64,000 nucleotides of DNA, from the NCBI GenBank assembly GCA_947476285.1, contig CANJPU010000001.1, forward strand, positions 62,001 to 126,000. Reading direction: 5' to 3'. Below, piece after piece: positions 1 to 64,000 of the stretch. The first letter of the stretch is position 1, and the number at the start of each line of letters is the position of its first letter. Both the position numbers and the translations under genes were made by a program. A model generated the notes under the pieces. That model was not told the origin of the DNA. It did no database searches and saw only the letters and a list, made by a program, of their open reading frames with translations. Source of the stretch: Comamonadaceae bacterium (GTDB taxonomy: Bacteria > Pseudomonadota > Gammaproteobacteria > Burkholderiales > Burkholderiaceae_C).

Positions 1-704
1 GATGCAGTGCTGACTGGCTCATAGCCCATAGGTGCGATGGGTGGCTCGAACGCGTTGCCCCATTGGTGCTCGACCATATTGAATGCCACCATGGTCTCGA
101 ACATGGGCACTTCGATCTTCTGTCCAAGGCCAGTCTGGCCGCGCTGGATCAATGCCATGGCAATCGCATAAGCGGCCTGCAAGCCGGTGAGCTTGTCCGC
201 CAGGATGGTGGGCATGAAGCGCGGCTGGCCGGCGATCACTGTCTGCAATTGCGCCAGCCCCGAGGCGGCCTGGATGATGTCGTCGTAGGCGGCTCGCCCG
301 GCATAGGTGCCGTCGTCCCCGAAGCCGGCGACATGGCAGTAGATGAGTTTGGGGTGCGCTTCTTTCAGGTCATCGTAGTTCAGGCCCAGCCGGTCGGCTG
401 CGGGTGTGCGCATCGAGTGCAGCAGCACGTCGCATGAGGCCAGCAGTTGCTTCATGATGGCGATGCCTTCGGGCTTCTTCAGATCCACCACGATGCTGCG
501 CTTGTTGCGATTGCTGGTCATGAAAAATGAGCCCATGCGCGGCGAGCGACGCGGCCCCATGACGCGGGTGCGGTCGCCTTCGGGTGGCTCCAGCTTGATC
601 ACCTCCGCACCCATGTCGCCCAGATACTGGCCGCACAGCGGCCCGACGATGATGGACGCGATTTCGAGAACGCGGATGCCTTCAAGCGGCCGTTGGATGG
701 GCAT
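1..704 (-). CDS. CaiB/BaiF-family CoA-transferase, 3' end cut by window
   Basis: Class III CoA-transferases move CoA between carboxylic acids and act in the cytoplasm. The protein begins MPIQRPLEGIRVLEIASIIV and continues with the family signature GQYLGDMGAEVIKLEPPEGD, then SNRNKRSIVVDLKKPEG, the segment that usually follows in CaiB/BaiF proteins. About 234 residues are visible and the frame is open at base 1; family members are near 400 residues, so roughly 40% is missing. It starts 9 bp after the stop of the SMP-30 gene on the same strand and so probably closes an operon with it and the amidohydrolase. The acyl substrate cannot be read from the sequence. Confidence 0.9.
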   Translation of the reverse strand, partial: MPIQRPLEGIRVLEIASIIVGPLCGQYLGDMGAEVIKLEPPEGDRTRVMGPRRSPRMGSFFMTSNRNKRSIVVDLKKPEGIAIMKQLLASCDVLLHSMRTPAADRLGLNYDDLKEAHPKLIYCHVAGFGDDGTYAGRAAYDDIIQAASGLAQLQTVIAGQPRFMPTILADKLTGLQAAYAIAMALIQRGQTGLGQKIEVPMFETMVAFNMVEHQWGNAFEPPIAPMGYEPVSTA

Positions 705-713
705 AGTCAAGGT

Positions 714-1670
714 TCAATAGTGCCAGTGAGGCGGCTGCGCCCCGGCGATCGGCGATCTGAATGTGGCCAGGCGATTGCCCCCCAGATTGCCCAGGTACAC
801 AGTGCACAGGTCGGCCCCACCGAAGGCCACGCTGGACACATTGCGCAGCGACCGCGTGCCACCCGAATCCACATCACCCCGCGACAACACACCCTGTGCG
901 TAATGCGCCTCGGCGTTGGCGATGAGCGCGGGATCGGGGTCTTCCACCACCACGCTCACATTGCCGCTCGGCTCTATTCTGATCACGCGATTGGAGATCA
1001 CGCAGGCCACCCAGACACCGCCTTGCGAATCGAAATTCAGGCCATCGGGAAAATCACCGTCAGTGAAGGTGTGGACGACTTCCTTGGCACCCAGGCGCCA
1101 GTTGGCCTCGCCGATGATGGGAAAGCGCGAGATTCTTCTGCCATAGGTTTCGTTCACGTACAGCCATTGGCCGGTGGGATCGACCCTGCATTCATTGGTG
1201 AAGCCGATGCCGTCGGCCACAATGCGCGCGCCGCGTTCATCGGACACCGCAACGAAGCCATCGGCGGTGTGGCCGTTAAAGGAGGTCTCACGCGGCACCT
1301 TGCGTGTGCTCATTGAAATCCAGGTGCGCCCGCGTGCGTCGATGGTGACGAAGTTGGTGCTAAGCAGTGGCTCGCCGTCGACTTCCATGAGCCAGGGGTG
1401 GATGCGGTGATCATGATCTATCCGCCAGACGCCGCCGCCGCAACTGGTGCCCAGGTTGGCAACCAAGAATTCTCTTTGCGGTGTGAGCGCAATGCCGTTG
1501 GTCAAAAAACCCTCAGGCACGCCTTTCAGCGCTTTCTTGGGCTTACCCAACTCATGCACGCCGCAGGCATGATCGGAGACAAAGAGTTCGCCCTTGGCGG
1601 TGGCGATCACGCTCTCCGGGCGGCTCAGATCGGCACCTACGTAGGTGATCGAAGACAGATCAATTTTCAT
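714..1670 (-). CDS. SMP-30/gluconolactonase/LRE-family protein
   Basis: A 318-residue six-bladed propeller hydrolase of the SMP-30 type; relatives open sugar or other lactones using a bound divalent metal. The family pattern is visible: an early ..RPESV segment, NLG and NE segments mid-protein, and FPDGLNFDSQGGVWVA near residue 220, where the family has its metal-binding Asn and catalytic Asp. The frame runs 90 bases further upstream, but that extension is Arg/Cys-rich and overlaps the amidohydrolase gene, so the ATG at 1670 is chosen. It lies between an amidohydrolase and a CoA-transferase on the same strand. A lactonase acting on a ring-opening intermediate would fit, but the substrate is unknown. 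Confidence 0.85.
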   Translation of the reverse strand: MKIDLSSITYVGADLSRPESVIATAKGELFVSDHACGVHELGKPKKALKGVPEGFLTNGIALTPQREFLVANLGTSCGGGVWRIDHDHRIHPWLMEVDGEPLLSTNFVTIDARGRTWISMSTRKVPRETSFNGHTADGFVAVSDERGARIVADGIGFTNECRVDPTGQWLYVNETYGRRISRFPIIGEANWRLGAKEVVHTFTDGDFPDGLNFDSQGGVWVACVISNRVIRIEPSGNVSVVVEDPDPALIANAEAHYAQGVLSRGDVDSGGTRSLRNVSSVAFGGADLCTVYLGNLGGNRLATFRSPIAGAQPPHWHY

Positions 1671-1695
1671 GCGTGCTCCGAATTCATTTGTCCGT

Positions 1696-2757
1696 CTACA
1701 GTTTGTACACGCGCTGCGCCGTGCCGCTGTAGAGCATGGCTTTTTCCTGCGCCGATGCACCTGCGGTGACGCGCTTGAAAGCGTTCCACAAAGTGTTCCA
1801 GCTCACCCCGGCTTTTTCCACCGGAAAGTTGCTTTCGAACATGCAGCGCTGCGGGCCAAATAATTCGATGCAGGTCTCGATGTAGGGGCCCCACAGGCGC
1901 GCGAGTTCGGTTGACGAAGGCGGTGCCGGCAATTTGAGAAAGTCAACTGCGGCCAGGCGAATCATCATGCCGCCCAGCTTCATGGACACATTCGGGCAGG
2001 TCGCCAGCTCGGTGAGGGAGCGCTTCAATTGCGCGAACACTTCATCGCGCTTGCCGGCGTAGGGTCCGTAGCCAAGCGGGCCGCCACAGTGACCTACGAC
2101 GATGTTGGCCTGTGGGAATGCGCGGGCCAGGTCAATCAACTCAGCAAGCTGCGTGTGAAAAACCCAGGCGTCCAGCGACAAGCCCATGGCAGCAAGCCGC
2201 GCCACACCGGCGCGGAAATCGGCCCGCATGTACAGGCCCGGCGCGTCGCTGGTGTTGCCGATGATGGGATCGGGATCATAGGCGGCCGAAGCGCGCACGC
2301 CGCAAAACCGCCCCTGCCCGGCCTGCACATGCGCCTGCAGCACCGCCTCCACACGATCACCGAGCGTCAGGTTGGCCTCGCCGACGATGCCCTGGCAAAC
2401 GCGTGTCTTGCCATACTTGCCCAAGTCGCTTGTGGCGCCGATCTGCGCGGCAAACTCGGTCTCGCCCACCGGCTTCATCTCTTCGGGCCCACTGGTGCGG
2501 TAGTTGGCGTGGCATTGCACATACACAGTGCCGATGACGTTGTGACCGCTGTTGAAATCTTGCGCGAATTCGTCGAGCAGATAGGCATTGCTCTGGCCGC
2601 CCGGCCCCTGCGGCAATGCGGCGGGCAACTGAGCCCACAGGTGGTGATGGGAATCGATGATGGGCAGGCCCGGCTCCAGGATTTCCTCCGGGGGCAGCTT
2701 GGCAAGCCATGCCTTGTTGGGCGGCGAGACCCGCCCAAACGGTGTTTGTGTGCTCAT
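1696..2757 (-). CDS. amidohydrolase family 2 (PF04909) metal-dependent hydrolase
   Basis: A 353-residue TIM-barrel hydrolase or decarboxylase of the amidohydrolase-2 group. PIIDSHHHLW near residue 32 is the family's metal-binding H-x-H; VGHCGGPLGYGPY supplies a later barrel histidine and FESNFPVEKAGVSW the C-terminal motif. Family members hydrolyse lactones (as in LigI) or decarboxylate aromatic acids. It has a recognisable paralogue at 53790-54854 (also about 354 residues, with the same ETEFA, GEANLTLG/AFADLTLG and SNFPVEKAGV/SNFPVDKAGV segments). It leads the minus-strand trio with the SMP-30 protein and CaiB, divergent from a Bug receptor. The shared 290-bp promoter region contains two palindromes. 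Confidence 0.88.
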   Translation of the reverse strand: MSTQTPFGRVSPPNKAWLAKLPPEEILEPGLPIIDSHHHLWAQLPAALPQGPGGQSNAYLLDEFAQDFNSGHNVIGTVYVQCHANYRTSGPEEMKPVGETEFAAQIGATSDLGKYGKTRVCQGIVGEANLTLGDRVEAVLQAHVQAGQGRFCGVRASAAYDPDPIIGNTSDAPGLYMRADFRAGVARLAAMGLSLDAWVFHTQLAELIDLARAFPQANIVVGHCGGPLGYGPYAGKRDEVFAQLKRSLTELATCPNVSMKLGGMMIRLAAVDFLKLPAPPSSTELARLWGPYIETCIELFGPQRCMFESNFPVEKAGVSWNTLWNAFKRVTAGASAQEKAMLYSGTAQRVYKL

Positions 2758-2804
2758 CTTGTCTCTCCAGACCGTTCGCTTCGCGTTTGTGTGATTGGCC
2801 TTGC

Positions 2805-2820
2805 GTTTCTATATAGAAAC
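2805..2820. promoter_or_regulatory. perfect 16-bp palindrome, candidate operator
   Basis: GTTTCTATATAGAAAC is a perfect palindrome 48 bp upstream of the amidohydrolase start and 229 bp upstream of the divergent Bug receptor. Its form (TTTC...GAAA around an AT core) is typical of dimeric-repressor operators such as those of IclR-type regulators. No regulator gene lies beside it, so the cognate protein would act from elsewhere. Confidence 0.5.
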
Positions 2821-2839
2821 ACCGTTCCGTTATGCGTCT

Positions 2840-2852
2840 AGTATGCCATACT
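2840..2852. promoter_or_regulatory. AGTATG-C-CATACT dyad, candidate operator
   Basis: A perfect 6+1+6 inverted repeat 20 bp from the 16-bp palindrome in the same divergent intergenic region (2758-3048). Its GTATG-N-CATAC core has the shape of GntR/FadR-subfamily operators (GT...AC half-sites around a short spacer). The rest of this 291-bp gap shows no gene or further obvious signal. Confidence 0.45.
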
Positions 2853-3048
2853 CGACCATCCTGGCATCGGCCAGCTCTGCCTGATGGCGCAGGCAGACCG
2901 GGCAAAGACCGTCCAAACCACGCATCTTCGCCGCATAGGCGCGCAGACACAAGTGCAGGCGGCTTCAGACGTGGTGACACATTCGCCAGGACAGCTCAGC
3001 GCCCATAAAATAGTCCGCACACAATTTCAGCCCCACAGGAAACCTGAC

Positions 3049-4017
3049 ATGCAGCCATTCATCAGCCGTTTACTTGGCATTGCACTCGCAGCCGCCCTCA
3101 CCGCCCTGCCCGCATCGGCCCAGGATTTCCCGAACAAGCCGATCAAGATCGTCTCAGGCTTCGGACCGGGCGTGGGCATTGAAGTCACCACACGGGTGTT
3201 GGCCGAGTTGCTCACCAAGGAGCTGGGCCAGTCGGTCATTGTGGAGAACAAAACCGGCGCCGCGACCATGATCGCAGCCAATCTGGTGGCACGCGCACCC
3301 AAGGACGGCTACACGGTGCTGCTGCTCAATGTGCCGCAGTACAACAACTACCTGATGTACAAGAACGTCACCTACAAGCCCGCCGATTTCATCCCCTTTG
3401 CCGCGGGTGGCATCTCGACGCTGGTGATGGCCACCTCCAAGACATTGCCGGTGAAGTCCGGCCGCGAGTTCATTGCCTACGCCAAGGCCAATCCGGGCAT
3501 GCTCAACTATGGCTACTGGGGCGCTGGCGGCACGCCGCACTTGCTGGCCGTTCGCATGGAAGGCGTCAGCGGCCTGAAGATGCAGGGCATTGGCTACAAG
3601 GACGCGGGCCAAGCGACAGCCGACTTGGTTAGCGGCCGCATCCACTTGTTCTTCACCTCGGTCACGCACGCGATGTCGATGGTGCAGGCAGGGCATGCCA
3701 ACATCGTGGCCATCGGCGCGCCCAGGCGCATCGAGAAGCTGCCGGATGTGCCCACCTTCATCGAGTCCGGTGTGGAAGGCATGCCCAGCGCCTGGTGGGG
3801 CTATGGGGTGCCAGCCGGCACACCACCCGACGTGGTCGCCAAATTGGAGCGGGCCTTTCGCAACGCAATGGCCACGCCGCGCTATCAGCAGTTGCTGATC
3901 GACAATGCCTCACTGGCACTGCCCATGGATTCACCGGCAAAATTCAATGAGTACATCGAGCGCGAGTCCGAACGCTGGGCCACCGCGATTCGGCCGCTGA
4001 ATCTGCAGCTTGATTGA
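3049..4017 (+). CDS. Bug/TctC-family periplasmic receptor
   Basis: A 322-residue extracytoplasmic solute receptor of the tripartite tricarboxylate transporter type. Residues 1-24 form a Sec signal peptide (hydrophobic LLGIALAAALTALPASA with an Ala-x-Ala cleavage site). The mature protein opens QDFPNKPIKIV and holds the Bug hallmarks: a GFGPG ligand loop, VENKTGAATMIA, PKDGYTVLL, YAKANPGMLNYG and a late PDVPTFIESGVEG motif. The frame extends 165 bases further upstream without a signal-like start, so ATG 3049 is used. It probably binds an organic acid for the neighbouring CoA-ester pathway. No TctA or TctB membrane gene is in the window. Confidence 0.93.
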   Translation: MQPFISRLLGIALAAALTALPASAQDFPNKPIKIVSGFGPGVGIEVTTRVLAELLTKELGQSVIVENKTGAATMIAANLVARAPKDGYTVLLLNVPQYNNYLMYKNVTYKPADFIPFAAGGISTLVMATSKTLPVKSGREFIAYAKANPGMLNYGYWGAGGTPHLLAVRMEGVSGLKMQGIGYKDAGQATADLVSGRIHLFFTSVTHAMSMVQAGHANIVAIGAPRRIEKLPDVPTFIESGVEGMPSAWWGYGVPAGTPPDVVAKLERAFRNAMATPRYQQLLIDNASLALPMDSPAKFNEYIERESERWATAIRPLNLQLD

Positions 4018-4028
4018 AGCTATTGATC

Positions 4029-4188
4029 TTTTCCTAATTCATGACACCCACATATCCCGTTCACCCTGAGCTTGGCCTGTCCAGAGCTTGTCGAAGGGTC
4101 GAAGGGCCCTTGCAGTGACTTTGCCGGCGCGCCTAGAAGGCTTCGACAAGCTCAGCCCGAACGGGTGGGTTGTCGTGAATTAGGAAAA
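4029..4188. repeat. 160-bp long inverted repeat between convergent genes
   Basis: The left arm starts TTTTCCTAATTCATGACA at 4029 and the right arm ends in its near-complement, TGTCGTGAATTAGGAAAA, at 4188. The inner arms carry the widespread proteobacterial palindrome core (CCGTTCACCCTGAGCTTG on the left, CTTCGACAAGCTCAGCCC on the right); the left arm has a 16-bp internal duplication of the GAGCTTG segment. It fills the space between the convergent Bug (ends 4017) and MaoC (ends 4191) genes. It may double as a bidirectional transcription stop. It has no coding capacity. Confidence 0.75.
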
Positions 4189-4190
4189 CC

Positions 4191-5051
4191 TCAATAAACA
4201 ATCTCCGCCACCCCGTTATTGAGCACCACCACATTGCGTGCCGGCACCGATGCGCGGAAGGTGACGCGCTTGCCGTCCACCCAGATTTCCGTGCGTATCG
4301 TCTCGCCCGGATAGACGGGAGCCGAGAAGCGCCCGTCCATGCTCTTGAATCTGGAGGCGTCGTAGTTGCACACGGCTTTCAGCAGCGCGTGACCGGCAAC
4401 ACCCAGCGTCGCGCGGCCGTGAAGAATGGGTGCCTTGAATCCGGCCCTGGCCGCATAAGCGGGCTCGGCATGCAGCGGGTTGTAATCACCCGAGAGGCGG
4501 TAGATCAAGGCGGCTTGCGGTAGCGTCGCCAGATCGCAGACATGATCGGGCGCGCGCTCGGGTATGGGGTGCACCGGCTTGGTCACGGTGGCCTGCCCGC
4601 CCCAACCACCATCCTTGCGGCAGAAGGTGGCTGCGTGCAGCGTGCAGACGAGGTCATTGCTCGCCTTGTCATACACATCGGTGTGGGTGTAGATCAACGC
4701 GCCCTTGTCAGCGCCTTTGTCCACCACTTCCATCACACGCGACTTGCCGATGAGCGCGCCCTTCACCGGCAAGGGCTTGTGAATCACGAAGCCTTGTTCG
4801 CCATGCACCATGTGGCTGGGCGTGATGCCCATCTCAGCAGTGGCAAACCACGGCCCGGGGTAGCCCAGCACGATGGCCATGGTGGGCAGCGCCTTGAGAT
4901 CCTTTTCGTACACATACTGAAGTTGCTGCTCGTCCATCGGATCAGCGCCCAGGCCCACGCCCAGCGCATAAAGCATGGTGTCGCGCTCGTGCAGTTGCTG
5001 CTCCACGGTGACCACATCGCCGTTCATCAGTTTGTCGTAGTTTGCAGCCAT
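4191..5051 (-). CDS. double hot-dog MaoC-type enoyl-CoA hydratase
   Basis: A 286-residue enzyme with two hot-dog domains, as in peroxisomal-type 2-enoyl-CoA hydratase 2, which hydrates trans-2-enoyl-CoA to (R)-3-hydroxyacyl-CoA. The N-terminal half has the YVYEKDLKALPTMAIVLGYPG segment typical of these proteins. The C-terminal half has the intact hydratase motif SGDYNPLHAEPAYAARAGF followed by PILHGRATLG, with catalytic Asp and His present. ATG 5051 (MAANYDKLMNGDV) is preferred over an in-frame start 72 bases upstream, whose extension is unlike the family. It is divergent from an acyl-CoA ligase 119 bp away, a natural pathway partner. Confidence 0.9.
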   Translation of the reverse strand: MAANYDKLMNGDVVTVEQQLHERDTMLYALGVGLGADPMDEQQLQYVYEKDLKALPTMAIVLGYPGPWFATAEMGITPSHMVHGEQGFVIHKPLPVKGALIGKSRVMEVVDKGADKGALIYTHTDVYDKASNDLVCTLHAATFCRKDGGWGGQATVTKPVHPIPERAPDHVCDLATLPQAALIYRLSGDYNPLHAEPAYAARAGFKAPILHGRATLGVAGHALLKAVCNYDASRFKSMDGRFSAPVYPGETIRTEIWVDGKRVTFRASVPARNVVVLNNGVAEIVY

Positions 5052-5169
5052 GGTGTTGGGTGTCCTGGTTGGGGGCAGCCTGTAGTTTGCCACTTTGAGG
5101 CGACGCCCTGCAATGAACGCCAAACCGCTTCATCCCCTGTAAACTGCCCTGCACACCGAAGGAGTCCCC

Positions 5170-6855
5170 ATGCCCAGCGGATACGACAAGTTCATACAGG
5201 CCCGCGATTTTCTCTTGCAGCATCGCACCGATTACGACGCGGCGTACCAGGGGTTCAAGTGGCCCGAGCTCGACCAGTTCAACTGGGCGCTCGATCATTT
5301 CGATGCGATGGCCAAGGGCAATCACAGCCCGGCGCTGTGGCTGGTGAGCGAGAACGGCCAGCAGGAGAAGAGTTCCTTCGCGCAAATGGCACGCGCCTCC
5401 AATCAAGTTGCCAACTGGCTGCGCGGCCTGGGCGTGGTACGCGGCGACCGGGTGCTCTTGATGATGGGCAACGAGCGGCCGCTGTGGGAGACCATGCTGG
5501 CCGCGATGAAGCTGGGCGCGGTGCTCATCCCTGCCAGCACGCTGCTGGCACATGATGATCTGCAGGACCGCTTCGAGCGCGGCGCAGTCAAGCATGTGAT
5601 CGTCGGGCCCGGCCAGGCGCACAAGTTCAACGCGCTACCAGGCAGCTACACCCGCATCGTCGCAGGCGCAACGGCCCCAGGTTGGCATTCCTTCGAAGAC
5701 GCCTACCAGCAGCCCGTCGATTTTCAGCCCGACGGCACGACCCACGCGAGCGATCCGCTGCTGCTGTATTTCACCTCGGGCACAACTTCCAAGCCCAAGC
5801 TGGTGCTGCACAGCCACCAGAGCTATCCGGTGGGGCACTTGTCCACCATGTACTGGATCGGCCTGAAGCCCGGTGACATTCACCTCAACATTTCATCGCC
5901 GGGCTGGGCCAAGCATGCCTGGTCTTGCTTCTTCGCGCCCTGGAACGCAGGCGCCTGCATCTTCATCTACAACTATGCCCGCTTCGACGCCAAGGCCATG
6001 CTGCAGGTGCTGCAAGACCACGAAGTGAACGTGATGTGCGCGCCGCCCACTGTCTGGCGCATGCTCATACAAGAGGACCTCAAACCCTGGAAGGTCAAGC
6101 TGCGCGAACTCATCGGCGCGGGTGAGCCGCTCAACCCGGAAGTGATCGAGCAGGTCAGGCAAGCCTGGGGCATCGTGCTGCGCGACGGTTTCGGCCAGAC
6201 CGAGACCACCTGCCAGATCGGCAACTCGCCAGGGCAGAAGGTCAAGCCTGGCAGCATGGGCCGGCCGCTGCCCGGCTACAGCGTGGCGCTGCTCGATCCC
6301 GACGATAAGCCAGCAGATGAAGGCGAGATTTCCCTCTGCCTGTCGCCCGCTCCGCTGGGCCTGATGATGGGCTATCAAGGTGACGACCACAAGAACTCGG
6401 AGGTGATGCGCGCCGGCCATTACCACACTGGCGACGTGGCGCAGCGCGACGCGGATGGCTACATCACCTACGTTGGCCGCGCCGACGATGTGTTCAAGGC
6501 ATCTGACTATCGCATCAGCCCCTTTGAGCTGGAGTCTGTGCTGATCGAACATGACGCGGTGGCTGAAGCGGCCGTCGTGCCCAGCCCCGACCCATTGCGC
6601 CTGGCTGTGCCCAAAGCCTTCGTGGTCCTGCGCGCCGGGTACCAGCCCGACGCGCAAACGGCGCGCAGCATTCTGGCCTTTTGCCGGGAGAAGCTCGCGC
6701 CTTACAAACGCATCCGCCGCATCGAGTTCGCCGAACTGCCCAAAACCATCTCGGGCAAGATCCGGCGCAATGAATTGCGCAAGGGCGAGGCCGTCGCACG
6801 CGCGAGCGGCACGCGTGGAAAGCTGGAGTTCTTCGAGGACGATGCTGGCGGGTAA
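5170..6855 (+). CDS. AMP-forming acyl-CoA ligase (medium-chain/benzoate-CoA-ligase type)
   Basis: A 561-residue ANL-superfamily enzyme that activates a carboxylic acid with ATP to an acyl-adenylate and then to an acyl-CoA. The P-loop YFTSGTTSKPK is at residues 200-210, DGFGQTETT is the A5 motif, YHTGDVAQRDADGYITYVGRADDVFK holds the A7-A8 hinge, and KTISGKIRRNELR carries the catalytic A10 lysine. Length and the N-terminal YDKFIQARDFLL segment match the medium-chain acyl-CoA synthetase group. A Shine-Dalgarno (AAGGAG) precedes ATG 5170. It is divergent from the MaoC hydratase, so acid activation followed by enoyl hydration is the likely joint role. The acid is not identifiable. Confidence 0.9.
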   Translation: MPSGYDKFIQARDFLLQHRTDYDAAYQGFKWPELDQFNWALDHFDAMAKGNHSPALWLVSENGQQEKSSFAQMARASNQVANWLRGLGVVRGDRVLLMMGNERPLWETMLAAMKLGAVLIPASTLLAHDDLQDRFERGAVKHVIVGPGQAHKFNALPGSYTRIVAGATAPGWHSFEDAYQQPVDFQPDGTTHASDPLLLYFTSGTTSKPKLVLHSHQSYPVGHLSTMYWIGLKPGDIHLNISSPGWAKHAWSCFFAPWNAGACIFIYNYARFDAKAMLQVLQDHEVNVMCAPPTVWRMLIQEDLKPWKVKLRELIGAGEPLNPEVIEQVRQAWGIVLRDGFGQTETTCQIGNSPGQKVKPGSMGRPLPGYSVALLDPDDKPADEGEISLCLSPAPLGLMMGYQGDDHKNSEVMRAGHYHTGDVAQRDADGYITYVGRADDVFKASDYRISPFELESVLIEHDAVAEAAVVPSPDPLRLAVPKAFVVLRAGYQPDAQTARSILAFCREKLAPYKRIRRIEFAELPKTISGKIRRNELRKGEAVARASGTRGKLEFFEDDAGG

Positions 6856-6881
6856 CGCGCCGCTGCCGGCAGGCAAGCGCA

Positions 6882-6906
6882 ATAGAGCCGGCTCAGCTCG
6901 CTCTAT
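6882..6906 (+). terminator. weak hairpin after the acyl-CoA ligase
   Basis: ATAGAGC and GCTCTAT form a 7-bp stem around an 11-nt loop, 27 bp after the ligase stop. No U-tract follows, so intrinsic termination is uncertain. The rest of 6856-7018 is the presumed CsbD promoter region. Confidence 0.3.
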
Positions 6907-7018
6907 GTGCGCAAGCGTACCGATCCCTTCAAGCCAAAGGGCTATGGTCAGCGTGGAGCCCGTTCCAGGGTTCACTCGAGAAGTAAATTCCGATCCACCT
7001 AACCAAGGACAACTCATC

Positions 7019-7204
7019 ATGAACAAAGATCAAGTCAAAGGCACAGCAAAAGAGATGGCCGGAAAAGTTCAAGCACAGGCCGGCAAACTGGTGGGGAGCA
7101 CTGAGCAACAGGCAAAGGGCATTGAAAAGCAGATTGAAGGCAAGGCCCAGCAGTTGGTTGGCAATGTCAAGGAAATAGTCAAGGACGCCAAGGCTCCTCT
7201 GTAG
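7019..7204 (+). CDS. CsbD-family stress protein
   Basis: A 61-residue hydrophilic protein opening MNKDQVKGTAKEMAGKVQ, with the CsbD repeat pattern (K-G-x-x-x-x-x-G-K-x-Q) repeated through GKLVGSTEQQAKG and EGKAQQLVGNVKE. CsbD proteins are small, abundant, largely helical and are induced by general stress; their biochemical role is unknown. A Shine-Dalgarno (AAGGAC) sits upstream of the ATG. It ends 12 bp before the BrkB gene and may share its transcript, giving a small stress/envelope cluster with the DUF1003 gene behind it. Confidence 0.9.
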   Translation: MNKDQVKGTAKEMAGKVQAQAGKLVGSTEQQAKGIEKQIEGKAQQLVGNVKEIVKDAKAPL

Positions 7205-7216
7205 GGCAATGCTTCC

Positions 7217-8140
7217 GTGCCATTCAAGCTCAGCGACATCTGGGGCCTGTTACGTCAGACAGCCAGCTCATGGCTTGACGATTACGCGCCCAGCATGGGA
7301 GCAGCGCTGTCCTACTACACGCTGTTCTCGCTGGCGCCCCTGTTGCTGATCGTCATCTCGGTGGCTGGGTTGGTGTTTGGCGCAGATGCCGCACGCGGGC
7401 AGATTGAATCGCAACTGGCATCGCTCATGGGTAGCGGTGGTGCGCGGGCTGTGCAGGATCTGATAGCCAGCATGGACAAGCCTGTTGAGGGCTCCATCGC
7501 CACCGCCCTGGGTTTGATCTTGCTCTTCGTGGGTGCAACCACTGTGTTCGCTGAGCTTCAGGATTCGCTCGACCGCATCTGGCGCGTGCCGGCTCGGGTT
7601 CGATCCAGCGGATGGCTCACCTTGCTGCGCACCCGCCTGCTCTCTTTCGGAATGATTCTTGCCATCGGCTTTCTGCTGATCGTGTCGCTTGTCGCAAGCG
7701 CCGTATTGGCAACCATGGGGCAATGGCTTGAGCCGGTCTTTGGCGGCTGGTATGCGCTGGCCTCGGTGGTCAGTGGCATCGGCGGCTTCATTCTGGTGGC
7801 CACCATGTTCGCACTGATCTACAAGATCATGCCCAGAGCGCGCATCCAGTGGCGCGATGTCTGGACCGGCGCGATATTCACCGCCTTGCTGTTCGACCTC
7901 GGCAAGTTCTTGATCGGCTTGTACATCGGTCGCAGCGGCATCGTCACTGGCTTCGGTGCAGCCGGCTCGCTGGTGGTTGTGCTGCTGTGGGTGTATTACT
8001 CGGCACAGATCTTCCTGATGGGAGCTGAGTTCACATGGGTCTATGCCAATGCGTTCGGCTCCAGGGCAGCGCAAAGCAAGCTTGCCGTCGAGGCCGCCAG
8101 CGTCGCGTCCATTCATCGAAACGTTTCAAACGCCCCATGA
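7217..8140 (+). CDS. YihY/BrkB-family inner-membrane protein
   Basis: A 307-residue integral membrane protein of the YihY/virulence-factor-BrkB family. The sequence shows six likely transmembrane segments, the family core GAALSYYTLFSLAPLLLIVISVAG near residues 28-51, the LDRIWRVP segment and the late VLLWVYYSAQIFLMGAEF stretch. Function is not established; despite old annotation it is not ribonuclease BN. The start is GTG at 7217. Its stop overlaps the DUF1003 start in an ATGA arrangement, so the two are translationally coupled. Confidence 0.9.
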   Translation: MPFKLSDIWGLLRQTASSWLDDYAPSMGAALSYYTLFSLAPLLLIVISVAGLVFGADAARGQIESQLASLMGSGGARAVQDLIASMDKPVEGSIATALGLILLFVGATTVFAELQDSLDRIWRVPARVRSSGWLTLLRTRLLSFGMILAIGFLLIVSLVASAVLATMGQWLEPVFGGWYALASVVSGIGGFILVATMFALIYKIMPRARIQWRDVWTGAIFTALLFDLGKFLIGLYIGRSGIVTGFGAAGSLVVVLLWVYYSAQIFLMGAEFTWVYANAFGSRAAQSKLAVEAASVASIHRNVSNAP

Positions 8141-8748
8141 CAAAGTCAACGCCCGCAGCAACAGCCGCGCCCTGTTCGTCCGACAGCGATCAGATCAGCC
8201 AGAACATCAATGCTGTGCTCGATTTTTATGCGCGTGAGGATGAGAAGATGGGCTACTGGCAGCGGTGGATCGAACGCATCAGCAGTTTGATCGGGCAGCC
8301 GGCATTCCTGGGTTTGGCTCTGCTGGTGGTCATGCTCTGGATGGTTGGCAACACCGCCGCGCACATGATGGGCATGGAAGAATTCGATCCCGCACCATTT
8401 TTCTGGTTGCAAGGCGCCTTGACGCTGGCCGCGCTACTGACCACCACCATTGTGCTGATCAAGCAAAACCGGCTTGCTCAACTTGAAGAGCAAAGAGCAC
8501 ACCTGGATCTGAAGGTCACGCTGCTGACCGAGCAAAAGGCTGCCAAGATGATCGACCTGCTGGAAGAGTTGCGACGCGATCTTCCCAATGTCAAGAATCG
8601 GCCCGATGCCCAAGCCGCCGCACTGCAACAATCCATGAATCCAGATCTGGTGCTGGCGGCGCTGGATGAACGCGCCTTGCCTGATGCGGCAACCGTGGCG
8701 GTGAGCGAACCCGGCGATCAAGCCGGGAGCTTGGCCTCCAGGCAGTGA
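8137..8748 (+). CDS. DUF1003 membrane protein
   Basis: A 203-residue protein with two central transmembrane segments (about residues 54-76 and 86-108, within LALLVVMLWMVGNTAA and LQGALTLAALLTTTIVLI), followed by a helical, coiled-coil-like tail (KQNRLAQLEEQRAHLDLKVT, LLTEQKAAKMIDLLEELR). This is the DUF1003 layout. No biochemical role is known. ATG 8137 overlaps the BrkB stop by 4 bp. The 3' end runs 31 bp into the convergent LysR gene. The track-long extension upstream to 8035 lies inside BrkB and is not used. Confidence 0.85.
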   Translation: MTKSTPAATAAPCSSDSDQISQNINAVLDFYAREDEKMGYWQRWIERISSLIGQPAFLGLALLVVMLWMVGNTAAHMMGMEEFDPAPFFWLQGALTLAALLTTTIVLIKQNRLAQLEEQRAHLDLKVTLLTEQKAAKMIDLLEELRRDLPNVKNRPDAQAAALQQSMNPDLVLAALDERALPDAATVAVSEPGDQAGSLASRQ

Positions 8749-9626
8749 CGCACGAAATCTTGGGCGGCCGAGCCCAGATGTTTGGTCTTGTGCGTCACCA
8801 GGGCCAGACTGCGCTTCATGGCCGGCAGTGAGGTCTTGACTTCGCGCAGCCAGCCATCGCGAATCGCGTCCGCCACCGCACGGCGCGACAGGCAGCCCAG
8901 GCCGATGCCCGAGGCCACCGCGCGCTTGACCGCTTCGTTGCTGCCCAGTTCGAGCTCGATCTCCACCCTGCCTAGCTGCGCCGTGAGCCAGTTGTCGGAC
9001 GCCTCGCGCGTGCCCGAGCCGCGTTCGCGCAAGATCCAGCTGGCCTGCGCCAGGCGCCGCGCCGTGGCGGTGCGCGCCATCACCGGATGACCCGGCGCGG
9101 CCACCACGATCAATTCGTCCGTCATCCAGCGGCGTATCAGCAAGTCAGGATGCGAGCGGGCGCCCTCGATGAAGCCCACGTCCACATCGAAGCCGGCGAC
9201 TGCATCGAGCACTGCCCGCGTGTTGGCGATGTCCAGCCTGACCTGGCTGCGCGGATGCTGCTGCTTCCACTGCGACAGCAGCTTGGGCAGCAGGTACTCA
9301 CCGATGGTGAAACTGGAGGCCAGGCGCAAGGGTGCGGCATGCTCAGACGAATAAAGCGCCTCCACCTCAAGCGCCTGCTGGATCAGCCCGACCGCCCGCG
9401 GCAGCAGGGCTCGGCCATTCTCGTTGAGCATCAGACGGCGCCCCACCCGATCGAACAACTGCACGCCCAACGTCGCCTCCAGCTCGGCCAGCGCCGTGCT
9501 GGCGGCCGACTGCGAGCGCGCCACCCGGGCCGCAGCCGCACGGGTAGAGCCTTCCCGCGCCGTCGCGGCGAAGACCTCCAGCTGACGCAAGCTGATGCGA
9601 AGCCGCTGATCTGAAATATCGATCAT
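8718..9626 (-). CDS. LysR-family transcriptional regulator
   Basis: A 302-residue LysR-type regulator. The N-terminal winged helix runs over residues 10-70 (LRQLEVFAATAREGSTRAAA, then ARSQSAASTALAELEATLGV); the effector-binding domain follows, with the strand pattern HAAPLRLASSFTIGEYLLPKLL. Lys is absent from the usual effector pocket segment, so the ligand class cannot be guessed. It is divergent from the Bug-BKACE operon (9753 onward) and is presumably its regulator. A perfect dyad (9624-9642) covers its own start codon, consistent with autoregulation. Its 3' end overlaps the convergent DUF1003 gene by 31 bp. Confidence 0.92.
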   Translation of the reverse strand: MIDISDQRLRISLRQLEVFAATAREGSTRAAAARVARSQSAASTALAELEATLGVQLFDRVGRRLMLNENGRALLPRAVGLIQQALEVEALYSSEHAAPLRLASSFTIGEYLLPKLLSQWKQQHPRSQVRLDIANTRAVLDAVAGFDVDVGFIEGARSHPDLLIRRWMTDELIVVAAPGHPVMARTATARRLAQASWILRERGSGTREASDNWLTAQLGRVEIELELGSNEAVKRAVASGIGLGCLSRRAVADAIRDGWLREVKTSLPAMKRSLALVTHKTKHLGSAAQDFVRHCLEAKLPA

Positions 9627-9642
9627 AATGAACCGAATTATG
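9624..9642. promoter_or_regulatory. CATAAT-N7-ATTATG dyad, likely LysR site
   Basis: A perfect 6+7+6 inverted repeat in the LysR/Bug divergent promoter, its first three bases being the complement of the LysR start codon. Spacing and AT-rich arms fit a LysR-family recognition site. A diverged copy of this whole segment recurs at 15250-15297. Confidence 0.55.
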
Positions 9643-9752
9643 TGCTTTTCCGGCCAAGCGATGACACCTAGGATGCGGTCAGAGTCTATGCTGACCGAAG
9701 GTCACCGGTGAACGTCACACCGTCCTGGTTCGGCAACAACAGGAGGTCGAGA

Positions 9753-10739
9753 ATGATTGGTACTGGAAGACTCCGAGCCCTTGGCGGCTTTCTCATGGGC
9801 ACCATCGCCTGGTGCCTGATTGCCGCGCCCGCTCTCGCAGCCTATCCCGAACGTGCCATTCGCCTGATCGTGCCCTTTCCCCCCGGAGGAACCAGTGATC
9901 AGGTTGCCAGGCTGATTGCCACGCCGCTTGCCAACAGGCTCAAACAACCCGTACTGATCGAGAACCGCTCTGGCCTCAATGGCATCATCGGCACCGAAAT
10001 CCTCGCGCGTTCGGCACCAGACGGCTACACATTTGCCCTGCTGCCTTCAGGGCACGCCATCAACGGCAGTTTGAACACGCTCAGCTACGACACCGAGAAG
10101 AGCTTCACGCCGCTTCTGTTGATTGGCACGGTGCCACTGCTGGCAGTGGTCAATCCCGCATCGCCTGCCACCACGTTTCCCAAGTTCATCGAGATGGCCC
10201 GCACCGCGGCAAAGCCGATGAGCTTCAAGTCCGGAGGCATCGGTGGATCTGACCATCTGGCCACCGAGTTGCTGATGCGCAGCGCCGGCATCAAGATGCT
10301 CAATGTGCCCTACAAGGGAGACCCCCCCGCGGCAGTCGATCTGGCGGGCGGGCAGATCGACTTCGGTCTGTTCAACATCACCTCCGTGCTCCAGTTGGTG
10401 AAGGCGGGACGACTGCGCGCGCTGGCTGTCAGCAGCGAACAGCGCTCACCTTTGCTGCCCGACCTGCCCACGGTAGACGAATCAGGCGTCAAAGGCTATA
10501 CGGCCGGCTCCTGGCACGCCTTCTTTGGGCCTGCTGGCATGCCCGTTGACGTGGTGCGCCAGCTCAACACGGAGATGAACGCCATCCTCAAGACGCCGGA
10601 GATTGCCAAGCAACTGGCCGAGTTGGGCATCTCCATCGAAGGCGGCGGCCCGGACAAACTCGGCGGCTTTCTCTCGGTGGAGGTCGCCAAGTGGGCGCGC
10701 ATCATCCGCGACGCCGGCATCACTCCCGAGAAGAAATAA
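9753..10739 (+). CDS. Bug/TctC-family periplasmic receptor
   Basis: A 328-residue solute receptor. An N-terminal signal peptide (GFLMGTIAWCLIAAPALAAY) ends in Ala-x-Ala; the mature part opens YPERAIRLIVPFPPGGTSD, the canonical Bug ligand loop, followed by IENRSGLNGIIG, APDGYTFALL, LNVPYKGDPPAAVDLAGGQ and PDLPTVDESGVKG. ATG 9753 is chosen over an in-frame ATG at 9708 because a perfect AGGAGG (9741-9746) lies 6 bp before it and it places the signal peptide correctly. First gene of the LysR-controlled operon leading to BKACE, so it may import that enzyme's substrate or a precursor. Confidence 0.93.
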   Translation: MIGTGRLRALGGFLMGTIAWCLIAAPALAAYPERAIRLIVPFPPGGTSDQVARLIATPLANRLKQPVLIENRSGLNGIIGTEILARSAPDGYTFALLPSGHAINGSLNTLSYDTEKSFTPLLLIGTVPLLAVVNPASPATTFPKFIEMARTAAKPMSFKSGGIGGSDHLATELLMRSAGIKMLNVPYKGDPPAAVDLAGGQIDFGLFNITSVLQLVKAGRLRALAVSSEQRSPLLPDLPTVDESGVKGYTAGSWHAFFGPAGMPVDVVRQLNTEMNAILKTPEIAKQLAELGISIEGGGPDKLGGFLSVEVAKWARIIRDAGITPEKK

Positions 10740-10783
10740 CAGGTCCCTGCCCTTGCATTTTCACGACGACGAAGGAGACAAGC

Positions 10784-11839
10784 ATGCATTTTCTGGATGA
10801 CTCCCTGCTGCCGGAGAACCAGCCCAAGCTGGTGATTCAGGCAGCCCCCTACGGACCTGGCTGGCTGGTCAGCGATTCTGACGACATCCCAGTCAGCATG
10901 GACGCGCAGGTGCAAAAGGCACTTGACTGCTACAACGCTGGCGCGACGGTGTTGCACATCCACGTGCGGGAGGCCGATGGCAAGGGCTCCAAGCGGCTGT
11001 CGATGTTCAATGAACTGATCGCACGCGTGCGCGATGCCGTTCCTAAAATGCTGCTTCAGGTGGGTGGCTCCATTTCGTTTGCCCCGGAGAACGAAGGCGA
11101 AATTGCCCGCTGGCTCGATGTGGACACCCGGCACGCACTGGCCGAGCTGACACCCAAGCCCGACCAGGTGACCATCGTCATCGACACCAACCAGCTCAAC
11201 TTCATCGAGCTCACTTCCGAGGACGACATCCAGGGCACGTCCTGGGCCACACCAGAATACAAGCGGGCCTACAGCGAAATGATCGTTGAAGCCGGACCGG
11301 AGTTCTACAACGAACACCTCAAGCGGCTGATCGCCGCCAAGGTTCAGCCGCACTTCATGCTCATGCACATTCATCAGCTTGAGACTGTGGAGCGCATCAT
11401 CCGCAAGGGCACCTATACCGGACCACTCATCCTGAACTACGTTGCCGCCGCCGGTGGCGGGGCCGGCCATCATCCCGCCGACATGCTGGAATTCATCCGC
11501 CGCACGCCGGACGGCGCGGTGCTGACCATCGAAGCGACCATGCGTTCGGTGATTCCGATGTGCACGATTGCCATCGCACTGGGCCAGCACGTGCGCGTGG
11601 GCATTGAAGACAATCTCTGGCGGCGCAAGGGTGAGCGCATGACAACCGTACAGCAAGTAGAGCAGATGGTGCGCATCTCCCGCGAACTGGGCCGCGAGGT
11701 GGCCAGCGGGGAAGAAGCGCACAAGATCTACCAGATAGGTCAATACTGGGGCAGCACCGAGGAGACTCTGGCGCGACTGGGCCTGCCCCCAAATCGCAGG
11801 CCCGGCCAGGTCGGCACGCCCATTCGCAACGCCTGGTGA
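10784..11839 (+). CDS. beta-keto acid cleavage enzyme (BKACE, DUF849)
   Basis: A 351-residue BKACE-family enzyme. The family condenses a beta-keto acid with acetyl-CoA and releases acetoacetate plus a new CoA ester, using a Zn ion. The metal-binding pair is in VLHIHVRE (about residue 50), and the late TIEATMRSVIP supplies the acidic ligand region; NYVAAAGGGAGHHPADM and IEDNLWRRKGE match the phosphate/CoA-binding and C-terminal family segments. At 351 residues it is longer than the roughly 275-310 usual, mainly at both ends. A GAAGGAG site precedes ATG 10784. Operon with Bug, two unknown small proteins, SDR, Bug and CMD. The specific keto acid is unknown. Confidence 0.88.
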   Translation: MHFLDDSLLPENQPKLVIQAAPYGPGWLVSDSDDIPVSMDAQVQKALDCYNAGATVLHIHVREADGKGSKRLSMFNELIARVRDAVPKMLLQVGGSISFAPENEGEIARWLDVDTRHALAELTPKPDQVTIVIDTNQLNFIELTSEDDIQGTSWATPEYKRAYSEMIVEAGPEFYNEHLKRLIAAKVQPHFMLMHIHQLETVERIIRKGTYTGPLILNYVAAAGGGAGHHPADMLEFIRRTPDGAVLTIEATMRSVIPMCTIAIALGQHVRVGIEDNLWRRKGERMTTVQQVEQMVRISRELGREVASGEEAHKIYQIGQYWGSTEETLARLGLPPNRRPGQVGTPIRNAW

Positions 11840-11840
11840 A

Positions 11841-11918
11841 TTGTTGATGTCCGCACTGGGCGACTTCGTCACGGGCAGCACCTTCACGATCGACGGCGGT
11901 ATGCGCCGCAGCGTTTGA
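11841..11918 (+). pseudogene. severed C-terminus of a short-chain dehydrogenase
   Basis: Directly after the BKACE stop the frame reads LMSALGDFVTGSTFTIDGG then MRRSV and stop. This is the standard SDR carboxy terminus (..D-F-V-T-G-x-x-x-x-I-D-G-G-M). No Rossmann fold or catalytic segment precedes it, so it is a remnant of about 25 codons left by a deletion or replacement. The intact SDR downstream (12797) ends differently, so this is not a duplicate of it. Confidence 0.7.
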
Positions 11919-11943
11919 ATCAACAACCATCGGAGCCTGGAGC

Positions 11944-12402
11944 ATGAACATTCAACAACATCTGGAGAAGTGGCACCGCTTCGACTCGGCCCGCGGGCGC
12001 CTTGATCCGGTGGAAGACTTCGAGCTGTGGTTTTGGGCTCTGAGTTCAGCCGGCACCTCCATCATCAACGCGGCCCTGCACCAGCAAGGCATCACGGATG
12101 AAAACCGATACTTCGCGACGCAGATGCCGGACATCTATTGCGTGCCCGACGACAAAGGCATGTTGCGACACGCGATGGGGCGGCGCTGCGACTTGATCCA
12201 TGTGGGCATTCCCGAGATCGACGCCCCGCTCCCGCCCGATCTGCAGACGGCGTTTGCAGCCATGCATCAGATCGAGCAGTACCGAAATCCCTGCATACGC
12301 AATGTTCAGCCCGCCACACCCGAGGTGATCGCAACCTGTTCGGACTCCTACGCCCAGGTGATGCTGGCTGCGCGCGCGGCCCTAGGGGAGGCTCAGCCAT
12401 GA
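11944..12402 (+). CDS. unknown 152-residue protein, paralogue of the next gene
   Basis: I do not recognise a named family. The protein looks soluble and mostly helical, with no signal peptide or membrane segment. Its core AGTSIINAALHQQGIT aligns with AGTQLFNVCLHRLGIT in the next gene, and a later IEQYRNPCIRN aligns with IEQLRPGYVRG, so the two are related. Between these, this longer paralogue has an insertion (about residues 58-85) with DIYCVPDD and IHVGIPEID. A GGAGC site precedes the ATG, and its stop overlaps the next start (ATGA). Translational coupling of related small proteins suggests a heteromeric complex serving the BKACE pathway. Confidence 0.75.
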   Translation: MNIQQHLEKWHRFDSARGRLDPVEDFELWFWALSSAGTSIINAALHQQGITDENRYFATQMPDIYCVPDDKGMLRHAMGRRCDLIHVGIPEIDAPLPPDLQTAFAAMHQIEQYRNPCIRNVQPATPEVIATCSDSYAQVMLAARAALGEAQP

Positions 12403-12773
12403 AAGAGCAGCAACACGCCCATCGGGCCGAACGGGTCATGCGCTCCATGAGCAAGCTGGCGCCCCACGAGTATGAAATGCTGATCGAGGCCGCGATGATC
12501 GCGGGCACACAGCTTTTCAATGTCTGCCTGCATCGGCTGGGCATCACCGCCGAGGGTGAGGACGTCATGCACGCCGAATACCTCACGGGGCATCAGCGCA
12601 TCCGGATCAACCTGCTGGCCCCTGGTCTGGCTGAATTGCTCGATGAGATCGAGCAGCTCAGACCGGGCTATGTGCGGGGAGACTTTGCCCAGGGCGAGGC
12701 CGCCGCGCAGCGATGCGTCAAGGCCCTGCACGCACTCCATGAGCGCGCGCAGTCGATCACGCAAAGCACGTAG
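12399..12773 (+). CDS. unknown 124-residue protein, paralogue of the previous gene
   Basis: A small helical protein opening MKEQQHAHRAERVMRSMSKL. The shared core with its neighbour is AGTQLFNVCLHRLGIT, followed by IEQLRPGYVRGDF and a C-terminal helix CVKALHALHERAQ. It lacks the neighbour's central insertion. No catalytic motif is evident; the R-P-G-Y-V-R-G stretch is the most conserved-looking part. The start overlaps the previous stop by 4 bp. The longer upstream reading in this frame lies inside the previous gene and is discarded. The SDR starts 23 bp downstream. Confidence 0.75.
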   Translation: MKEQQHAHRAERVMRSMSKLAPHEYEMLIEAAMIAGTQLFNVCLHRLGITAEGEDVMHAEYLTGHQRIRINLLAPGLAELLDEIEQLRPGYVRGDFAQGEAAAQRCVKALHALHERAQSITQST

Positions 12774-12796
12774 TCCCATTCACAGCAGGAGCACAA

Positions 12797-13555
12797 ATGG
12801 ATCTCGGACTCAAGGGCAAATCGGTGCTGATCACCGGCGGCTCCAAGGGCATTGGCTTTTCCTGTGCCCAGTCATTCGCTGCCGAAGGCTGTGCCAGCCT
12901 GCAACTGGCCGCCCGCAACGAGGACGCGCTTCACAGCGCCGCCGCCGCCCTGCGCCAGCAATTCAAGGTCGAAGTCGGCATTCATGCGCTGGACCTGAGC
13001 ACAGCGGCGGATCGGCAGACTTTGCTGACACGTTGCGCTGGCGTCGACATCCTGATCAACAACGCGGGAGATGTTCCAGGGGGCTCCATTGAGACCATAG
13101 ACGCCGAGCAATGGCGGCAGGCGTGGGAGCTCAAGGTGTTTGGCTATATCGAGATGACCCGCTCCATGCTCGCCCACATGCGCCAGCGCCGCCAGGGCGT
13201 GGTGGTCAACGTCATTGGCATGTCCGCCCTGAATCCGAGCTACGACTACATCTGCGGTTGCACTGCGAATGCGGCACTCCATGCATTCACCCGTGGTGTC
13301 GGGCGAACATCGATGAATCAAGGCGTTCGCGTCGTCGGCGTGCTGCCACCCGCCACCATCACGGAACGGCTGGACAGGCTGATGAAGGCGCGCGCCCTGA
13401 GCCTGTATGGCGACGAGACGCGCACCGACCAGTTAATCAAGGACGGCATTTGGCCGCCACCGATTGCGCCGGCGCAAGTTGCCGACATGATCGTCTACCT
13501 GAGCTCGGCGCGTGCGAGTCAGCTCTCGGGCGTGGTCTTGGGACTGGGCGCGTGA
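12797..13555 (+). CDS. SDR-family protein with non-canonical active site
   Basis: A 252-residue Rossmann-fold protein. The NAD(P)-binding TGGSKGIG is at residues 13-20 and NNAG at 88-91. The usual Ser-Tyr-x3-Lys catalytic set is not intact: the NISS segment is N-V-I-G (138-141), Tyr151 is present, but the lysine position is Cys155 (YICGC). The tail ends SSARASQLSGVVLGLGA without the usual D-G-G. Ordinary proton relay is therefore unlikely; it may be a lyase, an isomerase or a non-catalytic subunit. Such lysine-less SDRs recur next to Bug/CoA clusters in my experience of the family, but the reaction is not known to me. Confidence 0.85.
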   Translation: MDLGLKGKSVLITGGSKGIGFSCAQSFAAEGCASLQLAARNEDALHSAAAALRQQFKVEVGIHALDLSTAADRQTLLTRCAGVDILINNAGDVPGGSIETIDAEQWRQAWELKVFGYIEMTRSMLAHMRQRRQGVVVNVIGMSALNPSYDYICGCTANAALHAFTRGVGRTSMNQGVRVVGVLPPATITERLDRLMKARALSLYGDETRTDQLIKDGIWPPPIAPAQVADMIVYLSSARASQLSGVVLGLGA

Positions 13556-13639
13556 GCACGCCCGATTGACATCGCTGCCCACGCAAGCCAAAGCGCCCCG
13601 GCCGCAAGCGGGACGCCATTTGAAACTGGAGGTGAAAAA

Positions 13640-14635
13640 GTGCCATTCGATTCCATTTCGCACAAGCGCCGCAAGTTGCTTCAACTCGCGCTCCCGAGCC
13701 TGATGCTTGCCGGCCTCCCGCGGGCCCAGGCCGCGGGCTTTCCGGAGCGACCGATCAAGATCGTGGTGGCTTATCCACCCAGCGGCTCTGCCGACATTCT
13801 CGCAAGGATGCTGGCCGTTCATCTTTCGCGCGACAACGGCTGGCAGGTGCTGGTCGAGAACCGTGCTGGCGCCGCCGGCGTGATCGGCACCGCCTATGTG
13901 GCCACATCGCCCGGGGACGGCTACACGCTGGTCCTGGGCTCGGGCGCCACCCATGGCAGTTTCGTGAGTCTCTACCCCTTGCTGCCTTACGATCCAGTGA
14001 AGGACTTTCTACCAATCTCCAATGTGGCTGCGCTGACCAGCCTGCTGGTCATTCACCCTTCTGTTCCGGTTCGCTCCGTGCAGGAACTCATTGCGTATAC
14101 CAAGGCCAATCCCGGCAAGCTGGCCTTTGGGTCTGGCGGGAATGGCTCCAATGCGCACTTGGCCATGGAAGTGTTCAACTACATGGCGGGAACAAAGATG
14201 CTGCACGTGCCCTACAAGGGCAACCCCCCTGCCTTGCAGGATCTGATTGGCGGCCAGATTCAGGTCATGGTGGCGAACATGCCCTCCGTGGTTCCTTTCC
14301 TGGACGGCAGCGGCAAGATCATTGCCCTGGCCACTGCCGCTCTGAAGCGAACGCCGGTCCTGCCCGATCTGCCTACCGTCGCGGAGTCTGGCCTTCCCAA
14401 CTACAACGCCGATGTGTGGCAGGGCCTGCTGGCGCCTGCCGGCACACCGCCGGCAGTCATCGCGACGCTCAATGCCGGGGTACGCAAGCTCATGAAGAAA
14501 CCCGAAGTGCTGGAACAACTGCGCAAGATGGGCGCGGCTCCAGTTGACAACACACCAGCGGAGTTCGCGGCGGAGATACAGTCCGACATCAAGACCTACA
14601 AGACGGTCGTGGAAGCCACTGGACTGAAGCTGTAA
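13640..14635 (+). CDS. Bug/TctC-family periplasmic receptor
   Basis: A 331-residue receptor, second of this operon. The N-terminus has KRRKLLQLALPSLMLAGLP, a twin-arginine-like signal (KRRK rather than strict RRxFL) ending at AQAAG; the mature part begins FPERPIKIVVAYPPSGSAD and keeps VENRAGAAGVIG, PGDGYTLVLG, HVPYKGNPPALQDLIGGQ and PDLPTVAESGLPN. The start is GTG at 13640, supported by CTGGAGG 7 bp upstream. Two receptors in one operon suggest two related substrates, or a transport receptor plus a sensing receptor as shown for some Bug proteins. Confidence 0.92.
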   Translation: MPFDSISHKRRKLLQLALPSLMLAGLPRAQAAGFPERPIKIVVAYPPSGSADILARMLAVHLSRDNGWQVLVENRAGAAGVIGTAYVATSPGDGYTLVLGSGATHGSFVSLYPLLPYDPVKDFLPISNVAALTSLLVIHPSVPVRSVQELIAYTKANPGKLAFGSGGNGSNAHLAMEVFNYMAGTKMLHVPYKGNPPALQDLIGGQIQVMVANMPSVVPFLDGSGKIIALATAALKRTPVLPDLPTVAESGLPNYNADVWQGLLAPAGTPPAVIATLNAGVRKLMKKPEVLEQLRKMGAAPVDNTPAEFAAEIQSDIKTYKTVVEATGLKL

Positions 14636-14659
14636 TCAACCCTTGTCAAAGGATCCCTC

Positions 14660-15217
14660 ATGGCCGGTCGCATCGGGCTTGTACCGCTGGATGAAGCGGA
14701 ACGACTGGCCGCGGAAATTGGCATCCCCGCCGCAACAGGTCGCTTGAACATCTTCCGCATGATGGCGCGCGACCCAACGGTGGCGCGTGCGGTCTTCACG
14801 CAGCACAACGCCCTGCGTCACGGCGGCAAGCTGCCTGACAGGCTGCGCGAACTCGTCATCATGCGCATCGCATGGCTTGAGCGTTCCGAATACGAATGGG
14901 CGCAGCATTGGGCCATTGCAAGCAGACTCGGCATGACGCCAGAAGATGTGCTGGCCGTCAGGAATTGGCGTATCTCGAGCCTCCTGAGCGACGCCGACCG
15001 CGCCGTGCTTGCCGCGGTCGACGACACCCTTGGAGGCGGCATGATCACAGACCCTGTCTGGGAATCATGCGTCGCGGTTCTCGGAAGCTCCGACGCGATG
15101 ATTGAGCTCGTGGTGGCAATCGGGCATTGGTCAGCCCTGGCACGTCTGTTTCGCAGCTTCGCGGTGCCACTGGAGAGCGGCATGACCAGCTGGCCTCCCG
15201 ACGGAATCGCGCCATGA
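14660..15217 (+). CDS. carboxymuconolactone decarboxylase (CMD)-family protein
   Basis: A 185-residue helical CMD/AhpD-superfamily protein. The core LPDRLRELVIMRIAWLERSEYEW, then AQHWAIASRLGMT (about residues 58-95), is the CMD signature with the conserved Glu and His. The redox C-x2-C of AhpD-type members is absent, so it is more likely a decarboxylase or lactone-type enzyme than a peroxidase. It closes the LysR-controlled operon, 24 bp after the second Bug gene. The family is broad and the substrate cannot be named. Confidence 0.85.
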   Translation: MAGRIGLVPLDEAERLAAEIGIPAATGRLNIFRMMARDPTVARAVFTQHNALRHGGKLPDRLRELVIMRIAWLERSEYEWAQHWAIASRLGMTPEDVLAVRNWRISSLLSDADRAVLAAVDDTLGGGMITDPVWESCVAVLGSSDAMIELVVAIGHWSALARLFRSFAVPLESGMTSWPPDGIAP

Positions 15218-15249
15218 CCCCATGCGGCGCCAGTCCGCGTGGATCATAC

Positions 15250-15297
15250 AATCTGAAATACCGATCATGATAAGTGAAAATATCTGCTTTTTCGCTT
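15250..15297 (-). pseudogene. copy of a LysR 5' end and its promoter
   Basis: Read on the minus strand, an ATG at 15268 gives M-I-G-I-S-D and then diverges, against M-I-D-I-S-D-Q for the LysR at 8718-9626. The DNA matches 9609-9656 closely (shared TCTGAAATA.CGATCAT, then ..TGCTTTT). The copied dyad has decayed to GATA-N8-TATC. It appears to be the left-over start and operator of a second LysR gene that once faced the molybdenum oxidoreductase operon. The active promoter for soeA-like transcription may still lie here. Confidence 0.55.
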
Positions 15298-15325
15298 AGC
15301 CGCGCACCCTTAACATGCAGTGACA

Positions 15326-18247
15326 ATGTTCAAATTCCTGTCCTCCCAGCCGCTGCACGATCCGACCCGCACTTCGACTGCGGACACACAAGTCAAGACC
15401 ACCACCTGCTACATGTGCGCCTGCCGCTGCGGCATACGCGTGCATCTGCGTGACGGCGAGTTGCGCTACATCGACGGCAACCCCGATCACCCACTGAACA
15501 AGGGCGTGATCTGCGCCAAGGGCAGCTCGGGCATCATGAAGCAGAAGTCGCCCGCGCGGCTGACGCAGCCGCTCTTGCGCAAGCCGGGCAGCCAGCGCGG
15601 GGATGGCCAGTTCGAGCCGATCTCCTGGGAGCGCACCTACGAGATTCTCACCGAGCGCCTGGGCAAGATCCGCGCGACCGACCCCAAGAAGTTCGCGCTG
15701 TTCACCGGCCGCGACCAGATGCAGGCGCTTACCGGCATGTTCGCGCGCCAATTCGGCACGCCCAATTACGCGGCGCACGGGGGCTTTTGCTCGGTGAACA
15801 TGGCTGCGGGCATGATCTACACCATAGGCGGCAGCTTCTGGGAATTCGGCGGCCCCGATCTGGACCACGCCAAGCTGTTCGTGATGATTGGCACCGCCGA
15901 AGACCATCACAGCAACCCGATGAAAATCGCGCTGGCCAAGTTCAAGCGCGGGGGCGGCCGCTTCATTTCAATCAACCCGGTGCGCACAGGTTATTCGGCC
16001 ATCGCCGACGAATGGATTCCGATTCGCCCCGGTACTGATGGTGCGCTCTTCATGGCGCTGCTGCATGAGCTGATTGGCGGCGATCTGATCGACCGGCCTT
16101 TTCTGCAGCGCTTTACCAACGCGCCGCAATTGGTTGTGCTTGACGAAGGAGAGCGCGAGGGTCTGTTCGCATTTGACCCCGCTGCCGGGCCGCCAGGTGA
16201 TGGCCGCAGCCCACACAACAAGCTGGCCTGGGACAAGGCGACGGGCAGTGTGGTCGCTGCCTATCCGCAGGGCGTGGAAGACGGACGCGACCTGGCGCTG
16301 GAAGGCCGCTACACATTGGCCGATGGCACGCGTGTCGCGCCGTCTTTCCAGTTGCTGCGCGAACGCGTGGCCGACACCACGCCTGAGTGGGCCGAAGGCA
16401 TCACCGGCATAGCGGCCGCGCGCATTCGCCAACTGGCATTGGAGCTAGGCGAGACGGCATTGAAGCAGGCCTTCGAGCTACCCATCGCCTGGACCGACGC
16501 CTGGGGCAAGCGCCATGCCACCACGCAGGCGCGGCCAGTGGCCTTCCACGCGATGCGCGGGCTGGCTGCGCACAGCAATGGCTTTCAGACGGTGCGTGCG
16601 CTGGCGGTGCTGATGAGCGTGCTGGGGACCATCGACGCGCCCGGCGGTTTTCGGCACAAGGCACCCTACCCGCGCCACATCGTGCCAAACTACCGCGCGT
16701 TCAACTCGGCCGAGATGATTCAACCCAACACGCCGCTCAATGCGGCACCGCTGGGCTTTCCGGCCAACCCAGAGGAACTGGCCATCAACCCCGATGGCTC
16801 GCCCATTCGTATTGACCATGCGTTCTCCTGGGAGCACCCGCTGTCGGCGCACGGGATGATGCACAACGTGATCACCAACGCGACCCGAGGCGACCCTTAC
16901 CGCATCGACACGCTGATGATTTTCATGGCCAACATGGCCTGGAACTCAAGCATGAACACAATGGCCGCGCGCGACATGCTCAATGCGCGCGACGAGTCGG
17001 GTGAATACAAAATTCCCTTCCTGGTGGTGTGTGACGCCTTCCAGAGCGAGACGGTGGCCTTTGCCGATCTGGTGCTGCCTGACACCACCTATCTGGAGCG
17101 GCATGATGTGATGAGCATGCTGGACCGGCCCATCTCGGAGTTCGAAGGCCCGGTGGATTCGGTGCGCGTGCCGGTGCTGCCGCCCACGGGGCAGTGCAAG
17201 CCATTTCAAGAAGTGCTGATCGAGCTGGCTTCGCGGCTGAAGTTTCCGGCCTTCACGCAGGCCGACGGCACACGAAAATTCAAGGACTACCCGGACTTTG
17301 TCGTCAACTACGAAGCACAGCCGGGCATCGGCTTTCTCATGGGATGGCGCGGCAAAGATGGCACCGAACATCTGCGCGGCGCGCCCAACCCAAAGCAATG
17401 GGAGATGTACGAAAAGAACAATTGCGTCTTTCAGTACCACATGCCCCTGGAGCAGCAGTACATGCGCAACTGGAACCGCGCCTACCTCGACTTCGCCAAA
17501 GAAAAAGGCTGGCGCCAGCGCAATGACCCGGTGCAGCTTGCGCTGTACTCTGACACCTTGCAGACCTTTCGCCTGGCCGCGCAGGGCAAGACCGCCGGGC
17601 GCCAGCCGCCGCCAGAATTGCGCGAGCGCATCGCCACCTATTTCGATCCCCTGCCCTTCTGGTATGCGCCGCTGGAGCATGCCTGTACCGACACCGATGC
17701 CTTCCCGCTGGCTGCCATCACGCAGCGGCCGATGGCGATGTACCACTCATGGGATTCGCAGAACGCGTGGCTGCGCCAGATTCACAGCCACAACTATCTG
17801 CATGCGAACCCTGCCACCGCACGCGCAGCGGGCATTGCAGATGGCGGCTGGTGCTGGGTGGAAAGCCGCTGGGGCCGCGTGCGCTGCATGCTGCGCTACA
17901 GCGAGGCAGTGGAACCCGGCACCGTGTGGACCTGGAACGCGATTGGCAAGGCCAGCAGTGCCTGGCAGTTGGCGCCTGGCGCCGACGAGTCGCGCAAGGG
18001 CTTTTTGCTCAACCACCTGATCAGCGAGGAGCTGCCTTTGAAAGATGGCAAGGGCAGCAGCACCATCAGCAACTCAGACCCCATCACCGGCCAGGCCGGC
18101 TGGTACGACGTGCGGGTGCGTCTGCGTCCTGCCGACCCGCAGGAGCCGCACGAGACTTTCCCGCAAGTGGCGGCCGTGCCCGCCGCACCTGGCGTGCTCG
18201 GTCACGCCCAGCGTATCGTCAGCTATTTTGTGAAGAGCAAGGCATGA
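15326..18247 (+). CDS. soeA: molybdopterin oxidoreductase, SoeA-like sulfite dehydrogenase catalytic subunit
   Basis: A 973-residue DMSO-reductase-family enzyme. Cys28, Cys31, Cys35 and Cys63 form a perfect C-x2-C-x3-C-x27-C [4Fe-4S] site, followed by the Mo-bis-MGD domains (GRDQMQALTGMFARQFGTPN, then GFCSVNMAAG; SINPVRTGYSAIADEW; a C-terminal dinucleotide-binding domain from about residue 800). There is no twin-arginine signal, so it is cytoplasmic, as in SoeABC, which oxidises sulfite to sulfate on the inner face of the membrane. Genes for the FeS and anchor subunits follow with 4-bp overlaps. ATG 15326 is used; GTG 15320 is also in frame. Formate or polysulfide/thiosulfate activity cannot be excluded. 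Confidence 0.8.
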   Translation: MFKFLSSQPLHDPTRTSTADTQVKTTTCYMCACRCGIRVHLRDGELRYIDGNPDHPLNKGVICAKGSSGIMKQKSPARLTQPLLRKPGSQRGDGQFEPISWERTYEILTERLGKIRATDPKKFALFTGRDQMQALTGMFARQFGTPNYAAHGGFCSVNMAAGMIYTIGGSFWEFGGPDLDHAKLFVMIGTAEDHHSNPMKIALAKFKRGGGRFISINPVRTGYSAIADEWIPIRPGTDGALFMALLHELIGGDLIDRPFLQRFTNAPQLVVLDEGEREGLFAFDPAAGPPGDGRSPHNKLAWDKATGSVVAAYPQGVEDGRDLALEGRYTLADGTRVAPSFQLLRERVADTTPEWAEGITGIAAARIRQLALELGETALKQAFELPIAWTDAWGKRHATTQARPVAFHAMRGLAAHSNGFQTVRALAVLMSVLGTIDAPGGFRHKAPYPRHIVPNYRAFNSAEMIQPNTPLNAAPLGFPANPEELAINPDGSPIRIDHAFSWEHPLSAHGMMHNVITNATRGDPYRIDTLMIFMANMAWNSSMNTMAARDMLNARDESGEYKIPFLVVCDAFQSETVAFADLVLPDTTYLERHDVMSMLDRPISEFEGPVDSVRVPVLPPTGQCKPFQEVLIELASRLKFPAFTQADGTRKFKDYPDFVVNYEAQPGIGFLMGWRGKDGTEHLRGAPNPKQWEMYEKNNCVFQYHMPLEQQYMRNWNRAYLDFAKEKGWRQRNDPVQLALYSDTLQTFRLAAQGKTAGRQPPPELRERIATYFDPLPFWYAPLEHACTDTDAFPLAAITQRPMAMYHSWDSQNAWLRQIHSHNYLHANPATARAAGIADGGWCWVESRWGRVRCMLRYSEAVEPGTVWTWNAIGKASSAWQLAPGADESRKGFLLNHLISEELPLKDGKGSSTISNSDPITGQAGWYDVRVRLRPADPQEPHETFPQVAAVPAAPGVLGHAQRIVSYFVKSKA

Positions 18248-18930
18248 GCACACCCAAAGCGCAAGAAACACTGGCCAAGCAATTGGCGCTGGTCATCGAC
18301 CTGAACGTGTGCGTGGGCTGCCATGCGTGCGTGACTTCGTGCAAGGAATGGAACACAGCCGGCGCGGCCGGGCCCATGTCCGATCAAAATGCCTACGGCC
18401 CGAACCCCACAGGCACCTTCTTCAACCGCGTGCAGACCTACGAGGCGGGCAGTTTTCCGGACACGCAGACCATTCACTTCCCCAAGAGCTGCCTACACTG
18501 CGAAGACCCGCCCTGCGTGCCGGTCTGCCCCACTGGTGCCAGCTACAAGCGCGCCGAGGATGGCATCGTGCTGGTCGACTATGACAAATGCATAGGCTGC
18601 AAGTACTGCAGTTGGGCCTGCCCTTACGGCGCGCGCGAGTTCGATGAAGAACGCAAAGTCATGACCAAGTGCACCTTGTGTGTGGACCGCATCTACGACG
18701 AACTCCTGCCCCAGCAAGATCGCCAGCCCGCCTGTGTCAAGGCCTGCCCTACTGGCGCGCGCCTCTTTGGCGACGTGAAAGACCCTGACTCCGAAGTTTC
18801 ACGCGCGATCCGCGAACGCGGTGGCTACCCGCTGATGCCCGAGTGGGACACGCAGCCGGCCAATCAATACCTGCCGCGCCGGATCACCGAGTTGCCCAAG
18901 GCCAAGGCATCGCAGGATTCCAGCGCATGA
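18244..18930 (+). CDS. soeB: 4Fe-4S electron-transfer subunit, SoeB/DmsB-like
   Basis: A 228-residue ferredoxin-type subunit with four cysteine clusters: CVGCHACVTSC (about residues 22-32), CLHCEDPPCVPVCPTG (about 83-98), CIGCKYCSWACPYG (about 117-130) and a C-x2-C...C-x3-C set from MTKCTLC to CVKACPTG. This is the DmsB/PhsB/SoeB pattern of four [4Fe-4S] centres passing electrons from the molybdenum subunit to the membrane anchor. No signal peptide, in keeping with a cytoplasmic complex. ATG 18244 overlaps the soeA stop; the stop overlaps the next start, so all three genes are coupled. Confidence 0.85.
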   Translation: MSTPKAQETLAKQLALVIDLNVCVGCHACVTSCKEWNTAGAAGPMSDQNAYGPNPTGTFFNRVQTYEAGSFPDTQTIHFPKSCLHCEDPPCVPVCPTGASYKRAEDGIVLVDYDKCIGCKYCSWACPYGAREFDEERKVMTKCTLCVDRIYDELLPQQDRQPACVKACPTGARLFGDVKDPDSEVSRAIRERGGYPLMPEWDTQPANQYLPRRITELPKAKASQDSSA

Positions 18931-19859
18931 ACCCGGCCTGGTCGATTGTCTTTTTCACCACGCTAGCGGGATGCGCGCAAGGGCTGGTGGTGGCGCTGGC
19001 AGTGTCGGTGCTGTCGGGTCTGGAAGTGAGCGATTCTTTTCTTCTGTGCTCGCTCGTCGCAGCCCTGTTGCTGCTGCTGATCTCACTCGCCTCGTCCTTC
19101 CTCCACTTGGGCAACAAGCGGGGCGCATGGCGCGCGGTGTTGATGTGGCGCACTTCCTGGATGTCGCGCGAAGTCATCGTACTGCCGGCATTCATTGGTG
19201 TGGTGGCCATCTGGTGGCTGTCGCTCGCGCTGGGCGTGCAAGGCTCGCTCGGCAGCATTCTTCCCTGGGTGTGCCTGCTGCTGGCACTGGCCCTGTGGTA
19301 CTGCACCGCAATGATCTACGCCTGCCTGCGCTTCGTGCAGGAGTGGGCGCATCCGCTCACCGCCATCAACTACACGCTGATCGGCCTTTCCTGCGGCCTG
19401 GTGCTGGCTGGCGCGCTGGCGGTGCTGGGCGGTGAGCGCGCCTTGTTGCAATCCGTGGCGCCCTGGGCCCTGGCACTCACGCTGGCCGCGTGGATCACGC
19501 GCATGCTGTCGCTGCTGCGCAATGCAGGGCTCAAACCCAAATCCACCTTGCAATCAGCCACCGGCATAAAGGCCGCGCGCCTGGTGCAGCAATCCATGGG
19601 CATGAGCGCCGGCTCTTACAACACCGTTGAGTTTTTCCACCGCGCATCGCTGGCCGGCATGCGCCATGTCAAGCTCGGTTTCATCGTGCTGGGTTTTGCC
19701 CTGCCTTGCGCGCTGCTGCTGTGGCATCTGGCCGGCGGCAGCGACGCAGCCTTGGTGCTCGCCGTGCCGCTGCAGTTCATTGGCATCTTGGCCGAGCGAT
19801 GGTTCTTCTTCGCGCAGGCGCGGCACCCGCAGAACCTGTATTACCAGGTGGTGTCGTGA
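18927..19859 (+). CDS. soeC: DmsC/SoeC-family membrane anchor
   Basis: A 310-residue integral membrane protein with about eight transmembrane helices. The opening MNPAWSIVFFTTLAGCAQGL and the helix-two segment SLASSFLHLGNKRGAWRAVL, with its conserved HLG and RAW, identify a DmsC-type quinol-interacting anchor. It would attach the Soe-like complex to the inner membrane and transfer electrons to the quinone pool. ATG 18927 overlaps the FeS-subunit stop. A hairpin 28 bp after the stop may end the operon. Confidence 0.85.
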   Translation: MNPAWSIVFFTTLAGCAQGLVVALAVSVLSGLEVSDSFLLCSLVAALLLLLISLASSFLHLGNKRGAWRAVLMWRTSWMSREVIVLPAFIGVVAIWWLSLALGVQGSLGSILPWVCLLLALALWYCTAMIYACLRFVQEWAHPLTAINYTLIGLSCGLVLAGALAVLGGERALLQSVAPWALALTLAAWITRMLSLLRNAGLKPKSTLQSATGIKAARLVQQSMGMSAGSYNTVEFFHRASLAGMRHVKLGFIVLGFALPCALLLWHLAGGSDAALVLAVPLQFIGILAERWFFFAQARHPQNLYYQVVS

Positions 19860-19886
19860 GCTCAAACTACAAATTGGGGCAGCACC

Positions 19887-19906
19887 GACAAGCACCGAGG
19901 CTTGTC
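19887..19906 (+). terminator. hairpin after the soeABC-like operon
   Basis: GACAAGC and GCTTGTC form a perfect 7-bp stem around a 6-nt loop, 27 bp after the anchor-gene stop. Only a short T-containing stretch follows, so termination efficiency is uncertain. Confidence 0.4.
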
Positions 19907-19978
19907 TTGCATTAACGCGCACATTGGAATATCGTGGTCTGGCGTATTGAAGATCAATCGGCCACCGCCTGCACAGAC

Positions 19979-20629
19979 ATGAACCCGCTCATCCCGACCA
20001 TCGCCACGGTGCTCGCCTGCGCTCTGTCGATGCAGTCCGCCGCTCAGGTGATCCGCTGCACCGACCCCCGGACGGGAAAAATCACCTTCACTGACGGCAA
20101 ATGTACGGGCGGTGAAAGCGGCGTTCAAGTCCAGGAACGCCCGACTCCAGAACAGATCCAGGCCGACCGGCAGCAGGCACAAGAAGCCATGCAGCGAGAG
20201 CGGATGGAACAAGCCGCTGACGAGAGACGAAGACGAAGCGAAACCGCGCAAGCGAGCCCTGCGGTGGCAAACTCCCCCGTGCAGACCATCGGCAGGTCAG
20301 AGTCTGCCGAATGCAAGACAGCTCTGCGCGACATGGACACCGCGCAGCGCAGCATCGCCAATCAAAATGGCGTGCCCGCCGCTCGCGCTGCGGTCAATGC
20401 GGCTTGCGCAACCAACATGAATGTGGATGGAGGCACTGCGCGCCGCCTGCAGCCACATGTTCAAGGCGCTGTGGTTCCGAATCCGGTAAGATCGGCCACC
20501 GTGACGTCTTGCGATGCCGGTGGCTGCTGGGACAACCGCGGTGCCCGATACAACAGAAGCGGCAATGTATTCCTTGGTCCTGGAGGTAGGACATGCCAGC
20601 AGACCGGTTCAACGATGCGATGCCAGTAA
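19979..20629 (+). CDS. secreted DUF4124-type protein
   Basis: A 216-residue exported protein. A signal peptide (TIATVLACALSMQSAAQ) is followed by a short DUF4124-like module, VIRCTDPRTGKITFTDGKC, the segment in which the family shows a K-I-x-Y/F-T-D core. A charged helical stretch rich in Gln, Glu and Arg (about residues 50-95) comes next, then a Cys-containing C-terminal region (CDAGGCWDN..NRSGNVFLGPGGRTC) that could form disulfides. ATG 19979 is preferred to one 45 bp upstream because it begins the signal peptide. Role unknown; probably periplasmic. Confidence 0.7.
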   Translation: MNPLIPTIATVLACALSMQSAAQVIRCTDPRTGKITFTDGKCTGGESGVQVQERPTPEQIQADRQQAQEAMQRERMEQAADERRRRSETAQASPAVANSPVQTIGRSESAECKTALRDMDTAQRSIANQNGVPAARAAVNAACATNMNVDGGTARRLQPHVQGAVVPNPVRSATVTSCDAGGCWDNRGARYNRSGNVFLGPGGRTCQQTGSTMRCQ

Positions 20630-22371
20630 ACAACTCACCCCCTGTAACCGAGAGTCATGTTGGTGTCCAATCGCCACCTGTACCTTTAGATACCTCAGCC
20701 CTGGCAACTGCGGCCTTGTTGTTGAGCGCATGCGGAGGTGGCGGCAGCGATACGCCGATAGCTCCGGCGCCTTCACCTACTCCTGCACCGGCGCCTTCTC
20801 CATCTCCAGCTCCAACCCCAGCACCGGCTCCTCCAGCGATCTCATCCACCGACGCTGGCCGATTTCTGGCTCAGGCCACCTTGGGATATTCACGTGCCGA
20901 CTTGAACGCACTGATTCAGTCGCAGTCGTACGCCGCCTGGATCACCGCCCAGTTCGCGATCTCTCCGATTCAAGGTCACTGCGACTGGCTGATCGCAAAA
21001 GGCTACGACGACCCCACCTACATCAACAACGCCCAGGGGCTGGACAACACCATCTGGCGCAAACTCATATCCAGCCCTGACGCGCTGCGTCAGCGTGTGG
21101 TGCTGGCACTGTCCGAGATCTGCGTGGTGTCGGTGCTGGGCATCAATGCGCAATGGCGCCAATTCTCTGTCGCAAACTATCTGGACATCCTGCAGGCCAA
21201 TGCCTTCGGCAACTATCGCACGCTGCTGGAACAGATCAGCCTGAGTCCAGCGATGGGCTACTACCTCACGTTTCGCGGCAACGCCAAAGCCAACGCGACA
21301 ACAGGCAGTCAGCCTGACGAGAACTACGCGCGTGAGTTGATGCAGCTCTTTACCATCGGGCTGCTTCAATTGAACAGCGATGGGTCGGTCAAGACCAATG
21401 GCACCAGTCCGCTAGAGACATACACCCAGGCCGATGTGAGCGGACTTGCACGGGTGTTCACCGGCTGGGGTCTGGACACTTCCGGCTTGACCAGCCCCTT
21501 CCCGCCTGACATTCAACGCCGACCCATGGTTCAGACGGCCAACCGCTATGAGACTGGCAGCAAGAGCTTTCTTGGCGTCACCATACCTGCGAACACCAGC
21601 GCATCGGACAGCCTGAGGATCGCCCTGGACACGCTTTTCAATCATCCGAACTTGCCCACCTTTGTCGGCAAGCAGATGATCCAGCGGCTTGTCACAAGCA
21701 ACCCAAGCCCCGCCTACATCGCACGCGTCTCCAGCGCATTCAGCAACAACGGCGCTGGCGTGCGTGGCGACATGAAGGCATTGATCACCGCCGTTCTTCT
21801 TGACCCGGATGCACGCGATGCCACGCTTGCCGCAGGCCCGAGCTTCGGCAAACTGCGTGAGCCCGTGGTGCGCTTTCTGAATTGGGCGAGAGCCTGGCAG
21901 GCCACATCACCGAACGGCAATTGGGCGATAGGGGACTTGTCCGACCCCGCCACACGCCTCGGGCAAAGCCCGATGCGTTCGAGCTCAGTGTTCAACTTCT
22001 TTCGCCCTGGCTATGTGCCGCCCAACACCGCACTCTCGGCGCTTGGCCTGACCGGTCCGGAATTCCAGATCACCACTGAGTCGTCGGTGGCGGGCTACGT
22101 CAATTTCATGCAGCAAGCCATCAGCGGGGTGGGCGTCGCCGATGTCAGGGCCGATTACAGCAGCCTGCTGGCAGCAGCGCCTGATGCAGCCAAGCTGTTG
22201 CTTGAGATCAATCAGGTCATGGCATCGGGTCAGCTCTCCGCAAGCACGCTGTCGCAGATTCAGGCAGCCATTGACACCATGCCATCGGCCTCCGCGGCCA
22301 ACCTGCAAAACCGCGTGTATGCCGCCTTGACTCTGGTGATGGCCGCGCCCGAATACATTGTGCAGAAATGA
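20593..22371 (+). CDS. DUF1800 lipoprotein
   Basis: A 592-residue protein with a lipobox-like LLLSACGGGG near residues 43-52, then a Pro/Ala/Ser-rich tether (repeats of P-A-P-S-P-T) and a DUF1800 domain from DAGRFLAQATLGYS onward. The domain shows the family segments NYARELMQLFTIGL, ADVSGLARVFTGW, KQMIQRLVTSNPSP and SSSVFNFFRPGYVPPN. DUF1800 genes are almost always paired with DUF1501 genes, as here; function is unknown. ATG 20593 has a GGAGG 6 bp upstream and overlaps the previous gene by 37 bp; ATG 20620 is the alternative. The lipobox is unusually far from the N-terminus, so lipidation is likely but not certain. Confidence 0.85.
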   Translation: MPADRFNDAMPVNNSPPVTESHVGVQSPPVPLDTSALATAALLLSACGGGGSDTPIAPAPSPTPAPAPSPSPAPTPAPAPPAISSTDAGRFLAQATLGYSRADLNALIQSQSYAAWITAQFAISPIQGHCDWLIAKGYDDPTYINNAQGLDNTIWRKLISSPDALRQRVVLALSEICVVSVLGINAQWRQFSVANYLDILQANAFGNYRTLLEQISLSPAMGYYLTFRGNAKANATTGSQPDENYARELMQLFTIGLLQLNSDGSVKTNGTSPLETYTQADVSGLARVFTGWGLDTSGLTSPFPPDIQRRPMVQTANRYETGSKSFLGVTIPANTSASDSLRIALDTLFNHPNLPTFVGKQMIQRLVTSNPSPAYIARVSSAFSNNGAGVRGDMKALITAVLLDPDARDATLAAGPSFGKLREPVVRFLNWARAWQATSPNGNWAIGDLSDPATRLGQSPMRSSSVFNFFRPGYVPPNTALSALGLTGPEFQITTESSVAGYVNFMQQAISGVGVADVRADYSSLLAAAPDAAKLLLEINQVMASGQLSASTLSQIQAAIDTMPSASAANLQNRVYAALTLVMAAPEYIVQK

Positions 22372-22381
22372 GAGGACGACC

Positions 22382-23779
22382 TTGACAGACTTCCTCGATA
22401 TCCCTGCAGTCAACGCCTCCCGCCGGGCTTTTCTTGCGCGTGGCGCCGCGCTGTCGCTCGCCGGCAGTGCAATGCCATGGGCGCTCAGTCTCTCGGCCAT
22501 GGCCGAGGCCGCCGCCGCAACTGCGACCGATTACAAAGCCCTGGTGTGTGTGTTCATGTATGGCGGCAACGACTACGCCAACACATTGGTGCCCTATGAC
22601 TTGCCCAGCTACAACGCCCAGAACGCCATTCGCGGCAATCTGGCCATTACCCGCAACCTGCTGACGCCCAATCTGCTGACGCCTTCAACCGCGCTTGGCA
22701 ATGGTCGGCAGTACGCGCTGGCCCCTGGGCTGGACCTCTTGGTGCCCATCTTCAATGCGGGCCAGATGGCGGTGCTGCTCAATGTGGGTGCGCTGGTGCA
22801 GCCAACCACCAAGGCTCAGTACACCGCTCAGTCCGTGCCGCTGCCGCCCAAGCTCTTCTCCCACAATGATCAGCAATCGTACTGGCAGTCCTCTTCACCC
22901 GAGGGCGCTTCCTCAGGCTGGGGTGGGCGCATGGGCGACCTCTTTGCCTCGGGCAACGGCAATGCCACTTTCACCAGCATCAGTGTCTCGGGCAATGCGG
23001 TCTTCTTGTCTGGCAAGTCAGCCGTGCAGTACCAGGTGACCACCAATGGCTCTGTGCCAGTGACCGGCATCAAGTCTGCGCTGTTCGGCTCATCGGCTTG
23101 TTCTGCGGCCTTGCAAAGCCTGATGACCAGTGCCCGTGTACAGACATTCGAGAACGAATACGCGCGCGTCGGCAAACGATCCATCGATGCGAATGATCAA
23201 ATCAGCAGTGCCCTGTCCGGGGTGACTCTGCCCACCGTATTCCCGACAGGAAACAACCTGGCCGACCAGTTGAAGATGGTGGCCCGGCTGATCGCCGCAC
23301 GAGATGCACTGGGCGCGAAACGACAAGTCTTCTTTGTCTCCATCGGCGGTTTTGACACCCACGATGGCCTGCTCGCCATCGGCACGCATCCGGGGCTGAT
23401 GTCATCGGTAGGCAATGCGATGTCGGCTTTCTACAAGTCAACGGTCGATCTGGGAATCGCCAACCAGGTGACCACCTTCACTGCATCGGACTTCGGCCGC
23501 ACCCTGGTCAGCAACAACGACGGCTCAGATCATGGCTGGGGCAGCATGCATTTTGTGATGGGAGGGGCTGTCAAAGGCGCGTCTTACGTAGGTACGCCGC
23601 CGGTGATTGCCAACGACGGCCCCGATGACGTCGGGCAGGGCCGCTTGCTGCCAGGTATTTCGGTTGACCAGTTCGGCGCGACGCTGTCCAACTGGTTCGG
23701 CGTGTCGGCGACCGATCAGGCCACTGTGCTGCCCAATTTGGCCAATTTCACTCAGAAAAATCTCGGGTTTCTTGCCTGA
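22382..23779 (+). CDS. DUF1501 protein with Tat-type signal
   Basis: A 465-residue exported protein of the DUF1501 (sulfatase-like fold) family. The N-terminus NASRRAFLARGAALSLAGSA is a good twin-arginine signal. Family marks include CVFMYGGNDYANTLVPYD, LFSHNDQQSYWQSS, VSIGGFDTHDGL and TASDFGRTLVSNNDGSDHGWG, where conserved Asp and His could hold a metal. The best start is TTG 22382, with AGAGGA 6 bp upstream; GTG 22358 lies inside the DUF1800 gene. Paired with the DUF1800 lipoprotein in the usual order. Substrate unknown. Confidence 0.85.
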   Translation: MTDFLDIPAVNASRRAFLARGAALSLAGSAMPWALSLSAMAEAAAATATDYKALVCVFMYGGNDYANTLVPYDLPSYNAQNAIRGNLAITRNLLTPNLLTPSTALGNGRQYALAPGLDLLVPIFNAGQMAVLLNVGALVQPTTKAQYTAQSVPLPPKLFSHNDQQSYWQSSSPEGASSGWGGRMGDLFASGNGNATFTSISVSGNAVFLSGKSAVQYQVTTNGSVPVTGIKSALFGSSACSAALQSLMTSARVQTFENEYARVGKRSIDANDQISSALSGVTLPTVFPTGNNLADQLKMVARLIAARDALGAKRQVFFVSIGGFDTHDGLLAIGTHPGLMSSVGNAMSAFYKSTVDLGIANQVTTFTASDFGRTLVSNNDGSDHGWGSMHFVMGGAVKGASYVGTPPVIANDGPDDVGQGRLLPGISVDQFGATLSNWFGVSATDQATVLPNLANFTQKNLGFLA

Positions 23780-23803
23780 GATCCGCTTCAACGACTTGAT
23801 TGT

Positions 23804-24637
23804 TCACCCGACAGCCTTGGGCTCCATGAAGCGCGTGCCCGGCGCTGGTGGCGGCTGGGGCACCCCGGCAAAGCACTGAGCAATGCTCATCCAGCTGGTG
23901 GCCGAATCGCCAAGCACTTTCAAGTTTGTGTCGGTAATGTTGCGGGTTTGCGCAACCACCTGGCAAAACTGCGTGGCGCTGCCTTCGATTCGGTCGATCT
24001 CGCTCTCATCGTTCCAGGTCCAGATCGCGCCCGAGGGTGCGGTGAGACGAATGTAGGGGCGCACGCCCGGTACTGGCTGCTTGCGGTTGATGAAGGTCCA
24101 ATCGAATGTGTTGATCCCCATCACGGCCACGTTGCGAATGCGGTCGGTGTCAATGCGCTGCACGCCCAGCAGATCGAAGATGGCCTGGCTGTGCGCCCAG
24201 GTTTCCATCAATCGCGCACTGATGTTCGAGCGCGCGCTCATGTCTGGGCCGACCCACTTTGTGCGCATCTTGGGATCGACCGTCTGGAATCGCTCGGCTG
24301 TCTTCACGTATTGCTCGCGCCAGGCCTTCAGCAATGCCTGGCCATGCAAGGGGCCCAGCCAGCTTCTTTCGTAACGGCGCAATCCCGTCGGATCTTTCAG
24401 TGCCAAGAAATCGGCGACAAAGCGCTGGAAGACCGACACGTCGACAAGCACCTGCTCGGCCGCCCAGTTCCAGACATGCAAGTGCGCGACGATTTCATCG
24501 ATGGTCCAATTCTTGAAGCGTGTGGACCGCTTGAAATCTTCATCGCCAAGGTTCGCCAGCAAAGCATAGGTTTGCTCGGACACTTGCAGGAAATCGGCAG
24601 GCTGCTCAAATGCCTGTTTGTCGTTTGAAGTGGTCAT
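23804..24637 (-). CDS. TIGR03084-type DinB-like metal-binding protein
   Basis: A 277-residue protein with an N-terminal DinB/maleylpyruvate-isomerase-like four-helix domain: WTIDEIVAHLHVWNWAAEQVL carries the first metal His, and ARLMETWAHSQAIFDLLG the later His. The C-terminal half (NTFDWTFINRKQPVPG onward) is a beta-rich domain typical of TIGR03084. Relatives are often thiol-dependent isomerases or transferases, but this subgroup has no assigned reaction. ATG 24637 is used; the extended frame upstream overlaps the neighbouring gene. It lies 28 bp downstream of an alpha/beta hydrolase on the same strand. Confidence 0.75.
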   Translation of the reverse strand: MTTSNDKQAFEQPADFLQVSEQTYALLANLGDEDFKRSTRFKNWTIDEIVAHLHVWNWAAEQVLVDVSVFQRFVADFLALKDPTGLRRYERSWLGPLHGQALLKAWREQYVKTAERFQTVDPKMRTKWVGPDMSARSNISARLMETWAHSQAIFDLLGVQRIDTDRIRNVAVMGINTFDWTFINRKQPVPGVRPYIRLTAPSGAIWTWNDESEIDRIEGSATQFCQVVAQTRNITDTNLKVLGDSATSWMSIAQCFAGVPQPPPAPGTRFMEPKAVG

Positions 24638-24665
24638 GGCTTGGGTATCGAGTTGTGCATATCGC

Positions 24666-25616
24666 TCAGGGAATGTCGCCCAGTTCCCCCTCGGGGCCTT
24701 CGTGATGCGGGCGAAGCTCGTGCGGCGGATGAACTGGATCGCCGCCCACCGGAACTGTGCGGCCCAGAAACTCAATCACCGAGCTGCCAAATGCATCGTT
24801 GCGATCTCCTGCGACCATGTGCGCGGCGCCCTCGACGCTGACAAACTCACTGTGCGGACACAACGAGAGAAACTCCTGAACGCCCTCCTCGGTCAGCACA
24901 TCCGATAGCCCGCCGCGCACCAGCAAGGTGGGCAATTTCAGATTCTGGGCGCACGACCTGAAGCGTTGATAGCGCTTCTCGAAATCGCTGGTAGATCCGA
25001 GGAAGCGAGGGTCCCAGTGCCAATAGAACTTTCCGTCCGCGCCGACCCGAACGTTCTTGACCAGGCCATCCAGATTGCGTGGTCGTGGACGGTGAGGCTG
25101 ATAATTTCCGATGGCCTGCGCGACTTCCTCCAGTGAGTTGAAGCCATCAGACTTCTGGCCCATGAACTCCTGAATCTTCTTCACCCCATCGGGTTCGACA
25201 CGCGGCGCCACATCGACCAGAATCAGCGCTGTGGCATCAACATGGTCTTCACCCACGGCCAGCAGACTCGTGCCGCCCCCCATCGATGCACCGACCAGAA
25301 CCGGCCTGGGCTTGCCCAGAATGGCGACGATGCGTTTGAGGTCCTGGACCATCGCGTCGCCGCTGTAATGCCCGTCGCGCGTCCAGTCCGAATCGCCGTG
25401 TCCCCGGGCATCAAATGCGACGACATGGTAGCCCGCGCTGGCGAGTTTCTCGCCAGTGCCCTTCCAGGCGTGCCGGGTCTGACCACCGCCGTGCTGGAGA
25501 ATCACCAGAGGGCCCTTGGGATCGCCCCAGGAGTCGGCCGCAAGGTGAATGCCGTCCGCACCCTCCCAGCGGTGCATGGGCTCAGGTGTGCCCGGGAGTC
25601 TTGTTGCGGAGTTCAT
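24666..25616 (-). CDS. alpha/beta-fold hydrolase
   Basis: A 316-residue alpha/beta hydrolase. The oxyanion-hole segment is ILQHGGGQTRHAW (about residues 39-51), the nucleophile elbow GASMGG has Ser111, a C-terminal acid lies near the RGGLSDVLTEEG segment, and the catalytic His is in GAAHMVAGDRND. This layout matches epoxide-hydrolase/esterase-like members that act on small esters or C-C bonds. No signal peptide. It precedes the DinB-like gene by 28 bp, probably in one transcript. The 173-bp gap behind it (25617-25789) holds no recognisable gene. Confidence 0.88.
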   Translation of the reverse strand: MNSATRLPGTPEPMHRWEGADGIHLAADSWGDPKGPLVILQHGGGQTRHAWKGTGEKLASAGYHVVAFDARGHGDSDWTRDGHYSGDAMVQDLKRIVAILGKPRPVLVGASMGGGTSLLAVGEDHVDATALILVDVAPRVEPDGVKKIQEFMGQKSDGFNSLEEVAQAIGNYQPHRPRPRNLDGLVKNVRVGADGKFYWHWDPRFLGSTSDFEKRYQRFRSCAQNLKLPTLLVRGGLSDVLTEEGVQEFLSLCPHSEFVSVEGAAHMVAGDRNDAFGSSVIEFLGRTVPVGGDPVHPPHELRPHHEGPEGELGDIP

Positions 25617-25789
25617 GATCGTTTTCTCATCGTGAGTGGGTCAAAGTGCGGAGTCGGTAGAGCAGATGTTCAGTGGCCCATTTTGACCCACCCTGGCTGA
25701 TCTGTCCTGGATGCCCGACTGCGGACAGCTCCGCCATGCCGACCCTTGCGATGTAAATCGCCACTAAAGTCTCCGCTGCAGGCCAGAAC

Positions 25790-26356
25790 TCAAACCCTTC
25801 GATTTCGTCTGACCCACCAAACCAGCACTGCCACCCCAATGATGCCCAGCAGGAGCCAACCCTCCACGCTCCTGATTTCACCCATCAGTGCCTGCGCCGC
25901 GCGCCCGAATACCCAGCCCAATCCCGCAATGATGCAGGCCCACACAATCGCACCGGCCGCATTGAGTAGCGCGAACCTATAGCGGCCAATCGATGACATC
26001 CCGATCAGCACCGGACCGGCGATCCGAAGCCCATATGCAAACCGAACGCCAATGACGACCCCTGACTGGTAGCGAAGCATCAAGCGCTCCAGTCGATCCT
26101 GTTGGGCCGCCACGGATGGCCAGCGCCTGAGGACGGCCGGACCATAATGCCGGCCAAGCCAGAAGAAAAACTGATCGCCGGCAAAGCCCGCCGATGCAGC
26201 GATGGCAATGACAGCAAACGGATTGAGATAGCCACTGTGCGCAGCAAAGCCCGCCAGCACGAGCACCGTTTCACCCTCCAGAAGGCAACCAAGCGCAAGC
26301 ACCCAGTAGCCATGCGCTTCGATCAAGGACCCCAGGTTCATTGGGAAATCAAACAT
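25790..26356 (-). CDS. DedA-family membrane protein
   Basis: A 188-residue member of the DedA/SNARE-associated family (VTT domain). LEGETVLVLAGFAAHSG holds the conserved acidic Glu in the re-entrant loop, GDQFFFWLGRHYG follows, and RFAYGLRIAGPVLIGMS includes the functionally important Arg. About five hydrophobic segments. DedA proteins are lipid flippase/scramblase-type transporters affecting membrane homeostasis and drug tolerance. It is monocistronic. An internal ATG 15 bp downstream is an alternative start. Confidence 0.88.
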   Translation of the reverse strand: MFDFPMNLGSLIEAHGYWVLALGCLLEGETVLVLAGFAAHSGYLNPFAVIAIAASAGFAGDQFFFWLGRHYGPAVLRRWPSVAAQQDRLERLMLRYQSGVVIGVRFAYGLRIAGPVLIGMSSIGRYRFALLNAAGAIVWACIIAGLGWVFGRAAQALMGEIRSVEGWLLLGIIGVAVLVWWVRRNRRV

Positions 26357-26428
26357 TGCCCATGCTATGTGAATCGGAGTGTTCTGGCAAAGGGCGAGGC
26401 ATCAGGTGCGAAGTGATCTGACTGCGGC

Positions 26429-27400
26429 TCAAGCGCGCAATGACAATTGGCTGTCCGGCGCCCCGCTCTCCATTCCCGAAGCGCCAGACGTAAACAACTC
26501 AGCCACGATCTTGCGCAGCCAGACGTGAGCTGGCCTGCTGTCATGGCGCTGATGCCAGGTCATGACCAATGAGCGCACCGGCATCCGAATGGGTGGCTCG
26601 CGCCTGTGCAGCTTGCTGCGCTCTGGGCACAGATCAATCAGCGATGCGGGCACCACGCCAATGTAGTCCGAGCCAGCGATCAGCGACAACACGTCGTTGT
26701 ACTGATTGAGCGTGATGACCAGGTTGCGGCTGTAGCCGTGCTCAGACAGAAGCGTGTCGTAGATGGTGGAAGTCATGCCTGGCAGCAGCACGTCGACATG
26801 CCGGGCCGTCAGAAAGCGCTCCAGCGAGAAGACACCCCGCGCCAGCGGATGCCCGCGGCGCATGAAGCAGGTGGTGTGAATGGGCCACAGCGCATGCGTG
26901 CGCAGCTCTTTGGCCTGCCGAGTGTCGTCCAGGTTGGTGCCTAGCGCGAGGTCAGCGCCTTCGCGCTCCAGATGCTGCTGCAAATTCAGCACGCTGTAGG
27001 GCACCGCCCGAATGCGCACGCCCGGCGCATGCGTCTGCAGGTAGACGCTCAGCTTGGGCATGACGCGCGCGCTGGTGTAGTCGGACATCGAAATGGTGAA
27101 CGCGCCCTGGAAGTGCGCCGCGTCGATCGCGCCGGGGTGAAGCTCCTGCCCGATCGCGCGGTAATGCGGCGCAAGCCGCTGCCACAGGTCGCGCGCTGCG
27201 GGGGTGGGGTCAATGCCATAGACAGTTCGCTCGAACAGCGCATCATCGAAGGTGCTGCGCAGGCGTTTGAGTGAATTGCTCACCGCCGACTGGGTCAGGC
27301 ACAGCTTATCGGCGGCGCGCGTCACATTGCCTTCCAGCATCAGCATGGCAAAGACCCGCAGCAGGTTCAGGTCCATGGTCTCGAAGACGTTTTTTTTCAT
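26429..27400 (-). CDS. LysR-family transcriptional regulator
   Basis: A 323-residue LysR-type regulator of the NodD/NahR-like branch: MDLNLLRVFAMLMLEGNVTRAA then LTQSAVSNSLKRLRSTFDD gives the winged helix. The effector domain contains RGHPLAR and the late VVPASLIDLCPE segment. ATG 27400 is chosen; a GTG at 27445 is in frame but would cover a dyad at 27425-27440, and ATG 27376 would also give a complete DNA-binding domain. It is divergent from the amidohydrolase-ABC importer operon 108 bp away and is presumably its activator. Confidence 0.9.
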   Translation of the reverse strand: MKKNVFETMDLNLLRVFAMLMLEGNVTRAADKLCLTQSAVSNSLKRLRSTFDDALFERTVYGIDPTPAARDLWQRLAPHYRAIGQELHPGAIDAAHFQGAFTISMSDYTSARVMPKLSVYLQTHAPGVRIRAVPYSVLNLQQHLEREGADLALGTNLDDTRQAKELRTHALWPIHTTCFMRRGHPLARGVFSLERFLTARHVDVLLPGMTSTIYDTLLSEHGYSRNLVITLNQYNDVLSLIAGSDYIGVVPASLIDLCPERSKLHRREPPIRMPVRSLVMTWHQRHDSRPAHVWLRKIVAELFTSGASGMESGAPDSQLSLRA

Positions 27401-27424
27401 GGCAGCCACTGCATTATTCACGAC

Positions 27425-27440
27425 AATGATATCCATCATT
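27425..27440. promoter_or_regulatory. AATGAT-N4-ATCATT dyad, candidate LysR operator
   Basis: A perfect 6+4+6 inverted repeat between the LysR start and the amidohydrolase start, 68 bp before the latter. Position suits a regulator site for both divergent promoters. Confidence 0.45.
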
Positions 27441-27508
27441 CGCACAATCGGTTAGATGAGACTGGCTTTCGCTGTTCAAATTTGCAGTGCAACACTGGAG
27501 ACCGTGCG

Positions 27509-28756
27509 ATGAGTCGCTATTTGTTCAGAAACGCACGCCTACTGGACCCTCTGCATCCGGAGTTGATTGAGGGCGCCCAGGTGCTGGTCGAGGATGGCCT
27601 GATACGTGAAGTGTCAGACCGGGACATCCACGCGGGCAGCGCCGTGCTGGTTGATCTGCGCGGCAAGACGCTCATGCCTGGCCTGATCGATCTGCATGTG
27701 CATGTGATGGCTTCTCAGTTGAACCTGGCTGCACAGGTGCATCAACCCAATGTATTTGTCACGCTGCGTGCCCTTCCCATCTTGAAGGGCATGCTGCGGC
27801 GCGGCTTTACCACCGTGCGCGATGCGGGTGGCGCGGGCCTGCCTCTCAAGCAATCCATCGAGGCGGGTCTGGCTCAGGGGCCACGCCTGTTCGTGTCGGG
27901 CCGCGCATTGAGCCAGACCGGCGGGCACGGCGACATGAATGCGCAGAGTGATTTCATAGGCGGTCTGCAGTGCGCCTGCTGCGTGCGCGTGGGCGCGATT
28001 GCCCGGGTGGTTGACGGTGTGGATGCCTTGCGCCGAGCCGTTCGCGAAGAATTTCAGATGGGTGCGGACCAGATCAAGATCATGGCGTCTGGCGGCGTGG
28101 CCTCGCCCACCGATCCAGTGGGCGCGTTTGGCTACTCTGAGGATGAAATCAGGGCGGTGACTGCCGAGGCCCACGGCCGCGGCACCTATGTGATGGCGCA
28201 CGCCTACACACCGGCGGCCATCGAGCGCGCAGTGCGCTGCGGTGTGCGCACCATTGAGCACGCCAATCTGTGCGACGCATCCGCTGCCGCCACCATGGCC
28301 GCGCACCAGGCCTTCGCCGTGCCCACGCTGGTGACCTATGAGGCGCTGGCCTCTGAAGGCGCTCAATACGGCTTGCCGCCCGAGAGCGTGCGCAAGATTG
28401 CCGATGTCAAGGATGCGGGGCTGCGCTCTCTTGACATCTTGCGAAAGGCGGGCGTGAAGATCGGTTTTGGCACCGACCTGCTGGGCGAATCGCACCGCCT
28501 GCAAAGCGATGAGTTTCGCATTCGTGCGCAGGTGCTGAGCCCGCATGAAGTCATCGCCAGCGCCACAAGCACTGCGGCAGAGGTGTTGGGCATGCAAGGC
28601 AAGCTTGGGCGGCTGCAGGCTGGTGCCACCGCTGACTTGCTCATCGTCGATGGCAATCCCCTGAGCGACCTGGGCTGTCTTGCAGGGCAAGGCGAGCGCA
28701 TTCTTGTAGTCATGAAAGCAGGCCGTGTCGAGTTCGGCAGCCTGGAGTCGATGTGA
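27509..28756 (+). CDS. imidazolonepropionase/prolidase-like amidohydrolase
   Basis: A 415-residue metal-dependent amidohydrolase of the Xaa-Pro dipeptidase/imidazolonepropionase-like group. GKTLMPGLIDLHVHVMAS has the H-x-H pair (about residue 70), DQIKIMASGGVASP bears the carboxylated-lysine position, MAHAYT and TIEHANLC contribute the two further histidines, and IGFGTDLLGE the metal-binding Asp. Members cleave N-acyl or peptide bonds of dipeptides and hydantoin-like rings. Ends in a GTGA overlap with livG, so hydrolysis is translationally coupled to an amino-acid-type importer; the imported solute is probably its substrate. Confidence 0.88.
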   Translation: MSRYLFRNARLLDPLHPELIEGAQVLVEDGLIREVSDRDIHAGSAVLVDLRGKTLMPGLIDLHVHVMASQLNLAAQVHQPNVFVTLRALPILKGMLRRGFTTVRDAGGAGLPLKQSIEAGLAQGPRLFVSGRALSQTGGHGDMNAQSDFIGGLQCACCVRVGAIARVVDGVDALRRAVREEFQMGADQIKIMASGGVASPTDPVGAFGYSEDEIRAVTAEAHGRGTYVMAHAYTPAAIERAVRCGVRTIEHANLCDASAAATMAAHQAFAVPTLVTYEALASEGAQYGLPPESVRKIADVKDAGLRSLDILRKAGVKIGFGTDLLGESHRLQSDEFRIRAQVLSPHEVIASATSTAAEVLGMQGKLGRLQAGATADLLIVDGNPLSDLGCLAGQGERILVVMKAGRVEFGSLESM

Positions 28757-29568
28757 TCGCCACGGCCGGCGAATCCGCCACCCTTGAGGCTGCGGGCTCG
28801 CAGGCCCAGGGGCTGCTGCGCGTGGACCAGGTTCGTCTGGCATTTGGCGGTCTGCAGGCTCTCGATGGCGTGAGCTTTGACGTACCGGCAGGCAAGCTGA
28901 GCAGCTTGATCGGGCCGAACGGGGCGGGCAAGACAACGCTGTTCAACGCCTTGTCGGGCTTGCTGCGTGTACAGAGCGGGCACATGGCTTTTGACGGGCA
29001 CGCCATTGAGTCGCTGGTGCCAGAGCGCATCACCGCCTTGGGCCTTGTGCGCACCTTCCAGATCGCGCGCGGCTTTCCGATGCTGAGCGTGTTCGAACAT
29101 CTGATGCTGTACGGCCAGGCGCAGCCCGGCGAGCAATTCTGGAGCGCGCTGACAGGCAGCCGCGCCGCGCGCGAGCGCGAGGCCGAGTTGTCCGAGCGGG
29201 CCTGGGCCATTGCCTGCCAGCTCAAGTTAGACCATGTGATCGACAACCGGGTCACCGCCTTGTCCGGCGGCCAGAAGAAGCTTTTGGAAATCGGCCGCGC
29301 CCTGATGGCTCGCCCCAAGATGATCTTGTTCGATGAGCCCGCCGCCGGCGTCAACCCGACGCTGGCCGAATCAATCGGTGACCACTTGCAAGCCATGGTG
29401 CGAGGCGGCATGACGGTGCTGATCATCGAACACGACATGGCGCTGATCGGCCGCATCTCCGAGCACGTGATCGTGATGGCGTCCGGCCGAACGCTGGCGC
29501 AGGGCCGCTTTGAAGACGTGCGCAACAAGCCGGAAGTGCAAGACGCCTACTTCGGAGCACGCCGATGA
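28753..29568 (+). CDS. livG: branched-chain-type ABC importer ATPase 1
   Basis: A 271-residue LivG-type ABC ATPase. Walker A is GPNGAGKT, the signature is LSGGQKKLLEIGRALMARP, Walker B is MILFDEPAAGV, and the H-loop is in IIEHDM. The Q-loop segment RTFQIARGFPMLSVFEHLM is typical of LivG. It has an N-terminal extension of about 20 residues before the ABC fold. GTG start overlaps the amidohydrolase stop. Cytoplasmic, pairing with the LivF protein encoded next to energise LivHM. Confidence 0.93.
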   Translation: MIATAGESATLEAAGSQAQGLLRVDQVRLAFGGLQALDGVSFDVPAGKLSSLIGPNGAGKTTLFNALSGLLRVQSGHMAFDGHAIESLVPERITALGLVRTFQIARGFPMLSVFEHLMLYGQAQPGEQFWSALTGSRAAREREAELSERAWAIACQLKLDHVIDNRVTALSGGQKKLLEIGRALMARPKMILFDEPAAGVNPTLAESIGDHLQAMVRGGMTVLIIEHDMALIGRISEHVIVMASGRTLAQGRFEDVRNKPEVQDAYFGARR

Positions 29569-30290
29569 ACGCAGTCGAGGTGCTCTCCATCGTGGGCGGC
29601 TATGGCGCCGCCGACCGCATCGTCAAAGGCGTGTCACTGCATGTGGCCGCCGGCGAGCTGGTCACCATCATCGGCCCCAATGGCGCCGGCAAATCGACTG
29701 CGCTCAAGCTGATGGCCGGGCTGCTCAAACCATCGTCGGGCCAGGTGCTGCTCAAGGGCCAGGACATGACCCGGCACAGCCCGCGCGAGATGGTGCAGGC
29801 TGGCATGGTTTTTGTACCGCAAGAGCGCAATATCTTTGGCGAGTTGACGGTGCAAGAGAACCTGACCATGGGCAGCTTTTTGCAACTGCGCCATGCCAAG
29901 ACGCGCATGCAAGAGGTGATGACGCGATTCCCGCTTCTGGCCGAGCGCCGCAAGTCGCTGGGGCGCACGCTATCGGGCGGCCAGCGCCAACTGCTCGCGG
30001 TGGGCCAAGCCCTGATGGCGCAGCCTTCGGTGCTTCTGCTTGATGAACCCACCGCAGGCTTGAGCCCGCAGGCGGCCGCGGAGCTGTTCACCATGGTCTG
30101 CCAGATCCGCGACAGCGGCATCGCGGTGCTGATGGTTGAACAAAACGCGATGGATGCCCTGAAGGTCTCCGACCGCGCCTATGTGCTGGTGGATGGTCAG
30201 AATCAATTCGAGGGCACGGCCCGCGAGATGATCGACGATCCGCAGATCCGATCCCTGTTCCTGGGTGGCCGCAGCGCGGACACCGCTTGA
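29565..30290 (+). CDS. livF: branched-chain-type ABC importer ATPase 2
   Basis: A 241-residue LivF-type ATPase with Walker A GPNGAGKST, Q-loop FVPQERNIFGELTVQENL, signature LSGGQRQLLAVGQALM, Walker B VLLLDEPTAGLSP and H-loop region MVEQNAM, where Gln replaces the usual His, normal for LivF. ATG 29565 overlaps the livG stop by 4 bp. The end of the gene is followed by 42 bp leading to the receptor gene. Confidence 0.93.
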   Translation: MNAVEVLSIVGGYGAADRIVKGVSLHVAAGELVTIIGPNGAGKSTALKLMAGLLKPSSGQVLLKGQDMTRHSPREMVQAGMVFVPQERNIFGELTVQENLTMGSFLQLRHAKTRMQEVMTRFPLLAERRKSLGRTLSGGQRQLLAVGQALMAQPSVLLLDEPTAGLSPQAAAELFTMVCQIRDSGIAVLMVEQNAMDALKVSDRAYVLVDGQNQFEGTAREMIDDPQIRSLFLGGRSADTA

Positions 30291-30332
30291 TATTTTTTGG
30301 CCCACATTGATCACCTTGAAAGGAAACCCACC

Positions 30333-31532
30333 ATGTCCACTTCCATCCAGCGCCGTCGCCTTCTGACTCACAGTGCCATCCTGGGCGCGGGCTTGGCCCT
30401 GTCGCCCTTTGTGCGCGCGCAAGCCGGCCCCATCAAGTTGGGCACGCTCACGCCCCTGACGGGCGCAGGCGGCCCCTACGGACCCGCCATGGTGAACACC
30501 GCCAAGGCGGTGGTGGATGAAGTCAACGCGGCCGGCGGTATATTGGGTCGCCAACTGCAATTAGTTTCGGAAGACGACCAGACCAGCCCCGAAGCCGGTG
30601 TGCGCGCAGCACGCAAACTGATCGAGGTGGACAAGGTGTCGGCCATCATGGGCACCTGGGCATCTTCGGTGACAACCGCGGTGGCACCGCTTTGCTGGGA
30701 ATCCAAAACCTTCCTGGCCACCGTTTCGGGCGCTGACTCCATCACCGCGCTGCCGCACCAGGGCTTTTTGGTGCGCACTCAGCCCAACACCACTTTGCAG
30801 GGCCGCAAGTTTGGTGAGTTCGCGGTGCAGCAAGGCGCGCGCCGGGTGTTTTTCATGTCGCCGCAGACTCCGTTCTTCCAAAGCCAGTTGACCAACATGA
30901 AGGCTGCCGTGGAGAAAGGCGGTGGTCGCATCGATTCGCTGATCTATGACGACAAGAAGCCCTCCCTGCGCACCGAGGTGGACACCGCCTTGCGCGGCAA
31001 TCCCGATCTGATCGTGATGGGTGGCTACACACCGGACACCACCGTCTTGCTCAAGGACTTGTTCCGTGCAAACTACAAAGGCAAGCTCTTGGGCTTTGGC
31101 TACTCAGTCAACCAGAAGCTGATCGATGCACTGCCTGGCGAAGTAGCCGAAGGCATCTTCACGCTGTCACCCTCGTCTGACGAAGGCTCCCTGGCCTACA
31201 AGCGGGTGGCCGAAATCACCAAGTCCGCCAGCCCCGACCCGTATAGCTGCCAGGTCTATGACCACATCAGCCTGATCGTGCTGGCCATGGCACATGCCAA
31301 AGCCGCCACGGGCGATGCGATCCGCACGCACATTCGCACCGTGGCGCAAGGTGGGGGCGACAAGGTCGAATCAGCCGTTGCTGGACTGAAGCTGCTGGCA
31401 TCGGGCCGCAAGATCGACTACGCAGGTGCCTCGGGTCCATGTGACTTTACTGACGCAGGCGACATCAGCGACAGCAAGTTCCTGTACCAGCAGGTCAAGG
31501 CCGGCAAGCTGATCACACTGAAGGTGGCCTGA
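30333..31532 (+). CDS. livK: ABC importer periplasmic receptor, LivK-type
   Basis: A 399-residue type I periplasmic binding protein. The leader SIQRRRLLTHSAILGAGLAL carries consecutive arginines and is Tat-like, with cleavage near VRAQA. The mature part begins PIKLGTLTPLTGAGGPYGP, the LivK/Leu-Ile-Val-binding opening, and includes VDEVNAAGGILGRQLQLVSE. AAAGGAAA-type Shine-Dalgarno upstream. Because it travels with an amidohydrolase, its ligand may be an amide, peptide or hydantoin-like compound rather than leucine. Confidence 0.92.
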   Translation: MSTSIQRRRLLTHSAILGAGLALSPFVRAQAGPIKLGTLTPLTGAGGPYGPAMVNTAKAVVDEVNAAGGILGRQLQLVSEDDQTSPEAGVRAARKLIEVDKVSAIMGTWASSVTTAVAPLCWESKTFLATVSGADSITALPHQGFLVRTQPNTTLQGRKFGEFAVQQGARRVFFMSPQTPFFQSQLTNMKAAVEKGGGRIDSLIYDDKKPSLRTEVDTALRGNPDLIVMGGYTPDTTVLLKDLFRANYKGKLLGFGYSVNQKLIDALPGEVAEGIFTLSPSSDEGSLAYKRVAEITKSASPDPYSCQVYDHISLIVLAMAHAKAATGDAIRTHIRTVAQGGGDKVESAVAGLKLLASGRKIDYAGASGPCDFTDAGDISDSKFLYQQVKAGKLITLKVA

Positions 31533-31543
31533 CGGCGCCCAGC

Positions 31544-32413
31544 ATGGGGGGATCTTTGCTCCAGGCGGTGCTCAACGGCATTGTGTCGGGCGCCATCTTG
31601 ACTCTGCCGGCCATGGGCTTTAGCGCTATCTTCGCGGTGTTGCGCTATCCCAGCTTTGCTGTGGGCGCGCTTGCCACGTTTGGCGCCTATGCCGGTTGGC
31701 TGGCCAACGCCCGCTGGGGCTGGCCGGTCGAATGGGCATTGCCCATGGCCTTTGTCGTGGCCGCCGCCGTGGGCACGCTGGCCGAGTGGGTGGCCATCCG
31801 TCCGCTGGAGAAATCGGGGGCGCTGATGATGTCGGTGGCATCACTGGCACTGAGCTTCCTGCTGGAGAACCTGCTGCGCTTTTCTTTTGGCAATGACTTG
31901 CGTGGCTTTGATCTACCCTTGCTGCGCGACCTGACATTCGGCCCTTTGCGTATGGGCCCGCAGCAGATCAAGAACATGGCGCTGGCACTGGCGGTGATGC
32001 TGGGCGTGTGGGCTTTCCTGCGCCTGAGCAACACCGGCCGTGCCATGCGCGCTGTGGCAGACAACCCAGATCTTGCGCGCCTGCGCGGCATTCGGCCGGC
32101 GCGCGTGGCCATGATCACGGTGGCGGTGGGTAGCGGCCTAGCTGGCATAGGCGGCATGCTGCTGGGTCTGGACACTTCCATCGATCCGCTGACAGGCACG
32201 CGCCTGATGCTGTCGATTTTCGCGGCCGCTGTGCTCGGTGGCCTGGGTTCGATTCCGGGCGCGGTGGCTGGCGCGCTGATCATCGGTGTGGTGGAGGAAT
32301 TGACCGTGTTCGCACTCTCGCCAGCCTATCGCACGCCAGTGGGTTTCTTGGTGATTTTGCTGGTGCTGACATGGCGCCCCAGCGGCTTGTTCGCGCGCCG
32401 CGTGGAGGCTTGA
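31544..32413 (+). CDS. livH: ABC importer permease, LivH-type
   Basis: A 289-residue inner-membrane permease with eight or so hydrophobic helices. GIVSGAILTLPAMGFSAIFA at the N-terminus and the EAA-like loop RAVADNPDLARLRGI (the LivH/LivM ATPase-contact motif) identify it, with LGGLGSIPGAVAGALIIGVVE near the end. It starts 11 bp after livK and ends 3 bp before livM. Confidence 0.92.
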   Translation: MGGSLLQAVLNGIVSGAILTLPAMGFSAIFAVLRYPSFAVGALATFGAYAGWLANARWGWPVEWALPMAFVVAAAVGTLAEWVAIRPLEKSGALMMSVASLALSFLLENLLRFSFGNDLRGFDLPLLRDLTFGPLRMGPQQIKNMALALAVMLGVWAFLRLSNTGRAMRAVADNPDLARLRGIRPARVAMITVAVGSGLAGIGGMLLGLDTSIDPLTGTRLMLSIFAAAVLGGLGSIPGAVAGALIIGVVEELTVFALSPAYRTPVGFLVILLVLTWRPSGLFARRVEA

Positions 32414-32416
32414 ACC

Positions 32417-33346
32417 GTGCTGAACTATCTGATCTTCATTCTCACCATCGCGGGCATTTACGCCGTGCTCTCGCAAAGTCTGGTGCTCTCATGGGGCATG
32501 GGCGGCATCGTGAACCTGGGGCTGGCGGGCTTCTTTGGAATTGGGGCCTACACATCGGCCATGGTCACCAAATGGGGCGGCCTGCCACTGCCCGTGGGCT
32601 TTGCGCTGGCCATGCTCGCCGCTGCATTGGCAGGCTTGGTGGTGACTTTCTCCACCCTGCGTCTGCGCGACGATTACCTGGCCATCATCACGCTCGGTTT
32701 CTCAGAGGTGCTGCGCATTGTGGCCAACAACGAGGTCGCCTGGACCGGCGGCTCCGATGGCATCTCTGGCATACCTGGCGCTCTGCCGCGTTCCAGCGGA
32801 TTGAGCTATGCCTTGTTCTGGTTGTGCCTGGTGAGCGCGGTGGCCTTCATCAACTTCCTCGTCTTGCGAAGGCTGGTGGCCGCACCGTGGGGCCGGGCCT
32901 TGCGCGCAGTGCGCGACGACGCGGTGGTGGCGGCAGTGGCTGGCAAACCTGTGACACGCATCAAGGCGCAGACCTTTGCATTGTCAACCGCGATGGCGGG
33001 GCTGGCGGGCGCCATGTTCGGGCACTTCGGCTCCTACGTCGCGCCGGACATGTTCCAACCCCTGATCACCATCTACATCTTCCTGGCCGTGACGCTGGGT
33101 GGCAACGGCCGCCCAGCCGGGGCGGTGTTGGGTGCCTATGTGCTGGTGGCGTTTCTGGAACTCACCCGCTTCGGCGCCGAACAGGTGGGCGGCATCTCGC
33201 CGCTGCAAGCGGCCGCCTTGCGCGAAATCACCGTGGCTGCTGTTTTGCTGGTGCTGATGCGCGTTCGGCCCCGGGGCCTGCTGCCAGAACTCAACCAGAA
33301 AGCGCCGCAGCGCCCTCCCAATTCGCCTGAAAGACCCACCCCGTGA
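32417..33346 (+). CDS. livM: ABC importer permease, LivM-type
   Basis: A 309-residue permease partner of LivH. FILTIAGIYAVLSQSLVLSWG, GLAGFFGIGAYTSAM and the ATPase-contact loop RALRAVRDDAVVAAVAGK are the LivM landmarks; LGGNGRPAGAVLGAYVL lies near the C-terminus. GTG start at 32417. Its stop overlaps the start of the GAF gene by 4 bp. Confidence 0.92.
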   Translation: MLNYLIFILTIAGIYAVLSQSLVLSWGMGGIVNLGLAGFFGIGAYTSAMVTKWGGLPLPVGFALAMLAAALAGLVVTFSTLRLRDDYLAIITLGFSEVLRIVANNEVAWTGGSDGISGIPGALPRSSGLSYALFWLCLVSAVAFINFLVLRRLVAAPWGRALRAVRDDAVVAAVAGKPVTRIKAQTFALSTAMAGLAGAMFGHFGSYVAPDMFQPLITIYIFLAVTLGGNGRPAGAVLGAYVLVAFLELTRFGAEQVGGISPLQAAALREITVAAVLLVLMRVRPRGLLPELNQKAPQRPPNSPERPTP

Positions 33347-33840
33347 ACCCACTGACTGCCGACGACTCCCTGACCCTCTCCAATGCGCTGGCGCAGGCCG
33401 CTCACCCTGCCGACGTCTACCGTGCCGTGCAGCAGGTGCTTGCCGCGCGGCTGGGCTTTGGCCTGTTCACTTTGCTGGTGCTCACGCCCGATGGGCAAGA
33501 GGTTCAAAGGGTCTACTCCACCAACGTGCAGGCCTATCCCCTGGCCGGCTCCAAGCGCATGGGCCCGACACCCTGGGGCGATCTGGTGCTAACGCGGCGC
33601 CAGGGATTTGTGGGATGCGATGCCGCAGCCATTCGCTGGGCTTTCCCCGATCATGAGTTGATCGCCAGTCTGGGCCTGGGCTGCGCCATCAATGTGCCCA
33701 TCGTTGCGATGGGGCGCGTGCTGGGCACCATGAATCTGCTCGATGCGCCGGGCCGCTACAAGAGCGATGACATTGAGATCGTGCAGTCGGTGGCGCCGAT
33801 ACTGGTGGCGCCTTTTCTGCGCGAGCTCAAGGGATTTTAG
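33343..33840 (+). CDS. stand-alone GAF-domain protein
   Basis: A 165-residue protein that is essentially one GAF domain: HPADVYRAVQQVLAARLGFGLFTLLVLTPDGQEVQRVYSTN opens it and CAINVPIVAMGRVLGTMNLLDAPGRY followed by DDIEIVQSVAP closes it. GAF domains bind small molecules; with no output domain it may be a ligand sensor, a scavenger or an f(R)Met-Sox-reductase-like protein, although the catalytic cysteines of that enzyme are not obvious. GTG start, overlapping livM by 4 bp, so it belongs to the importer operon. It overlaps the convergent LeuD-like gene by 14 bp. Confidence 0.8.
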   Translation: MNPLTADDSLTLSNALAQAAHPADVYRAVQQVLAARLGFGLFTLLVLTPDGQEVQRVYSTNVQAYPLAGSKRMGPTPWGDLVLTRRQGFVGCDAAAIRWAFPDHELIASLGLGCAINVPIVAMGRVLGTMNLLDAPGRYKSDDIEIVQSVAPILVAPFLRELKGF

Positions 33841-34363
33841 GCTCGGGCGTCGGGCTCCAGCCCACCGGATGCAGCATACCGGCGGCCTCCAGCTGTTCCA
33901 CCAGCCCGCCCGCACGCATGCATTGCTGCATCAGTTCAGGCCACGGCGAACCACTGAGCTTCACGCCGGTGCGCAAGTTGGTGATGGTGGCAGCCGCGCA
34001 ATCGACCTGCGCCTCATCGCCCTCTTCAAAGGCCTCGCGCACACCATGAATCTCAAGCCCTGGAAACGCGAAGTTGATGCAGTTGCGAAAGAACAGTCCG
34101 TTCAAGGTGTCGGCCACCACACATGAGAGACCCAGGTCCTTCATGGCCTGGGCCGCCGGTCGGCCCGAACCCATGCCGAAGTTCTTGCCGCCGATCAGGA
34201 TGTCGCCGGGCTTGACCTGCTGCACCCACCCAGGCCGGTTCGCTCTGAACACATGCTTGGGCCGCTCTGAGCGGGCCATCTGAAGCACGTCGATGGGCAG
34301 CAGCAAGTCGGTGTCGATGTTGTCGCCCACGCACCAGACGCGGCCTTGAATGATCTGATTCAT
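33827..34363 (-). CDS. LeuD/aconitase-swivel-like hydro-lyase small subunit
   Basis: A 178-residue swivel-domain subunit of a LeuCD-type hydro-lyase. GRVWCVGDNIDTDLLLPI, GDILIGGKNFGMGSGRPAAQ (the substrate-binding GxNFGxGSS-type loop, here with R-P instead of S-R) and the NGLFFRNCINFAFPG segment are visible. Works with the large subunit encoded immediately upstream, whose stop overlaps this start (ATGA). Genuine leucine biosynthesis is unlikely because no leuB or leuA is near; the context is catabolic. Confidence 0.88.
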   Translation of the reverse strand: MNQIIQGRVWCVGDNIDTDLLLPIDVLQMARSERPKHVFRANRPGWVQQVKPGDILIGGKNFGMGSGRPAAQAMKDLGLSCVVADTLNGLFFRNCINFAFPGLEIHGVREAFEEGDEAQVDCAAATITNLRTGVKLSGSPWPELMQQCMRAGGLVEQLEAAGMLHPVGWSPTPEPKIP

Positions 34364-35646
34364 TGTGCTTCTCCGGTGGCCGCGTCCACAGCTTGCAGAT
34401 CACGCGGATGGGTGATGTAGCCTGTGATGGCCGATGCCGCCACCGTTGCCGGCGACGCCATGTGAATCTTGGCCTGCGAAGCGCCCATGCGGCCCTTGTA
34501 GTTGCGGGTGGTTGCCGTGAGGCACACCTCGCCGGGCGCCAGTGTGCCGAAGTCCTGCGCCGCGCATGCACCGCATGCAGACACCGTGACCAGCGCACCT
34601 GATTGAGCGATGGTCGAGAGCAGCCCGAGCCGCGCCGCTTCGCGGTAGATCGCCTGCGAGCCGGGCGTCACGATGAAGCGCACCCAAGGCGCGACCTGGC
34701 GCCCTTTGACAATCTCGGCCACCGCCGCCAGGTCGTCCAGCGTGCCGTTCGCGCACGACCCCACCACGCACTGGTCCAGCCTGACCTTGTCGTGAAACTC
34801 TGACAGCGGTTGCGTGTTGTGAATCACACCGTCGATGCCCGACACATAGGGCTCCAACTCGCTCAGGTTGATGGTGCGCACATCGACATACTGTGCATCG
34901 GCATCGGGCCAGGTGGGAAAGAAGGGCCGGTCGGTCCTCGCGCGCATGTGGGCCAGCAGCAAGTCGTCGGGCCCCCAGGTGGCAAACTCGGCTGAGACTT
35001 CGGCGCACATGGTGGACAAGGTGCGGCGCGCATTGAGGCTGAGGCCCGCTTGCGCCGGCCCGCCGAATTCAATGCTCTGGTTCTCGTGCGAGCCCCAGCG
35101 CCCAGCCAGGTACAAGAAAGCGTCTTTTGCTGTCACGCCCTTGGGCAGCTCGCCCACGAGCTCATAACGCACCGTTGGCGCCACCAGGTACCAGGTTTGC
35201 CCAGTGCACAGAATCTGCAGCAGCTCGGGACGCCCCAGGCCTCTTGCGACGCAGTTGAATGCGCCGGCGCTCACTGTGTGCGAGTCTGGATTGGCCAGCA
35301 CGGTGCCCGGCAGCGCGTAGCCCATGTCCGCGATCACTTGGTGACTGATGCCCTGATTGGCACCGGCATCGTGAACCCGCTTGATGCCATAGTAGCTCGC
35401 CACCTGGCGCATGGTGCGCAGGCCCACTGCAGCGTCGGGGTTGGCCGCCACCACGATATGGTCGGCCACCAGGACGACCTTGTCAGGATCATGCAGCCTG
35501 GTGGGCCATCTCCAGGCGGCATGCCGGTTGAAATGCGTGTCCAGCAACACGCAGGTTTCGACATTGGCAACAACCAGGTCACCGGGGCGCACCACCGCGC
35601 GGCCAGACTGGCGTGCCAGGATCTTCTCGGCAATCGTCATGCCCAT
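34360..35646 (-). CDS. LeuC/aconitase-like hydro-lyase large subunit
   Basis: A 428-residue [4Fe-4S] hydro-lyase subunit of the LeuC/homoaconitase group; such enzymes move or remove water on hydroxy-dicarboxylates. The cluster ligands are Cys298 (VVGSCANG) and Cys358/Cys361 (SACGACAAQDFG), with PDSHTVSAGAFNCVARGLG for substrate binding. The third motif reads ACGAC where LeuC normally has GCGPC. Together with the neighbouring isocitrate-lyase/PEP-mutase-family gene it recalls 2,3-dimethylmalate dehydratase plus 2,3-dimethylmalate lyase of nicotinate fermentation, but that is inference from gene pairing. Confidence 0.88.
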   Translation of the reverse strand: MGMTIAEKILARQSGRAVVRPGDLVVANVETCVLLDTHFNRHAAWRWPTRLHDPDKVVLVADHIVVAANPDAAVGLRTMRQVASYYGIKRVHDAGANQGISHQVIADMGYALPGTVLANPDSHTVSAGAFNCVARGLGRPELLQILCTGQTWYLVAPTVRYELVGELPKGVTAKDAFLYLAGRWGSHENQSIEFGGPAQAGLSLNARRTLSTMCAEVSAEFATWGPDDLLLAHMRARTDRPFFPTWPDADAQYVDVRTINLSELEPYVSGIDGVIHNTQPLSEFHDKVRLDQCVVGSCANGTLDDLAAVAEIVKGRQVAPWVRFIVTPGSQAIYREAARLGLLSTIAQSGALVTVSACGACAAQDFGTLAPGEVCLTATTRNYKGRMGASQAKIHMASPATVAASAITGYITHPRDLQAVDAATGEAQ

Positions 35647-35663
35647 TTCATGCTTCCTTTCGT

Positions 35664-35677
35664 GTCATGCACATGAC
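35664..35677. promoter_or_regulatory. GTCATG-CA-CATGAC dyad
   Basis: A 6+2+6 inverted repeat 17 bp upstream of the LeuC-like start and 33 bp before the stop of the Bug gene on the same strand. It could be an operator for the hydro-lyase pair, or part of an attenuation hairpin. Confidence 0.35.
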
Positions 35678-35710
35678 CCAATGGCTCGTGCGGAGTGCCT
35701 GTGTCACTGA

Positions 35711-36727
35711 TTACTTTGCACCCGAGAATTTGATGACGCTCGCCCATCGGGTCTTTTCGCTTTGCAGCAGTGTTCGGAATTCAGCCGGCGAACTCACCGT
35801 GAGTTGCACGCCTTGGCCGGCCAGTGCCGTGCGCAACTCGGGGCTCTTGGCGGCCTCCACAGCAGCGGCGTGCAGAGTCTGGATCACTTCCTTGGGCGTG
35901 CCAGCCGGCGCAAGCAGGCCATACCAGGTGTCGGACGCATAACCCTTGACGCCCGCCTGCGCGATGGTGGGAATCTCCGGCGCACTGGACGAGCGCGCGC
36001 TGTCGAGCAGGCCCAGTGCCCTGAACCTGCCGTCCTTGATCAAGGGCAGTGCCGGCAGCAGGCCATCGACCACAAAATCAACCTCACGGCCGAGCAAGCC
36101 ATTCCGAGCGAAGGTGCTTCCCCGGTAGGGCACATGCACGATGAAGACGCCGGTCATCTGCTTGAGCATCTCGGTGTTCAGGTGGGTGAGAGAACCATTG
36201 CCCGAGGAGCCGTAGTTCAGTCGCCCGGGGTTGGCCTTTGCGTAGGCCAGCAGATCGGCCAGCGTCTTGAACTGAGAGGCCGCGTTCACAACCAACACCT
36301 GCGAGGTGTTGGCCACCAGACCGATTGGCTCGAAGTCGGTGAGCGCATCGAAACCGGCATTGGCGCGCTGCGCCGGAATGATGACAACGGCCGAGGCGGT
36401 GATCGCCAGGGTGTAGCCGTCGGGCGGCGCCTTCGCCACGGCTTCCAGCCCCACCTGCCCGCCTGCGCCGGGGCGCGCATCGATCACCACCGGCTGGCCC
36501 AGCACCTTTGCCATCTGCGCTCCAAACTGGCGAGCCAGCGTGTCACCCGTGCCGCCCGCCGCAAGCGGAGAGATCAGCTTGATCGGCCGTGACGGATACG
36601 CCTGTGCCTGGGCCTGTGGGGGTAAGGCGAGACCTGCCAGCGTCAGGAACATGCACAGCAAGAACAGTCGCCCGTGCGTCTTGTAGGCGCCGGCCATGCC
36701 AGCGCGATTGAGACTCGATGTGTTCAT
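35711..36727 (-). CDS. Bug/TctC-family periplasmic receptor
   Basis: A 338-residue receptor with a long signal region (HGRLFLLCMFLTLAGLALPP then AQAQA) and a mature N-terminus AYPSRPIKLISPLAAGGTGD. Other Bug marks: IDARPGAGGQVGLEA, PPDGYTLAIT, YAKANPGRLNYGSSGNGS and PEIPTIAQAGVKG. AGGAGG lies 12 bp before ATG 36727. It is encoded between the isocitrate-lyase-like gene and the LeuCD-like genes on the same strand and may deliver their hydroxy-acid substrate. Confidence 0.93.
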   Translation of the reverse strand: MNTSSLNRAGMAGAYKTHGRLFLLCMFLTLAGLALPPQAQAQAYPSRPIKLISPLAAGGTGDTLARQFGAQMAKVLGQPVVIDARPGAGGQVGLEAVAKAPPDGYTLAITASAVVIIPAQRANAGFDALTDFEPIGLVANTSQVLVVNAASQFKTLADLLAYAKANPGRLNYGSSGNGSLTHLNTEMLKQMTGVFIVHVPYRGSTFARNGLLGREVDFVVDGLLPALPLIKDGRFRALGLLDSARSSSAPEIPTIAQAGVKGYASDTWYGLLAPAGTPKEVIQTLHAAAVEAAKSPELRTALAGQGVQLTVSSPAEFRTLLQSEKTRWASVIKFSGAK

Positions 36728-36778
36728 GATGGATTGCGCCTCCTGGTCGTATTGACTTCGATTCCCGATACCTAGCTC

Positions 36779-37645
36779 TTACCCCGCCTCGTATCGGCGG
36801 CCTTGTTCAAGCAATCCGGGCGTGCCAATCACTTCATTGAGTCCATCGAAATCCAGCATGCGGTCTTTCCAGGGCGCGGTCGTGCGATGCTCGCGCAAAC
36901 TGGCGTAGTAGTCGATCAATGTCTTGGCCACTGCCCTGGCCGTGCCACCTGGAAAGATGGCGATGCGAAACCCACGGCGGCCCAGTTCGTCAGCGGGCTG
37001 GATGGGGGTTTTTCCGCCCTCCACCATGTTGGCCAGCAAGGGTGCGCGACTGGCAAAGCGCGCGCAGGCGGTGTCCATGTCCTCAGGAGTGCGCAGTGCT
37101 TCGATGAACAGCGCATCGGCGCCGCTTTCCAGATAGCGCTCAGCCCGCTCCAGCGCTGACTCAAGCCCCTCGACGGCGATCGAATCAGTGCGCGCAAGAA
37201 TGAGCGTGGAGCTGCTGCGCCGCGAATCAACCGCAGCCCGGATTTTTCCGCACATCTCTGAAGTGGGCACCACCGTCTTGCCTGCCAGGTGCCCGCAGCG
37301 CTTGGGAAAGGTCTGGTCCTCCAGTTGGATCATCGCAGCGCCCGCGCGCTCGAAGCCGCGCACGGTACGCTGCACATTGAGGGCGTTGCCAAAACCCGTG
37401 TCAGCGTCCACGATCACCGGCAGCGACACCCGGTCAGTGACACGGGCCAGCGTCTCCACCGCCTCGGAATAGCTTGTCAAGCCGACGTCCGAGCGGCCCA
37501 ACAGCGTGTAGGCGACCGATCCTCCCGAGAGGTACAGCGCCTCGAACCCGGACTGCTGGGCGATCAGGGCGGACAAGGCGTCGTAGATGCCTGGTGCCAG
37601 AACGATGCGCGGCTGTGCCAGGCGCTGTTTGAAATCATTGCTCAT
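36779..37645 (-). CDS. isocitrate lyase/PEP mutase-family C-C lyase
   Basis: A 288-residue alpha/beta-barrel lyase. VDADTGFGN (residues 79-87) holds the Mg-binding Asp, LEDQTFPKRCGH (108-119) carries the KRCGH loop whose Cys is the catalytic acid/base of isocitrate, 2-methylisocitrate and dimethylmalate lyases, and ARTDSIAVEGLESALERA follows. The KRCGH motif argues for a lyase rather than a PEP mutase. ATG 37645 has AGGAG 7 bp upstream. It lies between two Bug genes and near LeuCD-like genes, suggesting retro-aldol cleavage of an imported alpha-hydroxy dicarboxylate. Confidence 0.9.
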   Translation of the reverse strand: MSNDFKQRLAQPRIVLAPGIYDALSALIAQQSGFEALYLSGGSVAYTLLGRSDVGLTSYSEAVETLARVTDRVSLPVIVDADTGFGNALNVQRTVRGFERAGAAMIQLEDQTFPKRCGHLAGKTVVPTSEMCGKIRAAVDSRRSSSTLILARTDSIAVEGLESALERAERYLESGADALFIEALRTPEDMDTACARFASRAPLLANMVEGGKTPIQPADELGRRGFRIAIFPGGTARAVAKTLIDYYASLREHRTTAPWKDRMLDFDGLNEVIGTPGLLEQGRRYEAG

Positions 37646-37658
37646 GTGTTTACTCCTG

Positions 37659-38621
37659 TTAGTTCTCGCCGCGGTAGCCCGAGGCATCGACGATGGGTTT
37701 GAAACGGGCGTACTCAGATTTCATGAACTCGCCAAATGGTCCAAGTGGAAGGAAGGCCGGCACCCCGCCAAAGGCCTCATAGCGCGCGGCGACCTTGGGG
37801 TCGGCCAACGCGACGCCGACTGCGTCGGCAATTTTCTTGAGCACGTCGGCTGGCGTGCCTGCTGGGGCGACCAGTCCGTACCAGATGTGCAAGTCAGCCT
37901 GCGGCATGCCCAGCTCTTGCAGGGTGGGAACATCGGGCAACTTAGGTGATCGTGTGGGCCCGGTCACCGCCAGCGCGCGCATCGTGCCTTGATTGACATG
38001 CGTGAGAAAGCCGCCCAAATCCTGCGAGGCCACCTGCACATCGCCGCGAATGATCGCAACTGTCATTTCAGGGCTGCCTTTGAAGGTGACGTTGGTGACT
38101 TTGATGTTGGCCGCGTTGTAGGCGGCCACACCCACCAGATGCGATGTGGTGCCCAGGCCCACCGAACCGGCATTGATCTGGCCCGGATGGGCCTTGGCAT
38201 ACGCGATGAACTGCGACATGTCCTTGACGGGCACCTTGCTGCCAACCACGATGGCGTTGGGCGAGGTGCTGATACGGGCGATCGGCGCGAAGTCCCTGAT
38301 CACGTCATACGGAAGGTTCTTGTACAAATAGGGCGATGGGCCCACCACACCGACCGAGGTCATGAGCAGCGTGTAGCCGTCCGCGGGAGCTGCTGCAACC
38401 AAGCGTGCCGCAATGGTGGTGCCGCCCCCCGGCTTGGGATCGACAACCACCGGCTGCCCCAACTGCCGCGTGAGCTCCTCCCCAATGATGCGCACCAGCC
38501 CCTCCAGACTGCCGCCTGGCGCACCGGGAAAGACGATACGAATGGGCTTGACGGGAAAATCTGCCGCAGTGGCGCCCGCTGCCATGGCCAGGCTGAGCAA
38601 TGCTGCAATAAAGAGCTTCAT
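37659..38621 (-). CDS. Bug/TctC-family periplasmic receptor
   Basis: A 320-residue receptor with signal peptide FIAALLSLAMAAGATA and mature start ADFPVKPIRIVFPGAPGGSLE. VDPKPGGGTTIAARL, PADGYTLLMT, YAKAHPGQINAG and PDVPTLQELGMPQ are the family segments. It begins the minus-strand set that continues into the lyase 13 bp downstream. The spacing suggests one transcript of Bug, lyase, Bug and LeuCD-like genes. The divergent gap to the next Bug gene (38622-38787) contains a TTGACA hexamer at 38749-38754 but no convincing -10. Confidence 0.93.
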   Translation of the reverse strand: MKLFIAALLSLAMAAGATAADFPVKPIRIVFPGAPGGSLEGLVRIIGEELTRQLGQPVVVDPKPGGGTTIAARLVAAAPADGYTLLMTSVGVVGPSPYLYKNLPYDVIRDFAPIARISTSPNAIVVGSKVPVKDMSQFIAYAKAHPGQINAGSVGLGTTSHLVGVAAYNAANIKVTNVTFKGSPEMTVAIIRGDVQVASQDLGGFLTHVNQGTMRALAVTGPTRSPKLPDVPTLQELGMPQADLHIWYGLVAPAGTPADVLKKIADAVGVALADPKVAARYEAFGGVPAFLPLGPFGEFMKSEYARFKPIVDASGYRGEN

Positions 38622-38787
38622 CTGTGTTGTCTCCTGTGGAGGCGATGCGTGGGCTGGCCCCGCATACCTGTTTTGATTTTCGGCACAGCAGGGACATCAT
38701 AGTTCAGTCATGTCTGTCAGTGATTCGGTTGACACAACAGTTGCCGATAGCCAAACTCGGGGCAAGAGCCTTAATAAGGAGACAGAG

Positions 38788-39813
38788 ATGGGACTGACAG
38801 ACACCGCACCGGCGGTCGATTTTTCTTGCGTTCGCGGGGCGCGCGGGCTGCGGGGGTTTTTGCTGCACGCGGCGATGGCCCTGGGCGCGGCTTGCGCAGT
38901 CAGCTCTGCACTCGCACAGGCCTACCCTTCCAGGCCAATCCGTTTCATCGTCCCATTCGGCGTCAGCGCCGGCGATGCCGCAGCGCGCTTGCTGGCAACG
39001 GCCATGGGTGCGTCGATGGGCCAACCCCTGGTGGTGGAAAACATCACTGGCGCGGGGGGCCTGACCGGCACCACGCAGATGGTGCGGTCCCCCAAAGACG
39101 GCTACACGATTTCCCTGGTCAACAACGGCCATGTGATCAATCCGAATATCTACAAAGATATGCCCTTTGACAGCATCAAGGACATCACCCCCATCGGGAT
39201 GATCGGCCACACACCGCTGATGCTGGTCATCAATCCATCGGTGCCCGCCAAAGACCTCAAGGAGTTGATTGCCTTGGCCAAGGCCAAGCCCGGAACCTTG
39301 AGCTATGGCTCGTCTGGAAACGGTTCGGCCTTGCATCTGGCCGGTGTGATGTTCGCCAAGGAAGCCGATGTGAACATCAAGCACATTCCCTACAAGGCGG
39401 CAGCTCAGATGTACACCGATCTGATTGGCGGCCACATCGACATGTCCTTCCCTGCGGCCTCAACGGCTGCCGCGCAAGTGCAAAGCGGCAAGATGCGGGC
39501 AATCGGCGTCACCTCGCAGGTCCGCTCCAAGGCCCAGCCCAACGTGCCCACATTGGCGCAGGCCGGCCTGCCAAATTACAACTTCGTTGGCTGGTTCGGA
39601 ATTGCAGGACCGGCCGGTTTGCCCAGGCCCATTGTGGATCGCCTCAATGCCGAACTCAAAGCAGCACTGGCGCTGCCCGAGGTTCAGGAAGGCCTGGCAA
39701 AGCTCGACGTCACTTCCATGGGCGGCACGCCGGAAGTCGCCGCCCAGTTCATCGAATCAGAATTGGAAAAGCACACTCAGTTGGTGAAGCAGTCAGGCGC
39801 CACGCTTCAGTGA
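38788..39813 (+). CDS. Bug/TctC-family periplasmic receptor
   Basis: A 341-residue receptor. The N-region is long: signal-like LLHAAMALGAACAVSSALAQ is preceded by about 20 residues, and the mature protein opens AYPSRPIRFIVPFGVSAGDA. VENITGAGGLTGTTQ, PKDGYTISLVNNGH, YGSSGNGSALHLAG and PNVPTLAQAGLPN are present. ATG 38788 is supported by AAGGAG 6 bp upstream; the frame continues upstream without need. Monocistronic, divergent from another Bug gene and convergent with an acyl-CoA dehydrogenase. Confidence 0.92.
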   Translation: MGLTDTAPAVDFSCVRGARGLRGFLLHAAMALGAACAVSSALAQAYPSRPIRFIVPFGVSAGDAAARLLATAMGASMGQPLVVENITGAGGLTGTTQMVRSPKDGYTISLVNNGHVINPNIYKDMPFDSIKDITPIGMIGHTPLMLVINPSVPAKDLKELIALAKAKPGTLSYGSSGNGSALHLAGVMFAKEADVNIKHIPYKAAAQMYTDLIGGHIDMSFPAASTAAAQVQSGKMRAIGVTSQVRSKAQPNVPTLAQAGLPNYNFVGWFGIAGPAGLPRPIVDRLNAELKAALALPEVQEGLAKLDVTSMGGTPEVAAQFIESELEKHTQLVKQSGATLQ

Positions 39814-39826
39814 TGGCGCTTGGTCA

Positions 39827-39843
39827 CTCGGCTACAAGCCGAG
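39827..39843. terminator. hairpin between convergent genes
   Basis: CTCGGCT-ACA-AGCCGAG is a perfect 7-bp stem with a 3-nt loop, 14 bp after the Bug stop and covering the stop codon of the convergent acyl-CoA dehydrogenase. It could end transcription from both sides; T-tracts are short. Confidence 0.45.
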
Positions 39844-40974
39844 CGACTTTGCCACAATGCCGCGCAGCACTTCCTTGGTACCGCCGCGAATCGTGGACGA
39901 AGGCGCATGAAGAATCACCCGCGCCAGTGCAGCCGCAAAGGGGTCGCCCGCATCCAGGTCTGGCTCTGATTGCACGACGAGCCGCACGACCTCCGGAATA
40001 TCCTGCTCGAAGACGGTGCCCAGGTCCTTGACCATCGCAGCGTGCAGGGCGGGCTCCTGGCCGTCGGCGATCATGGTGGCGATTGAGCGCGACATTCGCC
40101 GCAAGGTCGCCAGATGAGCCACCAGGCGCCCCACCGCGATCGCTCCGGCTGTGGACGGATGCAGCTTGAGAGTCGCCGCGAATTCCTCCAGCAAACCCAT
40201 GTGAGAGAGAAAGCGCTCGGGCCCGCTGCGCTCCAGCGCCAGCTCGCCAGTGATCTGCTTCCAGCCGTCGCCCTCCTTGCCAAGCAAGGCTGCATCAGGG
40301 AGAAACACGTCCTTGAAGTGAACCTCGTTGAAGTCGCGCTCGCCCGCGATGTTGGCGATCTGCCGGCAGGTGATGCCCGGCGTCTTCAGGTCCACCAGAA
40401 ACTGGCTGAGTCCCGCCTGCCTTGCCTCGCCGCGATCGGAGGTTCGGCACAGCAACACCATGTAGTGACAGCGATGCGCACTGGAGGTCCAGATCTTGGC
40501 GCCATTGACCACCCAACCTGCGTCCACCTTGATCGCGCGCGTGCGCACCGATGCCAGGTCGGACCCGGAGTTGGGCTCGCTCATTCCGAGACAAAAGTAG
40601 CACTTGCCTGCGGCGATGCGCGGCAAGATTTCTTCACATTGCTGCGGCGTGCCGTAACGCAGCAAAGTGGGTCCGCTTTGTCGATCGGCGATGGCGTGCG
40701 CGTAGATTGGGGCGCGGGCGGCCAATAGCTCCTCCAACACCACGTAACGCTCCACCAGACCGTATGCACCACCGCCATAGCGTTCAGGAAAACCCATTCC
40801 GATCCAGCCGCGCTCGCCCAGCGCCTGGCTGAATTCGGGATCGAATCCGCCGAAGATGGTGGCGGTGTTTCTCTCGCCTGCACGCGGGTAGCTGTCAAGA
40901 AAGTCGCGCACTTGCCGGCGCAGATGCTCACCCGCTTCAGAGCGGCGAGGTGGTGTGAAGTCGAATCGGTTCAT
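39832..40974 (-). CDS. acyl-CoA dehydrogenase, putative alpha subunit of a heteromer
   Basis: A 380-residue FAD-dependent acyl-CoA dehydrogenase. CLGMSEPNSGSDLASVRTRA is the first FAD-binding signature, GWVVNGAKIWTSSAHRCHYM follows, and the C-terminus is SSTIRGGTKEVLRGIVAKSLGL. At the position of the usual Y-E-G-T Glu it has R-G-G-T, as in the CaiA/FadE29-like class where the base is elsewhere or in a partner chain. Its ATG overlaps the stop of a second, more divergent dehydrogenase, the arrangement of alpha2beta2 heteromeric enzymes such as FadE28-FadE29. Confidence 0.9.
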   Translation of the reverse strand: MNRFDFTPPRRSEAGEHLRRQVRDFLDSYPRAGERNTATIFGGFDPEFSQALGERGWIGMGFPERYGGGAYGLVERYVVLEELLAARAPIYAHAIADRQSGPTLLRYGTPQQCEEILPRIAAGKCYFCLGMSEPNSGSDLASVRTRAIKVDAGWVVNGAKIWTSSAHRCHYMVLLCRTSDRGEARQAGLSQFLVDLKTPGITCRQIANIAGERDFNEVHFKDVFLPDAALLGKEGDGWKQITGELALERSGPERFLSHMGLLEEFAATLKLHPSTAGAIAVGRLVAHLATLRRMSRSIATMIADGQEPALHAAMVKDLGTVFEQDIPEVVRLVVQSEPDLDAGDPFAAALARVILHAPSSTIRGGTKEVLRGIVAKSLGL

Positions 40975-42056
40975 GCTCTGCCCTTCTGGTCGGCATGGGC
41001 GGTGGAGTTCGCTATCGTGCGCCAGACGTTGACCGGGCTGGCGAGAACGCACTCACCCAAAAGCTTGGCCCAGTAGGCCTCATTGCCGCACTCTTCGCGC
41101 CAGGACCACAGGCGCTTCGTGTAGTGGTGCAACTCATGTTCCTGCGTGAAACCGATGGCACCGAACACCTGGTGCGTGATGGCGCACGCATGGCCCGCCG
41201 CCTCGCCCGCGCGGATCTTCGCGCTGGCGCACGCAATGATGCGGCACAAGGGCTCATTGGCACCGCCAAACCAATCATCAATTGCCTCGGCGCCTGCATC
41301 GGTGGCGGCCCTTGCTGCAACCGCCTGGGTTGCCAACACCGCAATGTTCTGCGCCACCGCCTGGAACTTTCCGATTGGCCGGCCAAACTGTTCGCGCAGT
41401 TTGGCGTAGTCCACCGCAAGAGAAAGAATTCGCTCGATGGCACCCGCCATTTGCGCGCTGCGCGCCACTGCGACAATTTCCAGAAGTCCGGCCACATCGA
41501 CCGGCGAGGGCGCCACCGCGTGCGCCGCGACGTCGGACAAAACAAGCGTGTCGCGCGGCTCGCCGGCAAGGTTGCTGCCCTGCACGATTGACACACCAGC
41601 CGCCTGGCAATCGATCAACACAATCAGCGGCCCCGCTGGCCCATCGAACACCGTCACCACCTGCGCACAAGCGCGGCCCCAAGGCACCCGTGCGAGCGTG
41701 CCAGAGATGCGATAGCCATCGGGGCGGGCGGTGAGTTGCGCTGCGTGCGGCTGCAGTCGCGGCGCGATGGAGATCAAGCCCTGGTCGGGCAAGCCCGCCT
41801 GCTCCAGCAGCCAATGCCCGATCATCGCTTCAGCCAGTGGCACCGCTGCTGCGTGCGCGCCTGCGACGAACAACAGGCTGAACGCGTCCGCCCACTGAAG
41901 TGCGGCGCCACCGCCGGTCTCGCCGGACAGCGCCCGGTCAAAGCCAGCTTGCTGCAGCGAGCGCCATAACTCAGACGGCCATGCAAGACCGCCTGGCGCG
42001 TGATCTCGGAAGATCCGCAACGCCGCCTCGCGCAGCAGACCCTGCTCCTGACTCAT
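40971..42056 (-). CDS. acyl-CoA dehydrogenase, putative beta subunit
   Basis: A 361-residue, divergent acyl-CoA dehydrogenase. The N-terminal FAD motif is degraded, but the C-terminal helical half is clear: DYAKLREQFGRPIGKFQAVA, AGHACAITHQVFGAIGFTQEHELHHYTKRLWSW. This is the FadE28/FadE34-like partner type. Translationally coupled (ATGA) to the next dehydrogenase gene and 3 bp after the crotonase gene stop, so it is part of a three-gene operon for oxidation and hydration of an acyl-CoA. Confidence 0.85.
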   Translation of the reverse strand: MSQEQGLLREAALRIFRDHAPGGLAWPSELWRSLQQAGFDRALSGETGGGAALQWADAFSLLFVAGAHAAAVPLAEAMIGHWLLEQAGLPDQGLISIAPRLQPHAAQLTARPDGYRISGTLARVPWGRACAQVVTVFDGPAGPLIVLIDCQAAGVSIVQGSNLAGEPRDTLVLSDVAAHAVAPSPVDVAGLLEIVAVARSAQMAGAIERILSLAVDYAKLREQFGRPIGKFQAVAQNIAVLATQAVAARAATDAGAEAIDDWFGGANEPLCRIIACASAKIRAGEAAGHACAITHQVFGAIGFTQEHELHHYTKRLWSWREECGNEAYWAKLLGECVLASPVNVWRTIANSTAHADQKGRA

Positions 42057-42059
42057 TGT

Positions 42060-42839
42060 TTACTCCTTGCCCGTGAACAGCGGGACCCGGCGCTCAGCCA
42101 TGGCCGCCACGCCCTCGCGAAAGTCTGCCGTTGCGAAATGCTGCTCTTGCTCGGACGCCTCGCGCTCCACGGCAGCCGCGACCGCCTGCGCCAATCCGGC
42201 GCGAAGCGTCATGCGTGTGGATTGTGATGCCACCGGGGCGCAGGTGGCGATCTCGTTGGCCAGACCCAGCGCAGCTTCTAGGACCTCGCCTTCGCCGCAC
42301 ACCACATCGGCCAGCCCGATTGCGCGCGCCTGATCGGCGTCCAGCCTTCGCCCGGTGAGCAGCATCAGGGCAGCCTCTTGATTGCCCACGGCGCGCGGCA
42401 AAGTTGCGCTCAGCCCGAAGCCAGGATGAACACCCAGGCGCGTGAAGTTGGCAGAAAAGCGCGCCCGTGGCCCGGCGACCCGGAAGTCGGCCACCATCGC
42501 GAGGCCCAAGCCCGCACCAATGGCCGGGCCGTGCACGGCGGCAACAATCGGCTTGGTGGTGCGAAACAATCGCACCGCTTCCACATAGACAGAACGCGGC
42601 GCAGAAGGCGCGTGCACCGCACCTGCGGAGAAGTCAGCGCCCGCGCAGAACGACCGGCCCTGGGCCGCCAGCACGATGGCACGACAGACGGGATCGCGGT
42701 CAAGCGCCTCCAGCATGTCGGCGAGCTCTGCAACAAGTGCATGGTTGAGAAAATTGTGGGGCGGCCGTTGGATCTCAATCGTGCTCACATGCCCGCTGGA
42801 TGTGACACTCAAGACCTTTGAGTTCCCGCTGTATTCCAT
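42060..42839 (-). CDS. enoyl-CoA hydratase/isomerase (crotonase) family
   Basis: A 259-residue crotonase. The oxyanion-hole region is VLAAQGRSFCAGADFSAG; the second region, AAVHGPAIGAGLGLAMVADF, is followed by FSANFTRLGVHPGFGLSATL. The usual first catalytic Glu (GGGCEL) is replaced by a Gly-Leu-Gly stretch, and the second Glu position by a His-Pro, so it may be an isomerase-type or other crotonase instead of a hydratase. ATG 42839 has GGGAG 5 bp upstream; ATG 42854 is an alternative. First gene after the operator-bearing promoter. Confidence 0.87.
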   Translation of the reverse strand: MEYSGNSKVLSVTSSGHVSTIEIQRPPHNFLNHALVAELADMLEALDRDPVCRAIVLAAQGRSFCAGADFSAGAVHAPSAPRSVYVEAVRLFRTTKPIVAAVHGPAIGAGLGLAMVADFRVAGPRARFSANFTRLGVHPGFGLSATLPRAVGNQEAALMLLTGRRLDADQARAIGLADVVCGEGEVLEAALGLANEIATCAPVASQSTRMTLRAGLAQAVAAAVEREASEQEQHFATADFREGVAAMAERRVPLFTGKE

Positions 42840-42887
42840 ATCGGCTCCCTGCATCTTGAACCCCTTGCTTTGACTCACACCGACGCT

Positions 42888-42915
42888 ATGATAGAACTTG
42901 CTTGTTGGATAACAA
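42888..42915 (-). promoter_or_regulatory. predicted sigma-70-type promoter of the crotonase operon
   Basis: On the minus strand TTGTTA (complement of 42910-42915) and TATCAT (complement of 42888-42893) are separated by 16 bp. They lie about 50 bp before the crotonase start. The -35 and spacer are covered by the dyad at 42896-42921. Confidence 0.5.
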
Positions 42916-42921
42916 GTAAGT
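42896..42921. promoter_or_regulatory. 11-bp-arm dyad operator over the crotonase promoter
   Basis: ACTTGCTTGTT and AACAAGTAAGT flank GGAT and are reverse complements at 10 of 11 positions. Arm length, spacing and overlap with the -35 element suggest a repressor of the TetR type, the usual controllers of acyl-CoA degradation operons. No TetR gene is in the window. Confidence 0.65.
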
Positions 42922-42962
42922 GACAGGCGTGAACGATCTTGAGCACTCGAGCGCCCTCTGTC

Positions 42963-43076
42963 ATTGCGGGCTTGACCCGCAATCCGTGTCGCGCCGGCCA
43001 ATGCGTTTGTTCAAGTGAAGTGGATCCCGGATCACGTCCGGGATGACAGCCCCGCAGGGCCGGGATGACAGCCCCG
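42963..43076. repeat. paired REP-like palindromes and a 16-bp direct repeat
   Basis: Two perfect 8+5+8 palindromes, ATTGCGGG-CTTGA-CCCGCAAT (42963-42983) and ATCCCGGA-TCACG-TCCGGGAT (43024-43044), are each flanked by GTCA/TGAC bases in opposite orientation, as in BIME-type units. Then CGGGATGACAGCCCCG occurs at 43039-43054 and again at 43061-43076, 22 bp apart. This fills most of the 271-bp gap (42840-43110) that is not promoter. Confidence 0.75.
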
Positions 43077-43110
43077 GGGCCGACAGACGCCACCATTCTG
43101 GCCCGCACGA

Positions 43111-43761
43111 TCAGATCCCCGCACGCGCCTTCGCAACCTGGGCGCGCCGCGCGGGCGCATAGGCCTCTTGCCCCAGCGCAAGGTACAAGGCCTGCGTCAC
43201 ATCGTGGTGTTCGGCAAGGCCCGTGCGCTGCAAGAGCGAGATCGGGCCCTCGGGATAACCCAGACCCAGGCACAAGGTCTTGTCCAGGTCTTGCGCACTG
43301 GCCAGCTTCTCGTCAAGCCGGCGCAAGGCCGCGTTCAGGTAAGGGCGGATCAGGCGATCGACGATGCGGCCGGGGAAGTCGCCGCACACGGCCACCTTCA
43401 AGCCAGCGGCCTCGAAGGCAGCGCGTGCAGCCGCGATGGCGCTGTCACGCGTTTGCGGCTGGCGCACCAACTCCACCAGCGCGGTGGGATCGGCCCTGCC
43501 CAGACGAAAGCGCGCGAAACCCACCACGTTGGAGCCTTCAGTGCCAGAGGATTCGCCGGTGTGCGCGCCCAGGCATTCCTGCCCAAGTTCCACCGCAACA
43601 AAAGGGCAGGCGCCGAGCTCGTCGGCTGCCGCAAATGCGCTGCCTGCATCTTTGCCGACAAATACGCACGCGGCCCCATTGGCGTCGGCCTGCTGGGTGA
43701 AGGCATGGGCCACCGGGAAGGAACGGCTCTGACCTGCTTGAACGATTCTGTAGTTGCTCAT
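43111..43761 (-). CDS. 3-hydroxyacyl-CoA dehydrogenase C-terminal-domain protein with degenerate N-domain
   Basis: A 216-residue protein. Residues about 120-216 form a 3HCDH C-terminal helical domain: GDFPGRIVDRLIRPYLNAALRRLDEKLAS, DKTLCLGLGYPEGPISLLQRTGL. The preceding part resembles a shrunken Rossmann domain without G-x-G-x-x-G, so it cannot bind NAD in the normal way. It starts 4 bp after the stop of a full-length dehydrogenase and may be its dimer partner or a structural subunit. Shared codon usage and tight spacing argue that it is functional and not a fragment. Confidence 0.8.
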   Translation of the reverse strand: MSNYRIVQAGQSRSFPVAHAFTQQADANGAACVFVGKDAGSAFAAADELGACPFVAVELGQECLGAHTGESSGTEGSNVVGFARFRLGRADPTALVELVRQPQTRDSAIAAARAAFEAAGLKVAVCGDFPGRIVDRLIRPYLNAALRRLDEKLASAQDLDKTLCLGLGYPEGPISLLQRTGLAEHHDVTQALYLALGQEAYAPARRAQVAKARAGI

Positions 43762-43765
43762 GCCT

Positions 43766-44641
43766 TCATGCTCCGAACATCTTGCTGTCTGCGTAGGTGT
43801 GAAAGCCCCGGCCGCTCTTCTTGCCCAGCCAGCCGGCGGCGATCATGCGCCTGACCAGCGGCGGGCAGGCGGCGCGTGGCTCATTGGTGATGCCATGCAT
43901 CGCCTCGCACAAGAGCTTCTGCGTGTCCATGCCAACGAGGTCAAGCAGTTCCAGTGGCCCCATCGCATAACCCATCGCGGTCTTGATCGCCAGGTCGATG
44001 TCGGCGGCCTCGGCCACGCCCTGCTCCACCAGCCGGATCGCGTCGTTGTTGAACGGGATGAGGAAGTAGTTGAGCACAAATCCCGGCGTGTCTTGGGTGC
44101 GCACCGGCTTTTGCCCCAGCGCCTCGCACAGTGCCCAGGCTTTTGCGAAAGTCTCGTCGCTGGTGTTGAGCCCGGGCGACATCTCCACCAGTTTCATCAA
44201 TTGCGCCGGCAGGCAAAAGTGCATGCCGACAAAGCGATCCGCACGGCCCGAGCCACCGGCGATCTCGGTGATGCTGATGGTGGACGTGTTGCTTGCGAAG
44301 AGCGCATGCGGCGGACAGATCTGATGGAGCTTGCCAAACAAGTCATGCTTGACCGGGAGACTTTCGAACACGGCTTCAATCACCAGATCGCAGTCGGAAA
44401 AATCGCTGAGCGATGTGCTGCCGCTCCACTGGCCCATGATCTCGGAGAGCTTCTCGGGCGCGAGCTTGCCGCGCTCCACGCTCTTTCTCAAGAACGCTTC
44501 GGTTTGGTCGCGTGCGCGCTCGACTGCCTGCTGGTTCAGGTCAAACACGCGCGTGCGAAAGCCCGCGCGGGCACACACGATGGCAATGCCGGCGCCCATG
44601 GTGCCGGCGCCGGCCACGCCAATGGTCTTTATCTCACTCAT
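43766..44641 (-). CDS. 3-hydroxyacyl-CoA dehydrogenase
   Basis: A 291-residue two-domain enzyme that oxidises (S)-3-hydroxyacyl-CoA to 3-ketoacyl-CoA with NAD. VAGAGTMGAGIAIVCARAGF is the NAD-binding loop, ASNTSTISITEIA holds the catalytic Ser, VGMHFCLPAQLMKLVEM has the catalytic His, where most relatives have F-N-P (here C-L-P), and PGFVLNYFLIPFNNDAIRL opens the C-domain. ATG 44641 has AGGAG 6 bp upstream. Middle of the sigma-54-controlled beta-oxidation-type operon. Confidence 0.92.
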   Translation of the reverse strand: MSEIKTIGVAGAGTMGAGIAIVCARAGFRTRVFDLNQQAVERARDQTEAFLRKSVERGKLAPEKLSEIMGQWSGSTSLSDFSDCDLVIEAVFESLPVKHDLFGKLHQICPPHALFASNTSTISITEIAGGSGRADRFVGMHFCLPAQLMKLVEMSPGLNTSDETFAKAWALCEALGQKPVRTQDTPGFVLNYFLIPFNNDAIRLVEQGVAEAADIDLAIKTAMGYAMGPLELLDLVGMDTQKLLCEAMHGITNEPRAACPPLVRRMIAAGWLGKKSGRGFHTYADSKMFGA

Positions 44642-44700
44642 CTTTTCTCCTTGAACGCTGACGTCCAAATTCTCTGAATGTTGATGTCGATGCTTTTCGT

Positions 44701-45465
44701 TCACTCATCGCGAAAGTTTGCCTTGCGCTTCTCCACAAAGGCCTGCATGCCTTCCTGCGCATCGCTTGTACGAAAGGCGAGCGTGGACAGATCGGCTTCG
44801 CATCGAAGCCCCTCATGCAAGGGAAGATCCAAGGCCCGTTGCACTGCTTCTCGCCCGAACTGCAGGGCACGCAATCCGTGGCCTGAAAATTCACGCGCAT
44901 AGGCCTTGGCTGCTGCAAGGCCGGGGGCTTGCACGATGCGGTTGACAAGCCCGATGGCAAGCGCTTCATCGGCGCCCACCGTGCGCCCGGTCATCACCAT
45001 CTCCAATGCGCGTCCTGCACCCACAAGCCGCGGTAAGCGCTGGGTTCCGCCGTAACCCGGAATGAGCCCGAGCTTGACTTCGGGCAGACCGAATTTCGCA
45101 TTTGGCAAGGCCAGTCGCAAAGTGCACGCGAGCGCCAGCTCGCAGCCGCCGCCAAACGCAAACCCATTGACCAGCGCCACTGAGGGTATGGGCAGGCGAT
45201 CGAGCAGGGCAAACACGGCCTGGCCGAGTTCGGCGCCTTCGCGCTGTGCGGCAAGCCCGCGGTCTTGCAATTCCTTGATGTCCGCGCCTGCACAAAATGA
45301 CTTCTCACCTTCGCCAGTGACGATCAGTGCACGCGCCTTGGAGCGCCCTGCTTGCTTGATGCATTCGCCAATTTGGCCAATCAGCTCGAAGCTGAGCGCA
45401 TTCAATGCCGTGGGGCGCCGGATGGTGAGGACTGCGAATTCCTCGTCGTAGGTTAGCTCTATCAT
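44701..45465 (-). CDS. enoyl-CoA hydratase
   Basis: A 254-residue crotonase with both catalytic glutamates in place: VNGFAFGGGCELALAC (first Glu) and FGLPEVKLGLIPGYGGTQRLPRLVG (second Glu), and the oxyanion region KSFCAGADIKEL. Expected activity is hydration of trans-2-enoyl-CoA to (S)-3-hydroxyacyl-CoA, feeding the dehydrogenase next in the operon. ATG 45465 overlaps the acyl-CoA ligase stop by 4 bp. Confidence 0.92.
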   Translation of the reverse strand: MIELTYDEEFAVLTIRRPTALNALSFELIGQIGECIKQAGRSKARALIVTGEGEKSFCAGADIKELQDRGLAAQREGAELGQAVFALLDRLPIPSVALVNGFAFGGGCELALACTLRLALPNAKFGLPEVKLGLIPGYGGTQRLPRLVGAGRALEMVMTGRTVGADEALAIGLVNRIVQAPGLAAAKAYAREFSGHGLRALQFGREAVQRALDLPLHEGLRCEADLSTLAFRTSDAQEGMQAFVEKRKANFRDE

Positions 45466-47132
45466 GATTTGGATGCCTGGTAGCGAACGGGTTGGGGTTG
45501 CAGGCGGCCGGTGCGAACCCATTCCACCAGCTCGCGCTTGAGAATCTTGCCGCTGGCTGTCATTGGGAACTCCACCACCACAGCGAAGAACTCGGGCATA
45601 TCGAATTTGGAGAGGCCTTCGCTGGCCAGGTGCTGCAAAATTTCATCGCCAGCCAGAGCCTGGTCGTTGCAAATGATGGCCAGGCACACTTTCTCGCCCA
45701 GGCGTTCGTCGGCCACACCGAATGCCGCTGCCCGCTTGACCGAGGGATGGCGGTGCGCATACTCCTCGATGTGAGCGGGATGGATATTGTGTCCGCCCCG
45801 AATGATGAGATCTTTCTTGCGCCCGACGATCTGCAAATTGCCCGCAGCGTCAAACCGTCCGAGATCGCCGCTGAGAAACCATCCGCTGCTGTTGAATGAT
45901 GATTCGGTGGCTGTCTGATTATTGAAGTAGCCCAGCATCAAGACCCCGCCACGCCCGCCAATCTCGCCCACCTCACCGGGAGCAACCTCCAGGTCTGGAT
46001 TTTCCTGCTGCCAAAGGCGAATTTCATAACCCGCGCACGACTTTCCGCAGGTGCTGGTGATCACCTCCACCGGATCGGATGGCTTGGTGTACTGGTGCGA
46101 ACCGTTCTCCGTCATGCCGTACACATTCTGCGGCTTGGCCCCCAGCGCCAGCAGCCGCCGCGCGGTCTCGGTGGGGATTGGAGAGCCTGCCATGTAGAAG
46201 ACCTTCACCGCGCCAAGCTGCGTCAGCCCCCGCTTGTCAACGTCGTGCAGCAGATCGCTTGCATGCGTGGGCACACCCATGACGTAGGTCGCTCCTGTGG
46301 TTTGCAACCAATCCAAGGCGCTGACGCCCGCAGTGGGATCGAATGTGACCAACTCGCAACCGGTGACCAGCACCTGCTCCAGCGCCACGGTGCCGATGTG
46401 GTGACTCATCGGGCTGAGCGAGAGCAGCACCGTGCTGTGGTTCTGCCCCCAGTCCGCCACCATGGCCCTGCCGTTGGCCAGCAGCGTGTTGTCGCTGTGC
46501 ATCACGCCTTTGGGCGTACCAGTGGTGCCGCTGGTGAAAGCCAGATAGACGATCTGGTCCGGATGCGTGCTGGGCGGCGGCTGCGCGATGCGTGACTGCT
46601 GTGTCGGCATCGGGTGCGTGCCGGGCGGCAACTTTTCATCTGGCGTGCGCAGCCCGGGCAAGGCATAAACGCGCTTCATGTGGCCCATCTGGGCAGCGCG
46701 GGCGAAGATATCAGCCGTGGTGGCGTCCGCACCCCAGCCCGGCTGTGCGAACAAGGCCCGGCATTCAATGCGCGAGAGCAGGGTCACGATTTCCGCGACC
46801 GTGTAATTCTGGTGCAAGGACGGATTGCAGACATAGCCGTTGCGCGAGCAAGCCAACAAAATGACCACGCTCTCCACCCGGTTGGGCAGCCAGATCGAGA
46901 CACGGTCGCCGCGGCGCAGGCCGGCTTCGTGCAGATCTGCGGCCAAGGCATCCACCATGGCGACGAGCGCACTCCAGGTGAAGCGCCGCGCGCTGTCACG
47001 CACGGCATAGGCACTCCCGCGCTCGGTCGCGTGTCTGCGCGCCAGCGAGTAAAGCGTGTCTGTCTGCCAGATACCCGAGAGGTAGTGCTCCCTGGCGGTT
47101 GCCGGTTCGTGCAAGGTGAGAAGGTGCGACAT
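45462..47132 (-). CDS. AMP-forming acyl-CoA ligase
   Basis: A 556-residue ANL-superfamily ligase. The P-loop LAFTSGTTGTPKGVMHS, VYGMTENGSHQYT as the A5 motif, GWFLSGDLGRFDAAGNLQIVGRKKDLIIRGGHNIHPAHIEE spanning the A7-A8 hinge, and MTASGKILKRELVEW with the A10 lysine are all intact. First gene of the operon read from the sigma-54 promoter at 47282-47297, about 139 nt downstream of the expected transcript start. It presumably activates the acid that induces the pathway. The closest recognisable class is cyclohexanecarboxylate/long-chain acid ligases, without certainty. Confidence 0.92.
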   Translation of the reverse strand: MSHLLTLHEPATAREHYLSGIWQTDTLYSLARRHATERGSAYAVRDSARRFTWSALVAMVDALAADLHEAGLRRGDRVSIWLPNRVESVVILLACSRNGYVCNPSLHQNYTVAEIVTLLSRIECRALFAQPGWGADATTADIFARAAQMGHMKRVYALPGLRTPDEKLPPGTHPMPTQQSRIAQPPPSTHPDQIVYLAFTSGTTGTPKGVMHSDNTLLANGRAMVADWGQNHSTVLLSLSPMSHHIGTVALEQVLVTGCELVTFDPTAGVSALDWLQTTGATYVMGVPTHASDLLHDVDKRGLTQLGAVKVFYMAGSPIPTETARRLLALGAKPQNVYGMTENGSHQYTKPSDPVEVITSTCGKSCAGYEIRLWQQENPDLEVAPGEVGEIGGRGGVLMLGYFNNQTATESSFNSSGWFLSGDLGRFDAAGNLQIVGRKKDLIIRGGHNIHPAHIEEYAHRHPSVKRAAAFGVADERLGEKVCLAIICNDQALAGDEILQHLASEGLSKFDMPEFFAVVVEFPMTASGKILKRELVEWVRTGRLQPQPVRYQASKS

Positions 47133-47158
47133 GGCTTGAAACCCCCGGTGTGAATCAA

Positions 47159-47245
47159 TCAGTTGCCGAAATGCGATGCATCAGGACTGCGGCGCTGCGC
47201 GAAGGCCTTGGCGAATTTTTGGTGCTCGTCGCTTGCATGAATGTT
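47159..47245 (-). pseudogene. possible C-terminal remnant of a crotonase
   Basis: In the leader of the ligase operon the minus strand reads NIHASDEHQKFAKAFAQRRS then PDASHFGN and stop. The pattern (..D/E-x-H-x-x-x-x-A-F-x-x-x-R) is that of enoyl-CoA hydratase C-termini. No upstream coding segment in this frame is recognisable, so it is at best about 28 codons of a deleted gene. Confidence 0.35.
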
Positions 47246-47281
47246 CCTGTCAGATGTTGGGCTTACCGCGAACTTGGCCTG

Positions 47282-47297
47282 TGCAAGCAGTGTGCCA
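47282..47297 (-). promoter_or_regulatory. sigma-54 promoter of the acyl-CoA ligase operon
   Basis: The minus strand reads TGGCAC-ACTGC-TTGCA, an exact match to the -24/-12 consensus TGGCAC-N5-TTGCA. The expected start of transcription is near 47271. A sigma-54 activator is encoded divergently 121 bp away. This is one of the best-supported sites in the window. Confidence 0.85.
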
Positions 47298-47356
47298 AGT
47301 CAAGCTGCGAACGTCCTTGGCCAATATAGAGCGAAGTACCCACTTGGCCGCGCCGT

Positions 47357-47373
47357 GCCGGCCAATCGCCGGC
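47357..47373. promoter_or_regulatory. GCCGGC-N5-GCCGGC dyad, candidate enhancer site
   Basis: A perfect 6+5+6 inverted repeat 60 bp upstream of the -24 element, about 95 bp from the predicted transcript start, the usual distance for a sigma-54 activator binding site. Nearby CTTGGCC repeats (47273, 47316, 47343) may also matter. Confidence 0.4.
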
Positions 47374-47418
47374 CGGGGTGTCTTTGGTGCAGACAGATTG
47401 GCACGGAATCGAAGTATC

Positions 47419-49155
<1,737 letters not shown>

Positions 49156-49185
49156 GCTGGCCGGACCTCCTCGGAGAGCCAAGCC

Positions 49186-50379
49186 TCAGTGATCCGCGCC
49201 GTGCTCGCCGATGTTGCGCAGGCCATAGCCCAGGCGACTCGTCGCCACAATGGTCAGTCCCATCATCCAGAACAGACCGGTCGCGCCCAACAAGCCGCCG
49301 AGCACTCCGAACATCACCGGCATCGCGACACTTGACAGATTGAGCGAGACAAGTCTGATCGCCAATGCCTCTCCGTGACGGTGGCGCGGAGTCATCTGGT
49401 GCAGCATGCTCAGAATCATCGGCTGAACCGTGCCAAGGGCAATGCCGATCATGGCCGAGCACGCAGCCATCGTCAGTGGCGACTCGGCCAATGGATAGAT
49501 CAGGAACAGAACCCCCGTGGCGGCAACTGCGGCGGTAATCAAGGCCCACTCGTGCAGCCGGTCGGCAATCGTGGGTATGACCACTCGAATGAGGACGGCG
49601 GAGATTGCGAACGCACCCAGAATGCTGCCGATCACAGTGGCGGACAGCCCGCGGTCATGGCCCAACACCGGCACCATGAAGCCATGCAGATCCCACGAGG
49701 ATGAGAAGCACCAGTTCATCAGCAGCAAGCGCCGAAAGCCCGGCTCGCGCAGCAGGCCCCAGGCGGTTTCGGTGTGAGCGGGGCGCACGTCCTCGTTGGG
49801 CAATTCCCGTGCGGTGCGCACCAGGAACCAGGCGAGCAGGGGCAGTGCCGCGAGCATTGCAAAGGCAGCGCGAAAGCCGAAATGATCGATGACCAGCCCG
49901 GCCGCGAAAGGCCCCAGAAAATTAGACGCGGCAGGTGCAATCGAGAGCCATGAAAACACCTGCTTGAGCTGTGTTGGCGTCTGCGCGGCCCGGCCGACGT
50001 GCCGCTGCAGGGCGATGGTGGCACCGCCAATCGCGCCACCGACAAGCAATGCGCTGACGCAAAGCACCGGGTAGATCGGCCACATCGCTGCCAGGCCGAC
50101 ACCGGTGGTCGCCGCGATGATTGCCAGGCCCACTGGCCGCTTCAGGCCATGACGATCCGCGAAGCGGCCCGCAGGCAGCGAGAGAAAAATCTGCGTGAAG
50201 GCGAACAAGGCCACCAGCACACCGGCACCCACCTTGCCGTAGCCCAGGCTCAGTACCAGCAAGGGCGCCGCCATTCGGCTGCCCGCCATGGCCGCATGCA
50301 GGCACACATGCCCAACGATGAGCCGCACCAACTGCGCGCCCGAGTCACTCTGATGATGAGACTGTGTCACTGGAGGCAA
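49186..50379 (-). CDS. MFS transporter
   Basis: A 397-residue major facilitator protein with about 12 transmembrane helices. The loop-2/3 motif is GRFADRHGLKRPVG, and the helix-5 segment WLSIAPAASNFLGPFAAGLVIDHFG is of drug/H+ antiporter or exporter style. A variant of the conserved motif recurs between helices 8 and 9 (IADRLHEW). Substrate unknown; the gene is convergent with the sigma-54 activator and could export or import a pathway compound. No other gene shares its transcript with certainty. Confidence 0.88.
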   Translation of the reverse strand: MPPVTQSHHQSDSGAQLVRLIVGHVCLHAAMAGSRMAAPLLVLSLGYGKVGAGVLVALFAFTQIFLSLPAGRFADRHGLKRPVGLAIIAATTGVGLAAMWPIYPVLCVSALLVGGAIGGATIALQRHVGRAAQTPTQLKQVFSWLSIAPAASNFLGPFAAGLVIDHFGFRAAFAMLAALPLLAWFLVRTARELPNEDVRPAHTETAWGLLREPGFRRLLLMNWCFSSSWDLHGFMVPVLGHDRGLSATVIGSILGAFAISAVLIRVVIPTIADRLHEWALITAAVAATGVLFLIYPLAESPLTMAACSAMIGIALGTVQPMILSMLHQMTPRHRHGEALAIRLVSLNLSSVAMPVMFGVLGGLLGATGLFWMMGLTIVATSRLGYGLRNIGEHGADH

Positions 50380-50431
50380 ATCTTACTGCCTACGCGCGCA
50401 GTAACCACGGCCCACTCTGAGCCCACGGCCA

Positions 50432-51340
50432 TCAGACCCGAGGCGCCACAGGCACGCCCGTCCATTGTTCATAGAGCTTCACGACGGCGGTACCGTCCTG
50501 CTCGCCCAACCCTGATGCGCGGGCCATCTGGTAGACCTGCTGGGCAACGGGCGCGATGAACATCGGCACGCCCAGCGATTTCGCCAGTGAAGTCTGCAAC
50601 TCGATGTCCTTGTAGGTGATGTCCATCCGGATGCCAGCGAAGTCACGGGCAAGAATCTTGGGCGCGGAGTACTGAAAGGCGACGCTGTTGCCGGTGGCCT
50701 TGCCGATGATCTCGACCATCTGCTGCGGGTCGAGCCCCGCCTTGGCGCCCAGGGCCAGCGCCTCGGCGATGAGAACACGCCCGACCTGGAACAGCATGTT
50801 GTTGACCAGTTTCATCGAAGTGCCGTTGCCGATGGCGCCAAAATGGGTGATCGTTGCGGTCATGGCGTCGAGCACCGGCCGGGCCCGCTCCAGCGCCGCA
50901 GCGTCCCCGCCCACATAGGCATTGAGCGTGCCGGCGATGGCGCCTTTTTCCATGCCGCTCACCGGCGCATCCAGCAGATCGACACCCTTGTCGGCCAGCT
51001 TTTGATGCATCTTGCGCAGCATCAAGGGATCGATGGTGCCCATGCTGAGGATCACGTCCCCGGGCTGCGCGGTGTCAATGAAGCCACCGGGCCCGACAAT
51101 GACCTCTTCGGCCTGCGCCGTGGTGTCGACCATGGAGATGACAGTGCGGGCGCGGCTGGCGACATCGGCGGCGCCAGTGCCCGCCTGTGCGCCCAGGCTG
51201 ACCAGGTGCTCCACCTTGCGCGGATCGATGTCGTACACCACCAGCGGGTGGCCCTTCTTCACGATGTTCTGGGCCATGGGACCGCCCATCATCCCCAGGC
51301 CGACAAAGCCCACCGTCTTGTCTCTGGCTTGGTTGCTCAT
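50432..51340 (-). CDS. 3-hydroxyisobutyrate-dehydrogenase-family oxidoreductase
   Basis: A 302-residue beta-hydroxyacid dehydrogenase. GFVGLGMMGGPMAQNIVKKG is the NAD(P) loop, LLDAPVSGMEKGAIAGTLNAYVGG the substrate loop, GNGTSMKLVNNMLF bears the catalytic Lys, and KDIELQTSLAKSLGVPMF the C-terminal motif. Oxidises a beta-hydroxy acid such as 3-hydroxyisobutyrate, glycerate-type or tartronate-type compound. ATG 51340 has AGGAG 6 bp upstream. Divergent from the CMD/tandem-dehydrogenase/amidohydrolase operon. Confidence 0.9.
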   Translation of the reverse strand: MSNQARDKTVGFVGLGMMGGPMAQNIVKKGHPLVVYDIDPRKVEHLVSLGAQAGTGAADVASRARTVISMVDTTAQAEEVIVGPGGFIDTAQPGDVILSMGTIDPLMLRKMHQKLADKGVDLLDAPVSGMEKGAIAGTLNAYVGGDAAALERARPVLDAMTATITHFGAIGNGTSMKLVNNMLFQVGRVLIAEALALGAKAGLDPQQMVEIIGKATGNSVAFQYSAPKILARDFAGIRMDITYKDIELQTSLAKSLGVPMFIAPVAQQVYQMARASGLGEQDGTAVVKLYEQWTGVPVAPRV

Positions 51341-51358
51341 GTGATCTCCTGATGTGAT

Positions 51359-51379
51359 GACTTGCCGAGGCTGCAAGTC
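51359..51379. promoter_or_regulatory. GACTTGC-N7-GCAAGTC dyad
   Basis: A perfect 7+7+7 inverted repeat 19 bp upstream of the dehydrogenase start; it contains T-N11-A, the LysR-box geometry. It lies in the 272-bp divergent region 51341-51612, the rest of which shows no gene. Confidence 0.45.
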
Positions 51380-51612
51380 GTGTGCCATGAGAGTGCGGGG
51401 CACTCGGCAGCCTTTGTGCCTGTGCGGGCGCCACGAACGTCGCTGCGGTGGACAGACAGGTGTATTTGGCTGACACATGCTGGCCCTGTTCCATGCAAGA
51501 TGGACCCTGCGGCACTGGGCCTGACTCGGAGTAGCCTGCGGGCACAGGTCTTGCTGAAACAAGCGCCTGAAACCATCGTATCAGTCACATCCAACCACGC
51601 AGGAGCATTCTC

Positions 51613-51939
51613 ATGACTTTGAAAGCCAGTTCACTTTCGGCACGCGTCTACGAGGCAGTGCCGCAGCTCTCACGCATCCGCGAACAGGTGCTGCTGGGCG
51701 ATGTCTGGAAACAGCCGGAATTATCGTATCGCGACCGCATTTTGGTCACCTGTTCGATCCTTGCGGCCACCGGCAAGACCGATGAGCTGAAGGTGTGGAT
51801 GACCCGCGGTGTGGAGAACGGAATCACCCTGGACGAGTTGCGCGGCTTGATCATGCAGGTCACCTTCTATGCGGGCTGGCCCTCTGGTTTGGGCGCCGGA
51901 AGAGCCGCACTCGACCTGTTCGACGCCGAGAAGAAATAG
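51613..51939 (+). CDS. carboxymuconolactone decarboxylase (CMD)-family protein
   Basis: A 108-residue, compact CMD-fold protein, close to PcaC in size. LGDVWKQPELSYRDRILVTCSILAATGKTDELKVWMTRGVENGIT and LRGLIMQVTFYAGWPSGLGAGR are the family core, with the conserved Tyr-Arg-Asp and the F-Y-A-G-W-P segment. Could be a gamma-carboxymuconolactone decarboxylase-like or lactone-handling enzyme. AGGAGC Shine-Dalgarno precedes the ATG. It leads the operon into the tandem dehydrogenase and amidohydrolase. Confidence 0.87.
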   Translation: MTLKASSLSARVYEAVPQLSRIREQVLLGDVWKQPELSYRDRILVTCSILAATGKTDELKVWMTRGVENGITLDELRGLIMQVTFYAGWPSGLGAGRAALDLFDAEKK

Positions 51940-51953
51940 GAACGGACCGTTAG

Positions 51954-53780
51954 ATGAACATCGGATACATCGGCCTGGGCGCCATGGGCGGCGCGCTGGC
52001 CCGCCAATTGATTGGCAAGCACACGCTCACCGTGTGGGACATCAACACATCTGCGGTGGCCGCTTTTGAAAAGTTGGGCGCCCGCGTGGCGCACAGCGCC
52101 GCCGAGCTGGCTCGCCAGTGCGAGGTCGTGATACTGTGTCTGCCGCGCAGCTCCGATGTGCGTCAAGTGGTCTTTGGCGCCGATGGCTTGGCGCAGGGCC
52201 TCGCCGCCGGCACACTGGTGATCGACCAGACCAGCGGCTTCCCCAGCGAGACCCGGACCATCGCGCAGCAGTTGGCCGAACGCGGCGTGGCGATGATCGA
52301 TGCGCCGGTCTCCGGCGGCATCAGCGCCGCCAACGCGGGCACCATCACCATCATGGTGTCCGGCCCTGATGATGCGTACGAAAACGCACTTCCCGTGTTG
52401 AGCGCAATCAGCCCGAACGTGCTGCGCTGCGGCGCGCGTGTGGGCGATGCCCAGGCCATGAAGCTGGTCAACAACGTGCTGAGCGCCGGTTGCCGGCTGG
52501 CCACGCTGGAAGTGGTGGCGATGGGCCGCAAAATGGGCCTGTCGCTGGCGTCGATGACGGATGTCATCAACAAGGGCTCGGGGCGCAACCGCACCTCCAA
52601 GCTCATGCTGCAGTCCATCGTGGACGGCAAGCCCGCGTCTTCCAGTTTCGCCATGTCGCTGATGCTCAAGGACATGAACCAGGCCCTTTCGCTGGGCATG
52701 GAGTGTGGCGCGCCCATGGCCCTCACCAACATCGTTCGCGGGCTGCTGCAGATCGGCGTCAATACGCTGGGCGAGAAGGCGCAGCTAGAGCAGGTTCTGG
52801 GGCTGATCGAATCGCTCGCAGGCACGCAAATCGTCACGCCCGGTGATCAAGCACAGGCCAAGGCGCCCACAGCAGTAGCGCACGGTGCGAAAGATCTCCG
52901 TGTGGGCTATGTGGGCCTGGGTGTGATGGGCGGTGCGCTGGTGCGCCGCCTGATGCTTTCGCGCAAGATGACGGTCTTCGATGTGCGCCGGGAAGTCGTG
53001 CGCGAGTTTCAGTCCGAAGGCGCCGTGGGCGCCACCGACCTGCCCTCACTGGCACGCGAGTGCGATGTGATCGTCATCTGCGTGCCGACCTCGGCGATCG
53101 TGCGTGAGGTGGTGTTCGGAAAGGGCGGCCTGGCCGAGGGCTTAAGCCCGGGCAAGATCGTGATCGACCAGACAACCGGCGACCCGACGCTGACCCGTGC
53201 CATCGGCACCGACCTTCAGAAACTCGGCGTCGCACTGGTGGACGCACCGGTATCGGGTGGCCCACGCGGCGCCGTGGCCGGCACCATCGCCATCATGTGC
53301 GGTGGACCGCGCGTCGCCTTCGACAAAGTGCTGCCGATCCTGGAGTCAGTCAGTCCAAACATCGTGTACTGCGGCGACACCGGCAATGGCCACGCATCCA
53401 AGCTGATCAACAACGCTGTGGCCTCCTGCAACCGCCTGCTCACCTACGAGGCAGCAGCGCTGGGCGTCAAGTATGGCCTGTCGATCGCCGACATGAACAA
53501 GGTGATCAACACCAGCACCGGATGGAACGGCGCTTCCGAACGCATCCTGCCGGTGCTGGCCCAGGACGGGCAGACAGCGAACTTCCAGCTCGCGCTGATG
53601 GTGAAAGACTTGAAGCTCGCATCGCAGATGGCCATGAGTTGCGGCGCCCCGATGTTGGTCGCCAACGCCGTGCGCAGCCTCTTCGAAATTGGGGCATACG
53701 AGCTGGGCGGCACATCCAACCTCGACGCGATGGCGCATCTGTTTGAGGCGATGGCGGACATCAAGTTTGCAGACGCCTGA
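51954..53780 (+). CDS. two fused 3-hydroxyisobutyrate-dehydrogenase-type enzymes
   Basis: A 608-residue protein made of two complete beta-hydroxyacid dehydrogenases. Copy 1 (residues 1-292): GYIGLGAMGG, IDAPVSGG (115-122), catalytic Lys170 in AQAMKLVNN. Copy 2 (about 315-608): GYVGLGVMGG (318-327), VDAPVSGG (429-436), Lys483 in HASKLINN. A 20-residue Ala/Pro/Gln linker joins them. Single enzymes of this family are about 300 residues, so this is a genuine fusion within one frame. Both active sites look intact, so it may make an obligate intramolecular dimer or oxidise two successive intermediates. It lies between CMD and amidohydrolase genes. Confidence 0.92.
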   Translation: MNIGYIGLGAMGGALARQLIGKHTLTVWDINTSAVAAFEKLGARVAHSAAELARQCEVVILCLPRSSDVRQVVFGADGLAQGLAAGTLVIDQTSGFPSETRTIAQQLAERGVAMIDAPVSGGISAANAGTITIMVSGPDDAYENALPVLSAISPNVLRCGARVGDAQAMKLVNNVLSAGCRLATLEVVAMGRKMGLSLASMTDVINKGSGRNRTSKLMLQSIVDGKPASSSFAMSLMLKDMNQALSLGMECGAPMALTNIVRGLLQIGVNTLGEKAQLEQVLGLIESLAGTQIVTPGDQAQAKAPTAVAHGAKDLRVGYVGLGVMGGALVRRLMLSRKMTVFDVRREVVREFQSEGAVGATDLPSLARECDVIVICVPTSAIVREVVFGKGGLAEGLSPGKIVIDQTTGDPTLTRAIGTDLQKLGVALVDAPVSGGPRGAVAGTIAIMCGGPRVAFDKVLPILESVSPNIVYCGDTGNGHASKLINNAVASCNRLLTYEAAALGVKYGLSIADMNKVINTSTGWNGASERILPVLAQDGQTANFQLALMVKDLKLASQMAMSCGAPMLVANAVRSLFEIGAYELGGTSNLDAMAHLFEAMADIKFADA

Positions 53781-53789
53781 GAAGCTCGT

Positions 53790-54854
53790 ATGAGTGTGTC
53801 CACCCCCGCCCCACCCCACCCATCGGTTTTCGGCCAGACCCAGCGGCCCAATGAAGAATGGCTGGCCCGCGCCGTGCCCGAGCCGGCGCTGGAGCCCGAG
53901 CTTCCCATTGTCGATCCGCATGTGCATTTCTGGCACCACAAGAGCGGCTACAAATACTTCATCGAAGAGTTCGCACGCGACGCCTCGGACAGCGGCCACC
54001 AGATTGAAGCCACCGTGTTCGTCGAGTGCAACGCGATGTACCGCGCCGGTGGGCCAGAGCACCTCAAGTGCGTGGGTGAGACCGAGTTCGCTGTTGGCAT
54101 GGCGGCGATGGCAGCGAGCGGCAAGTACACATCCACCCGGGCCGGCGCTGGCATCGTGGCGTTTGCCGATCTGACGCTGGGCGAGCGCACACGCGAAACC
54201 ATGCAAGCCCATCTCGAAGCCGCCAACGGCCGCCTTCGCGGCGTGCGGCAAAGAGCCAAGTGGGACGCCGACCCCATCGTGCGCGGCCCGGTGAGCGCGG
54301 ATCGCCCCCATCTGCTGCTGGACCCTGCCTTGGGCAAGGGCCTGGATCTGCTTACCTCCATGGGCCTGGCCTTCGATGCCAGCATCTACCATCCGCAGCT
54401 GCCCGATGTGGCGGCACTGGCGCGCGCGCACCCCGATGCGAACATCGTCGTCATTCACTCCGGCAGCCCCGTGGGACATTCATCCTATGCAGGCAAAGAG
54501 GCAGAGAACCACGCGGTCTGGCTGGCCGGCATGAAAGAGCTGGCCAAGTGTCCGAACGTGTCGGTCAAAATGGGCGGGCTGTTGATGTGCCTGGGCAATT
54601 TTGATTTCACACAGGCCAAGGCGCCACCGAGTTCCGAGCTGCTGGCCCGCTTGTGGCAGCCCTACATCGAACCGTGCATCGAACTGCTCGGCGCGCACCG
54701 CTGCATGGTCTCGTCGAATTTTCCGGTTGACAAGGCGGGCGTCACCTACAACACCATGTGGAACATGTTCAAGCGGATCACTGCTGGGTGCTCGGCCGAC
54801 GAGAAGAAGCTGATCTTCGGCGGTACTGCCAAGCGGGTGTATCGGCTGGATTGA
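53790..54854 (+). CDS. amidohydrolase family 2 (PF04909) metal-dependent hydrolase
   Basis: A 354-residue paralogue of the protein at 1696-2757. PIVDPHVHFWHHKSGYKY holds the H-x-H metal motif, IVVIHSGSPVGHSSYAGKEAE the later His, and VSSNFPVDKAGVTYNTMWNMFKR the C-terminal barrel motif. It probably opens a lactone or decarboxylates a ring-derived acid. It starts 9 bp after the tandem dehydrogenase gene, in the same operon. Confidence 0.88.
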   Translation: MSVSTPAPPHPSVFGQTQRPNEEWLARAVPEPALEPELPIVDPHVHFWHHKSGYKYFIEEFARDASDSGHQIEATVFVECNAMYRAGGPEHLKCVGETEFAVGMAAMAASGKYTSTRAGAGIVAFADLTLGERTRETMQAHLEAANGRLRGVRQRAKWDADPIVRGPVSADRPHLLLDPALGKGLDLLTSMGLAFDASIYHPQLPDVAALARAHPDANIVVIHSGSPVGHSSYAGKEAENHAVWLAGMKELAKCPNVSVKMGGLLMCLGNFDFTQAKAPPSSELLARLWQPYIEPCIELLGAHRCMVSSNFPVDKAGVTYNTMWNMFKRITAGCSADEKKLIFGGTAKRVYRLD

Positions 54855-54872
54855 GCTGGACTCATGGATAAA

Positions 54873-54931
54873 ATGTCCATCATTTATGGACATATGTCCC
54901 TCATTCAGGGATAAAAAGCCATTATTGATGG
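54873..54931. promoter_or_regulatory. three dyads spaced exactly 21 bp apart
   Basis: ATGTCCAT-N5-ATGGACAT (54873-54893), TCCCT-N5-AGGGA (54897-54911) and CCAT-N5-ATGG (54919-54931) have centres at 54883, 54904 and 54925. Equal 5-nt spacers of the type (C/T)ATTN and 21-bp spacing, two helical turns, put all sites on the same DNA face. They lie directly upstream of TATAAT at 54933-54938 and 55 bp before the winged-helix/nucleotidyltransferase gene, so they are likely its operator array. Confidence 0.7.
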
Positions 54932-54932
54932 A

Positions 54933-54938
54933 TATAAT
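54933..54938 (+). promoter_or_regulatory. TATAAT -10 element
   Basis: A perfect -10 hexamer just after the dyad array. No good -35 hexamer sits 16-18 bp upstream; the third dyad occupies that place. Regulated or activator-assisted transcription is suggested. Confidence 0.5.
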
Positions 54939-54985
54939 GAGCGCCTGATCCCTTCAATAGGGACGTTAATCTACCAAGCATCGTC

Positions 54986-55564
54986 ATGGGAGCTGCTGAC
55001 TTTCTATTCACGCCAAGCATTCAAAAAGTGCTTGCAGCCACTCTGACGCAACCCGATCGCGCCTACACGCTACGGGAGCTGATGAGCATCGCATCCAAGG
55101 GGCGCGGCGGAGCTGCGTTGCAGATTGAAAGGCTGCTGGCGGCCGGCGTGCTGGTAGAGGAGCGTCGTCGAGGGCGCCAGCGCAGCATCAAAGCCAACAC
55201 GGCGTACTTTCTGTACCCGGAGCTCAGCAGCATCGCCAGAAAGTCCTTCGGAATGAAAGAGCCGCTGCTGCGCGCTCTTGAGCCCTTTGCCCAGAACATC
55301 CAGGAGGCCTTCGTCTTTGGCTCAGTGGCCAAGGGAACCGATGGGCCTCGAAGTGACATCGATCTGGCAGTGATTGGGACGGCGTCTCTCATCGATCTGA
55401 ACTCGGCCTTGCACGCAATCGAGCAGGAACTGGGCCGAGCGGTTCACCTGAGCCTGTATGACCCCCAGGAGTGGCGCGAGCTCCTGACGACAGACCCGGT
55501 GATAGCTCAGATTGCGCAGGGGCCAAGACTTGAGGTGGTCCTGCATCCTAGAAACAGCAGTTGA
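54986..55564 (+). CDS. winged-helix/minimal nucleotidyltransferase fusion
   Basis: A 192-residue protein. Residues 5-75 resemble a winged helix-turn-helix (YTLRELMSIASKGRGGAALQ, then IERLLAAGVLVEERRRGRQR, a wing-like basic stretch). Residues 95-192 form a minimal nucleotidyltransferase: FGSVAKGTDGPRSDIDLAVIG, with Gly-Ser at 112-113 and metal-binding Asp124 and Asp126. Such domains act as AMP-transferring antitoxins or regulators beside HEPN proteins. The last codons and stop lie inside the left terminal repeat of the element at 55545-55782, so the original C-terminus may have been changed. A HEPN-like gene follows the element. Confidence 0.8.
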   Translation: MGAADFLFTPSIQKVLAATLTQPDRAYTLRELMSIASKGRGGAALQIERLLAAGVLVEERRRGRQRSIKANTAYFLYPELSSIARKSFGMKEPLLRALEPFAQNIQEAFVFGSVAKGTDGPRSDIDLAVIGTASLIDLNSALHAIEQELGRAVHLSLYDPQEWRELLTTDPVIAQIAQGPRLEVVLHPRNSS

Positions 55565-55782
55565 CCGCTTATTTTCAACAGGAAGTGCCCGTGAGCATTG
55601 AGTTTCTTGGCCTTGAAGTTCCTCACCCATTGGGTGAGAGCGCTACGCACTCGATTGGGTGCCTGGCAAGCCCGCTGGCGGCGTTGCTCCTCCTTGCAGG
55701 CATCAGCCTGCTGCGTCGTCGCGCCTTGCCATCGGGCTTGCCAGGCGCCCACTCAAGCGCGTCCAACTGCCGTTTCTAGGAT
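55545..55782. mobile_element. 238-bp MITE-like palindromic element
   Basis: Terminal inverted repeats of about 20 bp: ATCCTAGAAACAGCAGTTG at the left end and the complement of CAACTGCCGTTTCTAGGAT at the right (one mismatch plus an indel just inside). Inside are CTCACCCA-T-TGGGTGAG (55622-55638) and an 18-bp stem, 55657-55674 against 55733-55750 with one mismatch. No transposase. It lies exactly between the nucleotidyltransferase and HEPN-like coding regions and supplies the stop codon of the first. No clear target duplication is seen. Confidence 0.65.
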
Positions 55783-55783
55783 C

Positions 55784-56230
55784 ATGATCAGACCGCCTGA
55801 ATACGAGAACCTGATCAAGTCGGGAGCCTTTGCCGCCGTAGCGGCGACGCAAGGGGCGGTCGGCCAGTACTTGAAGAACGCTTCAGACTACCTGGAAGCA
55901 GCCAGCTCCATGGACCCCAGCAAACCAATGCTGGCGTTCACCATGGCGTACGAGGGCTTTTATTGCCTGGTGCAAGGCGTGCTGGAGTTTCATACGGTGC
56001 GCACAAAAGACGCCGGACGCAATCTTGCCATTCAGAGAGTAGCAGGCGACCTCAAGCTGAGCGTTGGCGAGTTCAAGTTGGTGACCGACGCGCACAGTCG
56101 CCGCAATGGGACGACCTACACATCACCCTTCCCGCCGGTGACCAAAGCAGAGGCGAGCGCCTTGGTCAGTCTGCTGGCGAAGTGCTTGCCCCTGGCTTGT
56201 GGTCTGACCGGAACTGCTTTGGTCACGTAG
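55784..56230 (+). CDS. HEPN-like protein, putative partner of the nucleotidyltransferase
   Basis: A 148-residue all-helical protein. The layout fits a HEPN domain: an N-terminal helix pair, YEGFYCLVQGVLEFHTVRTK in the middle, and DAHSRRNGTTYTSPFPPVTK then a last helix (ASALVSLLAKCLPLA). The R-R-N-G-T-T-Y stretch (106-112) stands where HEPN RNases have R-x4-6-H; the terminal His is Tyr here, and His104 lies just before. RNase activity is therefore uncertain. ATG 55784 begins immediately after the MITE-like element; the longer frame upstream lies inside that element. Confidence 0.55.
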   Translation: MIRPPEYENLIKSGAFAAVAATQGAVGQYLKNASDYLEAASSMDPSKPMLAFTMAYEGFYCLVQGVLEFHTVRTKDAGRNLAIQRVAGDLKLSVGEFKLVTDAHSRRNGTTYTSPFPPVTKAEASALVSLLAKCLPLACGLTGTALVT

Positions 56231-56355
56231 AGCGCCGCCGACCTTCGCAACCTATGGTCAGGCCAACTTACGCTGCCCCACAATAAATGCAACTCGACGC
56301 GACCGGACAGGGCCCGGAAAATGGCCGTATTGTTCCTTCCTGTGAAAGTCGAGCT

Positions 56356-57588
56356 ATGTCAAGCAGCCCAACGCCCCTGCCCCTGCCCCTGACAGGCGTC
56401 AAAGTCATCGAACTGTGTCACCTGATCGCCGGCCCCTACTGCGCCCAGATGCTGGCCGACGAGGGCGCACAAGTGATCAAGGTGGAGCCGCCCGGCGGCG
56501 AGCTCACCCGCCAGCGCGAGCCGATGCGCATCGTCGATGGCGTCAAGAGCTCGGCCTATTACGCTTCGCTCAACCGGGACAAGCAAAGCCTGGTGCTGGA
56601 TTTGAAAAACGCCGAGGGCGCGGCTGTGCTGACCCGTCTGCTGGAATCGGCGGACGTGTTCGTGACCAATATGCGCGCCGCTGCGCTGGAGCGGCTGGGC
56701 TTGCACCCCAAGACATTGCATGAGCGCTATCCCCGGCTTGTCATCGCATGCATCTCTGGCTTTGGCATCGACAACTCGGGCGAGCATGCCGATCGCGCGG
56801 GCCTGGCCATGGTGGCTGAGGCCATGGCAGGCGCCACCGGGCTCACACGCGATCACTCAGGAAACCCCGTCTGGTGCGGCTTCGCCCTGGGCGACATCAC
56901 AGCGGCCATGTCAACGCATGCGGCCATCTTGCTTGCGTTGCGCAACCAAGAGCGTCACGGCCTGGGCCGCGTCATCGACATCGGTCTGGTCGAGAGCATG
57001 CTGCCCATGGTGTCAGTTGCCATGGGCCGCGTGCAGGTGGAGGACGACGCCGTCTCGTCCTTCTCTGGCTCCAATGGTTTTCACGGCGTGCCGTATGGCG
57101 CGTTTCCTGCGGCCGACGGTGCGGTGAACATCGGCGTCAACCGCGACGAATTCTGGCGACGCCTGTGCGATGCGATGGGCCGCCCCGAGCTGGGCACCGA
57201 TGCACGCTATGCGACCTACGTAGAGCGCGCCAAGCGTCAGCGAGAAGTGCATGGCATCACAGAGGACTTCACCCGGGCGCATACACGCGCGGACATCACG
57301 CGCAAGCTGGTTGAAGTGGATGTGCCCGTGGCCGGCATCTTGAGCATGGAAGAGGTGATAGCCGACGACTACCTTCACAAGCGCGGCGCCTTGGTTCAGG
57401 TGGATGACGGCTTCGGCGGCAGCTATACCTTGCCAGCCAATGCGGCCTGGTCCGACACCGGCGGCCACATTCCGCGCGTGCCTCGCCTAGGCGAGCATCG
57501 CGATGTGGTGCTCACCAAAGAACTGGGTATGTTGCCCGGCGACATCGACCGCCTTGCGCAAGCTGGCGCCTTCGGACCGGTTCGCTAG
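56356..57588 (+). CDS. CaiB/BaiF-family CoA-transferase
   Basis: A 410-residue class III CoA-transferase. LTGVKVIELCHLIAGPYCAQ, then MLADEGAQVIKVEPPGGE opens the protein; the usual catalytic Asp is in the conserved segment around DRAGLAMVAEAMAGATGLT; GRVIDIGLVESMLPM and GILSMEEVIADDYLHKRG complete the family pattern. ATG 56356 is used instead of an in-frame ATG 69 bases upstream. Followed after 24 bp by a MaoC-type gene, probably in one transcript. Related to but distinct from the truncated copy at base 1. Confidence 0.9.
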   Translation: MSSSPTPLPLPLTGVKVIELCHLIAGPYCAQMLADEGAQVIKVEPPGGELTRQREPMRIVDGVKSSAYYASLNRDKQSLVLDLKNAEGAAVLTRLLESADVFVTNMRAAALERLGLHPKTLHERYPRLVIACISGFGIDNSGEHADRAGLAMVAEAMAGATGLTRDHSGNPVWCGFALGDITAAMSTHAAILLALRNQERHGLGRVIDIGLVESMLPMVSVAMGRVQVEDDAVSSFSGSNGFHGVPYGAFPAADGAVNIGVNRDEFWRRLCDAMGRPELGTDARYATYVERAKRQREVHGITEDFTRAHTRADITRKLVEVDVPVAGILSMEEVIADDYLHKRGALVQVDDGFGGSYTLPANAAWSDTGGHIPRVPRLGEHRDVVLTKELGMLPGDIDRLAQAGAFGPVR

Positions 57589-57612
57589 CTTCTCAACCAG
57601 GAGACCAATTTC

Positions 57613-58086
57613 ATGTCCGCACTGTACTTCGAGGAATACTCGCAAGATTGGGGTTACGAGACCGAGTCAAAACTCATCACGGACGAGGACATCACCACCT
57701 TCGTGAATTTGCACGGCTTCCTGACACCGACCTTCACCAACAGCGCGTACATGCATGGCATGAAGGACTACGGTGGACGCATGGCCCCGGGTTTGATGAT
57801 TCTGTGCATGGCCGAAGGCCTTGTGCTCAATGCCGGTGTGACACGCAGGCGCGGCATCTTCCTGATGGGGCTCACGCCAAACTTCAAGAAGCCCGTGTTC
57901 GCCGGCGAGTCCATCTTCAATCGCGTGCGCTTCAAGTCCAAGCGCCTGAGCAGCAAACCCGACCGCGGCATCGTCGTGACCCAGCACCAGGTGGTGACGA
58001 ACAAGGGTGACATCGCGATTGAATATGACTCCACGCGCATGATCCGTACGCGACTGTTTGTGGAGCCTCCTGAGCAGGCCGAGTGA
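57613..58086 (+). CDS. MaoC-like hot-dog protein without the catalytic Asp/His
   Basis: A 157-residue single hot-dog protein. Its hydratase-motif region reads VNLHGFLTPTFTNSAYMHGM, then MAPGLMILCMAEGL. Where active R-hydratases have G-D-x-N-P-x-H, this has G-F-L-T-P-T-F: both the Asp and the His are replaced. It is therefore probably a structural or binding subunit, as in heteromeric MaoC hydratases where only one chain is catalytic. A likely partner is the intact MaoC at 59369-59839. AGGAGA Shine-Dalgarno upstream. Confidence 0.85.
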   Translation: MSALYFEEYSQDWGYETESKLITDEDITTFVNLHGFLTPTFTNSAYMHGMKDYGGRMAPGLMILCMAEGLVLNAGVTRRRGIFLMGLTPNFKKPVFAGESIFNRVRFKSKRLSSKPDRGIVVTQHQVVTNKGDIAIEYDSTRMIRTRLFVEPPEQAE

Positions 58087-58104
58087 GCGAAGTCAATCTC
58101 AAGC

Positions 58105-59337
58105 TCAGGCCTTTGGCTTGAGTTCTTTCCCCACATCATCCTTGCGAATATCCCGCAGGCCTGTCTTGCCATGGTGGCGGTCGGCCACTTTGTAGCCCAG
58201 CGCGTCCTCGGCGATCATGATTCTCTGTACGTTGGCTGAGCCTTCGCCGGTGAAGAACAGATCGGCGTAAGAGCGCAGCCATGACACGCGGTACTCTTTG
58301 GCCAGCCCGTAGCCGCCGAAGATCTGCATGGCTTTGTCGGCGCACATCTTTGCCGTCTGCGACGCATGAAACTTGGCAATGGCGGAAATCCTATTAGACG
58401 GCAGACCATCGTCCATCATCTGCGCGGCCTTGTAAACCAGCGCACGACTGGCTTCAATCGCAGTGGCCATCTCGGCGATGTCCGATTGAATCATCTGGAA
58501 GCGCCCAATGGGCTGCCCGCGCAGCACGCGATCATTGGCGTAACGCACCGCCTCTTCAAAGCAGGCACGCGCCACGCCCAAGGCCTTGCCAGCCACGGTG
58601 ACGCGGCCCGGCTGAAGCGCCCGCATCACGATCTTGAAGCCATCGCCCTCCTCGCCCAGACGGTTCTCTACTGGCACGACAAAGTCATCGAGGAACAGCA
58701 CATTGGTGCGCATGGCGCTGGACAGCCCCATCATCTCCACCGGCTGCGCCTTCCAGCCAGGGTATTTCTTGGGCTCCACAATGAAAGCGCTCACGCCCTT
58801 GGCACCGACTTTCAAATCGGTCTTGGCGAACAGCACGCCCACATCGGTTTCGTTGGCGATGGACGCCCACATTTTCTGCCCGGTGATGCGATAGACATCG
58901 CCATCGCGCCGAGCAAAGGTCTTCATGTTTCCTTCGGCATCCGAGCCGCCGCCCGACTCTGTCAGCGACATCATGCCGATGGTCTTGCCGGCCAGCAGAT
59001 TGGGCACGTATTTCTGGATCTGCTCAGGCGTGCCGCCAAAGTAGATGCAACTCGGGCAGGTGGAGCCTTGCTGGTTGTTGCAAGCCGCAAAGCGCACGTC
59101 AATGCGTCCCATCTCTTCCTGGATCACGGTGGCCGCCACGTAGCCCATGTTGCTGCCACCCACCGACTCGGGAAAGACGGCGCCGTACAGCCCGGCTTCG
59201 CCCGCCTTCCTGACCAGATCGCGCGGAAACTCCCGGCGCTGCTCGAAGCCGTCCATCACAGGCGCCACTTCAGCTTGCATGAAGCGGATGACCATGTCGC
59301 GAACCGCTTCGATCTCAGGGGACATCGACGGGTCCAT
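58105..59337 (-). CDS. acyl-CoA dehydrogenase
   Basis: A 410-residue FAD enzyme introducing a 2,3-double bond into an acyl-CoA. MMSLTESGGGSDAEGNMKTFA is the first FAD signature, GQKMWASIANETDVGVLFAKTD follows, and IFGGYGLAKEYRVSWLRSYADLFFTGEGSANVQ has the catalytic Glu in F-x-G-E-G-S. ATG 59337 is supported by AAGGAG. Last gene of the operon starting with MmgE/PrpD; it reads towards the convergent CaiB-MaoC pair. Confidence 0.92.
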   Translation of the reverse strand: MDPSMSPEIEAVRDMVIRFMQAEVAPVMDGFEQRREFPRDLVRKAGEAGLYGAVFPESVGGSNMGYVAATVIQEEMGRIDVRFAACNNQQGSTCPSCIYFGGTPEQIQKYVPNLLAGKTIGMMSLTESGGGSDAEGNMKTFARRDGDVYRITGQKMWASIANETDVGVLFAKTDLKVGAKGVSAFIVEPKKYPGWKAQPVEMMGLSSAMRTNVLFLDDFVVPVENRLGEEGDGFKIVMRALQPGRVTVAGKALGVARACFEEAVRYANDRVLRGQPIGRFQMIQSDIAEMATAIEASRALVYKAAQMMDDGLPSNRISAIAKFHASQTAKMCADKAMQIFGGYGLAKEYRVSWLRSYADLFFTGEGSANVQRIMIAEDALGYKVADRHHGKTGLRDIRKDDVGKELKPKA

Positions 59338-59368
59338 CACTTCACTCCTTGGCAAGCGGACATGGGGC

Positions 59369-59839
59369 TCAACCCTTGGGGCGGCGCTTGTACATCAGCG
59401 TCGCTTTCATCTCCTGCACCACGGTGCCGTGCTGATTGACGCACTTGCGCGCAAAGGTGATGACGCCGCGATCGAGCTTGCTCGATTCTTTCTTCTCCAG
59501 CACGCGCGCATGCATGCGGATGGTGTCGCCGTGTTTGACGACATTGAGCATCTTCCAGTTGTCGATCTGCAGCAGGGCGAGCATGGTGCCGTCATTGACG
59601 CCGCTCGCATACTGCAAGCCGCCCATGATGCCGTAGATCAAAGGCCCATGGGCAATCGGCTCGCCGAACTGGGTGCCCTTGCAGTATTCGAAATTGGTGT
59701 GCACTTCATTGAAGTCGCCGGTGAGGCAGGCGAAGTTCACGATGTCGGTGGAGGTGATGGTGCGCGCCGGAGTGACGAACTCATCTCCCACCGCGAAATC
59801 CTCGAAGTAGCGTCCACGCGGTGCTGCATTGATGGTCAT
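59369..59839 (-). CDS. MaoC-type enoyl-CoA hydratase
   Basis: A 156-residue single hot-dog hydratase with the catalytic motif intact: CLTGDFNEVHTNFEYCKGTQFGEPIAHGPLIYGIMGG (Asp and His present). The N-terminal RYFEDFAVGDEF is typical of the group. It hydrates an enoyl-CoA to a 3-hydroxyacyl-CoA, the substrate a retro-aldol enzyme would cleave. It lies between the dehydrogenase and the thiolase-like gene. Confidence 0.9.
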   Translation of the reverse strand: MTINAAPRGRYFEDFAVGDEFVTPARTITSTDIVNFACLTGDFNEVHTNFEYCKGTQFGEPIAHGPLIYGIMGGLQYASGVNDGTMLALLQIDNWKMLNVVKHGDTIRMHARVLEKKESSKLDRGVITFARKCVNQHGTVVQEMKATLMYKRRPKG

Positions 59840-59877
59840 TTCAGATGCTCCTATTCTTGTGTGATGGTGTCGCTGTG

Positions 59878-61056
59878 TCAGCCCTTGTCATTGGCCAGGA
59901 TCAGCGTGCAGTGCGATGAAAGAATGCCGCCCTCGTTGTGCACCAGGGCAACCTCGGCGCCTTCAACCTGGCGCGCGCCCAGACCGCCGCGCAACTGGCG
60001 CACGGCTTCAACGATGCCAAACAATCCGCCAGCAGCGCCCGCGTGGGCGTGCGAGAGCATGCCGCCATGGGTGTTGATGGGCACCTTGCCGCCGATGCGG
60101 GCCTGGCCCGAAGCGAAGTACGCGCCGCCCTCTCCGGGTTCGCACAGGCCCAGCTCTTCGGCCTCGATGATGGGCACGATGGTGAAGCAGTCGTAGAGTT
60201 GCGCGACGTCGATGTCCTTTGGACCGAGTCCGGCCATTTCGTAGGCCACGCGCCCTGATTCGATGGCGCCAAACTGCGTCAGGCTGGGCGCGCACATCAG
60301 GTGTTCGTGGGTGTGATACTCGGCGATGCCTTGCAGGTAGGCTGGCCGGGCCTTGAGGTCGCGCGCGCGCTCGGCCGATGTCACGATGAAGGCGCCGCCG
60401 GCGTCCGAGATCAGGCAGCAGTCGAGCATGCCCAGCGGTGCGGCAATGGGTTTGGCCGCCAGCACTTGCTCCAGCGTGATGGCTTTTTTCATGTGCGCGT
60501 TGGGGTGCAGCAAGGCGTGGGCGCGGGTGTTGACCGCCACGTGGGCGAGCTGCTCGCGCGTGGTGCCGTATTGGTGCATGTGACGGTGCGCGATCATGGC
60601 GTAAAAGCTCGGGATCGAAGTGCCGTAGGGCTGCTCGAAGTAAGGGTGACCCACCGCCATGAGTGCGGCCACGGTGGCATCACGGCTCTGGCCGGTGGCT
60701 CGGTTTTCGCCGGCGCACACCAGCACGGTTTCGGCCTGGCCCGAGACAATGGCCTGGGCCGCGTGCTTGAGCATGATGGCCGGGCTGGCGCCCCCTGAGA
60801 CCACCGAGGCGTTGTAGCGCGGTTTGATGCCCAGGTATTCGCAGATGACCGAGCCGAGCATGAAGTACGGCTCGGTGAACGAGTAGGCGGTGAGTACGCC
60901 GTCGATGTCCGAGACTTTGAGGCCCGCGTCGTCGAGCGCGCGTTTGGCGGCCTGCGCATTCAGGCCCAGGCCGGTCATGTGCGGCACGCGCCCGATTTCG
61001 GATTCGCCCACGCCCACGATGGCGACTTTGTTCTTGAGGGATGCAACTGGTTTCAT
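59878..61056 (-). CDS. thiolase-like protein lacking the nucleophilic Cys, Ltp2-like aldolase candidate
   Basis: A 392-residue thiolase-fold protein of the SCP-x/lipid-transfer branch. At the usual Cys (C-A-S-G) it reads VVSGGASPAIM (residues 85-95), and the C-terminal C-x-G segment is ALVHNEGGILSSH, so neither thiolase cysteine is present. Conserved family parts remain: AQLYDCFTIVPIIEAEELGLC and INTHGGMLSHAHAGAAGG. Ltp2 retro-aldolases of steroid side-chain degradation show the same Cys loss and need a DUF35 partner, which is encoded 10 bp upstream. ATG 61056 has GAGGAA upstream. Cleavage of a tertiary 3-hydroxyacyl-CoA is the likely reaction. Confidence 0.88.
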   Translation of the reverse strand: MKPVASLKNKVAIVGVGESEIGRVPHMTGLGLNAQAAKRALDDAGLKVSDIDGVLTAYSFTEPYFMLGSVICEYLGIKPRYNASVVSGGASPAIMLKHAAQAIVSGQAETVLVCAGENRATGQSRDATVAALMAVGHPYFEQPYGTSIPSFYAMIAHRHMHQYGTTREQLAHVAVNTRAHALLHPNAHMKKAITLEQVLAAKPIAAPLGMLDCCLISDAGGAFIVTSAERARDLKARPAYLQGIAEYHTHEHLMCAPSLTQFGAIESGRVAYEMAGLGPKDIDVAQLYDCFTIVPIIEAEELGLCEPGEGGAYFASGQARIGGKVPINTHGGMLSHAHAGAAGGLFGIVEAVRQLRGGLGARQVEGAEVALVHNEGGILSSHCTLILANDKG

Positions 61057-61066
61057 GGTTCTTTCC

Positions 61067-61489
61067 TCAAACGGCGGCGCGCTTGAATTGCGGCAGCATC
61101 GCGCCATCGCCCCGGTCTTCGAAAGTCACCTGCACCCGGTCACCGATCTGCACCGACAACGCATCGTCGCCCAGGATGTTGGTGACCATGCGCGGGCCTT
61201 CGTCCAGGTCGATCAGTGCCACCACATAGGGGGCGCTCGCATTGAAAGCGGCCATGGGCGGGCGGGCGATGACCGAGTAGCTGTGCACGCTGCCCGTGCC
61301 TTTGGCCTGCACCCATTCGAGCTGGTCGCTCCAGCAGGCTGGGCACAGGTGGCGCGGCATGAAGTGAAATGCACCGCAGGCCTTGCATTTTCGGATCAGC
61401 AACTTTCCCTCACGGGCGCCATTCCAGTATGGCAGCGAGTCGGCGTTGGGAATGGGTTGGGGCAAGGCCTGAGATTCAGGTGATGTCAT
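61067..61489 (-). CDS. Zn-ribbon/OB-fold (DUF35) protein
   Basis: A 140-residue protein with a rubredoxin-type Zn ribbon, CKACGAFHFMPRHLCPAC (about residues 35-52), followed by a DUF35 OB fold (GSVHSYSVIARPPMAAFNAS, APYVVALIDLDEG). In ChsH2 and related proteins this domain binds acyl-CoA and activates a thiolase-like aldolase. ATG 61489 has GGAG upstream; a start at 61516 would overlap the dehydrogenase gene. It sits between the acyl-CoA dehydrogenase and the thiolase-like gene, the expected order for such a complex. Confidence 0.9.
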   Translation of the reverse strand: MTSPESQALPQPIPNADSLPYWNGAREGKLLIRKCKACGAFHFMPRHLCPACWSDQLEWVQAKGTGSVHSYSVIARPPMAAFNASAPYVVALIDLDEGPRMVTNILGDDALSVQIGDRVQVTFEDRGDGAMLPQFKRAAV

Positions 61490-61512
61490 GGTGAACTCCG
61501 ACGGATCGCGAC

Positions 61513-62706
61513 TCAATAAGAACGCGGCATTTTCAGAACGTGCTGGCTGATGTAGTTGAGCACCATGTTGGTCGAGATCGGCGCGATCTGAAACACACGG
61601 TTCTCACGGAATCTGCGCTCAATGCCGTACTCGCGTGCCAGGCCGAAACCGCCGTGGGTCTGCATGCAGGCGTTGGCCAGCTCCCATGAGGCCTCGGAGG
61701 CCAGCATCTTGGCCATGTTCGCCTCAGCACCGCAATTCTCGTGGCGGTCGAACATCTCGGCCGCCTTCCAGCGCAGCGCGTCCGCGGCCTCCAGGTGGGC
61801 ATAGCCGCGCGCGATGGGGAACGAGACACCTTGATTGGCGCCGATTTGCTTGCCGAAGATCACCCGCTCGTTGGCGTACTTGACGGCCTTGTCCACGAAC
61901 CAGCGTCCGTCGCCAATGCACTCGGATGTAATCAGCACCCGCTCGGCATTCAAGCCGTCCAGCAGGTACTTGAAGCCTTTGCCTTCTTCACCAATCAGCG
62001 CATTTTCAGGCACGCGCAGGTTGTCGTAGAAGACTTCGTAGGTGTGGTGATTGAATATCACATCGATCTTGCGCAACTGGAACTGCTTGGGGTCCACGCC
62101 GCGCACATCCACCAAAAAGCAGGACAAGCCATCAAATGGCTTGGCCGGATCCTTGGGAGGACGCGTACGCGCCAGCACGATCAACATGTCGGTGTGCGCC
62201 GCACGCGAAGTCCAGACCTTCTGGCCGTTGATCACCCACTGGTTGCCCTCGCGGGTGGCGCGGGTGGTGATCTTGGAGGTGTCGGTACCGGCGTTGGGCT
62301 CGGTCACCGAGAACGACTGCAGCCGCACCCGGCCCGCTGCCACCTCGGTCAGCACGCGCCGCTTCTGCTCCTCTGAGCCATGCCGTGCCAGGATGCCCAT
62401 CATGAACATCTGGCCGTGCAGCATGGAGCCAGACCCGCCGGAGCGATGGATCTCTTCGGTGACCACCGATGCTTCACGCACGCCCAGTCCCATGCCGCCA
62501 TATTCTGCCGGCACCATGATGGCGCCCAGGCCTGCGGCCATCGCGTCCTTGATGAATTCGTGCGGATAGCCGCCTGTCCTGTCAAGCTCGTCGTAGTAGG
62601 ACTCTGGGTAGCGCGAGGTGACCGCCTTGGCCGCCTGTAGCACCTCATCGAGGGTGACGCCGGAAGAGGAAGTGGAGGAAGTAGCAGTGGAGTTTTGAGT
62701 GGACAT
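61513..62706 (-). CDS. acyl-CoA dehydrogenase with substituted catalytic Glu position
   Basis: A 397-residue acyl-CoA dehydrogenase. LQSFSVTEPNAGTDTSKITTRA is the FAD signature, QWVINGQKVWTSRAAHTDML follows and RFRENRVFQIAPISTNMVLNYI ends it. Where many relatives have I-Y-E-G-T, this has I-A-P-I-S, so the base must lie elsewhere or in a partner such as the enzyme at 58105. The N-terminus has a Ser/Thr-rich stretch. AAGGAA precedes the ATG. A 119-bp gap (62707-62825) separates it from the PrpD gene upstream. Confidence 0.9.
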   Translation of the reverse strand: MSTQNSTATSSTSSSGVTLDEVLQAAKAVTSRYPESYYDELDRTGGYPHEFIKDAMAAGLGAIMVPAEYGGMGLGVREASVVTEEIHRSGGSGSMLHGQMFMMGILARHGSEEQKRRVLTEVAAGRVRLQSFSVTEPNAGTDTSKITTRATREGNQWVINGQKVWTSRAAHTDMLIVLARTRPPKDPAKPFDGLSCFLVDVRGVDPKQFQLRKIDVIFNHHTYEVFYDNLRVPENALIGEEGKGFKYLLDGLNAERVLITSECIGDGRWFVDKAVKYANERVIFGKQIGANQGVSFPIARGYAHLEAADALRWKAAEMFDRHENCGAEANMAKMLASEASWELANACMQTHGGFGLAREYGIERRFRENRVFQIAPISTNMVLNYISQHVLKMPRSY

Positions 62707-62825
62707 GGTTTCGGTTTCCTTGGTGCCCCAAGTCTCTTTCGCCCGCGACGGATTGTCGAGTCGGATTTATTGCGCGGAGTGGTAAGTTTCTCTGACGCAC
62801 CGCCCCCCCGCCGTGCCGGCGCAGG

Positions 62826-64000
62826 TCACGCCATCGGGCAAAGCGCATCGACCAGCGCCACCGTGCTGCCCAGCCGATCGACAGACCACAGCACTTCCAG
62901 CGTGCGGCTGGCCGACGCTGCGTTGCCCCAGGCGCCGTACAAGGCCATGAACTTCACCTCCAGCTCGGCGTCGGACAGCGGGTTGGAGGCGTGGCCTTTT
63001 GGGTACTCCTGAAGGTGGCTGTGAACTGCCCCGTCGACGCAGCGGATGGTGACGCGGGTCTGCGCCTTGGCGGGGAATTGCTGCGTCATGGGCTGCGAAG
63101 TGGTGACGCGAATCTTGTCCATCAGCGCCTTGGTGCGCGCCTCGCCAAGCCGCTGCGGCGCGTAGGCCTGCGACAGAAGACACCCCTCTTGCAGCGCGAC
63201 TGCAATGGTGTAGGGCAGGCTGTGGTCGGCGGTCTCGCGCGTGCTGGGTGCCCAGCGCTGGCTGTCGCTGCCCATGGCGCGGAATGCGGACTCATAGGTT
63301 TCCACATCGATCTGGGCAATCTGCTCCAGCGGCACAGATGCGCGCAGCTTCAATGCCGCATCAATGGCCGACTGGCCGTGATAGCAAACCGGATGAAACT
63401 TCAGGTGGGTGCTCACGATGAGCGGCAGGCTTGCCGTACCCACTTGCCAGTCAAATCGCGGCAAGACCTCAAACAAACCGCCCTTGCCTTGCACCACTGC
63501 CGTGGGGCCGGTGATGCCATCGCGCGCGAGCAAGGCCGCGAACACACCGTTGCGCGCGCCGTTCGGCCCCGCGCAGCCCTTCCAGTCGGAGAGCGTGCCG
63601 CAACGCACGTTGTACAAGTGAAGATTCGCAGCCAGCGCAAGCGAGAGCGCATGGCCAAGCTGCTCCTCGTTCAGCCCGAGCAGTCGGCCCGCGCCGGCTG
63701 CGGCGCCCACCACGGCGCAGGTGGCCTGATCGAGGCCGTGCGCGGCCAGGGCGACCGCATCGCACAAGCCGCAATACACCTCATAGGCCACCACGATGGC
63801 CGCCAACAGAGAGGAACCATCAGCCTCGCAGCCTTCGGCCACCGCGACCAGCGCCGCAATCATGTCGCTCGGATGGCCCGCGGTCTTGCCCAGATAGGTG
63901 TCGCTGTAATCCAGGTAGCGCAGCATGGTGCCATTGGCAAACGCCGCCATTTCCATCGAGGTGCTGGCGCCGCTGCCCCAGATGCGCGAGGGCGGCTTGC
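62826..64000 (-). CDS. MmgE/PrpD-family protein, 5' end cut by window
   Basis: At least 391 codons of an MmgE/PrpD (2-methylcitrate-dehydratase-like) protein; the frame is open at 64000 and the segment before the first internal ATG (KPPSRIWGSGASTS) already fits the family, so the start is outside. Seen: LANG-type AAFANGTMLRYLDYSDTYLG, HPSDMIAALVAVAEG, LKFHPVCYHGQSAIDAALKLR, and RVTIRCVDGA near the end. PrpD removes water from 2-methylcitrate; many relatives act on other tertiary hydroxy acids. First visible gene of the DUF35/thiolase-like operon. Confidence 0.9.
   Translation of the reverse strand, partial: KPPSRIWGSGASTSMEMAAFANGTMLRYLDYSDTYLGKTAGHPSDMIAALVAVAEGCEADGSSLLAAIVVAYEVYCGLCDAVALAAHGLDQATCAVVGAAAGAGRLLGLNEEQLGHALSLALAANLHLYNVRCGTLSDWKGCAGPNGARNGVFAALLARDGITGPTAVVQGKGGLFEVLPRFDWQVGTASLPLIVSTHLKFHPVCYHGQSAIDAALKLRASVPLEQIAQIDVETYESAFRAMGSDSQRWAPSTRETADHSLPYTIAVALQEGCLLSQAYAPQRLGEARTKALMDKIRVTTSQPMTQQFPAKAQTRVTIRCVDGAVHSHLQEYPKGHASNPLSDAELEVKFMALYGAWGNAASASRTLEVLWSVDRLGSTVALVDALCPMA

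Follow-up and report, generated by a model that had tools for sequence, protein, structure and literature searches.

A PDC-M05 nucleotidyltransferase-HEPN gene pair with a predicted winged helix, promoter palindromes and an inserted MITE-like repeat

Background

HEPN/MNT pairs have been described as the most abundant predicted type of toxin-antitoxin system (PMC7641770). In the MntA/HepT pair (SO_3165/SO_3166; class I, type VII), the nucleotidyltransferase (NTase) gene comes first and its product carries the motif GSX10DXD. Its partner has the HEPN fold, the two genes overlap and palindromes are present at the promoter (PMC7641770, PMC4621449). MntA (SO_3165) binds its own promoter and represses it 1.6-fold, with no DNA-binding domain predicted in the protein (PMC4621449). 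Class II pairs, in which a HEPN protein of the family PF05168 is encoded beside the MNT, have GSX10DXD and one conserved tyrosine and lack RX4H; according to Yao et al., this class needs study (PMC7641770). HEPN families devoid of R-x4-6-H are tabulated in Table 1 of PMC3710099, where Anantharaman et al. state that such motif-less proteins can still be toxic. For the Legionella HEPN-MNT pair (8xeh, 8xeo), it was reported that RX4HXY of the HEPN protein probably does not form the catalytic site (PMC11586414); terms for DNA binding and autoregulation are absent from the main text of that paper.

PDC-M05 is a candidate defence system composed of a nucleotidyltransferase and a HEPN-domain protein, with an unconfirmed antiviral role (PMC12988326). 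In the transcriptome of phage-infected Burkholderia cenocepacia K56-2, the PDC operon changed as a whole and PDC-M05A was upregulated (PMC12584637). The available passages of PMC12988326 mention neither a winged helix nor operator arrays, lost motifs or a decay bias. In the available text of openly licensed PMC papers, preprints set aside, we found no account of the winged-helix fusion, phased operators, decay bias, regulation or chemistry of this already catalogued family.

Here we describe a PDC-M05 pair in a stretch of 64,000 nucleotides (the window) from a Comamonadaceae bacterium. We propose that it is probably a toxin-antitoxin module of the HEPN/MNT type whose antitoxin serves as its own repressor.

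Results

The gene pair and its family

Two open reading frames (ORFs) of 192 and 148 codons lie on the same strand, 219 nt apart (Table 1). Upstream of them lies an amidohydrolase gene (53790-54854), and downstream one for a CoA-transferase family III protein (56287-57588). Positions 51954-53780 hold a single ORF of 608 amino acids with two tandem modules resembling 3-hydroxyisobutyrate dehydrogenase (NAD_binding_2 plus NAD_binding_11, two stretches each).

A sequence-only reading of the locus had described a 192-residue chain joining a winged-helix-like part to a minimal nucleotidyltransferase, and had taken the locus for a candidate toxin-antitoxin or regulatory module with a HEPN-like partner. 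The ORF is present and this general reading is supported. It mentioned neither the repeat inserted between the genes nor the existing catalogue entry, PDC-M05. We assign the pair to PDC-M05 because both proteins match the corresponding PADLOC profiles: PDC-M05A is matched by the 192-aa protein at 1.2e-48 and by 79/79 rows of the NTase alignment, PDC-M05B by the 148-aa protein at 1.4e-6 to 1.6e-6, and the PDC-M05B profile PDLC04373 by 60 of the 61 HEPN rows. Within PDC-M05 the pair is an ordinary member which nothing structural sets apart; the local insertion is peculiar to its own genome.

AbiE consists of two separate proteins, the winged-helix antitoxin AbiEi and the nucleotidyltransferase toxin AbiEii. 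It likewise combines a winged helix with a nucleotidyltransferase, whereas the pair described here has both in one chain. Identity with AbiE was rejected, since none of the PADLOC families listed at E <= 1 (13 and 1) is an AbiE model.

Table 1. Features of the locus, in window positions
Feature	Position	Strand	Basis
Operator-like palindrome P1, GTCCAT-N5-ATGGAC	54875..54891		sequence
Operator-like palindrome P2, GTCCCT-N5-AGGGAT, 21 bp after P1	54896..54912		sequence
Operator-like palindrome P3, AGCCAT-N5-ATGGAT (one mismatch), 21 bp after P2	54917..54933		sequence
Probable -10 box TATAAT, touching P3	54933..54938	+	sequence
Operator-like palindrome P4, ATCCCT-N5-AGGGAC, 31 bp after P3, between -10 box and start codon	54948..54964		sequence
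Winged helix-turn-helix (wHTH) plus minimal nucleotidyltransferase, 192 aa (PDC-M05A-like); probable antitoxin/autorepressor	54986..55564	+	profiles, model
GSX10DXD motif, exact (G112, S113, D124, D126)	55319..55363	+	alignment
MITE-like repeat, 234 bp; 17-bp terminal inverted repeats whose ends differ at one base (left CCTAGAAACAGCAGTTG; right, read inward, CCTAGAAACGGCAGTTG)	55547..55780		genome copies
HEPN-fold protein, 148 aa (PDC-M05B-like); probable toxin	55784..56230	+	profile, model
H104-x2-R107-N108-x3-Y112 signature of the HEPN-fold protein	56093..56119	+	alignment

The winged-helix nucleotidyltransferase

The model of the 192-aa protein (mean pLDDT 85.0, pTM 0.64) places a winged helix at about residues 10-70 (helices 10-21, 29-35 and 40-53; strands 56-62 and 65-70) and the NTase core at about residues 105-186. 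MntA-type antitoxins (7bxo, 8xeo) rank first among its PDB matches, with MarR-type regulators after them, and the N-terminal half gives MarR-type structural matches. The model and these matches agree with the earlier suggestion that the antitoxin-like enzyme carries its own DNA-binding domain. MarR_2 is matched in 58/79 NTase rows at E <= 0.1 (best 80 of 156 relatives), the window row having no match. The predicted winged helix and NTase thus share one chain, which would provide the DNA-binding domain expected of an autoregulated toxin-antitoxin operon.

In Pfam, the protein matches Polbeta (7.3e-9) and NTP_transf_2 (4.3e-8). Its score with the NCBIfam model MntA_antitoxin, 35.1 bits, is under the 60-bit cut-off, and among PDB sequences the NTase profile matches the Legionella HEPN-MNT pair best (8xeh, 8xeo; E 2.5e-5). 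The NTase alignment (A4) comprises the window protein and 78 of the best 80 of 156 relatives, L082 and L091 being left out. G112, S113, D124 and D126, found where the sequence-only reading had placed them, are invariant in 79/79 rows, and K116 is kept in 78/79. Column 154, which a single alignment to 2rff equates with the third metal-binding aspartate, contains N in 57, H in 11, S in 5, Q in 3, I in 1 and D in 2 of the 79 rows; by the same 2rff alignment, D71 of MntA is apparently replaced in 77/79. Given that this column is Asp in only 2/79 rows, AMPylation by the NTase half may have been lost.

The HEPN-fold partner

The confident model of the 148-aa protein (mean pLDDT 92.4, pTM 0.88) predicts the HEPN four-helix fold. 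Its top Foldseek match in the PDB, and the sole one with E < 0.001, is the HEPN protein AF0298 (2hsb; E 9.5e-4; TM 0.64/0.74, the latter by target length). Next come ST0689, three sacsin HEPN chains and TM0613 (1wol, 3o10, 1o3u), and the first six matches are all HEPN proteins. Compared with PDB sequences, the family profile finds 2hsb (0.0029) and the HEPN protein of 9xbd (0.019), together with unrelated AppA entries (0.029 and above). Structure prediction, proposed earlier as a check, therefore returned the HEPN fold. The PF05168 search proposed beside it was negative for the window protein, which matches no Pfam family at E <= 0.1; PF05168 is matched by 1/61 HEPN rows (best E 0.098).

The HEPN alignment (A3, from the best 80 of 156 loci) comprises the window protein and 60 of 64 relatives; L039, L066, L093 and L107 were left out as short. 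The previously noticed R-R-N-x3-Y stretch corresponds to R106-R107-N108...Y112. R107, N108 and Y112 are invariant in 61/61 rows, spanning 17-64% identity to the window protein, and H104 is present in 60. The motif had rightly been called non-canonical, R-x4-6-H being absent and R-N-x3-Y standing in its place in 61/61 rows; RX4HXY, which serves HepT as RNase and acceptor motif, is likewise absent from all 61 aligned rows. We infer that Y112 is a candidate AMPylation acceptor. Toxicity of the 148-aa protein is plausible, because motif-less HEPN proteins can be toxic according to PMC3710099.

Compared with MntA/HepT, the window family adds an N-terminal winged helix. A simple equation of the two is opposed by its HEPN protein without RX4HXY and its NTase without an apparent equivalent of the third metal-binding Asp. 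The Legionella HEPN protein also differs, retaining RX4HXY, which the window family lacks. With class II, the window family shares the missing RX4H, the conserved tyrosine and GSX10DXD, and the nearest solved fold, AF0298, is a PF05168-type UPF0332 protein; however, the window HEPN has no PF05168 match and its NTase bears a winged helix.

Linkage and distribution

Among 299 genomes of the family, 8 (own genome included) have a match to the 148-aa query. The NTase gene lies directly upstream of all 5 strong matches outside the own genome, whereas the 2 weak ones lack it. A distant HEPN-like protein (L029 in G125, about 30% identity) has no R-N-x3-Y, and no adjoining NTase gene was found.

Genome contigs were also scanned with the NTase alignment, and the best 80 of the 156 relatives obtained were retained; the two sets share records (L023, L025 and L026 correspond to L044, L054 and L045). 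A downstream ORF with R-N-x3-Y is present at 64 of these best 80 loci. In 62 of the 64, the order is NTase-HEPN with the genes overlapping by 1-38 nt, starts being those chosen by the analyst. The remaining 16 were read by the analyst as 7 broken or truncated HEPN remnants, 3 loci stopping at a contig end and 6 without a recognisable HEPN. The linkage of the two genes across genomes, whose absence the earlier reading would have taken as a refutation, is thus observed. L076, L107 and L109 have an upstream palindrome of a differing type, TTGAAGC...GCTTCAA; the HEPN protein of the first two reads K-Q-R-N and lacks the preceding His, and no HEPN is recognisable in L109.

The spread through the class is patchy (51/369 genomes). 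On plasmids, the NTase family was found in 29 of 72,556 records (E <= 1e-5) and the HEPN query in 1; among 50,697 phage records the NTase family was found in none (E <= 1e-5). No general defence-island context was seen in the 112 scanned of 148 flanking ORFs, selected by a crude rule: each PADLOC family had at most one member at E <= 1e-10, among the 25 of 94 listed. A B. cenocepacia locus from a strain other than K56-2 (L057) falls in the near clade. The apparent link to phages comes from a single transcriptome study, made in a different species (PMC12584637).

One-sided decay

Hits of the NTase and HEPN alignments in 369 genomes of the class were paired by coordinate. Among the matches listed, 62 NTases are intact, and their HEPN neighbour is intact in 38 cases, broken or partial in 14 and undetected in 10. 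Conversely, the 39 intact HEPNs among the matches listed have an intact NTase neighbour in 38 cases and a broken one in a single case. The 38 intact pairs include the window's own, and two identical ones come from a single genome. The asymmetry of 14:1 has a binomial p of 0.001 at even odds, even though the NTase presents the longer target. The 14 decayed HEPNs, spread over 13 genera, comprise 5 with in-frame stops, 4 split and 5 partial matches, and the latter are not proven pseudogenes; for the one partial checked of the five (G327), the contig continues for 1,500 bases.

In many genomes the searches scored part of the first-look candidates (up to 11 in one search, 8 in the other). From one match list 70 rows were used; those left out lie at about E 1e-7 and above, apart from two stronger short fragments (G498) and one more (G299). 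A HEPN fragment in G523 was counted as lacking an NTase, although a weak NTase fragment does adjoin it.

Because decay hits the HEPN gene beside an intact NTase and hardly ever the reverse, the HEPN protein appears harmful and the NTase protective, which suggests that the former is the toxin and the latter the antitoxin. The bias could also be strengthened by, or reflect, an additional role of the NTase as repressor.

Palindromes around the promoter

The phased operators proposed earlier are present as four palindromes of the common form RTCCnT-N5-AnGGAY (P1-P4, Table 1). A consensus scan found no sigma-70 promoter at the locus and no -35 partner for TATAAT. At <=1 mismatch, the pattern has 6 matches in the 64-kb window against 2.81 expected, and 9 of 100 shuffles reach 6. 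This number is unremarkable. Notable, instead, are the grouping of 4 of these 6 matches inside 90 bp and the conservation of the palindromes in relatives. Exact RTCCMT-N5-AKGGAY occurs three times in the 4.9-Mb genome, always at the locus and within 90 bp, and the reversed control pattern not at all. Since base composition alone predicts about 3.6 exact sites, it is their clustering and not their number that is unusual.

In near relatives, RTCCYT-N5-ARGGAY (<=1 mismatch) has 62 sites in 24/30 loci, against 0.26 per shuffled set. The commonest layout there (-91, -70, -43, -22) forms two pairs with 21-bp spacing, and a -10-like box overlaps a palindrome in 20/30 loci. Far relatives have another motif, TGCCCA-N3-TGGGYA (<=1 mismatch), with 40 sites in 31/48 loci against 0.08 per shuffled set, often also spaced by 21 bp. 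L069 and L091, with short upstream DNA, are not included in these counts, and both motifs were written after viewing the upstream regions, so that the shuffles control composition and not that choice.

Autoregulation through the winged helix would be the natural reading of the palindromes. Covariation between recognition helix and operator is suggestive only. One near-clade relative, L059, has palindromes of the far-clade type (CCCA...TGGG) together with a Q-R recognition helix, and it might reveal the residue that sets operator choice.

A MITE-like repeat between the genes

A 234-bp repeat, present in many copies in the genome, takes up most of the 219 nt between the two ORFs. At one end, the repeat contributes the final 5 codons of the NTase ORF together with the stop codon, and its other end sits 3 nt ahead of the HEPN start codon. 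Its terminal sequence occurs 59 times in the genome at <=1 mismatch, and the control never. Among 21 end pairs chosen from the list, 14 are 233-235 bp apart, 6 are 115-117 bp apart and one is 132 bp apart; the shorter class (about 117 bp) shares its ends with the palindromic 234-bp family. At 12/16 long copies the flanks carry a 5-bp duplication with 4 or 5 identical positions, against 18% between copies (permutation 0/10,000), and the copy in the window matches at 3/5 positions. We call the repeat MITE-like because such duplications flank 12 of the 16 long copies.

A genus-wide repeat was rejected: among 31 genomes of the genus, long copies are confined to the own genome, and two others have only matches of 32-45 bp. 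A plasmid-borne repeat was rejected as well, with one plasmid record matching at 69.8% identity. In the window no Rfam family reaches its gathering threshold, and a known RNA element was likewise rejected. Folded as RNA, the repeat yields -134.5 kcal/mol (z -9.0), and AGGA before the HEPN start codon is paired in the closing stem. A terminator scan found none at the locus. We infer that HEPN translation is probably uncoupled and reduced here by the insertion.

Discussion

The domains, the HEPN fold, the gene linkage, the one-sided decay, the conserved operators and the insertion were all obtained by computation. In the toxin-antitoxin reading that we favour, the winged helix of the 192-aa protein would bind the palindromes round the promoter and limit transcription, while the NTase half would bind, and probably modify, the HEPN partner and render it harmless. 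Loss or titration of the antitoxin, for example during phage infection, would derepress the operon and let the HEPN protein act, probably on RNA, through a site of R107, N108 and Y112 in place of RX4HXY. The MITE-like insertion, by turning the usual overlap into a 219-nt spacer with a stable hairpin, should uncouple HEPN translation and lower it.

The insertion may have gone further and silenced the module in this genome, the repeat blocking HEPN expression so that only the autoregulated NTase is made. The position of the repeat 3 nt before the HEPN start, the loss of the overlap seen in 62/64 relatives, the pairing of AGGA in the -134.5 kcal/mol fold and the frequent loss of HEPN in the family all point that way. 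The HEPN ORF is nevertheless intact and keeps H104, R107, N108 and Y112, the terminator scan found none, and the fold is that of a calculated RNA within a translated operon. We regard such silencing as quite conceivable, if not the outcome we expect.

Doubtful, in our judgement, is a purely binding antitoxin, whose NTase half would transfer no nucleotide and neutralise the HEPN protein by complex formation, with the winged helix providing autoregulation in type II style. Such an antitoxin would account for N, H, S, Q or I in place of the third metal carboxylate in 77/79 rows, and its winged helix and operators would be those of type II antitoxins. The conservation of G112, S113, D124 and D126 (79/79) and K116 (78/79), however, is difficult to account for if neither nucleotide nor metal is bound, and the acceptor-like Y112 is invariant (61/61).

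The pair might also be a domesticated regulator, in which the wHTH-NTase controls its own operon only and the HEPN protein is a catalytically dead binding subunit. RX4H is indeed absent, metabolic genes flank the pair, and MNT-fused HEPN domains typically lack the RNase residues according to Anantharaman et al. (PMC3710099). Against this stand the invariance of R107, N108 and Y112 across 17-64% identity, the patchy spread (51/369 genomes of the class, 29 plasmid records with the NTase family) and the one-sided decay of HEPN, and we consider domestication unlikely. Reversed roles, in which the NTase would be the toxin and the HEPN protein its antitoxin, have precedents in the nucleotidyltransferase toxins AbiEii and MenT and in the first MNT-HEPN prediction, which took MNT as the toxin (PMC2701414), yet we reject them as highly improbable, because among the matches listed 24/62 intact NTases have a HEPN neighbour that is broken, partial or undetected and 1/39 intact HEPNs has a broken NTase neighbour, and AbiE models are absent among the PADLOC families listed at E <= 1.

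PDC-M05 offers a clean test case for the branch without RX4HXY, with invariant residues, dedicated operators and a decay pattern that predicts the toxic partner. The family would further illustrate how a true repressor domain was acquired by an MNT antitoxin, MntA repressing only 1.6-fold without a recognisable one (PMC4621449). A more speculative and rather improbable extension is that PDC-M05 forms a distinct, self-sensing branch of HEPN/MNT systems, in which operator recognition is joined to the NTase, its nucleotide state or the HEPN protein sets the level of repression, and the HEPN protein acts via H-x2-R-N-x3-Y. If this were true, binding of a nucleotide or of phage material by the NTase would derepress the operon and release the toxin at once.
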